39,429 nucleotides of DNA, from contig JABURQ010000116.1 of NCBI GenBank assembly GCA_014762625.1, positions 1-39,429 of the forward strand, written 5' to 3'. A program made the position numbers and the translations under genes. Source of the stretch: Planctomycetaceae bacterium. Lineage in GTDB: Bacteria; Planctomycetota; Planctomycetia; Planctomycetales; Planctomycetaceae. This document shows, in pieces, positions 1-39,429 of this stretch (position 1 is its first letter; the number at the start of each line of letters is the position of its first letter). The notes beneath the pieces are model-generated. The model worked only from the letters and a program-made list of their open reading frames with translations, was not told the DNA's origin and searched no databases.

Positions 1-208
1 CTCTACGCCCTGCACAAAACCAAACACGCGCTTGTCGGATGATGTTATCATCAACAACGCGCGCTAGAACTCGAAGAACCTTAACTTCTTTGAGGAGTTG
101 GATATCGTTGCCGCATTCTCTTTTCAGAAAGGTGGACAATTTCTCATCGGTTTTGAGTTCAACCGCTTGAAGAAATAGTTGGTTGGCTCGTGGATTCCAG
201 TTTGACAT
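1..208 (-). CDS. N-terminus of a probable Ser/Thr protein kinase (partial, or decayed)
   Basis: An open frame starts at ATG 208 and runs off the left edge. The first ~48 residues (NPRANQLFLQAVEL, then FLKRECGND, then a KEV segment) match the short leader that precedes the kinase domain in planctomycete protein kinases encoded just after an ECF sigma factor. The sigma gene ends 97 bp upstream on the same strand, which fits that pairing. After about residue 50 the sequence (VLARVVDDNIIRQ) no longer looks like the usual leader, so the gene may be truncated or frameshifted. No kinase motifs fall inside the window. The role as a kinase is inference from the leader and the neighbour only. Confidence 0.42.
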   Translation of the reverse strand, partial: MSNWNPRANQLFLQAVELKTDEKLSTFLKRECGNDIQLLKEVKVLRVLARVVDDNIIRQARVWFCAGRR

Positions 209-305
209 CGTTTTCCCTGCCCATGAGCTATTTGAAGAAGCCTCATAAGCCAGTGCGAGATTCGTCGGCACCGTGCACCGTAATTTTGAGAAAATGAAAA
301 AAAAA

Positions 306-881
306 TCAGGAAAAAGATTCCCGCGAGGATTCCTGCAGGCTTTTCATCAACCAGGCTCTAGAGAGAGTCCAAAGTCGGTCTGCTTGTCGACGACTGATCC
401 CCATTACTTGTGCTGCGTCCTGATGATCAATACCCGCAAAAAATCTTAATTTAATCAATTCTGCCGACTGGGGGTCGTGCTTTTCCAGTTCCGAAATTGC
501 TTCATCAATCTCGAGAAGATCGAACTGGTGATTCTCGGAAATGATGGTTTCTTTGTGCAGAGGAACTCGTTGATGGTTTCCTCCGTGTTTCTCATTTTTT
601 TTTCGTCGAGCATTATCAATCAGAATTCTGCGCATCGCTTCGGCGGCTGCCCCGAAAAAATGTCCCCGACTATTCCACTTCTGGGCCTTGTCGACATCTA
701 CTAGTCGCAGATAAGCCTCGTGAACCAGACCAGTCGGTTGAAGCGTATGATCGGGGCTTTCCTGGCTCATTTTAGCGGACGCCAGTTTTCGTAACTCCTC
801 ATAAACAAGCGGCAACAACTTTTCCGCAGCGGAAGGATCACCGTCTTCAATCTGTCCCAGTATGTTCGTCACATCGCTCAT
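306..881 (-). CDS. ECF-family RNA polymerase sigma factor, planctomycete type
   Basis: This 191-residue protein would direct RNA polymerase to a dedicated promoter set. It begins MSDVTNILGQIEDGD and continues with a region-2 helix block (LLPLVYEELRKLA, then LVHEAYLRLVD at about residues 50-62). A region-4 helix-turn-helix lies near residues 130-185, around LIKLRFFAGIDHQDAA and MGISRRQADRLW. Length and motifs fit the sigma-70 ECF group common in Planctomycetes and Acidobacteria, in which the sigma factor is often encoded next to a Ser/Thr kinase instead of a classical anti-sigma factor. A probable kinase start follows at 208. The 5' leader is partly duplicated 1.8 kb away at 2720-2935. The regulated genes cannot be read from the sequence. 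Confidence 0.9.
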   Translation of the reverse strand: MSDVTNILGQIEDGDPSAAEKLLPLVYEELRKLASAKMSQESPDHTLQPTGLVHEAYLRLVDVDKAQKWNSRGHFFGAAAEAMRRILIDNARRKKNEKHGGNHQRVPLHKETIISENHQFDLLEIDEAISELEKHDPQSAELIKLRFFAGIDHQDAAQVMGISRRQADRLWTLSRAWLMKSLQESSRESFS

Positions 882-1080
882 GAATTCCAGCGTACAGACC
901 GAAATGAAGTGTTTCCAGATGTTTTATGTGACGGAATTCGACCTCCTGTAGGGTTTCGGACAGCTGCAATAAGTGCATCCGGGTTCATCGTCCTGTGTGG
1001 TTTCGCGATTTCCCTTCGCCGCATCGGTGATTTTCACCGATGAAAGTACGGGAAATCGCTCATAGTTCAAAGAATCTTTC
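845..1080 (-). promoter_or_regulatory. Leader region of the ECF sigma gene, with hairpin
   Basis: The region upstream of the sigma start shares several blocks with 2720-2935, including TTTCCAGATGTT and the hairpin core CGGTGATTTTCACCG. Here the hairpin (about 1021-1041) has 9-bp arms. On the minus strand the hairpin block also reads in frame as SVKITDAAK, part of a 72-codon open frame (924-1142) whose counterpart in the second copy reads SVKITGAAK. The shared block may therefore be an RNA or DNA element, or the tail of a small upstream protein. No promoter boxes were assigned. Confidence 0.4.
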
Positions 1081-1424
1081 AACCGAATTCTAAAGCAGAC
1101 CAGCCAGCCACCAATTGCTGAATACGAGTTCCATGCAAACAAACAATCGCGTAGGCATAGTCTTTCGACTGGTATGTGACCATTGTTTTTGAGGGGAATC
1201 CCTGAATACGAAATTATTTCTCAAAAGTGAACTGTTTTCTTGGCAGCTCTCCAACATGAATTACGCATGCAATATTGAGAAAAATATCACACGCAATGCC
1301 AAGCATACGAAGCGACTGCATTCCTGAGACACAAAGAAATTGCGCAATTTCCCGCAGATGATTTCTACCTCAGGAGTACTGTCTTTCTTGAATGTGGGGC
1401 AGTTTTGAGAACCGCATGGAGACA
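882..1424. other. Intergenic region between the divergent sigma and secreted-protein genes
   Basis: About 540 bp with no convincing gene. It contains the sigma leader with its hairpin, an AT-rich stretch (1150-1330) and the palindrome at 1336-1351. Promoters for both divergent genes should lie here, but no clear -35/-10 pair was recognised. Confidence 0.5.
1336..1351. promoter_or_regulatory. Perfect 16-bp palindrome GAAATTGCGCAATTTC
   Basis: It lies about 75 bp upstream of the secreted-protein start. Its ATTGCGCAAT core recurs in the palindrome at 11319-11328 upstream of the TPR gene. It could be an operator for a dimeric regulator; nothing in the sequence names the regulator. Confidence 0.35.
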
Positions 1425-2597
1425 ATGATGAAGAGACTTCTAAGCCTCATGGCGATCCTGACCCTGTTGTGCAGTCCCATCGACCTGATGGCCGGCAAAG
1501 GCAATGGGGGCGGAGGTGGGGGCAAACCACCGAAAGACGATCCTCAAGAGCCTGTTGCCGTCGGCACGATCTACCTTACTCAGGGCGATGCTGTCTACGC
1601 GATGAATTCAGACGGCAGCGACTTAACTCTCGTTATCCCGGCCGATATCGCCAAGCAGTATTATCAATCTGCCTCTGGAACAGTGGTTCCCTCTCATCAT
1701 GTTGACGGTCCCGATCTTTTCTTCGATCGTTGGTGGCTAGGAGTGAAGTCTCTTGGGACTGATCCGCTGACGGGGATAGAAATCAAAGAACTCTTTGCCT
1801 TCCGCATGGAACGCGGTGAAAGCGGGCCGGTCGTTGACGCTGAAAACCAACTGACAAATGCGTTTGTTGACAGATTCCTCGTTAATGATACGGACAGGAA
1901 ACCTTCCTGGGGACCGAACGACGCCTTCGTCTCATTCACAACCACTGAATTCGGAGTAGAAGATGATACACCCTATGTGATCGCCAAACACCTTACCCGC
2001 CTTGATGTGAGTGGAGCTGACCTCATGTTCGCCATGTTCGCCGAAAGCGAAGATTACCTTCTTCGCGCGAATTCGGAGCAGTGGTCACTACCGGTCACAC
2101 TTAACAGCGGCTACTACGAAAAATTTCGGCAACACCGCTGGGGGCCGTTGGGCGAGACGGTGGCCTATCTCGGTGTTGATACGTCGGTCGAAGGAACCAA
2201 GCCAGACCTCTTTCTCACCAATACCAATTCAGGCGCAACGACCAAACTATGGGAGAGCACGTACTACTACACGGAGTTCGATTGGGCGAAAGACGGGAGC
2301 CTGTTTGCGATCGATACCGGTTTCGAGATTCATGTGAGAGATTTGAATGGGAACTCAAATTTCGTGTTGATTGATGGCTCATGGGAGGGTTTCTTGCAGC
2401 CGCACTGGTCACCGGATTCGAGTCAATTACTTGTCAAAAAAGTGGCTAGAAAAGGTGGAGGATTCGATCCCGTTTACAATTATTACCTCGAACGAATTTC
2501 TCGGAACGGGGGCGATTTAATCTCCGTTCCGACGGGCCTTGATGAATCGATCAGCTTTGAAATCAATGCTTGGGTTTCTAACGATCTACCAGAATAA
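1425..2597 (+). CDS. Secreted WD40/TolB-like beta-propeller protein
   Basis: The reading frame opens at 1392, but a GGAG at 1418-1421 just before the ATG pair at 1425/1428 favours the shorter start. That start places a good signal peptide (MKRLLSLMAILTLLC..LMAGKG) at the N-terminus. A Gly-rich, Pro-containing linker follows. The remainder contains repeated strands such as IYLTQGDAVYAMNSDGSDL, RKPSWGPNDAFVSFTT, EFDWAKDGSLFAI and PHWSPDSSQLLV. These S/D-W-S-P-D-type repeats are typical of WD40-like (PD40) propellers in TolB-related secreted proteins. The protein probably acts outside the cytoplasm as a binding scaffold. No catalytic residues were recognised and the ligand is unknown. It stands alone between divergent or decayed sequence. 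Confidence 0.72.
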   Translation: MMKRLLSLMAILTLLCSPIDLMAGKGNGGGGGGKPPKDDPQEPVAVGTIYLTQGDAVYAMNSDGSDLTLVIPADIAKQYYQSASGTVVPSHHVDGPDLFFDRWWLGVKSLGTDPLTGIEIKELFAFRMERGESGPVVDAENQLTNAFVDRFLVNDTDRKPSWGPNDAFVSFTTTEFGVEDDTPYVIAKHLTRLDVSGADLMFAMFAESEDYLLRANSEQWSLPVTLNSGYYEKFRQHRWGPLGETVAYLGVDTSVEGTKPDLFLTNTNSGATTKLWESTYYYTEFDWAKDGSLFAIDTGFEIHVRDLNGNSNFVLIDGSWEGFLQPHWSPDSSQLLVKKVARKGGGFDPVYNYYLERISRNGGDLISVPTGLDESISFEINAWVSNDLPE

Positions 2598-2687
2598 TTA
2601 TCGGTTGAATAGAGGACGGCCCCTCCGTGAGACAGTTGAAAGGTGAAGCGAGAGAACGCGAAAAAAGTGACATGACGCGAAAGGCAC

Positions 2688-2756
2688 TTAAATGCGTCTC
2701 GCGCTGTAGGAATAACCGACTTCGATCTGCCCCATGATGGTCGTCACGTCAGTCAT
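2688..2756 (-). pseudogene. 5' remnant of a second ECF sigma factor gene
   Basis: Starting at ATG 2756 the minus strand reads MTDVTTIMGQIE, closely matching the start MSDVTNILGQIE of the intact sigma factor at 881. After about 14 codons the similarity ends, and the frame stops at 2688. No region-2 or region-4 sequence follows. The upstream leader (2760-2935) also resembles the leader of the intact gene. This is therefore a truncated duplicate: the gene start and leader survive and the body is lost. Confidence 0.6.
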
Positions 2757-2935
2757 ACATTTCCGCATTCAGCTCGAAACTCAGTTTTCCAGATGTTACA
2801 GCGGGTCTTGATTCCGGTGTGAGAAATGGCGTCAGGAGACTGGAATAGCTGCTGCCGGTTTCATCGACCCGTGCAGTTACAGAAAATCGCTTCGCTGCTC
2901 CGGTGATTTTCACCGATGCGTGCAAACTCGGCCCT
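2757..2935 (-). promoter_or_regulatory. Second copy of the sigma-gene leader
   Basis: This stretch shares TTTCCAGATGTT, GGTTTCATCG and the CGGTGATTTTCACCG hairpin with the leader of the intact sigma gene at about 885-1060, in the same order and at similar distance from the start codon. On the minus strand the hairpin block reads SVKITGAAK. It may be an orphan regulatory element or simply relic sequence. Confidence 0.4.
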
Positions 2936-2982
2936 TTCAAACCAAATCAGCCACATCGACCCTTTCCGTAATCCCAGTGATC

Positions 2983-2994
2983 GTAATATATTAT
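2983..2994. repeat. GTAATATATTAT, GTAA-N4-TTAC family site
   Basis: One of six related AT-rich dyads in the window (others at 7172, 8574, 11257, 11354 and 11407). This copy departs from the palindrome at its last base. Confidence 0.3.
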
Positions 2995-3429
2995 GAAAAT
3001 ACTGTGACAGGTATATGAACAGCCCTCAGAACTTATTTCGAGTCCAACTCAACCGCGCGGGGAAGACAAAGACCGAGTCGAGGCGATTCTTTTCACGCCT
3101 TAGGGAGAACAACGCCGAGTCAGCAAAGATCGAATCGGGAGAGAACTCTCCGAAGAATCAGCTCGAAATCCCACACTCGCTAAAAGCATCTACCGACAAC
3201 ATGAGGCTCTCCGGCATATCGGCGTGAGCTCCGCACAGGTCTGTAAACGGGACTTATTGGCAAAAGGCACTGGATCGCTGCCCGGGGGCATCGAATATCC
3301 ACACTCCGTTACTCGGTTCGAGTAGTATGGAATACGGTGCGTGTCGTTTGAGTAAGTCTGTGGGTAATATGATATGGATGTCGAGCGGATTGTGGGTGAG
3401 ATTCTCTATCAGTATGACGAGGGAATGGT

Positions 3430-4359
3430 TTGACCGAGTACAATGATGTTTCTGATCTTTATCGGAAAGTCACTCAAGCCGCCTATCTCGGACTTGCCGT
3501 CAACCTGTCACTGGGAATCGTCAAGCTCGTCGGAGGTATTGTTGGAAACTCTTTCGCTTTAATCGCCGACGCCGTCAATTCGATTGGGGACGTGATCTCA
3601 ACTGTCGTTGTGTTGTTTGCCCTGCGGATTGCCCAACGTCCAGCCGATGACGAACATCCTTACGGCCACACCAGAGCCGAAGGCATTGCTGCCTCAAATG
3701 TGGCTTTGCTGATTATCATCTCGGCACTCATGGTGGGATGGGAGGCCATGCAGCGAATCACTTTATCACATCAGATCCCACCTGTATGGACTCTCTGGAT
3801 TGCCGGCATCAACATTGTTTTGAAGGAAAGTCTCTATCAATACAAAATGCGTATCGGCAAACGAACAGGCTCCGCAGCGATAATCGCCAATGCCTGGGAT
3901 CACCGGAGTGATGCTTTCTGTGCGTTGGCCGTTCTCATAGGACTTGGAGCGATTCGTGTTGGCGGTTCAGGCTATATTTGGGCTGACGAAGTGGCTTCGC
4001 TCGTTGTGGTCGCGGCCATCGTATGGTCTGGAGTGAAGTTATTCCGCTCCAGTGCCAGTGAATTGATGGATGCACAAGCCGATGTGGACTTCGTGGGGCG
4101 AATCAAGGCCGTAGCGATGTCTGTCGCCGGTGTCGAAGACGTGGAAACGCTGTGGGTCCGCAAATCGGGATTGGAATATTTCGCCGACATACACATCGAG
4201 GTCGATCAACACCTCACCGTCGCCGAGGGGCATCGCATCGGACATCTGGTCAAGGACCGATTACTCGACGAGTTCTCGAATCTACGTGACGTTCTCGTTC
4301 ATTTAGAACCTTTTCCTCACACGCATGATAATCCGACAATAAAACCGCCTGACAGCTGA
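3430..4359 (+). CDS. Cation diffusion facilitator (CDF) family metal transporter
   Basis: This 309-residue protein would export divalent metal ions (Zn, Fe, Mn or similar) across the cytoplasmic membrane by proton antiport. The first ~200 residues form the expected transmembrane helices. The metal-site motifs are recognisable: LIADAVNSIGD in TM2 and NAWDHRSDAF in TM5, giving an N-x3-D and H-x3-D pairing. The C-terminal ~90 residues form the cytoplasmic ferredoxin-like domain (VAGVEDVETLWVRKSGLEYFADIHIEVD). The start is a TTG with AGGGA just upstream (about 3420-3424). Length is normal for the family. The Asn where many zinc exporters have Asp or His leaves the metal uncertain. Confidence 0.93.
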   Translation: MTEYNDVSDLYRKVTQAAYLGLAVNLSLGIVKLVGGIVGNSFALIADAVNSIGDVISTVVVLFALRIAQRPADDEHPYGHTRAEGIAASNVALLIIISALMVGWEAMQRITLSHQIPPVWTLWIAGINIVLKESLYQYKMRIGKRTGSAAIIANAWDHRSDAFCALAVLIGLGAIRVGGSGYIWADEVASLVVVAAIVWSGVKLFRSSASELMDAQADVDFVGRIKAVAMSVAGVEDVETLWVRKSGLEYFADIHIEVDQHLTVAEGHRIGHLVKDRLLDEFSNLRDVLVHLEPFPHTHDNPTIKPPDS

Positions 4360-4406
4360 GGGGTCGCCGCCAGACGGCTCAAATGCGTCAGGAGAATGAG
4401 GCTCTT

Positions 4407-4886
4407 TTACGGTTTGAGTATGTGTTCGCCTCCGGCAAATTGTTCATGGCAGGCATTACAGTTCCGGATCATGGATTCGTAGTGTTTCCGGGCCATCTTG
4501 AAGTCTTTTGATTTGGCGGCACGATAGAGCTTCCCGCCGAAACCACGAACCTGATCGCTGTGTTTCGACCAATCAGTCGCACCTTCTTTAGGCTGACGAA
4601 TCAGCAACAGGTTGCCTCCTTCTGCAAGGACCAATGAGTTCGCCTTGATCGTTTTCCACCCCTGATTATCGGTAGGTTCTGTCGCCATCGCCGGTTTCAG
4701 TTGTTTGAATGTTGGTTGGAAAACATATTCCATAAATTCGTGCATGTCAGGTTCGACGGGTTCTGTTGAGATCTCCTTTTCAGGAGCGGAAGCGGCCTGG
4801 CTTGATGGTGATGAGGATACGAGAAAACCAATCGTCCCTGCCACGAAGAGTCCGGTCAGTACGATCAATCGAGAGTAATTCTTCAT
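4407..4886 (-). CDS. Exported single-haem cytochrome c-like protein
   Basis: The protein is 159 residues from the ATG at 4886, which has AAAGGAC upstream at good spacing; the frame opens further upstream (4991) but that extension has no ribosome site. An N-terminal hydrophobic signal segment (LIVLTGLFVAGTIGFLVSS) ends near SSQAASA. A CNACH haem-attachment motif lies at residues 143-147 close to the C-terminus, preceded by a helical region with KHYESMIRNC. A C-terminal CXXCH after a four-helix-like region is the arrangement of class II cytochromes c (cytochrome c'). It is likely periplasmic. The redox partner is unknown. Convergent with the CDF gene. Confidence 0.75.
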   Translation of the reverse strand: MKNYSRLIVLTGLFVAGTIGFLVSSSPSSQAASAPEKEISTEPVEPDMHEFMEYVFQPTFKQLKPAMATEPTDNQGWKTIKANSLVLAEGGNLLLIRQPKEGATDWSKHSDQVRGFGGKLYRAAKSKDFKMARKHYESMIRNCNACHEQFAGGEHILKP

Positions 4887-5031
4887 TGGGAAAGTCCTTT
4901 CAACAAAACTATCCCGAACGAGATAGTTTGGCATAAATTTGGGGAAATTTGGCGCAATGCCTGACAGAAGTGCGTTCACGGATTGCTCCACGGTGAAGGC
5001 ACATAATGCGAGAGTGCTGCAAGCGTGGAAT

Positions 5032-5424
5032 CTAGATGAGCAGTCTTTGGAGCTTCAGGTAGGCATGCTGCCGACAATCTGAAAACCCACTCTCCGGTAA
5101 AATTCGGACTGAATGGCTTGTAACGCTCACGCATGAAACGTCAGCGTCGACGTCAAGAGTCAGAGGATCAGTCGATTGCAGAGTTGATATCGCGACTTTC
5201 TCGTCCTGAGGCCCGGAATTGTCCTCCCCGCACATTTTTGGTGGGGAGACGTGCCAATGCCAGCCCTGAGGTATTTCAGCGGGGGCGCTTGATTGGTGGA
5301 ATTTTTTCAGATGCTGGACAAGCTCGGGGCCGGTCAAGCCCGTATGCGTATGAACCCATGGAAGCGGCGCGCGGCCGATCAACAGAATCAGGAGGAGTGT
5401 CATCATTCTGCGAGAGAAGCTCAT
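5032..5424 (-). CDS. Small exported protein of unknown function
   Basis: A 130-residue protein with AAGGGCG about 5 bp before ATG 5424. It has a signal-like N-terminus (MMTLLLILLIGRAPLPWVHTH) followed by a His- and Trp-rich segment (GLTGPELVQHLKKFH, then GWHWHV) and scattered cysteines. The His-rich region beside a metal exporter and a cytochrome hints at metal handling, but that is only inference. I do not recognise a named family. Confidence 0.6.
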   Translation of the reverse strand: MSFSRRMMTLLLILLIGRAPLPWVHTHTGLTGPELVQHLKKFHQSSAPAEIPQGWHWHVSPPKMCGEDNSGPQDEKVAISTLQSTDPLTLDVDADVSCVSVTSHSVRILPESGFSDCRQHAYLKLQRLLI

Positions 5425-5550
5425 ATCGCCCTTGTCTGAATCAGATTGTCTCTTGTTACTGCATCATAAAAACTCAGGGAAACTCATTCCAGATCAATCC
5501 TTTCAACCTTCTATCGAGGCGTCAATGCTACGCATCCACCTTCCAATACC

Positions 5551-5597
5551 TAAAAAGAAAACCTCCCCTCGCCCCGGCCGTAGCCGGGGCTGGGGAG
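5551..5597 (-). terminator. Rho-independent terminator of the minus-strand cassette
   Basis: On the minus strand a GC-rich hairpin (GCCCCGGC paired with GCCGGGGC around the loop at 5579-5582, with an outer CTCCCC/GGGGAG arm) is followed by a T-rich tract (5552-5561 as A-rich plus strand). It lies just downstream of the nuclease stop at 5609, where the cassette should end. Confidence 0.8.
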
Positions 5598-5608
5598 ATT
5601 GGGGATTC

Positions 5609-6427
5609 TCAACCGGACCACTTCCGACACGGTTCCTGAAACGGGCACCCGGCACAGTTCATCGGAGACGGCACCGGGTAAAACAGGCCCGACCTCATCC
5701 CCGACCAGACTTGGGCCAGCATGACTCGGGTGCGGGCGACTTTCTGTTGATCGGTCGCGACGGGATACCGTTCGATTGTCGGCTGTTTGGTCTTGGTCAC
5801 CACAGCAAACTCCAGTTGCAACGGTTTGCCGGGAACCAGATCTTTGACCAGTTCACCGTACAGCAATAATTGCTCCGCCGACTGTTCTGCCTGCATGCTG
5901 CTCCATTTCGAGCGGGACGTCTTGAAGTCGGTCACCACCACGGCGTCGTCAGTTTCCACAATCAGATCGAGACGGGCCAGGATTTCGGGACAGTCTTCGA
6001 TCAGCGATTGTCTCAGTTCTTCTTCCACACCCAACACGGTTCCCTCCGGTCGGGCAATGTCGCTTTCCAGGAATGTCCGCAACACTCGTTCGGCCAATTG
6101 TCCGAGGGAATCGAGGCTGTCGGATTTCCCAAACCGGATGTTGTCCTGATCTCTCTGTTTCCATTCCTCCTGATAAGCGGCTAACAGCAGATCAAGGTCG
6201 GGTTCGGGGTTTCCCATCAGGCGTTCCCGAAACCAGTATTCCAGAGCCGTGTGAATGGCCGAACCGAACACCAGCGCGGCCGAGACCGTCTTTTCCGGGA
6301 GCTGCTCGATGTAACGGAAGTAATATCGCAGCGGACAACTGCGATACGTGTTGATCGCCGAGTAGGAGAGATAATCTCTCACCACCGGCGGCGAACGTTC
6401 CTCCGAGAGAACGGGAGTGGTGATCAT
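5609..6427 (-). CDS. PD-(D/E)XK nuclease, RecB/Cas4-like, with Fe-S cysteines
   Basis: A 272-residue stand-alone nuclease of the RecB/Cas4/AddB-C type. Core residues are visible: His59 in GSAIHTALEY, Asp154 in ARLDLIV, Asp167 and Lys169 in TDFKTS, and a Q186-x3-Y190 motif. Cys31 (RSCPLRYYF) plus Cys258, Cys261 and Cys267 (NCAGCPFQEPC, C-x2-C-x5-C) match the four-cysteine 4Fe-4S cluster of Cas4 and AddB. Such enzymes trim DNA ends in recombination or spacer processing. No cas gene or CRISPR array is present, so a recombination role is more likely. The start has AGGAGGT 5 bp upstream, and its ATGA overlaps the stop of the upstream gene, so the two are translationally coupled. It is the last gene before the terminator. 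Confidence 0.9.
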   Translation of the reverse strand: MITTPVLSEERSPPVVRDYLSYSAINTYRSCPLRYYFRYIEQLPEKTVSAALVFGSAIHTALEYWFRERLMGNPEPDLDLLLAAYQEEWKQRDQDNIRFGKSDSLDSLGQLAERVLRTFLESDIARPEGTVLGVEEELRQSLIEDCPEILARLDLIVETDDAVVVTDFKTSRSKWSSMQAEQSAEQLLLYGELVKDLVPGKPLQLEFAVVTKTKQPTIERYPVATDQQKVARTRVMLAQVWSGMRSGLFYPVPSPMNCAGCPFQEPCRKWSG

Positions 6428-6870
6428 CGGCGACCTCCTGTCTCGGCCCCTTTCAGGTCGTCGATCAGTTGACTGGCTTCCCGGAGACTCAAATCTTCGG
6501 GGCGTTCCACCTGAAACTGCTGAGAAAGAATCCCGTTCAGATCGAGTCGTTGCTGGTTGGCGATGGCGTAAATGGCCTTCACCTGGCTCTGAGTCGCCCG
6601 ACGTCCATTGCGGGAGGCCGGTTGTTGATGACTGTGGAGACCGTTCCCGTTGGACGAGGCCCCGTTCTGAGAGGCGGTTCGACCGAACAGTTCGGTCTCC
6701 ACAGCGTCACGAGCCTGACGAAACAGTTGCTGGATCTGGGACTGCAATTGTTGGGGTTGCTGGACGAGCGTGGTGTCGAGTTCCTGTTGGAGACTGACCG
6801 ACGCTCCACGGGACCCGTAATCGGGCTCGCCCACTTTCTTGGAAATGTTGACGTTGAGTGTGAGTGGCAT
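6424..6870 (-). CDS. Protein with a C-terminal helical domain typical of annealase-associated proteins
   Basis: A 148-residue protein starting at ATG 6870 (AAGGA upstream; the frame opens earlier at 7005 but without a ribosome site). The N-terminal part (MPLTLNVNISKKVGEPDYGS) is followed by a Gln-rich helix (QQPQQLQSQIQQLFRQA) and a Ser/Asn/Gly linker. The last ~50 residues (ATQSQVKAIYAIANQQRLDL through EASQLIDDLK) resemble the short helical tail found at the end of ERF/Rad52-like single-strand annealing proteins and other phage or plasmid DNA-binding proteins. The annealing domain itself is absent. It may bind DNA or recruit the nuclease, which starts within its stop codon. Function is inferred. 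Confidence 0.65.
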   Translation of the reverse strand: MPLTLNVNISKKVGEPDYGSRGASVSLQQELDTTLVQQPQQLQSQIQQLFRQARDAVETELFGRTASQNGASSNGNGLHSHQQPASRNGRRATQSQVKAIYAIANQQRLDLNGILSQQFQVERPEDLSLREASQLIDDLKGAETGGRR

Positions 6871-6916
6871 AGAGGAATTCCTTGTGTTGAGGATGTTGTG
6901 GGAAACGGACCGGCTT

Positions 6917-7138
6917 TCAGCGGTGACGGCGAGGGTGAACAGGCCGACGATGAACGCGAACCGGTTGAGGGCGTGTGATCTGTTGCAGACGGATATCGCC
7001 GCCATGCACCATCAGCGCCAGTAAGACCATCAGTACGCCCAGAAACACCAGCCAGGATTCGGCCAGCAGACCGAACAGACCAGCGAACAGTGCGGAACCG
7101 ACGACATACAGTTGATTGAGTTTATGACGAGCTCCCAT
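6917..7138 (-). CDS. Small two-helix membrane protein
   Basis: A 73-residue protein with a strong ribosome site (AAAGGAGG about 7 bp before ATG 7138), which supports it as a real gene. Two hydrophobic helices (LYVVGSALFAGLFGLLA and WLVFLGVLMVLLALMV) are followed by a basic Arg/His-rich tail. The family is not recognised. It lies in the middle of the DNA-metabolism cassette between the clamp-like gene and the annealase-tail gene. A role in membrane association of the complex would be conjecture. Confidence 0.62.
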   Translation of the reverse strand: MGARHKLNQLYVVGSALFAGLFGLLAESWLVFLGVLMVLLALMVHGGDIRLQQITRPQPVRVHRRPVHPRRHR

Positions 7139-7171
7139 CGGAGCCTCCTTTCATTGAGAAGTTGAGGTTCG

Positions 7172-7183
7172 GTAATAAATTAC
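7172..7183. repeat. GTAATAAATTAC palindromic site
   Basis: One of six GTAA-N4-TTAC-like dyads in the window. It lies in the short gap between the clamp-like gene and the small membrane-protein gene. Confidence 0.35.
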
Positions 7184-7191
7184 GGGAGTCA

Positions 7192-8580
7192 TCACGCCTG
7201 CAGCGTGTTCAGCTTCTGGAGCGAGTCGATCGTGTTGCGGACGATCTTCGCCTGTTTCTTTTGCCCGCGCAGGGCGGTGATCAGATCCTGAACTTCGGAT
7301 TGCAGGTCTTTCAGGTTCGATTTGATTGTCGTGGCTCGTTCGATGAGCTGTTCGACGGTGTCGATCTCTGAGGCGGACTCTGCCGAGGTTTTGGATTGGG
7401 ATGCAGGCTTGGGCATGACATTTTGCTTTCGGTTGGAGGTGGATAAAGCAGAAACAGCCTCTCCCCGTCGGCGAGGAGAAGCCACACGTTCGATCTCTTC
7501 CGGACGAGGCGACGGGTCTCCCGACAGCCCCCTCCAGAGATAGGTTTGGGAGGAGTCTCGCGCGACGAACAAGAGGTGGTCACAGATATCGATCCGGGAG
7601 AGTCCCAGATCGGGGAGTCGGGCGAGATACGTCACGTCGGTTTGAAAATGAGATTCCGGTCCCTGGCGGGTAGAATTACTCAGAATCCATTCCTGTGTGG
7701 GCGACTTTTCCCGTTCCGCACACCGTATGGCGACCGCTCCGTTCAACTCGACAGCGGCAATTTGCTTTTTCTGTTGAGAGCTTCGCGGAAGACGGTCCGC
7801 CAACCACCGGCGATCGGTGTCGTCGATCGTCAGTGTGGTTTTAATATCCGAATGCGCAGGAACGATGGCGTCGATGTCGGGATAGCGGGCTTCGGTTTCA
7901 ATGGGCAGCGCCACTCGCCACGATCCGAACCGGAACACCACCTGCTCGTCCGTCTTACCGACTTCGACCGGACCACTCTCGGCCCCTTTCCGGAGAGTGG
8001 CCGATCGGAAACAGCGGGAGGTGGGGATTAACACCTCCTCGTCCCACGGCCAGTCAAAACCATGCTGGATCAGTAATTGCCGACTATCGGTGGCGACCAG
8101 ATCCTGTTTGCCGCCTCGCAGACACAAACAACCCAATGCATACCGGGTGGAGTTCACATCGGCGGTTTGGCAGGCTTCCCACAAGGCGGGGAACAGTCGC
8201 TCGCCGTGAGCCGTCCAGCGATCGACAGCCGGGAACGTGGGACACTCCTTTGAAGGGCCGTCGGGATAGCATTGTTCGACGGGCGTTCCGTTTTCCGTCC
8301 AGCTGACACAGTTCTGCTCCCGTTCCATGGTGAGCGTCAGATCGTCGGCGCCAGAATCCACCAACTCCGATAAGGCGAGCCAGGGAAGCGAACAGAGCGT
8401 GAAATCAAACTCGCCCACTTCCCGATACTCCAGCCAGGCGCCATCGTGGGTGGCGGAGATCGTGAAGGCGTCTCCCAGTTCGGAGAACGTCACCACGGGA
8501 CCGGAGTCCCGTGGTTTGAGGTTCAGGGTTTGCTTGGCCAGCGTCAGAAACGCTTTCAACGTACGTCGATTCAGTAACAT
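7192..8580 (-). CDS. DnaN-like sliding clamp homologue with a C-terminal coiled coil
   Basis: A 462-residue protein that reads as a divergent DNA polymerase III beta clamp. Three clamp-type domains can be followed: 1-118 (ending KECPTFPAVD), 120-241 (STRYALGCLCL, then LVATDSRQLL, VLIPTSR and ARYPDIDAIVP, the most diagnostic stretch), and 242-355 (TLTIDDTDRRWLADRLP, then ending TYLWRGL). A further ~105 residues not found in ordinary clamps follow: a linker with SPRRRGE, then a predicted coiled coil (about 405-462). It would encircle DNA and tether partner enzymes. The start overlaps the stop of the upstream small gene by 10 bp, and no independent ribosome site is evident, so it is probably translated by coupling. 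The clamp assignment is by motif reading; the tail's role is unknown. Confidence 0.78.
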   Translation of the reverse strand: MLLNRRTLKAFLTLAKQTLNLKPRDSGPVVTFSELGDAFTISATHDGAWLEYREVGEFDFTLCSLPWLALSELVDSGADDLTLTMEREQNCVSWTENGTPVEQCYPDGPSKECPTFPAVDRWTAHGERLFPALWEACQTADVNSTRYALGCLCLRGGKQDLVATDSRQLLIQHGFDWPWDEEVLIPTSRCFRSATLRKGAESGPVEVGKTDEQVVFRFGSWRVALPIETEARYPDIDAIVPAHSDIKTTLTIDDTDRRWLADRLPRSSQQKKQIAAVELNGAVAIRCAEREKSPTQEWILSNSTRQGPESHFQTDVTYLARLPDLGLSRIDICDHLLFVARDSSQTYLWRGLSGDPSPRPEEIERVASPRRRGEAVSALSTSNRKQNVMPKPASQSKTSAESASEIDTVEQLIERATTIKSNLKDLQSEVQDLITALRGQKKQAKIVRNTIDSLQKLNTLQA

Positions 8581-8777
8581 ATTACGGACTCACTTTCCGG
8601 TTGTTCGACGAGCGCGACATTCCGTTGCCGGTCGAGCTGATCCCAGTCGAGGATCAGTTCTTCGGCAGTCCGCTCATCGGAAGGAGACGGGACAAACTGG
8701 AAACCGCGATGGGCGATTTCCCGGACAGATTCACCGGTGACTGCCGCCACGGTTCGATTCAGTTCAGCTTGAGTCAT
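8571..8777 (-). CDS. Small conserved planctomycete protein of unknown function
   Basis: A 68-residue protein from ATG 8777, with GGAG about 6 bp upstream. It begins MTQAELNRTVAAVTGESV and contains EIAHRGFQF and an acidic tail with LILDWDQLDRQR. This arrangement resembles a small hypothetical protein I recall from planctomycete genomes; no function is known to me. It overlaps the clamp-like start. A terminator-like hairpin (8791-8817) lies directly upstream of its ribosome site. Confidence 0.68.
   Translation of the reverse strand: MTQAELNRTVAAVTGESVREIAHRGFQFVPSPSDERTAEELILDWDQLDRQRNVALVEQPESESVICY
8574..8585. repeat. GTAACATATTAC palindromic site over the clamp start
   Basis: Perfect 12-bp dyad that includes the clamp-like start codon at 8578-8580. 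It is related to the GTAA-N4-TTAC sites at 7172 and 11257. Confidence 0.3.
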
Positions 8778-8790
8778 GGGGGTCTCCAAT

Positions 8791-8817
8791 AAAAAAAGAC
8801 CGGCTGAAAAGCCGGTC
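8791..8817 (-). terminator. Intrinsic terminator or attenuator inside the cassette
   Basis: On the minus strand a perfect 8-bp stem (GACCGGCT / AGCCGGTC, loop TTTC) is followed by seven T residues. It sits only 13 bp before the coding start of the 68-residue gene, leaving no room for a separate promoter. Expression of that gene and the downstream clamp, annealase-tail and nuclease genes would therefore depend on read-through or a regulated hairpin. Confidence 0.75.
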
Positions 8818-8854
8818 CTGGGACGGGAAGGGAAAATTGTGGTGCGAGGTCGCG

Positions 8855-9199
8855 TTACTTCGCTTTGGTGCGCCGCCGTTTCGTCAGCTTCTTCTGATCA
8901 CTCTTCTGGGAGGAACCATTACCCCGCGACTCTTCGAGCGAGAGTGGTTCGCCATGGAAATCTTCCGCAGCAGGCAACACGCTCGATAACGGGCGCTCCA
9001 AGGAGAGACGTTCGGTCTGCTCGCGTAACTCGTCCGCGAGATCTGTCAGTCCTTGTTCTTCCAGATCCTGAGCTTTTCGCAGCAATTCGACTTTGCGGTC
9101 GCTCTGCTGCGCCAGAAACTGCTGCTCAAAGTCGAGCGCAATGTGGGTCGTAAAAAGGGCGTAAAGACGACGGCTTAACGCCCGAAATAAATTCGGCAT
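8855..9199 (-). CDS. Small coiled-coil protein with a basic tail
   Basis: A 114-residue protein from ATG 9199, with GGAGG about 8 bp upstream. The first half is helical and likely coiled-coil (FEQQFLAQQSDRKVELLRKA, then LADELREQTERL). It ends in a Lys/Arg-rich tail (KKLTKRRRTKAK) that could bind nucleic acid. The family is not recognised. It lies between the DUF932 gene and the internal terminator. Confidence 0.62.
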   Translation of the reverse strand: MPNLFRALSRRLYALFTTHIALDFEQQFLAQQSDRKVELLRKAQDLEEQGLTDLADELREQTERLSLERPLSSVLPAAEDFHGEPLSLEESRGNGSSQKSDQKKLTKRRRTKAK

Positions 9200-9272
9200 G
9201 CTGTAGTCCTCCAGATGGTTAAGTTGGAATGAAGTGAGTGCGAATCCGTTCTGGCCGATTGACACGAACGCG

Positions 9273-10010
9273 TCAGGCGGTCAGCTGACAGACTCGATCG
9301 AGTAAGCCGTGCAACCGTTGGGACCGTTTCGGGAGTGACGTCAGGCTGCGACCTTTCAGTCCTTCCGTGAAGGCGTTGAACAGCCGCCAGGCCGTTTTCC
9401 CGTCGAGACGGAACTCCTCGTGTTGCGGCTGTTGCCATTCCTGGATCACGGTTGGTAAGGCCGTAACGGGCAACGCGCGGGATTCAACGGCCCGGATCAT
9501 TACATCGTGGGCCGTCTTGTCGCGCAATCGGTGCGATTTGTAGGCTTCCACCCGCTGATCCTGTTGGACGCGGAGATCGTTGAGACGACCGACGGCTTCG
9601 TTGACGATGCCGGGTAAGTCCCGTTCGATGAACCGGGTATGCTTGCGGGCCAACACGACATCCCCGAAGAAGCTGAGGTTGTCGCAACAGAAGACCTGGT
9701 TGCCGATGGCGATTCCGGCGGGGAACGACTTATCGTGACTGTTCCGCAGACCGATCACGAGACCGTAATCGTCGGCGTTGTGGCCGTTGGTCAGTTCCAT
9801 CAGACCGAAATAGCGTTGGCCGTCTCCCCACAGGGCGTGCGCCTGTTGAGAGATCTGAAAGCCAAACCCGTCGATGGTTCGTTCGACCAGGTTGAGGAGG
9901 CGGGTATGGGGAACGGGGACCCAGGTTTTGGTGCGGGCCGGTGTGGGGCAGTCATCGACCGCGGTGCGATCGACGGCTTTACTGCCGCAGTGGAGTAACA
10001 GATTGAGCAT
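9273..10010 (-). CDS. DUF932 family protein
   Basis: A 245-residue protein from ATG 10010, with AAAGGAGA just upstream. The central part (YFGLMELTN, then YGLVIGLRNSHDKSFPAGIA, GNQVFCCDNLSFFGD and LARKHT) is the signature of DUF932, a family widespread on plasmids and phages and often encoded near recombination genes. Its biochemical role is not established. It is early in the minus-strand cassette, and the strong ribosome site suggests it is well translated. Confidence 0.85.
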   Translation of the reverse strand: MLNLLLHCGSKAVDRTAVDDCPTPARTKTWVPVPHTRLLNLVERTIDGFGFQISQQAHALWGDGQRYFGLMELTNGHNADDYGLVIGLRNSHDKSFPAGIAIGNQVFCCDNLSFFGDVVLARKHTRFIERDLPGIVNEAVGRLNDLRVQQDQRVEAYKSHRLRDKTAHDVMIRAVESRALPVTALPTVIQEWQQPQHEEFRLDGKTAWRLFNAFTEGLKGRSLTSLPKRSQRLHGLLDRVCQLTA

Positions 10011-10059
10011 AGAGAATCTCCTTTCAAAGTAGGATAAAATGGGACAATGGGACGCAGAA

Positions 10060-10578
10060 TCACTCGGAATCTGCGGGAAGCGGGGGAACATCTTCCGATC
10101 CCGGGAGTGACGCTGGGGACGACGCCAGTAAACGGGGACGATCGGTGGCCAGCTCTTCGATCAGGATGTCGTTGAGGGAACCGTTTTCGTCGGTTGGTCG
10201 TCGCTGCAGCACCAGGAGCGCCACGGCGACCGGAATCAGGCACAGAGCCAACGTGCCCAACTGCCACAGGATCGGTGCGAGCAACGATTCACGGACACAG
10301 TGAGCGGCAATCTCGCGGCGTTCCTCTTCCAGCGCATCGCGCTGGAGAGTGAGTGATTGTTGGGCGGCCAGGAACTCACGTCGTGATTCGGCGTCGGCTT
10401 CCACCAGACGTTCGGTGGCGACGGTGGCTTCGCGGTTAAGGCGGGCCATTTCTTCGTTTTGCCGGGATTGTTGGTGCATGGCCTGTTCGGCGATGCGGGA
10501 GACACGGGCCGATTCACTCTGACATCCCGTGATCAGGCTCGTCACGAGGAACAGCGGCAGTAGCTTCAGGGATTTCAT
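10060..10578 (-). CDS. Lipoprotein with coiled coil and C-terminal membrane segment
   Basis: A 172-residue protein from ATG 10578, with GGAGGT about 7 bp upstream. A lipobox (LITGC, Cys19) follows a hydrophobic signal. A charged helical stretch of about 70 residues (MARLNREATVATERLVEADA onward, ending EEERREIA) should form a coiled coil. A hydrophobic segment (LLAPILWQLGTLALCLIPVA) precedes an acidic, Pro-rich tail. Having both a lipobox and a later membrane segment is unusual, so the Cys may not be lipidated. Function unknown. Confidence 0.65.
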   Translation of the reverse strand: MKSLKLLPLFLVTSLITGCQSESARVSRIAEQAMHQQSRQNEEMARLNREATVATERLVEADAESRREFLAAQQSLTLQRDALEEERREIAAHCVRESLLAPILWQLGTLALCLIPVAVALLVLQRRPTDENGSLNDILIEELATDRPRLLASSPASLPGSEDVPPLPADSE

Positions 10579-10720
10579 GGGGTGGGGACCTCCGTTGAGA
10601 CAGGACACGGGACAACAGACATTGCAGCGCGATCCGCAAGCGGCGTTCGTGCAGGAACACGAACACCAGGACCAGGACGGTCAGCGACAGACAGATCGTC
10701 AGCGCCGGGATATCGGGCAT
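10514..10720 (-). CDS. Small membrane protein at the head of the cassette
   Basis: A 68-residue protein from ATG 10720, with a near-consensus AAGGAGGT 5 bp upstream. One N-terminal membrane helix (LTICLSLTVLVLVFVFL) is followed by an Arg-rich stretch (ERRLRIALQCLLSRVLSQRR) and an acidic tail. Its end overlaps the start of the lipoprotein gene by 65 bp. The family is not recognised. Confidence 0.6.
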   Translation of the reverse strand: MPDIPALTICLSLTVLVLVFVFLHERRLRIALQCLLSRVLSQRRSPPHEIPEATAAVPRDEPDHGMSE

Positions 10721-10740
10721 CGGCACCTCCTTACAGGGAG

Positions 10741-10777
10741 AAGAAAAAGAATCACCCCCCAGCCCACGGGGCTGAGG
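10741..10777 (-). terminator. Terminator-like hairpin in the leader of the cassette
   Basis: On the minus strand CAGCCC-CGT-GGGCTG, extended by outer G/C pairs to about 10 bp, is followed by a T-rich stretch (TTCTTTTTCTTCT). It lies between any promoter in 10780-10970 and the first ribosome site of the minus-strand cassette, so it could act as an attenuator. Confidence 0.5.
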
Positions 10778-10976
10778 GCTCAACAGCGGGAAAACGGCTT
10801 CAAGGATGCATTTTGAGGCGTTCTCGCACACCGGCTGACGGGTAAGCCAGCCGTCACTCCATATGCCACGTTTTCAGGGAGAATTTAGCGGGAGAGACGG
10901 TTCCGAGGAGTAAATCGGCCCCGGATGCCGTGTGGTCTTTCCAAACGCTTGCGCTGCGGAGGGGCGATTTCGTACA

Positions 10977-11240
10977 ATGGATGAAAAGGAGGACGAAGAG
11001 ACCACTAACCCTGAGGGAACTTTCAATATTCAAAGATCGAAAGACTGTTTGATGTCCTTGCCCGGAAAAATGCGAAGCCTGAAAGTCCATCTCACCGACG
11101 AAGAGTTTCGGACGCTCCACATCGCCACCACCCTCTCTCCGTATGAGACCCAAAGCGAGTTTCTCGCGGGAGTGATTCTCTCCGCCGCCGATGAAATGAT
11201 CGCGCAGTTCCGGAATCCTAATCCGCGATTGAAGGAATGA
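10977..11240 (+). CDS. Small divergent protein, possible ribbon-helix-helix regulator
   Basis: An 87-residue protein from ATG 10977, divergent from the cassette. An acidic N-terminus (MDEKEDEETTNPEG) is followed by MRSLKVHLTDEEFRTLHIA, a strand-then-helix pattern like ribbon-helix-helix (CopG/Arc) repressors, then a second helix (ETQSEFLAGVILSAADEMIA). Starts at 10932 and 11052 are also possible. Its position suggests a regulator of the cassette, but DNA binding is inferred from a short pattern only. Confidence 0.5.
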   Translation: MDEKEDEETTNPEGTFNIQRSKDCLMSLPGKMRSLKVHLTDEEFRTLHIATTLSPYETQSEFLAGVILSAADEMIAQFRNPNPRLKE

Positions 11241-11256
11241 AATCGGTTGGGATTCC

Positions 11257-11268
11257 GTAATATTTTAC
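11257..11268. repeat. GTAATATTTTAC dyad
   Basis: Located just after the small divergent gene. Two weaker copies follow at 11354 (GTAATATTTTAT) and 11407 (GTAATATATTTT), so three copies lie in the 264-bp gap before the TPR gene. Confidence 0.4.
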
Positions 11269-11315
11269 GCAGGAGTTGAAAAGTCTTTTAAAGTTCACTC
11301 GCTCACTTCGGCCCC

Positions 11316-11331
11316 TCGATTGCGCAATCGA
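11316..11331. promoter_or_regulatory. Perfect 16-bp palindrome TCGATTGCGCAATCGA
   Basis: Lies 174 bp upstream of the TPR gene. It shares the ATTGCGCAAT core with the palindrome at 1336-1351. Candidate operator. Confidence 0.35.
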
Positions 11332-11504
11332 AGTCAGTTTGAGGATCGAAGCGGTAATATTTTATGAAACAAGATTGGTTTGACAGCATTGCGTCATTCG
11401 GTAAACGTAATATATTTTGTATAGAATGTATTTTTCAATCTCATATTGTCTCTTTGCTTGAACGTCATTGATCCAGTCATCAAAAATGACTCAGTTCCTA
11501 CTCG

Positions 11505-12683
11505 ATGAAATCAAACTCAGCAAACAGATTGATCCCCGTCTTCACGATAGGTCTTGTGCTGCTTGCGTTGTTCCTGTGGAAGAATTCTTCTGAAACTCCT
11601 CTCCCCGAAGGCATCAGCTCCGAAGACTATGAAAGCGTTAGGACCTCTCTAAAAAAAGCTACCGGCACAGAACCGACACAGGCCGAGGTTTTATTTACGT
11701 TGGCAAAATCGTTGGAGTCGCAGGGCGATTATGACTCAGCTGGTCGGTGTTTTGAGGCCGTCTCTGGGAGCGACTCTCATTATGGACTCCGTGCGTTACT
11801 GGAGTCTGGAAAGCTGCAGATCAAGCTCAATCATGCGACCGCAGCTGAAAGCTCGCTCAGGAAATTTCTGGAATACGCGGATCAGGATCCCGATATCAAA
11901 AATTCACAGATTGCCGAGGCATTGGACTGGTTGAAATATTTGATGAGTATTGAGTTGCGATTTGAAGAGCGCACGCCGCTCCTGAAAAAGTTGCATGAAC
12001 TCGGATACGCCAAACCGCAACATTCCTTACAATATCTGTTCCCGCATCTTCTTCTCTGGAATTCCGTCAAAGGACGCGACAAGATTCGCGCCTGTCTTCA
12101 GGAGACGCCTGGTGACCCTCACTTGCTGATCGCTCACGGCAGGTATTTGACCGGAGCCGGGAAACTTGAGGACTCGCGGGTATTGCTGGAAGCTTTGGTA
12201 GAGAAAATCCCCACAAACCCTGCTTGTCTTGCTGCCTTATTGGAATGCCACTTCGAACGAAATGATTGGAACTCCTTTGAAGCCGTGCTGACAAAGTACA
12301 AACCAGAAGACAAAGAGGACTGGCTTCTGATGCTCATGAAAGGCGAATATGCTCTCCACGAGCAGCACTGGGAGCAAGCTGCCTTCCACTTTGAGAAACT
12401 CCTGGAAGAAGATCGGGGGAATGTCACTGCCTCCATGGGACTTGCTCAAGCTTACCAGGAACTCGGTCAAAACGAAAAGAGCGAGCAGTATCGGCAACAA
12501 ACGCGCGTCCTGTCCCGGATACGGCCCCAACTGAGTAAACTCTTGAAGGACGACCCAGAGTCGTTTGCCGAAATTGCACAGCAATGTGAGTCCATAGGTT
12601 ACGATGATGCGGCCCGCATTTTACGGCTTCAAGGGGCACTCATTGGCCAACAGGTTCCGTTTTTAACGGCTCCGGAGAATTGA
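11505..12683 (+). CDS. Membrane-anchored TPR protein
   Basis: A 392-residue protein with an N-terminal membrane helix (LIPVFTIGLVLLALFLW), then tandem tetratricopeptide-type helical pairs (AEVLFTLAKSLESQGDYDSA, then HEQHWEQAAFHFEKLLEED and SMGLAQAYQELGQNEKSEQY). TPRs mediate protein-protein contacts; the anchor places the repeats outside the cytoplasm. It is followed after 3 bp by a CRTAC1 lipoprotein gene, so the two are almost certainly co-transcribed and may form a complex. No Shine-Dalgarno is obvious at this start. Confidence 0.85.
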   Translation: MKSNSANRLIPVFTIGLVLLALFLWKNSSETPLPEGISSEDYESVRTSLKKATGTEPTQAEVLFTLAKSLESQGDYDSAGRCFEAVSGSDSHYGLRALLESGKLQIKLNHATAAESSLRKFLEYADQDPDIKNSQIAEALDWLKYLMSIELRFEERTPLLKKLHELGYAKPQHSLQYLFPHLLLWNSVKGRDKIRACLQETPGDPHLLIAHGRYLTGAGKLEDSRVLLEALVEKIPTNPACLAALLECHFERNDWNSFEAVLTKYKPEDKEDWLLMLMKGEYALHEQHWEQAAFHFEKLLEEDRGNVTASMGLAQAYQELGQNEKSEQYRQQTRVLSRIRPQLSKLLKDDPESFAEIAQQCESIGYDDAARILRLQGALIGQQVPFLTAPEN

Positions 12684-12686
12684 ATA

Positions 12687-14531
12687 ATGCGACTCGCCTG
12701 GTCGAAATCATGGTTCTGTCTCGCCATCACTGGTATGGGAGCAGTTCTGTTGATGGCGGGCTGTCCTCAGACCGAGCCGGAGAAAGAGTCAGGTGAGGAG
12801 CCTGATCTCGGAGCTTTGCTGAAATCTTCTCTATTGCAATCTCAAGAGAGTGTACAAAATCAATTGGGGCATCGCGACCTGAAGCTGGCATTCAGAGAAC
12901 TCGGTGCGGAAAACGGTTTCGAATTTACACGGTTTGATGACATCTCGGCACGTCGGCGAATCCTCGAAACCAATGGCGGAGGAGTGGCCGTCTTCGACTA
13001 CGATCGTGACGGTTGGCTGGACCTCTACCTGACGAACGGTTCCCCGATCGGGGAATTCTCCGTGGAGAACAATCATCCCTCTAAAATCTTTCGCAATCGC
13101 TTCGGCACTCACTATCGTGAATTGACAACCGAAGCCAACTTAATGCAACCAGGATTCGATACGGGATGTGCCGTCGGGGACTATAATTCTGACGGATTTC
13201 CGGACTTGTATGTCGCGGCCATCGGCGAGAATCATCTCTGGGTCAACAACGGGGATGGGACCTTCGAGGAACAGGCTCTCCAAACTGCTGATCAAGTCGA
13301 ACGTTGGACGACCAGCGTCGCGTTTGCTGACCTCAACTCTGACGGCATACTCGACATCTATGCTGTCAACTATCTCGATGAATCGCTCGAAACCCCCACG
13401 GTCTGCCCGAATTCTCAAAGTCCAGACGGCTTTGAGGGCTGCTCGCCGGCTCTATTTCAGGGAGTTCCTGACGACCTGTTTTGGGGAGATGGAGAAGGTG
13501 GTTTCCATCACGCCACTAACGATGCGGGGATCGGGCGACATCCGGGAAAAGGGTTGGGAGTGGTGATTGCCGATTTGGATCAGAATCGATCTCCGGAGAT
13601 CTACGTCGCGAACGACGGAGAACCCAATTTTCTGTTCGTCCGAAATCAGAGCGACTCCGGCACAACAGATTCCAACTCATCGAAAAAATCCGAGCTGTCC
13701 TATGAAGAAGTCGGCCTATTATGTGGTTTGGCTTTGAATGAACGCGGTTACTCCCAGGCCAGCATGGGAATCGCCTGTGGAGATTATGATGGAAATGGGA
13801 CGCAGGATTTGTATTTGACGCATTTTTTCGGCGATACCAACACGCTGTATGCCAACCTGGGAGAGCTGAAATTTGTCGAGCGAACGCGCGGTAGCGGGTT
13901 GGGAGCCAGCAGTCGAAATTACCTCGGTTTCGGGACAACTTTTTTCGACGCTGATAACGATGGTTGGCTGGACCTATTTGTGGCAAACGGTCATGTAGAT
14001 GACAGAACGTGGATGCCGGTTCCGGAGGATTATCGAATGTATCCTCAACTCTTTCTCAATGAACGCGATGGGCATTTCAAGGAAATCGGACAATCGCTGG
14101 AAGGCTACTTCAGCGAGCAATGGATTGGTCGCGGCGTCGCGACCGGCGATTTGAACCGCGACGGATTTGCCGATCTGGTTGTCTCACATCAGCTTGACCC
14201 CTCAATCATTCTTATGAACGAGACGGACAGTCGGCATCAATCGATCACACTGCGATTGATCGGGACCGAATCACACCGCGATGCATTTGGGGCTATCGTC
14301 GTCTTCCAGACAACGCCGCAGATTCAGACGCGGGAACTGGTGGGGGGAGGAAGTTTTCAGTCTGCCTCCGCTCTCGAAGTGCACGCCGGCCTGGGAACAG
14401 AAAGCATGATTCCGATCGAAATCAGATGGCCATCGGGGAATAAACAGCAGTTTGAAAACGTTTCAGCGGGCGACTGGGTCGTTGTGGAAAATCAGGGAAT
14501 CTATTCTCTGATCGCGCGACCCGGAGAATGA
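12687..14531 (+). CDS. CRTAC1-type FG-GAP/ASPIC-UnbV lipoprotein
   Basis: A 614-residue lipoprotein (lipobox LMAGC, Cys26). From about residue 80 it has repeated calcium-binding-like blades: DYDRDGWLDLYLTNG, DYNSDGFPDLYVAA, DLNSDGILDIYAVNYL, DYDGNGTQDLYLTHF and DADNDGWLDLFVANGHVDD. These are FG-GAP/VCBS repeats of an integrin-like propeller. The C-terminus is an ASPIC/UnbV domain (SHRDAFGAIVVF, then LVGGGSFQSASALEVHAGLG and IRWPSGNKQQF). Such proteins are common in Planctomycetes and are thought to act at the cell surface in binding or adhesion. A conserved cysteine pair lies between two blades (TVCPNSQ and EGCSP). GGAG precedes the start, which lies 3 bp after the TPR stop. Confidence 0.9.
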   Translation: MRLAWSKSWFCLAITGMGAVLLMAGCPQTEPEKESGEEPDLGALLKSSLLQSQESVQNQLGHRDLKLAFRELGAENGFEFTRFDDISARRRILETNGGGVAVFDYDRDGWLDLYLTNGSPIGEFSVENNHPSKIFRNRFGTHYRELTTEANLMQPGFDTGCAVGDYNSDGFPDLYVAAIGENHLWVNNGDGTFEEQALQTADQVERWTTSVAFADLNSDGILDIYAVNYLDESLETPTVCPNSQSPDGFEGCSPALFQGVPDDLFWGDGEGGFHHATNDAGIGRHPGKGLGVVIADLDQNRSPEIYVANDGEPNFLFVRNQSDSGTTDSNSSKKSELSYEEVGLLCGLALNERGYSQASMGIACGDYDGNGTQDLYLTHFFGDTNTLYANLGELKFVERTRGSGLGASSRNYLGFGTTFFDADNDGWLDLFVANGHVDDRTWMPVPEDYRMYPQLFLNERDGHFKEIGQSLEGYFSEQWIGRGVATGDLNRDGFADLVVSHQLDPSIILMNETDSRHQSITLRLIGTESHRDAFGAIVVFQTTPQIQTRELVGGGSFQSASALEVHAGLGTESMIPIEIRWPSGNKQQFENVSAGDWVVVENQGIYSLIARPGE

Positions 14532-14560
14532 GCGGAGACAGACTCTCCTGTCGAAGCGTA

Positions 14561-16465
14561 TCATCGTAGGTTTTCGGGTATCGACGCCGACTCGAGTCTC
14601 TGGATCATCAGGCGGCACGCTTCGGCTTCTGCGGTCCATCCGAGAGATTGATAGTATTTCAAGAGCCATTCCCGCAGCAACAGGTTTCCCGGATTGAGTC
14701 GGACGGCCTCTTCGACCGACCGGACTCCTTCCACAACACGCCCCAGATTCACGAGAGCATCGCCTTTCATGGCATAAAGCCTCGGATCCGTCACATCAAT
14801 TTGCAACAGTTGGTCCGTCAACTCCACGACCTCCGACCACTGTCGCGACAGATAGGCCACCTCCACCAAAGCGTCGAGCGCTTCTTCATTCGCATCCGCG
14901 GCTTCTACTGCTCTCCGTAAGTACTTCTGAGCGGTTGCCAGATGATTCTGTTGGCGGTGGTAATAACCCAGTGTCGTCAATAAACGATAGTCGTTTGAGT
15001 AAGACTGTAAGGCGTCTTCGAGCTGCCTCCCCAGGTCGGCAGGATAGGGAAGTCCATGTCTCTGATGGTACGAGTATGTCCCCAGCGCCATAATGCGTTT
15101 GAACTCTTCCGCTGAAAAATCGTCTTTCATCATTTCGAACAGTTCCAACGATCGACTGGAATCGTGGTTTTCCTCAACCTGACCCGCCTGCAGAGCGTCT
15201 TTGATGATGCGGTGGTCTGTCTGTGCGACGTGCGACATGTTGCTGGAGGAAAGGCTCGGCATGTGACAGTCGATACAACTGTTTTGACGGGAGTTGCGAA
15301 GTTTAAGCGGTGCATGACAATCCTCAGATTGATGACACTGGAAGCATTTCTCCCGATAGTAACCGATGCGATCATCGATGCCCGGAACGCCGTGGGGATC
15401 GTGACAGGTAATGCATCCCATTGTTCCTGAACTTCCTTGATAACATTGACTGTCCCGCATCTGCTGAACGTGGTTGATCGATTTGGTCTGTTTCTGTTCG
15501 TTGACTTCCGTTCCACGATCGAGGATCCCCCAGACATCGGACAGTTTCATTCCCGGGACGAAATCGAGATGACTACGACCGGGACGCAATACACGGGCGG
15601 ACGCAGAGAGATGGCATTGATAGCACACACTTTCCTGCCGGACGTGATCGAGTCGCGATGGATTGACGATCGGATCGTTAGCATCCGAGTTGTCCGGATA
15701 ATTTTCCCAGAAGAGGATGTGTTGCTCTCCAGGGCCGTGACATCGCTCGCACCCGATTGCCTGTTCATGGAACACGGGAGAGGGGAAACGATGGCTGTTG
15801 CGGACTTCCACCACGGGAAGTCCCGAATGACAACTCAGACATTCTTCGGTCACGCGTCGTCGAAATCCGCGGATATCGTCGGGGCGATAATTGGGCGCGA
15901 GATCCCAGCTTTCAGATTGTTGGTACCAGTTGAGGGGTGACATAAACAACAGGTCGTTGACCTGCAACAGATAGGCCTTGGCCCGTTGTCCCGAACCGAC
16001 CGCATAATTGACGGGATGGCGTTGTTCGTAGATGAGTTCCTGTTGTCCGTCATACATCTGTTCGAGATGCACGAGCGACTCACCATCACACTTCACCGCC
16101 AGCACCTTCCGGTCCCCTGGGATGGTGGTAGAGAGACACTCCGTCTTGTTCCAGATGTTCTCTCGGACTGTGCGGGTGGAATTCGCCATAGGATGAACGG
16201 CGTATCGTTCCGCGATCTCATTGTGACAGGCAATGCAGGCGTTACTGCCGACATATCCGGATTGAGACGGAGGCTCGTAATCAGATTGCCAAGCACGAAC
16301 CTGGTCCGGGAGAGTTGGAGAAATGGCTCGTCCGGAAGAAAAAAAAATCCAGATTCCCAGAAGACCTGTCGAACAGACAAAGAGAAGCAGAACAAGCACT
16401 CGGCGTCGATTCGTTCGTTGATGTTTTGGTTGATCATCCTTTCTCAAAGGGGAATTCCTCTGCAA
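14561..16465 (-). CDS. Multihaem cytochrome c (seven CXXCH) with C-terminal TPR region
   Basis: A 634-residue protein anchored by an N-terminal helix (residues ~22-42). Seven CXXCH haem motifs start at residues 77, 209, 239, 281, 351, 374 and 397 (CIACH, CLSCH, CERCH, CYQCH, CITCH, CFQCH, CIDCH). The spacing resembles the cytochrome c554/doubled-CXXCH families used in periplasmic electron transfer. From about residue 470 the sequence is TPR-like (LLTTLGYYHRQQNHLATAQK, then EALDALVEVAYLSRQWSEVV and LYAMKGDALVNLGRVVEG). Combining a multihaem domain with TPRs suggests docking to other TPR or CRTAC1 proteins encoded around it. It is convergent with the upstream CRTAC1 gene and divergent from the DUF1559 gene. 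Confidence 0.9.
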   Translation of the reverse strand: MQRNSPLRKDDQPKHQRTNRRRVLVLLLFVCSTGLLGIWIFFSSGRAISPTLPDQVRAWQSDYEPPSQSGYVGSNACIACHNEIAERYAVHPMANSTRTVRENIWNKTECLSTTIPGDRKVLAVKCDGESLVHLEQMYDGQQELIYEQRHPVNYAVGSGQRAKAYLLQVNDLLFMSPLNWYQQSESWDLAPNYRPDDIRGFRRRVTEECLSCHSGLPVVEVRNSHRFPSPVFHEQAIGCERCHGPGEQHILFWENYPDNSDANDPIVNPSRLDHVRQESVCYQCHLSASARVLRPGRSHLDFVPGMKLSDVWGILDRGTEVNEQKQTKSINHVQQMRDSQCYQGSSGTMGCITCHDPHGVPGIDDRIGYYREKCFQCHQSEDCHAPLKLRNSRQNSCIDCHMPSLSSSNMSHVAQTDHRIIKDALQAGQVEENHDSSRSLELFEMMKDDFSAEEFKRIMALGTYSYHQRHGLPYPADLGRQLEDALQSYSNDYRLLTTLGYYHRQQNHLATAQKYLRRAVEAADANEEALDALVEVAYLSRQWSEVVELTDQLLQIDVTDPRLYAMKGDALVNLGRVVEGVRSVEEAVRLNPGNLLLREWLLKYYQSLGWTAEAEACRLMIQRLESASIPENLR

Positions 16466-16831
16466 TCAGGCATTTTTTTGCTGAATTTGTGATCTTACCA
16501 GATCCGCCTGTTAACAAAGGAGGGATCAGCGGGTTTCGGTGAATTTTCCCAAATTCGTGAAATTCTTGTTTTTTTTTTGAGAATCTTGCTTTATCTTATG
16601 TAGTTCAAAGACAATTCATTATCGCGTCTCAGCGAAAATCCTCAGGTATCTTATCTCTTTGCCCACTTGATACCTGTCCAAAAAAATAAACTTAATCCAG
16701 ATCTCTACGATTTGTGGTGTCTTGGTTCGTTTTTAAATCACTGAACCAAGTTTTTCCTGTTTATCTGTATTCTTTCACACCAGAATTCAGACTTTCACAC
16801 ACATCTTTTTTAATTTTTTGGAGGGCCTATC
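16466..16831. other. Promoter-containing gap between the cytochrome and DUF1559 genes
   Basis: About 365 bp, AT-rich in its second half, with a T-run near 16567-16579. It should hold divergent promoters for both genes. No operator or conserved repeat was recognised. Confidence 0.5.
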
Positions 16832-17905
16832 ATGAGGATACTCAAGAGACGAAGAGCGTTTACGCTCATTGAACTGCTGGTGGTGATTGCCATCATCGCG
16901 GTTCTGGTGGCACTGCTACTACCGGCAGTGCAACAAGCGCGAGAAGCAGCTCGTCGTTCAAGCTGCAAAAATAATCTGAAGCAACTGGGACTTGGCATTC
17001 ACAACTACCACGACGTCTACAACCACGTCCCGATGGCGTCGACAATCGCCAATGGAGGAACATCCCCCAGACGCACGAGTGGCCACGTCGGCTTATTGCC
17101 GTTTATGGATCAGGGACCGTTGTTTAATCAGATGCAGGAATATTTTAAGACAGGCTCTCGTGTCCCTTGGGATGGTGGAGGCCCCAATCGCGTCTGGGAC
17201 GAAAAAATCCCTTACATGCGCTGTCCTTCGGATGTAGGCCGCCCGGACAGACGCGGCCATACCAATTACATGTTTTCACGTGGAGACACCAGCTGGGATC
17301 ATAACCCCAACTGGGCCGGCAATGGAGGACGCGGTAATCGCGGCTTTTTCACAACTCCGCGGAATACATCACCTCAAACCAGTTTCCGTGACGTGGTCGA
17401 TGGTTTAAGTAATACCATCGCCATGGCGGAGCGTAACATCGCTATCCCTGGCTCTCGAAAGGTCATTGATGGTGGTACTGCGCGTAATGTCGGCAGCGCT
17501 ACTCGAGATAACCCGCAGTCTCTGCTCGCAGCCCACATCGATCCTGCCACAAATAGCTACACCAGTAATCCAGGTGCCTGGGGCGGGCGCCGTTTCGGAG
17601 ACGGCGCGCCAGCCTTCACGGGGCATACCACTATCCTTGGTCCGAATAAAGGCACATTTACGCAAAGGGGCTGGGACGGCGAGGATGGGATTTACGAACC
17701 CAGCAGTCGACATACCGGCGGCGTTCAATGTCTGATGGGGGACGGAGCCGTTCGCTTCATCAGCGAAAACATCGATACCGGCGACACAACTTGCCGAGTT
17801 CCCGATCATCCTCAGTCGAACTGTACGCCCCGATTCGGCCCCAGTCCCTACGGTGTCTGGGGAGCTCTCGGATCGAAAAATGGATCGGATCAGGTTCAAT
17901 TCTGA
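16832..17905 (+). CDS. DUF1559 pseudopilin-like protein
   Basis: A 357-residue protein with GGAGGG before its start. The N-terminus is a type IV prepilin signal ([18 protein letters not shown]) followed by the planctomycete-typical [17 protein letters not shown] and [15 protein letters not shown]. The C-terminal half carries the H-X9-DG motif ([12 protein letters not shown]). DUF1559 proteins are highly expanded in Planctomycetes, exported via a pilin-like route and of unknown function. The residue before the Phe is Ala, not Gly. A strong terminator hairpin follows at 17954. Confidence 0.95.
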
Positions 17906-17953
17906 TTGGTTCGTTTGTCGTGTGATGGCTTAGAGTACCTACCATTCACGGAA

Positions 17954-17990
17954 ACGGGGAGTTGTGCTGAACAACTCCCCGTGATTTCTC
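17954..17990 (+). terminator. Intrinsic terminator after the DUF1559 gene
   Basis: A perfect 12-bp stem ACGGGGAGTTGT / ACAACTCCCCGT around a 5-base loop (17966-17970), with a weak T-rich tail (GATTTCTC). It separates the DUF1559 gene from the following lipoprotein gene. Confidence 0.75.
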
Positions 17991-18060
17991 TACGCCTCAA
18001 GGGTCTATATCGCGCTCAATCTGGAGCATTCCAAAATACTGAAGAAGTAAGACTATCAAC

Positions 18061-18558
18061 ATGAAAAATCTCTCACTCATCTGTGGACTTCTCATATTCA
18101 TCAGTGGCTGTGGCGCTGGAGGAGGGGGGGGCGACCAAGTGCCTGTCTATCCCGTCTCCGGGAAAATTACACTGGGAGGTGCGCCGGTCGCCAATGCCAT
18201 TGTTAGCTTCGCTCCTCAGGGGGATCAGCCGGCCGCAACCGGTAAGACAAATTCCAGCGGCGAATATCAATTGACGACTTATGAAGGCTACGACGGTGCC
18301 GCAGAAGGTGAATACGTTGTCCTCGTTACGAAATCCGCGGGAAGTGGATCGGATGGCCCTTCTGAAGAAGCGATGCATGAAGCAATGACGTCAGGTGGTG
18401 GACCTCCTCCAAGTCACGACGCTTCAGGGGGGGAGAACTCCGGCGAAGAGGGAGGTTCTGTGCTTCCTGAGAAATACAGCGATCGGGAACAAACGGACCT
18501 GACGGCGAACGTTACCGCAGATGGAGAGAACGTCTTCAACTTCGATCTCTCTCCCTGA
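18061..18558 (+). CDS. Small lipoprotein with a carboxypeptidase-regulatory-like domain
   Basis: A 165-residue protein with a lipobox (FISGC, Cys17) followed by a Gly-rich linker. The next part (YPVSGKITLGGAPVANAIVS, then GKTNSSGEYQLTTYEGYDGA and EGEYVVLVTKSA) is the beta-sandwich pattern of carboxypeptidase-regulatory-like domains that frequently follow DUF1559 genes in Planctomycetes. The C-terminus is acidic and low-complexity (SGGENSGEEGGS). A predicted surface lipoprotein, possibly stabilising or displaying partners. No Shine-Dalgarno is evident. Confidence 0.82.
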   Translation: MKNLSLICGLLIFISGCGAGGGGGDQVPVYPVSGKITLGGAPVANAIVSFAPQGDQPAATGKTNSSGEYQLTTYEGYDGAAEGEYVVLVTKSAGSGSDGPSEEAMHEAMTSGGGPPPSHDASGGENSGEEGGSVLPEKYSDREQTDLTANVTADGENVFNFDLSP

Positions 18559-18600
18559 CGATGGTCAGGACAGTCGCACTGTTGTTGAGTCGAATCCTGC

Positions 18601-18642
18601 GTCACGCTGAACTGTCATCGCGATGGTTCAGCGTGACTTTGT
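18601..18642 (+). terminator. Intrinsic terminator after the small lipoprotein gene
   Basis: A perfect 12-bp stem GTCACGCTGAAC / GTTCAGCGTGAC with a 13-base loop that itself contains CATCGCGATG, followed by TTTGTT. Confidence 0.65.
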
Positions 18643-18692
18643 TAACTTCGCTCATGATGTTTTTCTGAAACGGGTGGGCAGGCAGCAGATGA

Positions 18693-21600
18693 ATGTCCCA
18701 GCAAACTCCGATGAAAGGTGCAGTTTCGGAAGGAAATCGCGGACAACCTAAGCCGTTGATCCGCGTCTTCGTAGCCGTTTTGATCGGAGGGATCGGGCTC
18801 TTTCTAATCACGAAACGCTTCCGAATGTCAGACGAGAATTCCGACGCAACGGAATGGTTGCGTCTCTCGCGACAAGCTCTGCGTGACGATGATTATGCGT
18901 CTGCCGAGGAATATGCTCTCAATATCTCTCCCGCCAGCGAACATTGGGCCGAAAGTCGCATGATCGCAGGGGAAGCGGCAACTCAACTGGAGCGTTACGA
19001 CGACGCCGTGAGTCACTATGAAACCCTCGTACAGAGCGATTCCCAAAAGTCCGCTGAGGCATTATTCTACATCGGCGAGATTTACCGTCACGTCGGGAAA
19101 TTGACCCCGGCAGTTCAAGCCTATCGGGAGGTACTGGAAGAGAATCCCGACCATCTGCTGGCCCACCACCGACTTGCCTATCTGCTGGAATTAACGGGCC
19201 AACGCTGGGCCGCGTCTCCATACTTCCTATTTGTTTTACAAAACAATAACGCGACGATTCAGGATCTGATTTTATTTGGGGATCTGGAACATCCCCTCGA
19301 ACAACTCGATTATCTGGAACGCTGTCGAGAACAGGATCCCGACGATCCGCTCGTTCTATCAGCGTTCGCCGCCTATCACCTCTCCTACGGCAAGCTCGAA
19401 CTCGCATTTCCTCTGTTGAAGGAAATCGTCCGCAACGATCCGAACCTGATTCCCGCACAAGCGATGTTAGGAGAGGTCTTACTGGAACGCGAGCCCGATC
19501 AGTTTTTGAAATGGCATGAACGTCTTCCCGCTGCTGCCGACCGCGATGCGGAGATCTGGTATGTGCGGGGATTGTGGGCTCGCCAGCATCAACAGCTTGA
19601 GATGGCCATCCGTTGTTTTTGGGAAAGCGTGCGTCTGGAACCGACCCATCGTCGCGCTCTGTCAAACTTGTCGCAGAGCCTGAATTCGACCGAGAATCCA
19701 GCCGCCGGCGAATTCAGTGAACGGACGCGACAGTTCAACGAAATATCCCGATTGCTGAATCAGGTGGCCAATCGCGCCGGAGATAAGGCCAAAGTATTGA
19801 AACAACTCGTCGATCTGATGGAATCCACCGGACGCCTCTGGGAGGCATGGGCCTGGGCAGCTATCTCAAAAGAGCAGCTACCTGGCCACAGGTGGCCCAC
19901 AGAGGTGATTCAACGATTGACTCCGGTCCTGGATGCGAACACTCCGCAAGTCATCGATGCACAGAATCTGGCTCTGAAGCACGATTTCTCGAGCTATCCG
20001 GTCCCTCGTAGACTGTTATCCGTGAAGAGCGAGGAACCGCAAGCCATCGTAGAAACGTTGACCGACTCGCAAATTCGCTTCGAAGAAGTCGCCGATTCCG
20101 GAATCGATCTGATTTATTACAACGCTTCCGATCCCGAGACGCAGGGAGCCCGCATGTTTGAATCGAACGGTGGCGGCGTTGCCGTTCTCGACTTTAACGG
20201 CGATCAGTGGCCGGATCTCTATCTGACTCAGGGATCTGAATGGGCAACCGGTTCGGTGGAACCGAGCCCCTCAATGGAATATCAAGATCGACTTTATCGG
20301 AATGCTCAAGGAGAGAGATTTATTGACGTCACCGCTCAGGCCAACCTTCATATCCTGGATTTTGGCCAGGGGCCCACGGTCGGTGATTTCAATAACGATG
20401 GATTTCCCGATCTCTACGTGGCAAACATTGGTCGCAATCGTTTATTGATGAACAATGGAGACGGGACGTTTTCCGATGTCACGGCTTCGGCCAAGCTCAC
20501 CTCCCGAAAATGGACGAGTAGCTGCGCGATCGTTGACCTTAATGCCGACGGGCTCCCCGATCTGTTCGATGCAAATTATCTGACTGGTGACGGAATCTAC
20601 ACAGACATCTGCGAGGGACGAGCCTGCTCTCCCTCAAATTTTCCGGGAGCTGTGGATGACGTCTATTTAAATCGGGGAGATGGCCACTTTGAACTGATCC
20701 CGGACGCTTTGCCACAGCAGGACTCCAAAGGGATGGGAGTCGTCGCGGTGGTGCTTGAAGGCGATCGAATTCCGAGCCTGTTCGTTTCCAATGACCAGGT
20801 CCCCAACTATTTGATACAGAATCAAACCACTCCGGGTTCTCAGAAAATCGAGATCCGTAATGAAGCCTTTCTTCGCGGGCTCGCTTTCAACGAGGATGGC
20901 CTCCCCATGGCTTGCATGGGAATCGCGGTGGATGACGTCGATTCCAATGGACTGCTGGATTTGTTTGTGACGAATTTTCAGGACGAAGCCAACACACTTT
21001 ATCTGCAGGACTCTCCCGGACTATTCCGGGACTCCACGAGAGCGGCAGGGTTGTTTACACCGAGCTTCAATTTTGTCGGCTGGGGAACCCAGTTTCTGGA
21101 CGCGGATCTGGATGGCCATCCGGATCTGGTACTGGTGAACGGACACGTCGATGATTATCGCAGTCGAGGCCGCGGTTATCAGATGCCTCCTCAATTCTTT
21201 CGCAACATCGGACGCGGAAAATTCGAGGAACTGGACCCGGAAAACGTCGGGCCGTACTTTGGGAAAAAGTTCCTTGGCCGGGGACTGGCAAGATTGGACT
21301 GGAATCGCGACGGTCGCATGGAATTCGTGGTCTCGAACATTGGAGATCGAACATCCGTTTTGAAAAATCAGTCCGACATCGGCCACTGGCTGAATCTCCG
21401 TCTGATTGCGACACGAAGTTCGCGTGATGCCGTCGGAACCATCGTCACGCTCAAACTGGAGAATCGTTCCGTGCAGAAACAATTGACTTCTGGTGATGGG
21501 TACATGGCGAGTAACGAAAAGCTGCTTCAGTTTGGACTGGGGGATTCAGAGAGGATTCAAGAACTGGTGATCGACTGGCCCTCCGGGAATCAACAAATCG

Positions 21601-21704
21601 TGAGAGAGCCGCCTGTTGACTCCACTTTGGAATTTCTCGAAGATGCGGATTCAGCCACACTCTGGCAGGGGGTTTCTCCAACTTCGCTCAAGTTAAATCA
21701 TTGA
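18693..21704 (+). CDS. TPR-CRTAC1 fusion protein (first of a tandem pair)
   Basis: A 1003-residue protein with one N-terminal membrane helix (IRVFVAVLIGGIGLFLIT). Residues ~50-400 are TPR helices (WLRLSRQALRDDDYASAEEY, then AVQAYREVLEENPDHLLAHH and LPLLKEIVRNDPNLIPAQ). From about 460 there are FG-GAP blades (GVAVLDFNGDQWPDLYLTQG, DFNNDGFPDLYVANIG, DLNADGLPDLFDANYL, DADLDGHPDLVLVNGHVDD). The C-terminus is an ASPIC/UnbV domain (SSRDAVGTIVTL, then IDWPSGNQQIV). It joins in one chain the modules encoded separately by the genes at 11505 and 12687. It probably acts outside the membrane; the ligand is unknown. A conserved cysteine pair (DICEGRACSP) sits between blades. Confidence 0.9.
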   Translation: MSQQTPMKGAVSEGNRGQPKPLIRVFVAVLIGGIGLFLITKRFRMSDENSDATEWLRLSRQALRDDDYASAEEYALNISPASEHWAESRMIAGEAATQLERYDDAVSHYETLVQSDSQKSAEALFYIGEIYRHVGKLTPAVQAYREVLEENPDHLLAHHRLAYLLELTGQRWAASPYFLFVLQNNNATIQDLILFGDLEHPLEQLDYLERCREQDPDDPLVLSAFAAYHLSYGKLELAFPLLKEIVRNDPNLIPAQAMLGEVLLEREPDQFLKWHERLPAAADRDAEIWYVRGLWARQHQQLEMAIRCFWESVRLEPTHRRALSNLSQSLNSTENPAAGEFSERTRQFNEISRLLNQVANRAGDKAKVLKQLVDLMESTGRLWEAWAWAAISKEQLPGHRWPTEVIQRLTPVLDANTPQVIDAQNLALKHDFSSYPVPRRLLSVKSEEPQAIVETLTDSQIRFEEVADSGIDLIYYNASDPETQGARMFESNGGGVAVLDFNGDQWPDLYLTQGSEWATGSVEPSPSMEYQDRLYRNAQGERFIDVTAQANLHILDFGQGPTVGDFNNDGFPDLYVANIGRNRLLMNNGDGTFSDVTASAKLTSRKWTSSCAIVDLNADGLPDLFDANYLTGDGIYTDICEGRACSPSNFPGAVDDVYLNRGDGHFELIPDALPQQDSKGMGVVAVVLEGDRIPSLFVSNDQVPNYLIQNQTTPGSQKIEIRNEAFLRGLAFNEDGLPMACMGIAVDDVDSNGLLDLFVTNFQDEANTLYLQDSPGLFRDSTRAAGLFTPSFNFVGWGTQFLDADLDGHPDLVLVNGHVDDYRSRGRGYQMPPQFFRNIGRGKFEELDPENVGPYFGKKFLGRGLARLDWNRDGRMEFVVSNIGDRTSVLKNQSDIGHWLNLRLIATRSSRDAVGTIVTLKLENRSVQKQLTSGDGYMASNEKLLQFGLGDSERIQELVIDWPSGNQQIVREPPVDSTLEFLEDADSATLWQGVSPTSLKLNH

Positions 21705-21749
21705 TTGGCAGGAACGAATTCCGGGATGGGCTCCACAGCGAGTTAAGAT

Positions 21750-24695
21750 TTGAAAGATCAAACATCAAAAATTCGAGTCGTGTTCTCAATGATTCTCCTG
21801 TCGTCCCTTTTAGTGGTCGGGGTCGTCTGGCTCGGTGGAGACCGGAACTCAAAAAAAACTGCCCGCGACTTACTGGAAAAAGCGACTCAGGAACGACGGA
21901 TCGGTAATCATGAGAAAGCGGAAGAATACGCCGTTGCGGCGATCGCTGAAGATCCGTTTCAAGACGAAGCCGTCCTCGTCGCCGCACGGAGCGCCGCCGC
22001 ACAACATCGCTATCGAGAGGCACTCAACTATCTCGAACGACTCAGGTCCGATGATCGTGAACTTGTGACAGAAGTCGCTTTCTTGCGTGCGGAATGGAAC
22101 TTCCGGCATCTCGCCAATCTCTCCGCAGCAGAAGAAGCCTACCAGGATGTCTTGACTCTCGATCCGAACCATCTTCAGGCCCATCAGGGATATGTCGAGT
22201 TGATGGCCACTTGCGGACGCAGTCGGGAAGCGATCCCATCGATTCTAAGAATGATTCGCCAGACACCAGACGATGACGCTTACATCCTGTTGTTGAGAGA
22301 CAGAGGCGCGATCGAGAATCTCGATCTGCTGGAAAAGGCACGGCGGAATTGGCCGGAAGATCCCGTCCCACTGATAGGGATAGCCTGGAACCTCGCCGCA
22401 GAAGGAAATCAAGAACAGGCTCTGGAACGACTAGAATCAGCGGTCGCTCTCGATCCCAAAAATCGAGCCGCTCAACTCGCGTTGGGGCGACAGTTGCTTC
22501 ACTTGGGGCAGTACCACCGATTATTGAGATGGTCTCAGGAACTTCCCATCAAATGTGGTGACCATGCGGACTTCTGGATTCTCAATGGAGAGCTATCGGA
22601 GCACTTTGATCAGCCTGATGCTGCCATCCGTTGCTACTGGGAAGCATCAAAAAGATCTCCCGATCTCGATCGCCCTGTTGTTCGCCTGATTCCTCTGCTG
22701 CAAACAGAGGAGAAAACAAGTGTCTCGGAATTATTTGCATCCCGCCTGCAAAACCTACTGAGTCTTAATGACGCCCAGAATCAAATGTTGATCCAGACCT
22801 CGAACGCAACCAGCGAAGATTATCTGCGGCTGATTCACGCCTATGAGAAGACGGGGCGAATCTGGGAAGCTTGGGCGTGGTGCCGTCGCGCCCTGCAAAT
22901 GGCTCCGTCAAACCAGGGGCTTCAACAAAGGTACGCAGAACTCCAGAAACGTACAGAATCCCTTCCACTTCAGCTGACGCAAGTGGATGCGAATGTCGCC
23001 TTAAAAGTGGATTTATCCTCTTATCCGCTGCCGAGTTTTGATTCCATCTCACTCGACAAGCAGCCCTCAGCGGTCCGATCTCACGACTCCCGAACGTTTG
23101 CGTTTCATGATGAGTCATCGATGGCCGGAATACAATTTCGTTTTGTGAACGGGACTCTAGGGGAGCCGACACGTCGGATGTTTGAATTCACCGGTGGTGG
23201 AATTGGTGTGTTGGATTACGACCAGGATGGTTCTCCCGATTTGTATTTTTCTCAGGGACTCGAATGGGAAGATCGTGGACCGAATTCCCCTCAGGATCAA
23301 CTTTTTCGGAATGTCGGTGGCACTCATTTTCGAGAGATAAGTTCAGAGGCTTCTCTCAAGGAAAGAGAATTCGGTCAGGGAGTTGCCGTCGGAGATATCG
23401 ATTCTGATGGGTTTCCCGATCTTCTGATCGCGAACATCGGGCCCAATCGTCTCTGGCGGAATAACGGAGACGGTACGTTTTCCGACGTCACAGAGGAAGC
23501 CGGTCTCTTCGGCGAAAAATGGAGTACGAGTTGCCTGATCGCCGATTTGGATCATGACGGAGATGCCGATTTATATCTGGCAAATTATCTCGCCGGCCAC
23601 GATCTCTTTGAGAAAATCTGTCAGCACTCCGATGGAAAAGCGGTTGCCTGCTACCCAACTCACTTCAAGGGGGAACTCGATGATTTCTGGCAAAACCAAG
23701 GTTCTTGGAGTTTTTCAGACGCCACTGAAACTTTATTTCCGAAAAAACCGGATGGTAAAGGACTCGGCGTCGTCGCGTGGGATGCCGACCACAGCGGACA
23801 ACTCAGCCTCTTTGTCGCCAATGATACGACTCCAAATTTGTTCTACGTTCCCTCTCACGGCTCGACAAAAGGCTTCTCCGAACAAGGGATTCTTTCGGGA
23901 GTTGCCGTGAATTCCAATGGTAAAGCAGAAGGCTGCATGGGGATCGCGGTGGGAGATCTCGACCAAAACGGTCGGCAAGATTTACATGTCACCAATTTTC
24001 TGGCCGAGTCGAATACGCTCTATCGATCCTTCGGAGGCATACTGTTCGAGGACAGTACGAAAGCGTACGGTCTCCAGGAATCGACTTATGACGATTTAGG
24101 TTTCGGTACGAATTTTCTGGATGTCGACCTGAATGGAAGTCTGGAACTTTTTGTGTCGAATGGACACGTTGACGACCTTCGACGATATGGGCGCCCTTAT
24201 AGAATGCAACCAAAATTATTTCGGCTGGAGTCCGATCAATATCAGACAGTCGCTCCTGACTCGCTGGGGAATTACTTTCAAAACCAATGGCTAGGGAGAG
24301 CCTCGGTCACGCTGGATTGGAACGCCGATCACCTCGATGATCTGGTCGTCGGTCATCTCGAGGAAAACTATGCATTACTGACAAATCGCACCCAAACCTC
24401 GGGACACTTTCTCATTTTAAGACTGATCGGCACAAGCTCGCATCGGGACGCGATCGGGACGCGAGTCAGTGTCAATTCAGGTGAACAACACTGGTATCAG
24501 CAATTGGTGGCGGGAGGCAGCTATCAAGCTTCCAGTGAAAAAAAGCTGACGTTCGGCCTCGGCGATGTGGAACGCCTCGATCGACTGAGAGTCGAATGGC
24601 CGTCCGGCTTAACGCAGGAATTCGCCGATCTCCCCGTTTCACGTCGTTACGTTCTGGTGGAAGGTAAAGAGCTCCTCCCGGAAAGCTCCCGCTGA
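21750..24695 (+). CDS. TPR-CRTAC1 fusion protein (second of a tandem pair)
   Basis: A 981-residue paralogue of the preceding protein, with the same order: membrane helix (FSMILLSSLLVVGVVWLGG), TPR helices (AEEAYQDVLTLDPNHLQAHQ, then ALERLESAVALDPKNRAAQL), FG-GAP blades (GIGVLDYDQDGSPDLYFSQG, DIDSDGFPDLLIANIG, DLDHDGDADLYLANYL, DLDQNGRQDLHVTNFL, DVDLNGSLELFVSNGHVDD) and ASPIC/UnbV (SHRDAIGTRVSV, then VEWPSGLTQEF). The proposed start is TTG at 21750, chosen because it keeps the signal helix; an ATG at the helix (about 21789) is an alternative. It follows the first copy after 45 bp, so they are probably one transcript. Confidence 0.88.
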   Translation: MKDQTSKIRVVFSMILLSSLLVVGVVWLGGDRNSKKTARDLLEKATQERRIGNHEKAEEYAVAAIAEDPFQDEAVLVAARSAAAQHRYREALNYLERLRSDDRELVTEVAFLRAEWNFRHLANLSAAEEAYQDVLTLDPNHLQAHQGYVELMATCGRSREAIPSILRMIRQTPDDDAYILLLRDRGAIENLDLLEKARRNWPEDPVPLIGIAWNLAAEGNQEQALERLESAVALDPKNRAAQLALGRQLLHLGQYHRLLRWSQELPIKCGDHADFWILNGELSEHFDQPDAAIRCYWEASKRSPDLDRPVVRLIPLLQTEEKTSVSELFASRLQNLLSLNDAQNQMLIQTSNATSEDYLRLIHAYEKTGRIWEAWAWCRRALQMAPSNQGLQQRYAELQKRTESLPLQLTQVDANVALKVDLSSYPLPSFDSISLDKQPSAVRSHDSRTFAFHDESSMAGIQFRFVNGTLGEPTRRMFEFTGGGIGVLDYDQDGSPDLYFSQGLEWEDRGPNSPQDQLFRNVGGTHFREISSEASLKEREFGQGVAVGDIDSDGFPDLLIANIGPNRLWRNNGDGTFSDVTEEAGLFGEKWSTSCLIADLDHDGDADLYLANYLAGHDLFEKICQHSDGKAVACYPTHFKGELDDFWQNQGSWSFSDATETLFPKKPDGKGLGVVAWDADHSGQLSLFVANDTTPNLFYVPSHGSTKGFSEQGILSGVAVNSNGKAEGCMGIAVGDLDQNGRQDLHVTNFLAESNTLYRSFGGILFEDSTKAYGLQESTYDDLGFGTNFLDVDLNGSLELFVSNGHVDDLRRYGRPYRMQPKLFRLESDQYQTVAPDSLGNYFQNQWLGRASVTLDWNADHLDDLVVGHLEENYALLTNRTQTSGHFLILRLIGTSSHRDAIGTRVSVNSGEQHWYQQLVAGGSYQASSEKKLTFGLGDVERLDRLRVEWPSGLTQEFADLPVSRRYVLVEGKELLPESSR

Positions 24696-24719
24696 GACGC
24701 GATTGTCTTAGCATCAGTC

Positions 24720-24733
24720 AAATCGCGCGATTT
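24720..24733. repeat. Palindrome AAATCGCGCGATTT in a convergent gap
   Basis: Perfect 14-bp dyad between the convergent TPR-CRTAC1 gene and the spermidine-synthase-like gene. It has no loop or T-tract, so it is not a typical terminator. Confidence 0.25.
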
Positions 24734-24818
24734 AGAGCACATGATCCAATCCCGTTCTTCCTCGAAGACGAGTGACGAATTAACGAGAAGCCAACAGGTG
24801 AAGGAGATTCTGCTCCGC

Positions 24819-27488
24819 TTATCGATTTTCGAGCTGCATCTGTGAATCGGCAAAAAATTTCGTATAAAACCGTTCCCGAACCGTATCTTCCGGCCAGGCT
24901 TGCATACCAATCTCCGCAAAATGGATGGCTTCTCTGAGTGCCGAATTAAGTTTTTGCGGGGAATCGTTTTCACGAGCGAGGATCACCTCGTACATTCGCA
25001 GAATCACTTCACAAAATGCTTGTGAGGCGATGCGGTGGGCCTCCATTTCATCTAACTTTGAGTCGGGCAGATTCCGGACATACTGCGAGAAATTTTTGGG
25101 TCTTAGAAACAGTGTTTCGGCAAGATTTACATGGAATGTCGAATAGTATTGATAAAAACTGAGCGGCGAACTGAATTCCAGAATGGGGTGATTATCGGAA
25201 TGCAAGGGGACCTCTCCGCAATAGAGGCGATATCCGAATTCATCAAGATGCAGACAGTGCACCAGTTGCAATGGTGATGTCATCCCAATCAATTTCATAT
25301 TGCGGGCGACTTCGGGCTTCGAAAATCCTGCTTCGAGCCTTTCATAATCAATTGTCAAAGGTGAAGGCGTGCCGATCAGAATTCCAAAATTTGTATGGGT
25401 ATGGTTCATAAACCACAAAGTGGCGTGAGGAAAAACGTCTTGAAAACCACGCATCAGTATTCGGAGCTCGCGCGCATCAATTGCGGCCATCGGGATCCAC
25501 GCACATCCAATCCCGTCAGGTTTCAGAGAAGACTTCATTAACTCGAAATATTCGACAGTATACAAGTTTCCGTTTTGTTTGTATTGCAGGTTTGTCACAT
25601 CGGTGGCAATGACATCATACTTCCGAGTCCCGACATGCAGATGATCTCGGGCATCGTTAATCATCAGCGTGAAATTGGGATGATCGAGAACGGAAAAATT
25701 CTGTTCCGGCATCAGGTACGCTGAACGAGTCACTTCCGGTTCAATTTCAACACAGTAGGACTTCACGCCATGTGTTGTGAGAGCGTAGCTGGTTCCCCCT
25801 GTCCCAAATCCCACGGTGAGTGCATTTTGGGGGTCAGGATGCAAAAGCAGAGGAAGATGAGCCAGCATTAGGGAATCGACTCGTGCTTCAATGTTGGTGG
25901 AAGCGACGAGCTGGTCGTCGACGTAGATCAGATGCTCCTGAGTCGCGGGGATTTTTTTGGTGTAAACGGTCGCCGAGCGTCCATCCGCAACACGAACGAT
26001 TTCCGAGATTACCAGATCGGTGTTATCCACCGAGACTTCCAATAACTGATCTCCCTTCCAAACAGCTAGTGTTTCCCGCAAGACTGGCCGATCCCTGATC
26101 CCAATCCAGACAGACCAAATCAATGCCACGAAGACAAGTCCGGGCACGTATGCAGGTTGAAGACGGTTGGTGTGAATTCCTCGTGTGGTGAGGCAGACCA
26201 GACTGGACATCATGGTCAATGAGACAAACACGAAATGCTGTCCGAACACTGGGATCAGCAAAGTACCAACGACCATAATTCCTGCGACCGACCCTAAGGT
26301 CCCCCAAAAGTAAGAGCGGCCCACCCAGCGGTCGTGTGAGTCCCCTGTCCGGGAGTCACTGTCACAGACGGCCGGGTAAGCGAGTCCCATGAACATTGTC
26401 GGCAGAAACATCAAAAAACTGATAATCTGTGCTTCCGTCAGGTAAATGTCTGTGAGAGTCAAGGTTCCTGCTCGCGACGCACTGACAATAAACTCCTGAT
26501 TCCAGACCGCAGCACGGTACAGGACACCAAACGTCACCAAGGACGTTATTGCAGTGCCTCCGTTGGCCAGGCGAAAAATCGATCGAGGCGTCCATTTTCT
26601 GAGCAGCAACGGATAAAGGCACAAGCTTCCGAATCCCATTCCCAAAAGATAGAAGGAGAGCGTGAGAGTGAAGGTGACCGTCGAATTTGTATTGACGATT
26701 CCCAGGAAACGCAGCCAGACCACTTCCAATCCCAAAGCCACAAAGCCGGTGCAAAAATAGGCAAACAGCGAGATCGGTCGGGCTCCCGATTCAACGTGGG
26801 CCTCGGTTTGCTCATTGGAAATCCGGGTATCGAATTTCCGTAAAGGAAGAATAATCAGAAACGCAGCGATATTGAGTGCAACCGCCGCGTAGCGACTATC
26901 ACTCAGTCCGAGTAACTTGATCCCCAGCAGCCCCGTGAACAGGCATCCGACGACAGCACCAATGATATTAATGCCGTAAACCAAACCGACTCTGGACGTG
27001 CCACTTCGTGCGATACATTGAATCATGACCGGGATTGTCGCTCCCATGGCCAGCGTGGCGGGTAACAGAGGGAGGATCGCCAGGACAAACCGGAGCGGAG
27101 TTTGTAACGGATGCCCTTCGCCCAAGAAGTGAACTCCGGAGACGTATATCTGCCCCGAATAATTCAACAGGAAGGGGATAATCAGTCCCCAGAAGCCCAT
27201 CATTAACTCGAGGACCGCATAAAAAACGAAAGGGTTGCGGGTATTTTTCAGAAAAGGAACTGCTGCCTGGCTACCGAGTGCGATCCCCAGAAAAATGGCT
27301 GTCAGAATCGCCGTTGTCGCCGGGGCACTCGCCCCAAAAATGAGAAACATCTGACGCTGCCACAGGATTTCATAAGTGAGGGCGCTGGCTCCCGAAAGAA
27401 AGAAGGCGAGTAAGCAACGAGGGAGGAACGAATTCGGTATCACGACGATAAGCCTCAAGAAGAAGATCGATCCCCTTTTGTACCGCAC
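24819..27488 (-). CDS. Membrane-fused spermidine synthase-like protein
   Basis: An 889-residue protein. The N-terminal half has many transmembrane helices related to major-facilitator-like segments (FLPRCLLAFFLSGASALTYE, then ATTAILTAIFLGIALGSQAA and LPATLAMGATIPVMIQ). The C-terminal part is a Rossmann-fold aminopropyltransferase-like domain: LTVGFGTGGTSYALTTHGVK and VEIEPEV for cofactor binding, then NDARDHLHVGTRKYDVIATD and KPDGIGCAWIP. This fused architecture is common in bacteria and its substrate is usually unknown. The final ~130 residues are helical. The pairing with a GT-C-like gene upstream suggests a cell-envelope role, but this is inference. Confidence 0.85.
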   Translation of the reverse strand: MRYKRGSIFFLRLIVVIPNSFLPRCLLAFFLSGASALTYEILWQRQMFLIFGASAPATTAILTAIFLGIALGSQAAVPFLKNTRNPFVFYAVLELMMGFWGLIIPFLLNYSGQIYVSGVHFLGEGHPLQTPLRFVLAILPLLPATLAMGATIPVMIQCIARSGTSRVGLVYGINIIGAVVGCLFTGLLGIKLLGLSDSRYAAVALNIAAFLIILPLRKFDTRISNEQTEAHVESGARPISLFAYFCTGFVALGLEVVWLRFLGIVNTNSTVTFTLTLSFYLLGMGFGSLCLYPLLLRKWTPRSIFRLANGGTAITSLVTFGVLYRAAVWNQEFIVSASRAGTLTLTDIYLTEAQIISFLMFLPTMFMGLAYPAVCDSDSRTGDSHDRWVGRSYFWGTLGSVAGIMVVGTLLIPVFGQHFVFVSLTMMSSLVCLTTRGIHTNRLQPAYVPGLVFVALIWSVWIGIRDRPVLRETLAVWKGDQLLEVSVDNTDLVISEIVRVADGRSATVYTKKIPATQEHLIYVDDQLVASTNIEARVDSLMLAHLPLLLHPDPQNALTVGFGTGGTSYALTTHGVKSYCVEIEPEVTRSAYLMPEQNFSVLDHPNFTLMINDARDHLHVGTRKYDVIATDVTNLQYKQNGNLYTVEYFELMKSSLKPDGIGCAWIPMAAIDARELRILMRGFQDVFPHATLWFMNHTHTNFGILIGTPSPLTIDYERLEAGFSKPEVARNMKLIGMTSPLQLVHCLHLDEFGYRLYCGEVPLHSDNHPILEFSSPLSFYQYYSTFHVNLAETLFLRPKNFSQYVRNLPDSKLDEMEAHRIASQAFCEVILRMYEVILARENDSPQKLNSALREAIHFAEIGMQAWPEDTVRERFYTKFFADSQMQLENR

Positions 27489-27622
27489 ACAACCTCAATG
27501 ATTCAAATCCTATTTTTACCAATCAACTTCCAGAGAGACGTCTGGTCATGAAGCAAAGAATCATCGGGGACTGGAAAACGCGATCGTGGGAAAGGGAGTC
27601 GGAATCACGATTCGATAACGAA

Positions 27623-29320
27623 TCAGCGATCGTTGATTCGATAAATGGAAATACCTGTGGCACTGTGATACTCCATCTTCACACCAGAATTGAATTCGTT
27701 CATTCTGCTTGTCGTGGGGGACCGGTCCGAAGAATGGTCAATGATGACATAACGGATGTTTTTTTTTCGTAGAGAGTCAAGCGTTCTGAGAGAAGGGAAC
27801 TCCGAGTTGAGTTGATTCCTTGCGTCGAAATATTCGTCCGGGAAGTATCCGGAATATCCATTCAACAAAGGGACTTTGTGATACGATCCGAAATACATCC
27901 ACCTGACCGTGATGTCAAAATCCTGAACCAGATTTCCCGGTGACATCGGCAAGCAGACCGCTCCTGCTTTACTGTCTGCATTCTGTATGAGCCACCGGAT
28001 CCAGTCCTGATGCTGATTGTGATCCGGCACGCTGGCGAGAGTGATTTTTCGAGGAGAAGATTCAAAGGCAACCAGTATTGCCAGTAAAGCCAACAGGCAT
28101 CGAGGCAAAATCGCAGTTCGTGCTCTCCACCAGTAACGACACACCAAAATCCAGAGTTCATGGAGTCCCAACGCCGCTAGCAATGCCACTCCCAGTTGAA
28201 CAAAATAACTGAATCGAAATGGACTTCTGACTTGCGAGACCCCAGGAAAAGAGGACAACCAGAGCCAGAGATTCCAGTCTCGCATTTGCAGATTCATTCC
28301 CAGTGAGAGGATGAATGCAAAGGCTGAGAGCGAGAAGAGAAATAGTGTGACCCGTCGTCGTTTTCGGTGAATCAACCCAAGCACACACCCCGCTAATGCC
28401 AGTACCAATCGACCTGTCCCTGTGCCGAGTTTCCAGCTCGGACGACGCTGGATGCTGAAGGGATCCACCATCAGACGACCGGGAGTTTTCAAGTAATCAC
28501 TGGGGACAGCGGACAATTGTTGCACCTTCTCTATGGAGCGAAGAAAGTGGTGGTTGACCATAACTGTTCGCATTCGCCAGAGAAATGGTCCAGACATCAC
28601 TCCAGCCACGAGCAGACCGATCACCAGGGCACGGTAAAAACTGGTCTTCGTCCAGTGCGATGCTGAGAGCCAACATGTCCCAAGTGTCAGAATGAGAAGA
28701 AAAAGCGCATGGTGGATGCTACAGAAAACCACGACGGAAAAAGCCAAGCCTAATTCGGCACCACGCCAAGCGGTCGGCGAACGATCAATTTTGAGAAGAG
28801 TTGACCAGAACCATAAAACTCCCCACACAGGTATCAATTGTAATGAATCTTTTTGCAGATGGATCATCGGCAGGAGTATCACGAAGATCCCTCCCGCTGC
28901 GGCAACCAAACGGTGGATTGATATTTGCCGCAAAAGCCTTGTCGCCAAGAGTCCGTTTAATAGTAACGAGATCGCCAGATAGAGATTGTAACCAAGTACA
29001 CGAGAACCGGTCAGCCAGATGACCGGTGCAACCACTACTGTCATCGGTTGAGGTTCCGAGAAAGCGAACGTGTCTTCCACGGGATAGAAAATGGGAGCGT
29101 CCCAATAGTCGTCGAAGTGTACCTGCGCCCGATCTGAGTTCCACCAGATCGTCCACATGTTGAACAGTTCAACGGTTCTAACGTGGGGGTTCCCCAAAGG
29201 GTATTTTCGAGACGGAAATTGAGCGAGAGGCCAGGTGCTCCAGATGACGACCAGTGAAAATAAAAAAAAAGTACCCAACCAGAAAAAAGATTCTCTTTTC
29301 CACCAGGGTTTAGATTTCAT
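27623..29320 (-). CDS. Polytopic membrane protein, GT-C glycosyltransferase-like
   Basis: A 565-residue protein with about ten transmembrane helices (FFWLGTFFLFSLVVIWSTWP, then LGYNLYLAISLLLNGLLATR) and a large C-terminal extracytoplasmic segment (GAVCLPMSPGNLVQDFD, then IRYVIIDHSSD). Features such as the early acidic loop (YWDAPIFYPVEDTFAFSEPQ) and RSPFRFSYF resemble GT-C membrane glycosyltransferases or YfhO-like proteins that use lipid-linked sugars. No DXD motif was pinned down. It is upstream of the spermidine-synthase-like gene on the same strand with a 134-bp gap, so the two may share a transcript. Specific substrate unknown. Confidence 0.6.
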   Translation of the reverse strand: MKSKPWWKRESFFWLGTFFLFSLVVIWSTWPLAQFPSRKYPLGNPHVRTVELFNMWTIWWNSDRAQVHFDDYWDAPIFYPVEDTFAFSEPQPMTVVVAPVIWLTGSRVLGYNLYLAISLLLNGLLATRLLRQISIHRLVAAAGGIFVILLPMIHLQKDSLQLIPVWGVLWFWSTLLKIDRSPTAWRGAELGLAFSVVVFCSIHHALFLLILTLGTCWLSASHWTKTSFYRALVIGLLVAGVMSGPFLWRMRTVMVNHHFLRSIEKVQQLSAVPSDYLKTPGRLMVDPFSIQRRPSWKLGTGTGRLVLALAGCVLGLIHRKRRRVTLFLFSLSAFAFILSLGMNLQMRDWNLWLWLSSFPGVSQVRSPFRFSYFVQLGVALLAALGLHELWILVCRYWWRARTAILPRCLLALLAILVAFESSPRKITLASVPDHNQHQDWIRWLIQNADSKAGAVCLPMSPGNLVQDFDITVRWMYFGSYHKVPLLNGYSGYFPDEYFDARNQLNSEFPSLRTLDSLRKKNIRYVIIDHSSDRSPTTSRMNEFNSGVKMEYHSATGISIYRINDR

Positions 29321-29364
29321 GAAACAGTCACTTTGGAGAGCACGTCCCAGCTAGCCATCATTTG

Positions 29365-29673
29365 TCAGTTTCTCAACCGATGATAGATCGTTCGGAAATC
29401 GATTGCGACAAGATTCTTTTGTGGTTCAGACTTACCGTTTCGTCTTGGAATACCGTTGAGCTTAGGAGCACACTTCATCTCGATCGGAAAATATGATCTC
29501 CACGCCGTGACAGTCTCGTAATCAAAACGCCCCCACAGTGTCTTTGTGTGACGGTCGAGGAACTCTTTAAGGAACTGGTAGTCCGATCTGATCTCGTCGG
29601 GTAACCAAAATCGGTCGTCTTCGCGATTTCGATCTTCACTTCTAGTAGCTCTCGGGGCTGCCGTTGACTGATC
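29365..29673 (-). pseudogene. Protein fragment without a start, unknown family
   Basis: An open frame of ~102 codons bounded by stops, whose only in-frame ATG is deep inside. Its content (RFWLPDEIRSDYQFLKEFLD, then LWGRFDYETVTAWRSYFPIE and VAIDFRTIYHRLRN) has the composition of real protein. I cannot assign the family. It is probably the C-terminal remnant of a disrupted gene. Confidence 0.35.
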
Positions 29674-29679
29674 TCAGGC

Positions 29680-29826
29680 TCAACCTTGTTTGTCCATGGC
29701 TGAATCCAGCAGTGCTTTTATCGCCCGCCGAATATAGTCAGGCAGCGACTCCCAAACTGAGACGAGCCTTCTCAGAAGCGGATCGCGGAGAATCGATGCA
29801 AGTTGATGCAGAGTGTCGGGCACCAT
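29680..29826 (-). pseudogene. Short helical frame, possible recombinase tail remnant
   Basis: A 48-residue frame (MVPDTLHQLASILRDPLLRR, then LVSVWESLPDYIRRAIKALL) that stops at 29680. The D-x-x-L-x-x-L-V-x-x-W-x-x-L-P pattern resembles short C-terminal helices that I recall from planctomycete tyrosine recombinases and nearby proteins. No recombinase catalytic residues are present in the region. Low confidence. Confidence 0.25.
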
Positions 29827-30067
29827 ATCAGGCACCACGCCCTTTGGAGGATCCCCTAACCTCCATATCTGACAGTGTTTTACGGTTTTCGACTCACTGT
29901 CTACGGAACCGAAGGGGCCGACCGTATATTGATTCGTGGCGCTCCGCTACGGCGGATGATGCCGAAGGATGTTTGGGAAACGCTGCGAAATCACTCACTC
30001 CGGTCTTGACGAGGACTTCCTCACGGATGCCTTTTTGTGATTTTGTGGCTGACTTCCTGACACTCAC

Positions 30068-31936
30068 TCAGTGGTCCAGCGAGATTGCTTCCGCGTAGTC
30101 GAGTTCGCCGGTGCGGCCGTCGTAGTACTGAAAGATGACCTGGGGGTGCGGATAGGCGACCCAGCGTTCGTCTCCCAGCTTCTGCGGCATATTGAAGACA
30201 TTATTCACCTGCACGACGCAGAAATGCGGATAAAGTCGTTCGAGCCGAGGAAGGTCAGGGAGAATATAGGTGCTCCAGCGGATATCGCATTCGCGCGGCC
30301 CGAACGTCCATTTGCCGGTTGCGGGACGGTCGCTTTCATCGAGTTTGGGAACGTGATTGACGCTGTTGTGCGGACCGCAGCAGAATTCCCAGATATCGTC
30401 GGTCACCTTGATGGCGAAGCTATTGTGGAGGTCGCCTGTCATCACGAATACCTTCTTGTTGAGCTTACTCCACTCTTTGATGAGTAACTCTCGCTCGTCG
30501 AAGAATCCGGTCCAGGCTTCTTCCTTGTTCGCTTCATCGAACTCGAATCCGCCCGCGCCGCTGTGAGGGATCATGAACGGCACGGTCGAGACGACGAAAA
30601 AGAAATCGGCGTCGCTTTCCTTCATCGACTTGAGCAGCCACTCGCGCTGCGGTTTGCCGATCATGGAGACGCCCGGCTTGTCGCGTTGTTTGACGTCGTG
30701 CATGTCGCGGTCGCCACGGGTGTCGAGCAGATAGAACTCGCAATTTGAGACGCGAAATTTCCCGAAGCTCCGTCGACCGATGGAATAATTCACCTCGTCA
30801 TCGACCTTGGCCGGCATGTGGACACGAACGGTGTGCGGACCGACCACCTCGACAATATCGTAGACATACGAGTTTTTGTTCCCTTCGTCGTTATCGTATT
30901 GCAGGTCGTTCACCCCGGCTTCGGGCGTTCCCCAGTGAACGTGCAGATTGGTCATCTCGTCGAGGGGGAGTTTGGTGAAGTCGGTGTTCGGATCGACCAG
31001 CAGATCGCTCCCCACTTTCATTGTCCCCTGTCCGAAGTGGATCGGGTGGCCGTATGCGAACGGGTTCGCCCAGCCCAGATAATCCATCCACGCATAGGTT
31101 CCGATATCGCGGAAAACGGTTCGCCGGTGACGTTTGCCGGCTTCCGACGAACCCCAGATATCGTTGACCAGTTCGTGGTCGTCGAAGGTGAAATAGCTCG
31201 GCATGTTGCGGTGCCATTTGGCGAGTTCCACGCCGCGACTGAGATACAGTTTGTAGTTTTCCCAGACACCGACCACCGTCGGCATGACCTCGACCGAGAG
31301 CGGATACTCGTCGATCCCCTGCGTCAGTCGCCAGGCTTCCGGCGGATACTCGCGGAGTTCTTCATATAGCCAGTCGCCGTTCATGATGTGAAAATGCGCT
31401 TTGTCGGCCCAGTCCTGATTCAGGTTCTCATAGGTGGGGAGTCGATGTCCTACACCGTGCAGCGGATTCTGATTGGCACAGGAACCGATCTGGAATCGAA
31501 AATTGAATAAGCCGTCCGGATTGTACTTTTCATTCCGCGTATCTTCGGCACTCGGTAGTGTTTTGAACGAACCGGGCAAGCCGTGCGGCCGATCATTGAC
31601 CCAGATCTGATAATAATAACGAGTGTCTGATTGAAGGTCCTTAAGCTGCGCGACGCCGGTGTTGTCGTGTGCGATAGTTGTGATGGCAGGCTCACTGACC
31701 AGTTCGAGTGATTTGGGATCGGTCCCGTAATGGACCACGAATTCGCCGGGATCGGAAGTCCGTCCCCAGACTCCCATAGAATGCGCGGTTGCCTGGCCAA
31801 GCATGGGGCCGTGCGTCAGTCGGATCGGATCGCGTTCGGCCTTCGCCTGGGAGATGCTTCCCAAAGTTGCGACAGCAATCAGAATCAGAGCGAACAGATG
31901 AGCGGGACGACAAAACGGAACGAGCGACGACTTCAT
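30068..31936 (-). CDS. PhoD-like (alkaline phosphatase D family) metallophosphatase
   Basis: A 622-residue exported protein from ATG 31936, chosen because it puts a signal peptide (LFALILIAVATLGSISQAKA) at the N-terminus. Residues ~35-115 are a fibronectin-III-like domain typical of PhoD proteins. The catalytic part shows FQIGSCANQNP, HIMNGDWLYEE, YFTFDDHELVND, FFVVSTVPFM and FVMTGDLHNSFA, the expected metal-binding Asp/Asn/His motifs. It probably hydrolyses phosphodiesters or monoesters in the periplasm. Substrate unknown; no neighbouring phosphate genes are seen. Confidence 0.88.
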   Translation of the reverse strand: MKSSLVPFCRPAHLFALILIAVATLGSISQAKAERDPIRLTHGPMLGQATAHSMGVWGRTSDPGEFVVHYGTDPKSLELVSEPAITTIAHDNTGVAQLKDLQSDTRYYYQIWVNDRPHGLPGSFKTLPSAEDTRNEKYNPDGLFNFRFQIGSCANQNPLHGVGHRLPTYENLNQDWADKAHFHIMNGDWLYEELREYPPEAWRLTQGIDEYPLSVEVMPTVVGVWENYKLYLSRGVELAKWHRNMPSYFTFDDHELVNDIWGSSEAGKRHRRTVFRDIGTYAWMDYLGWANPFAYGHPIHFGQGTMKVGSDLLVDPNTDFTKLPLDEMTNLHVHWGTPEAGVNDLQYDNDEGNKNSYVYDIVEVVGPHTVRVHMPAKVDDEVNYSIGRRSFGKFRVSNCEFYLLDTRGDRDMHDVKQRDKPGVSMIGKPQREWLLKSMKESDADFFFVVSTVPFMIPHSGAGGFEFDEANKEEAWTGFFDERELLIKEWSKLNKKVFVMTGDLHNSFAIKVTDDIWEFCCGPHNSVNHVPKLDESDRPATGKWTFGPRECDIRWSTYILPDLPRLERLYPHFCVVQVNNVFNMPQKLGDERWVAYPHPQVIFQYYDGRTGELDYAEAISLDH

Positions 31937-32323
31937 GGGGGTAATCTCACTAAGCTGTGCAGGAATGAATTCAGCGCGACTGGGCATCGCGTTTTCTGCA
32001 TTCGATCAGGTCATCGAATTCATAGCAAATCGAAAACGGAAGATTCTGAAAGATGACAGACGTGTGAGGGGACAGATCAGAGCGAGTATGACTCTCTTCT
32101 TCGACTCAGCACAAAACTGCCTCGTTGAAAATTTCTTACCACGTTCACTGCCGTTGTCCTAGCAATGTGGCACTGGATTTGGAATTGAGAGGGCCTTCCA
32201 ACGGCCTCGCGAAGATATCTTCGACGGATTGGAATCTTCCGCCACACAAGCAGATGCTTATTCCTCGCGGGGGCTGTTCTTGTTGGCGTCCTACCAGCTT
32301 GGTCGCTGGTAGGTAGAATAAGA
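31937..32323. other. Intergenic region with a repeat-like hairpin
   Basis: About 385 bp without a supported gene. The hairpin at 32290-32313 is the only clear structure. Short frames here show no protein family. Confidence 0.45.
32290..32313. repeat. Hairpin CCTACCAGC / GCTGGTAGG
   Basis: A perfect 9-bp stem with a TTGGTC loop, located 11 bp beyond the stop of the permease gene on the minus strand. There is no T-tract on the minus-strand downstream side. It may be a dispersed intergenic repeat or a weak transcription end. Confidence 0.4.
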
Positions 32324-33613
32324 TTACTGACCACCATGCTCGCCTGTGGTTTCGGCGGGGATACCCAAAATCGCAGTCGCGAGCATCAGCAGAGCCAACA
32401 AAGCGAACCACAACGATTTCTCCACGCGACGCCCCTTATCTCCCGAGGAGCCGGCGTGAACGGCTGCCATAGTACACTGAATTGCGTAATAGAGCGCGAA
32501 CGCGCGACTGGCGTAGGAGATGACGCTAAAAATATCAACCAGCCAAAGCAGTGCGATAGCGTATCCAGCGGCACCGGCGTAAACTTTGTGCCTCTTAATG
32601 CGTCCTTTGGTCGCCTCTTCAAGCAACCCGCCCGAACTCACCGTATCCGCGACGGCTGCTGAAAACTGACTCATCCCAGCTCCGACAATCAGAGTAAAGG
32701 GAAGTACATACGCCACTCGCGCACTGAGGTCGATGATGCCTGTCTCACTCACGTTGTCAAAGACACCCAGTAGTATGGTAGCGAGACCTACAAACAGAAT
32801 GTAAACACCCGCCGCGATCCCTTGCGCGAATTGCATCGTATTGATTCGATGCTTGGGTGGATAGACACCGTGAAGGTATCGCGAGGTTTCAAATCCTTGC
32901 ACGATCAGGAACGCACCTAACAATTGTCGCAGCGTTTTAACGCTCCAATCGGTTTTGAGCTGTGGGAGATGCCATTGGTTTTTCATCACTAGATCTCCGT
33001 TATAAATCAGCAAGCCGACTAACAGTCCTCCGATAATTGAGAGTTTGCCTTCAACGGTAAATATTTCCATCGATTCGAGCATGCTTAAGCCGCGCCACAG
33101 TCCGAATCCGCCAATGAACGCCGCAATCGCAGTGGCGATCCAGTTCTCTAGATGAGCGAAATCAGGATGGAACAGTCGCATCACGAAGGCTGCCAGCAGT
33201 TTGAGGTAGAAAGCGACCGCGATGACATACGCGAGCGCCAGCGACAACTTCGCCGCACGTCCCAGCCAACGGATGACGGTTTCATCACCCTCATCAGACT
33301 CGTCTGATTCGATAATCGATTCGAGGTGTGCAATGTTGTAGCGCACCGCGCCGCCAACAAAGTAGGCCAAAACCACTATGGCTGTGATGGCCATTAACGC
33401 CCAGTTTCCGACGGTGAAGCCAAGCAGCGGCGCCACAACCAGAAAGCCGCTGCCGATGATGGAAGCCAGCGGCGTGACCGTCGCCCGCCAGAATTTCGAC
33501 GTCCGTACCCACGGTCGAAAAAAAAGGAAGAGAAGTGCCGCTGTGACCGCCAGAACAACTCCGTTGACAATCCAGTCTCCGACAGTCAGTTGCTGCAATG
33601 AAGTATGAAACAT
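32324..33613 (-). CDS. APC-superfamily-like membrane permease
   Basis: A 429-residue protein from ATG 33613 (CGGAG upstream; an upstream ATG at 33655 has no ribosome site). There are about eleven hydrophobic helices. The early segment TPLASIIGSGFLVVAPLLG resembles the unwound TM1 glycine motif of APC-fold amino acid transporters, followed by YFVGGAVRYNIAHLES and an acidic loop (ESDESDEGDE). QGFETSRYLHGVYPPKHR between helices also fits this fold. The substrate is unknown. Single gene, no obvious operon partner. Confidence 0.65.
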   Translation of the reverse strand: MFHTSLQQLTVGDWIVNGVVLAVTAALLFLFFRPWVRTSKFWRATVTPLASIIGSGFLVVAPLLGFTVGNWALMAITAIVVLAYFVGGAVRYNIAHLESIIESDESDEGDETVIRWLGRAAKLSLALAYVIAVAFYLKLLAAFVMRLFHPDFAHLENWIATAIAAFIGGFGLWRGLSMLESMEIFTVEGKLSIIGGLLVGLLIYNGDLVMKNQWHLPQLKTDWSVKTLRQLLGAFLIVQGFETSRYLHGVYPPKHRINTMQFAQGIAAGVYILFVGLATILLGVFDNVSETGIIDLSARVAYVLPFTLIVGAGMSQFSAAVADTVSSGGLLEEATKGRIKRHKVYAGAAGYAIALLWLVDIFSVISYASRAFALYYAIQCTMAAVHAGSSGDKGRRVEKSLWFALLALLMLATAILGIPAETTGEHGGQ

Positions 33614-34081
33614 ATAACTCCGTGAATTAATTGAAAGTGATTCTTTTTTTAGCATACGTGATGATCGATACCGCTCGAAAGAGACGCCTTGGCGAGTTCA
33701 CTCACGAGAGACATCCAGACTCTCGTTACAGTATTTGTTACCATGATGAGACTGGTTGATGTCGGGACAACATCGATTGGAATCCTGAAAATTCCGTCAG
33801 CTTTCTCTCTGGACGAAGGAAACCTGGCAAGAGTATTTGCCAACGACTGGACAGAAAGGGGGGAAGTCCAATTCGCTCAGAGAAGAATCGTTCTACAGCA
33901 CGATCTGAGAGCCCTTCTACAAGTTGTATAGAGGGAGGAGTGCTGATCAGGGTCGACAGGCACAGCGCTGCGACGTGAAGAACGAATCAGATCAGGTCTA
34001 CACTGGACGTTCACGCTTTGGGGCTCAATAATGCTGAACAGCTTTTCTCCGATTTCTGCAGCCTGAACCCGGCCATTTTGT
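33614..34081. other. Intergenic region without recognised features
   Basis: About 470 bp between divergent genes. Short frames on both strands lack ribosome sites and family similarity. Nothing else was seen. Confidence 0.45.
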
Positions 34082-35668
34082 ATGTTTTCTGAAACTGACG
34101 GCAGTCGCAAATCCATCGGTGACGTTGACGTTCTGTATCACGATGGTTTGTATCATCTCTTTCATCTGGTTCTCCCCAACCACGATTTTATCGCTCACGC
34201 CGTCAGCACGAACGGGATCAACTGGCGTCGGGTGAAAAATGCGCTGTTCATCGGCGATCCCGGTTCTTGGGATGACTTGATGCTGTGGACGATGGCGGTG
34301 ACACCCGATCCGCATCAGGAAGGTCGCTGGCGAATGTTTTATACGGGATTGTCGCGTCGGGACCAGGGGAAAGTTCAACGGGTGGGGTTGGCTTACAGCA
34401 AAGATCTGTTTCATTGGAAAAAGGCGCCCGTTCACTGGGATGATTTGCGCGGGGCGAACGATCCGGAACTGGTGCGGAAAGCGCGCGAAGTGGGCCGAGA
34501 CGAACCCGCCGACAGTCGTCATGCGGAAGAGGATGCAGAGAGTTGCTACCCGCTGGAGGCGGACGGACGATTTTATGAATCCACCCTCGAAGAAGGACGA
34601 GAGTGGGTCAGCTTTCGCGATCCGTTTTATTATTCAGAAAACGGCCAGGGATGGCTCATCATGGCGGCGCGAGTGAAAGATGGTCCGGTGGTGCGTCGCG
34701 GTTGCGTGGCGCTCTACAAGGAAACAAGACCCAATCATTTTGAAGCGATGAAAGCGCTCCATCATCCCGGCATTTACGATGACATTGAAGTTCCGAATCT
34801 GATCCGATTCGAGAACGAATATTATTTGATCGGAAGTTTGCGGGAAGATGCCAAAATTCGCTACTGGCATACCGACTGGATCGGAAGCCCCTGGCGTTCG
34901 TATCACGATAATGTACTGATGGCACAGGGGAATTATGCGGGCCGATTGTGTGAAGACGAGAAGGGGTGGCTATTCTGGAATTTCTTCAGCGTCGATACGA
35001 CGGATCGGACCGTCAATAATCTAATGCCACCCCCGAAGCGATTGATGCGAACGGACGACGGGCTGTTGCGACTGACGACCTTCGAAGGTTTCGACGAATG
35101 GATCGAAGACGCGATCGATACCCGGTGCGTTCATTCTCTGAAAGCGGGGATCGGTGAGGAGCATTGTAGTGTGGACGGCAGCACATTAGAACTCCAAAGC
35201 GAAGCTGGTTTTCAGGCATTCGTTTTCGATGAACAATCGGAAAATTTTCGTTTTCGAGCCCAGTTCAAACTTCACGGCAAAGGAAAATGCGGGCTCGTTT
35301 TTCGCGTCGATCCGGAGACTCACGACGGCTATTATCTCTCGCTCGATTTGTTGAAGGGGGTCGCCCAGTTGAGAAGCTGGAAGACAGGGCCCAAGGGAAG
35401 CGGGGAACAGATGATGCAGTTTTCCTCTCTGCAAAGCGGTTACTGGCACAGCAAAAACCCCGGTCATGCGAACGTCCAACTCATTGCTTTTGGAAGTTAC
35501 CTGGAATTCTCGATGAACGGTCGGGTCGTTTTGTCTCTCGCCGATCAAAGCTTCGTGCGGGGTGTGCTGGGAGTCTATCTGGAAACGGCTCACCTGGAAC
35601 TTTCAGAAGTTTCATTGAATCATATGCGGACGCCCTATCAATCGGACGATCATCTCGTCACCGGTTAA
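34082..35668 (+). CDS. GH32/GH43-like five-bladed beta-propeller hydrolase
   Basis: A 528-residue protein without a signal peptide. The N-terminal ~330 residues form a propeller with glycosidase motifs: [18 protein letters not shown] (position of the first catalytic Asp), [10 protein letters not shown] (the RDP motif) and [20 protein letters not shown] (position of the EC/EVP acid). The last ~160 residues are a concanavalin-like beta-sandwich ([20 protein letters not shown], then [17 protein letters not shown]). The arrangement matches fructan- or glucan-acting GH32/GH68/GH43 relatives. Val replaces the usual Cys in the EC motif, so the specificity is uncertain. No Shine-Dalgarno is evident. 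Confidence 0.75.
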
Positions 35669-35881
35669 TTCGAATCAGAGATCGAGACGGGGCGATTTCG
35701 GGGATTCTCCCGCGAATAGCCCCCACCAGACCGCCGGGACAGGAACAACCGTGTGCTTCAACACCGCTCCGAGCCGGAACGGAGGACTTCCTCACGCTGT
35801 TGTTCAATCACCGCAGTGATTATTATGAGTCGCCTATCTGCAAGCATTGTTTCGTGACCGCCAACCGAAGAGAACCACGTT

Positions 35882-37408
35882 ATGAACAGTGAGACGTTTT
35901 GCTCGAAGTATGACCAACTTGTCGCCGAACTCAAAAAAATCACGCTCTTCGGTTCGTGTGGTTCCGTTCTCGGCTGGGACGAACAAGCCAATATGCCTCC
36001 CAAAGGAGGCGAGCACCGCGCCAACCAACTCAGTTTGCTGGCCGGGCTGGGGCACCAGATGGCGACCGCACCCGAACTCGGCGATCTCATCGGTGAACTC
36101 GAAGCCTTGCAGTCTTTTGACGACCCGAAAACACCGGAAGCCGTCGTCATCAGCGAAGCTCGACGCGAATACGACCGGGCCACCAAGCTCCCTCAAACAC
36201 TCGTTGAAGAGATGTCGAAAGTGACCTCGCTGGGACAACAGGCGTGGGTTGAAGCCCGGAAAAATAAAGACTTCTCCGCATTCCAACCCTGGCTGGAAAA
36301 AATCGTCACTCTCAAACGAGAAGAAGCCAAAGCAATCGGCTATGAAGACGACGGTCAGCCGTACGATGCTTTATTGGATGCTTACGAGCCGGGCGCCAAA
36401 ACGGCAGAAGTCGATGCCGTCTTCACAGCTTTTCGAGGTCCGTTGGTGGAACTGCTGCAGGAGATCCAGAACTCGTCCGTGAAACCGGATCTCTCGATCC
36501 TGGAACGCAGCTATCCCGTCGAGCAACAAAAGAAATTCGCGATCGAAGCCGCTACGGCCATCGGATTTGATTTTGAGGCGGGTCGTCTCGACATCGCCGC
36601 CCATCCATTTTGCAGCGGGTTTGGACCGGGTGACTGTCGTCTGACAACGCGTTACGACGAACATCATTTTCCCGGCGCGTTCTTCGGAACGTTGCACGAA
36701 GCGGGACACGGTATCTACGAACAGGGGCTCGACCCGGAATGGTATGGAACGGCTATCGGCGAATCGGCTTCACTCGGAATTCACGAATCCCAGTCGCGTA
36801 TGTGGGAAAATCTGGTGGGACGCTCGAAACCGTTCTGGCAATTCTTCTACAGTCGGGCGCAGGAATTTTTCCCAACCGCATTGGGAGACGTGTCGCTGGA
36901 AGACTTTCACCAGGCGATCAACGGCGTGCAGCCGTCATTCATTCGCGTAGAAGCTGATGAAGTTACCTATAATCTCCACATCATGCTCCGGTTCGAGTTG
37001 GAGCAGTTGCTGATTTCCGGAGAATTGGATGCGGCGGACGTACCCGAAGTCTGGGACGAGAAGTTTACGGCGTCGTTCGGGATTACTCCCCCGGATGTCT
37101 CGCAAGGGTGTCTGCAGGATGTCCATTGGGGACACGGCCTGATCGGTTATTTCCCGACTTATTCGCTCGGTAACATGTACGCCTCGCAAATCTTCAATCA
37201 GGCGGAAAAAGAACTGGGTGATTTGAGCGAGATGTTTGCGAAGGGCGAATTTCTACCGCTGAAAAAATGGCTCAATGAAAACATCCACAAGCACGGTCGC
37301 CGCTACAAATCAAACCGTCTGGTGGAAGTGGTCACGGGTGAGACACTTTCTCACGAACCGCTGCTCGCTCATCTTCGCAATCGATTCGGTCCTCTGTATA
37401 ATCTTTGA
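35882..37408 (+). CDS. Carboxypeptidase Taq, peptidase family M32
   Basis: A 508-residue cytoplasmic zinc carboxypeptidase that removes C-terminal residues, with broad specificity except before proline. The zinc motif HEAGH begins at residue 272 (FGTLHEAGHGIYEQGL), and the third-ligand region IHESQSRMWEN follows. The family motifs HPFCSGFGPGDCRLTTRY and GHGLIGYFPTYSLG are also present. Length is normal (about 500). It lies in a run of plus-strand genes with a 42-bp gap to the next. Confidence 0.95.
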   Translation: MNSETFCSKYDQLVAELKKITLFGSCGSVLGWDEQANMPPKGGEHRANQLSLLAGLGHQMATAPELGDLIGELEALQSFDDPKTPEAVVISEARREYDRATKLPQTLVEEMSKVTSLGQQAWVEARKNKDFSAFQPWLEKIVTLKREEAKAIGYEDDGQPYDALLDAYEPGAKTAEVDAVFTAFRGPLVELLQEIQNSSVKPDLSILERSYPVEQQKKFAIEAATAIGFDFEAGRLDIAAHPFCSGFGPGDCRLTTRYDEHHFPGAFFGTLHEAGHGIYEQGLDPEWYGTAIGESASLGIHESQSRMWENLVGRSKPFWQFFYSRAQEFFPTALGDVSLEDFHQAINGVQPSFIRVEADEVTYNLHIMLRFELEQLLISGELDAADVPEVWDEKFTASFGITPPDVSQGCLQDVHWGHGLIGYFPTYSLGNMYASQIFNQAEKELGDLSEMFAKGEFLPLKKWLNENIHKHGRRYKSNRLVEVVTGETLSHEPLLAHLRNRFGPLYNL

Positions 37409-37450
37409 TGAACCCGCTTTATGTCCGCCTTGTCTGTCTGATTTAGCGTT

Positions 37451-39292
37451 ATGAATTCTTCGACTGACACTACTTCCACCGATTTCCCGCAATCGTCCTC
37501 GGATTCTTCATTGCCGATTGTGAACATCGCCGCGTACAAATTCGTCCCCCTGGACGATCTGGAATCGCGGCGCGAACATTTTAAATCCCGCTGCGACGAA
37601 CTTAAGCTGCGCGGTACGATTCTTCTCAGCCCCGAAGGGATCAACTGTTTTCTCGCCGGTTCGCGCGAATCGATTGACGAATTTCTACATGAACTACGAG
37701 CTGAGGATTGTTTCGGAGATCTGGAGGTGAAGGAAAGCTTCAGCGACCGCCAGCCATTCAATCGAATGCTCGTTCGTCTGAAAAAGGAAATCATCGCCTT
37801 CGGAATCGAAGAAGCCTCCCCCCTGAAACGAACATCGCCGAAACTATCGCCCGCCGAGCTTAAACAATGGCTCGACGAAGGACGCCCGGTGACGCTGCTC
37901 GACACGCGGAATGATTACGAAGTCAAACTGGGGACGTTCGAAAACGCCGTCGATCTCGATCTGGACCACTTCCGGAATTTTCCGCAAGCGATCGAAAAAC
38001 TCCCCCCCGAAGCCAAAGAGCAACCGATGGTCATGTTCTGCACCGGCGGGATTCGCTGCGAAAAAGCGGGACCGTTCATGGAACAGAGGGGATACAAAAA
38101 TGTCTATCAGCTTGAAGGGGGAATCCTGAAATACTTCGAGGAGATCGGCGGAGCCCATTGGAACGGCGAATGTTTCGTCTTCGATCAACGGGTCGGACTC
38201 GATCCCAACTTGAAGGAAACCGAAACCACGCAATGCTTCGCGTGCCAGATGCCGTTGTCAGCGGAGGAACAGGAATCCGAGAAATACGTCCCTGGGCAGT
38301 CCTGTCCCTATTGTTTCAAAGACGAACAGACTGCTTTGCAGGAACGCATCCGCGAGCGTGAAGCCGCAATTCGGGAATGGACGACTCCTCTTCCCGGCAG
38401 CATTCCGTACGATAACGTGCGTCCCATGAATGTTCCCGAGCGCTTCGATCGACGAACCGTTCTGGAATTTGTCTCGGGGCTCCACGACCACCTCGGTGAG
38501 GAGTATTGGAAATTGGAATTCGATCAGGGACGAATTCTCTACAAAAATCGTCCGATTGCCGCGGACCGGATGGTACGTTCGGGAGAGCGATACGATCATC
38601 TCTATCCCGCGACGACCGAACCCGACGTGAACGCCGACATTCGAATTTTATTTGAAGATCATTCGCTGGTCGTTGTGAACAAGCCGGCCCCGCTGCCGAT
38701 GCATCCCTCCGGACGCTTCAATCGCAACACGCTGCAATCGATTCTGAACCACGTTTACGATCCGCAAATTTTGAAACCCGCCCATCGTTTGGACGCGAAC
38801 ACCTCCGGCGTGGTGGTCTTCAGCCGGACGCGATCCATTGCCTCGCGCGTGCAGCCCCAGTTTGAGGATCGTGCGGCGAAAAAGGTTTATCTCGCTCGCG
38901 TTCAGGGGCATCCGGAGGAAGACCGATTCCGCTGCGAAACACGTATCGGCAGTACCGCGACGCAAGCCGGTTTGCGACTTCCCGATCCGAACGGACAGGA
39001 AGCGATCACCGAATTTCAGGTACTTCGTCGCGACAACGACGGCACCGCGTTACTCGAAGTCCGCCCGCTCACCGGACGAACGAATCAGATCCGGCTCCAC
39101 TTGTGGGATCTCAAATTCCCCATTGTGGGTGACCCCGCGTATTTACCAAATAAAGAACTTGGGGAAACGCAGACTCTTTCGGTTGATGCTCCTCCTCTCT
39201 GTCTGCACGCCTGGAAATTGGCATTGATGCATCCGACCAAACATGTCGAACTGAAATTCAAAGCGACTCCTCCCGAATGGGCGGGACTCTGA
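37451..39292 (+). CDS. Fusion of TrhO tRNA hydroxylase and RluA-type pseudouridine synthase
   Basis: A 613-residue bifunctional RNA-modification protein. Residues ~1-290 are TrhO (YceA): an N-terminal acylphosphatase-like domain (IVNIAAYKFVPLDDLE, then LLSPEGINCFLAGS), a rhodanese domain with active Cys197 in MFCTGGIRCEKAG, and the C-terminal cysteine-rich part (CFACQMPLSAEEQ and CPYCF). TrhO makes 5-hydroxyuridine at tRNA position 34. From about 330 to the end is an RluA-family synthase: an S4-like lead-in (RILYKNRPIAADRMV), LVVVNKPAPLPMHP, catalytic Asp448 in HRLDANTSGVVVFSR, and LTGRTNQIRLHLW. Joining two uridine-modifying enzymes is notable; they may act on the same or different RNA sites. 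Confidence 0.92.
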   Translation: MNSSTDTTSTDFPQSSSDSSLPIVNIAAYKFVPLDDLESRREHFKSRCDELKLRGTILLSPEGINCFLAGSRESIDEFLHELRAEDCFGDLEVKESFSDRQPFNRMLVRLKKEIIAFGIEEASPLKRTSPKLSPAELKQWLDEGRPVTLLDTRNDYEVKLGTFENAVDLDLDHFRNFPQAIEKLPPEAKEQPMVMFCTGGIRCEKAGPFMEQRGYKNVYQLEGGILKYFEEIGGAHWNGECFVFDQRVGLDPNLKETETTQCFACQMPLSAEEQESEKYVPGQSCPYCFKDEQTALQERIREREAAIREWTTPLPGSIPYDNVRPMNVPERFDRRTVLEFVSGLHDHLGEEYWKLEFDQGRILYKNRPIAADRMVRSGERYDHLYPATTEPDVNADIRILFEDHSLVVVNKPAPLPMHPSGRFNRNTLQSILNHVYDPQILKPAHRLDANTSGVVVFSRTRSIASRVQPQFEDRAAKKVYLARVQGHPEEDRFRCETRIGSTATQAGLRLPDPNGQEAITEFQVLRRDNDGTALLEVRPLTGRTNQIRLHLWDLKFPIVGDPAYLPNKELGETQTLSVDAPPLCLHAWKLALMHPTKHVELKFKATPPEWAGL

Positions 39293-39301
39293 TCGACGGG
39301 A

Positions 39302-39429
39302 TCACCAACCTCCCCCACCGCCTCCTCCTCCCCCGCCGCCGGAACTGGCACCTCCTCCGCTCGAACTCGAACTGGACGAACTGATGGCCATCGCGGAGGA
39401 AACGCCGGAACTGATCGAGCTGGTAAAAT
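39302..39429 (-). CDS. C-terminal Ser/Gly-rich tail of a protein crossing the right edge
   Basis: The minus strand reads ISSSSSSSSGGASSGGGGGG, then more Gly and a final Trp at a TGA at 39302. Tails of the form S-rich, G-rich, ending in W are characteristic of TPM-domain (YgcG-like) and DUF2207 membrane proteins. The domain itself lies outside the window, so the identity is a guess from the tail. Confidence 0.55.
   Translation of the reverse strand, partial: FTSSISSGVSSAMAISSSSSSSSGGGASSGGGGGGGGGGGW

Follow-up and report, generated by a model that had tools for sequence, protein, structure and literature searches.

A DnaN paralogue beside nuclease and DUF932 genes in a planctomycete cassette: a possible accessory recombination module

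Organization of the cassette

The DNA studied is contig JABURQ010000116.1 of a Planctomycetaceae bacterium, a chromosomal contig and not a phage, and the whole stretch of 39,429 nt is referred to as the window. It carries a cassette of nine minus-strand genes, all of them open, which runs from 10720 down to an intrinsic terminator (Table 1). An earlier note on this DNA had described nine minus-strand genes, several of them overlapping, that end at a strong terminator, and ORF reading and folding agree with it; g2 and the nuclease gene g1 share 4 bases, and g5 and the clamp gene g4 share 10. Because a second terminator separates g6 from g5, two transcription units are suggested. The higher GC content noticed by eye is also borne out, at 58.0% in the cassette vs 51.7% in the remaining window, but strongly foreign GC as a general trait is not supported, since the cassette exceeds its flanks by 0.2-4.1 points in seven relatives and by 6.2 points in the window.

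A Pfam scan of nine flanking genes found, among others, a sigma factor, a cation efflux protein, a cytochrome, and FG-GAP/ASPIC/TPR proteins, and no phage or integrase family among these nine. The divergent gene at 10977-11240, previously proposed as a possible regulator, gives no hit when 54 loci are searched with tblastn (E 0.01), and thus nothing links it to the cassette.

Table 1. Features of the cassette, with positions in the window
Feature	Position	Strand	Evidence or remark
Intrinsic terminator, closes cassette	5551..5600	(-)	fold of 5548-5605 = -36.8 kcal/mol, z -5.0, U-rich tail
g1, Cas4/RecB-type PD-(D/E)XK exonuclease (predicted), Cys 31, 258, 261, 267	5609..6427	(-)	PDDEXK_1, phrog_69
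g2, 148-aa candidate mini-annealase: hairpin + long helix, linker, helical tail	6424..6870	(-)	family alignment, model pLDDT 70
g3, small membrane protein	6917..7138	(-)	TM family map; in relatives having it, usually last cassette gene
g4, DnaN paralogue; beta-clamp part ~355 residues + ~100-residue extension	7192..8580	(-)	PDB clamps, own DnaN, PHROG 947
Clamp residues 403-461, single long C-terminal helix (predicted)	7198..7374	(-)	structure model + alignment
g5, 68-aa conserved small protein, MTQxxLNRxVAxxTGE..GF	8571..8777	(-)	5' of clamp in 33/45 loci
Internal terminator, g6/g5 interval	8796..8819	(-)	fold, z -4.3
g6, ORF	8855..9199	(-)	ORF call
g7, DUF932 protein, head gene of window-type cassette	9273..10010	(-)	Pfam DUF932, E 1e-7
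g8, lipoprotein-like membrane protein	10060..10578	(-)	relatives L022, L023, L086, L147, L161
g9, small membrane-type protein, first gene	10514..10720	(-)	start with ribosome site

The g7 product scores 32.2 bits against a DUF932 cut-off of 23, in line with its first identification. The remaining upstream genes are less constant: g8 heads some DUF932-type and some AAA-type cassettes, g9 has no Pfam match and only weak relatives at two loci (L022, L023), and for g6 no conservation was found in relatives and no DNA counterpart in L055.

The nuclease and its translational partner

The g1 product matches PDDEXK_1 in Pfam (E 1e-35) and the phage exonuclease family phrog_69 among PHROGs (E 3e-27). 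Residues H59, D154, D167, K169, Q186, Y190 and three of the cysteines are invariant in 13/13 rows of the family alignment, and the first cysteine is present in all 10 rows extending that far; these are the catalytic motif and Fe-S positions. Judged from sequence, g1 belongs to this Cas4/RecB-type PD-(D/E)XK family, as the earlier reading of an Fe-S nuclease held, and exonuclease activity is predicted. No relatives were confirmed in IMG/VR.

The g2 gene was at first read as 193 aa, a start that lies too early, as relatives begin at MPL.. and give the 148-aa protein of Table 1. The fold model of g2 searched against viral structures (BFVD) has ERF as its top match (E 9.4e-4, TM 0.37, rmsd 15.5), with further ERF entries at ranks 6, 10, 20, 27, and 40, and these fold matches in general have TM of about 0.3 and rmsd of about 15. 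No match was found among PDB folds (best E 0.64), in Pfam for ERF, by hhalign with one phage ERF, or in named phages at E 1. The predicted fold of g2 is nearest to phage ERF annealases, whereas its sequence does not match ERF; the helical tail, read before as of an ERF/Rad52-partner type, gives only sub-threshold Pfam matches to GemA/DUF3072. The g2 product may be an ERF-like annealing protein by function, and is not assigned as a member of ERF.

The two genes are adjacent and coupled, as in a two-gene exonuclease-annealase system in which g2 would be the candidate annealase. The 4-base overlap is present in 17/31 loci (with longest-ORF starts), and of 20 additional loci with g2, 17 have a nuclease gene in the same orientation no more than 2.5 kb away. 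Evolutionary distances of the partners are correlated for g2 and nuclease (Mantel r 0.83, n=31, 0/2000 permutations as high), clamp and g2 (r 0.85, n=25, 0/2000), and clamp and nuclease (r 0.58, n=12, 3/2000), and these values and the counts are non-independent, as many of the loci with clamp or g2 share a genome or belong to sister species.

The clamp paralogue

The g4 product, of 462 aa, is by profile comparison a homologue of DnaN, and at most a candidate processivity clamp. Built from 28 cassette clamps, a profile matches solved beta clamps, best 7rzm at E 5e-8, and 6ams over profile residues 5-334 across three domains at E 3e-7, in agreement with the three-domain DnaN-like clamp of the earlier note. 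The same profile matches the presumed replicative DnaN of this genome at E 2e-11 (search size 5000), and g4 matches the PHROG 947 processivity factor at E 2e-6. L094 was removed from the original 29 rows as a probable ordinary DnaN; the far stronger DnaN and PDB scores obtained with it were set aside, and those without it are lower and still significant. At E 1e-5, no clamp relatives were found in named plasmids and phages.

Likeness to DnaN extends along the clamp part and includes the core of the partner-binding pocket: R152, Y153, L155, T172, D173, L177, and P242 (E. coli numbering) are retained. In contrast, the C-terminal Met-Pro of the pocket is gone in the window clamp, and among the 28 cassette clamps Met is kept in 5 and Pro in 7. 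E. coli positions 24, 176, and 198, which we take to be positive charges facing DNA, are basic in 19 or 20 of 20 planctomycete DnaN proteins (R, R, K in the DnaN of this genome), whereas they are basic in 3, 0, and 0 of the 28 cassette clamps and are L, Q, S in the window. As these three basic positions are lost, encirclement of DNA by the cassette clamp is not assured. The cassette clamp, a second copy alongside the normal DnaN, also adds the extension with its long helix; a stretch of at least 50 residues matching this helix is present in 25/28 cassette clamps and missing from DnaN. The structure model of the clamp (pLDDT 36.6, from a two-sequence alignment) is used for the C-terminal helix alone.

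Distribution and exchangeable parts

Strong clamp matches occur in 26/99 genomes including its own, a lower bound from a single-sequence search, with 1-7 copies per genome. The census covers 45 cassette-clamp loci from 28 genomes, and the genes co-occur there: clamp, g5, g2, and nuclease recur together, with g5 accompanying the clamp in 33 loci, g2 in 25, and the nuclease in 13. The set is not a single fixed one, as had been supposed, because DUF932 is just one of three exchangeable heads, namely AAA/c5 (28 loci), MoxR-vWA/DUF6744 (10), and DUF932 (4). The ten MoxR-type loci all lack g5, g2, and nuclease. The c5 and DUF6744 proteins show no match to each other and were rejected as homologues. 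An ATP-dependent ligase lies near the clamp in 3/45 loci, and in one exchangeable tail Prok-JAB and ThiF/E1 genes replace the clamp. The cassette-like contig L161 has such a JAB/E1 tail together with g5 and serine recombinases.

The clamp tree clusters by host family (6 changes, minimum possible 5, shuffled mean 16.1) and does not support broad transfer between families. The seven copies in one genome (G008) share about 70-84% DNA identity, which rules out their recent transposition. Flank synteny is uninformative in the genus, where the two flanking proteins compared have only distant relatives in the two related genomes, G001 and G002. No published description of this gene set was found in titles and abstract openings. 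The available part of PMC7824862 has no mention of DUF932 or DUF1257, and that of PMC1779556 has neither AAA nor planctomycete, with 'clamp' solely as an author's name.

Comparison with phage loci and known systems

Phage exonuclease-annealase pairs of the lambda Red or RecET kind are among the nearest known counterparts of the cassette. The nuclease has relatives in 59 phage records, and among four of them chosen by hand for neighbourhood reading an annealase adjoins the exonuclease in two: in TP-84 and vir526 the gene immediately 3' of it is annotated as an annealing protein, Mimi has a RecA-like gene and SSB nearby, and Teatealatte has none of these near it. The closest named-phage relatives of the DUF932 protein are in Salinibacter phages, and the operon of the one examined, M8CC-19, reads DUF932-YqaJ-157-aa ORF-SSB-ERF. 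TP-84, vir526, and M8CC-19 thus resemble the cassette in having exonuclease and annealing-protein genes adjacent or in one operon, and M8CC-19 also in having a DUF932 relative in that operon. Unlike these pairs, the cassette lies on a chromosomal contig, adds a DnaN paralogue and g5, and has in g2 a smaller candidate annealase that is not ERF by sequence; its nuclease is of the Cas4/RecB type rather than YqaJ, and the two enzymes do not align.

The head proteins of the commonest planctomycete cassette type also form a phage-borne AAA/c5/DUF1257 module, seen on IMG/VR contigs (L164, L171) and in the Tunturiibacter phage Tunturi_3. L171 also has a portal gene and a match to the clamp profile, but in contrast to planctomycete cassettes the IMG/VR stretches examined lack the g5-clamp-g2-nuclease tail. 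In clamp loci with the MoxR-type head, the MoxR protein, accompanied by vWA, matches a Pfam family that takes its name from MoxR-vWA-beta-propeller ternary systems. The available text of PMC7159879 treats such systems as conflict systems; its main text as available contains none of the terms clamp, DnaN, exonuclease, and DUF932. However, an HMM search found no MoxR or vWA genes in the window.

Interpretation

The cassette is read here, at a probability of about 0.5, as an accessory phage-type exonuclease-annealase recombination module with a dedicated clamp scaffold. The nuclease would resect a DNA end, and g2, co-translated with it, would coat and anneal the exposed strand. The DnaN paralogue with its helical tail would scaffold both on DNA or at forks, and in few relatives also an ATP-dependent ligase; such scaffolding by a clamp of its own is probable for the module. 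DUF932 would be an accessory that in phage also travels with exonuclease and annealase. The homologies of clamp and nuclease, the conserved key residues, the recurrent gene order, the overlap, and the co-variation are demonstrated; the polarity of the exonuclease, strand annealing by g2, binding of partners to the clamp, and the role of DUF932 are inferred. A clamp-binding motif is not conserved in the partners (g2 0/54, g5 0/39, DUF932 0/41, nuclease 4/35 ORFs). Just 13/45 clamp loci have the nuclease and 25/45 have g2, which counts against the module.

The earlier note preferred a domesticated replication/recombination module. Conserved company, the 4-base overlap, the distance correlations, and phage operons with the same enzyme kinds argue for its recombination part. 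Its replication part is not supported, with no polymerase, loader, or initiator recognised within the cassette and a clamp that has lost charges where DnaN is basic, and 'domesticated' is doubtful for a cassette of patchy distribution that occurs in several copies and may have decayed in a sister genome.

Defence, which was also allowed for at the outset, is a serious rival and a real possibility: the conflict system would be modular and directed at phages or plasmids, with the clamp sensing or poisoning the replication of an invader, the nuclease as effector, and the exchangeable heads as regulators. The three heads, the swappable tails including that with Prok-JAB and ThiF/E1 instead of the clamp, the conflict-system family of the MoxR head, and the patchy distribution with 1-7 matches per genome are consistent with it, but the AAA/c5 head is also found on IMG/VR contigs and in a named phage, and the nuclease and DUF932 relatives sit in phage recombination loci. 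The neighbours of 25 cassettes (143 proteins) match 231 PADLOC families vs 98 for 131 control proteins, although the models overlap so that one protein gives dozens of matches (36 for the first neighbour), and controls too match GajA, mad, and kinase models. Control protein, type I methylase, and RT have 6, 4, and 3 members near cassettes and at most one each in controls; a large HmaA/DrmD-like helicase neighbours L058, and an OLD-like ATPase and UvrD pair adjoins L181. The cassette proteins themselves speak against defence: a PADLOC scan of ten, four from the window and six from relatives, gave matches for just two, the nuclease (Cas4/DruK) and the AAA ATPase (IetA), and in the window (nuclease, clamp, g2, DUF932) the nuclease alone matched, with no named defence gene set. 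A narrower form of this rival, tentative and less likely than not, is a clamp-centred modular planctomycete conflict system. Its DnaN paralogue, freed from the need to act as a processivity ring on DNA, would be a hub for recognising or mimicking parts of the replication machinery. An ATPase or DUF932 would serve as its exchangeable head; the exchangeable tail would consist of exonuclease and mini-annealase, of a ligase, or, where the clamp is missing, of genes for ubiquitin-like conjugation.

It is improbable that the cassette is a prophage or integrative-element leftover, i.e. recombination genes that no longer serve any function themselves. The sister genome G002 has a lone g2 (16 kb examined), DNA similarity to the G001 cassette is confined to 5609-9928 (20 kb examined), some relatives have genes for serine or tyrosine recombinases in their vicinity, and the cassette GC is unlike that of the flanks, all of which would suit such an origin. 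Against it, all nine genes are open, the key nuclease residues are intact, the DUF932 protein, nuclease, and clamp keep 87%, 71%, and 61% identity to G001, and neither phage nor integrase families turned up among the nine flanking genes. A vertically inherited second clamp with a housekeeping role in chromosomal repair would agree with the clustering of the clamp tree by host family, but is weakened by the patchy distribution, the up to seven copies, and the variable operon content, and is very improbable.

Implications

If the recombination-module reading is true, an exonuclease-annealase module is equipped with its own sliding-clamp paralogue. The cassette links the uncharacterised DUF932, DUF1257/DUF2997 with the AAA ATPase, and DUF6744 to DNA processing, and raises the question of whether a DnaN paralogue minus the conserved basic positions can act as a protein hub. 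If instead the defence reading is true, planctomycetes would hold conflict systems of a large class not yet described, with up to seven per genome.

Organization and setting of the cassette

The window is contig C103 of a planctomycete genome of 208 contigs and 6.23 Mb, and its cassette comprises nine ORFs closed by a strong terminator. The g2 and nuclease genes overlap by 4 bases, and g5 and the clamp gene by 10 bases. Since a second terminator is present between g6 and g5, the cassette likely consists of two transcription units. Its GC content is 58.0%, against 51.7% in the rest of the window, and the nine flanking genes scanned are ordinary by Pfam. FG-GAP/ASPIC proteins are encoded nearby, with 11 matches genome-wide.

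Features of the window and of the compared loci
Feature	Location	Strand	Description
Cassette	window 10720 to 5609	minus	g9, g8, DUF932, g6, g5, clamp, small membrane protein, g2, nuclease
g9 and g8	window	minus	small; membrane or lipoprotein-like
g5	window	minus	68 aa
FG-GAP/ASPIC genes	window 12687-14531 and 18756-21704		some with TPR
AAA-type head	L180 1-11578 (window's genome, C139; range includes the tail that follows)		DUF2997-AAA-c5-c8-g5-membrane
AAA-type head	L181		DUF2997-AAA-c5-c8-g5-membrane; DUF1257 also present
Gene pair	L181 12435-16402		OLD-like ATPase/TOPRIM gene, then UvrD helicase gene
Clamp-like gene	L171 13289-14116		275 aa; weak clamp-profile match (31 bits)

The clamp

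The window clamp can be identified as a DnaN paralogue. With a clean profile built from 28 cassette clamps, solved beta clamps are recovered (best E 5e-8), as are 20 planctomycete DnaN, including that of the window's own genome (E 2e-11, search size 5000); E. coli DnaN is absent from the matches listed in the latter search. An earlier 29-row profile, one row of which is a probable DnaN, gave inflated values. The window clamp retains the core of the partner pocket and has lost the C-terminal Met-Pro. At three positions where planctomycete DnaN almost always carries a basic residue, only 3, 0 and 0 of the 28 cassette clamps do so. The window clamp is also extended by ~100 residues, the last of which are predicted to form a long helix, and this stretch is matched over at least 50 residues in 25 of the 28.

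The nuclease and g2

The nuclease belongs to the Cas4/RecB type of PD-(D/E)XK enzymes, and its key residues and cysteines are conserved. The true length of g2 is 148 aa, as a longer reading has too early a start. Its predicted structure comprises a hairpin and long helix, then a linker and a helical tail. Several ERF annealases are among the viral folds closest to it (best E 9.4e-4, at low TM), while the PDB returned nothing and sequence comparison with ERF was negative. The g2 and nuclease genes share the same 4-base overlap in 17 of 31 loci; distances among the cassette proteins are strongly correlated.

Conservation and gene company

The window clamp has matches in 32 of 99 genomes (own included). 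Six of them are so weak (E 3e-6 to 2e-4) that they could represent ordinary DnaN, leaving 26. The weak match examined, in genome G041, is located at the start of a chromosome contig and behaves as DnaN. A genome has up to seven matches (G008). The 45 cassette-clamp loci represent 28 genomes; the clamp has g5 upstream in 33 loci, and g2 and the nuclease downstream in 25 and 13, respectively. These counts, and likewise those for the g2/nuclease overlap and for further g2 loci, are not independent because several loci are near-copies or come from one genome. The head is AAA/c5 in 28 loci, MoxR/vWA/DUF6744 in 10 and DUF932 in four, with none assigned in three. All ten MoxR-type loci are devoid of g5, g2 and nuclease. 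Sixteen 20-kb control regions contain no clamp, g2, g5, nuclease or c5. Matches to g2 are found in 44 of 294 genomes of the phylum. Of another 20 g2 loci, 17 have a nuclease on the same strand within 2.5 kb.

Operons of bpMoxR, vWA, a DUF6744-like gene and the clamp are seen in L069-L071, L082-L085, L089, L091 and L092, several to a genome; no MoxR or vWA was found in the L091 stretch. A WGR-domain, ATP-dependent DNA ligase with a SWIM-like start adjoins clamp-nuclease genes in L064, L068 (split over two ORFs) and L093. Other ligase-WGR proteins are near some g2 loci.

Gain and loss

The same-genus genome G001 has the cassette, and in the 20 kb read its DNA is similar to the window only at 5609-9928. 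In a second, G002, g2 has a single match, and the 16 kb read there contains none of the remaining cassette genes, likely, though not necessarily, through decay. The clamp tree tracks host families; therefore, gain, duplication and loss seem to occur mostly within families. In L180 and L181 the AAA-type head leads into a ubiquitin-like tail instead of clamp and nuclease; this tail comprises an uncharacterized 378-aa ORF and the Prok-JAB and ThiF/E1 genes.

Phage and defence links

No published description of the gene set was found in the literature covered, a scope outside which most subscription journals fall. The main rival explanation is a modular conflict system. Neighbours of 25 cassettes (143 proteins) match 231 PADLOC families, against 98 for controls (131 proteins), and type I methylases, control proteins and RTs turn up more often beside cassettes; this enrichment is suggestive only, because PADLOC models overlap. 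Among ten cassette proteins, only the nuclease (Cas4/DruK models) and the AAA ATPase (IetA models) are matched. The L181 gene pair adjoining the AAA-type head is Gabija-like.

The clamp is absent from the named phages and plasmids searched. The AAA/c5 head is also present on IMG/VR contigs, including L171, which has a portal gene, and in one named phage. In L171, where portal, AAA and c5 genes are also present, the clamp-like gene has no match in Pfam. The nearest named-phage relatives of the window's DUF932 are from Salinibacter phages (28% identity); in the one examined, the operon of the relative also encodes SSB, a YqaJ nuclease and an ERF protein. DUF932 neighbours at 11 IMG/VR loci (87 proteins) match a primase family in four, and exonuclease, resolvase and terminase families once each. 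Four phages (from 59 records) were examined around their nuclease-family gene: an annealing gene adjoins in two, a third has a RecA-like gene and SSB, and the fourth has none of these. The conflict-system reading is compatible with the simplest account, in which the cassette serves as an accessory exonuclease-annealase module of phage type and has a clamp-derived hub of its own.
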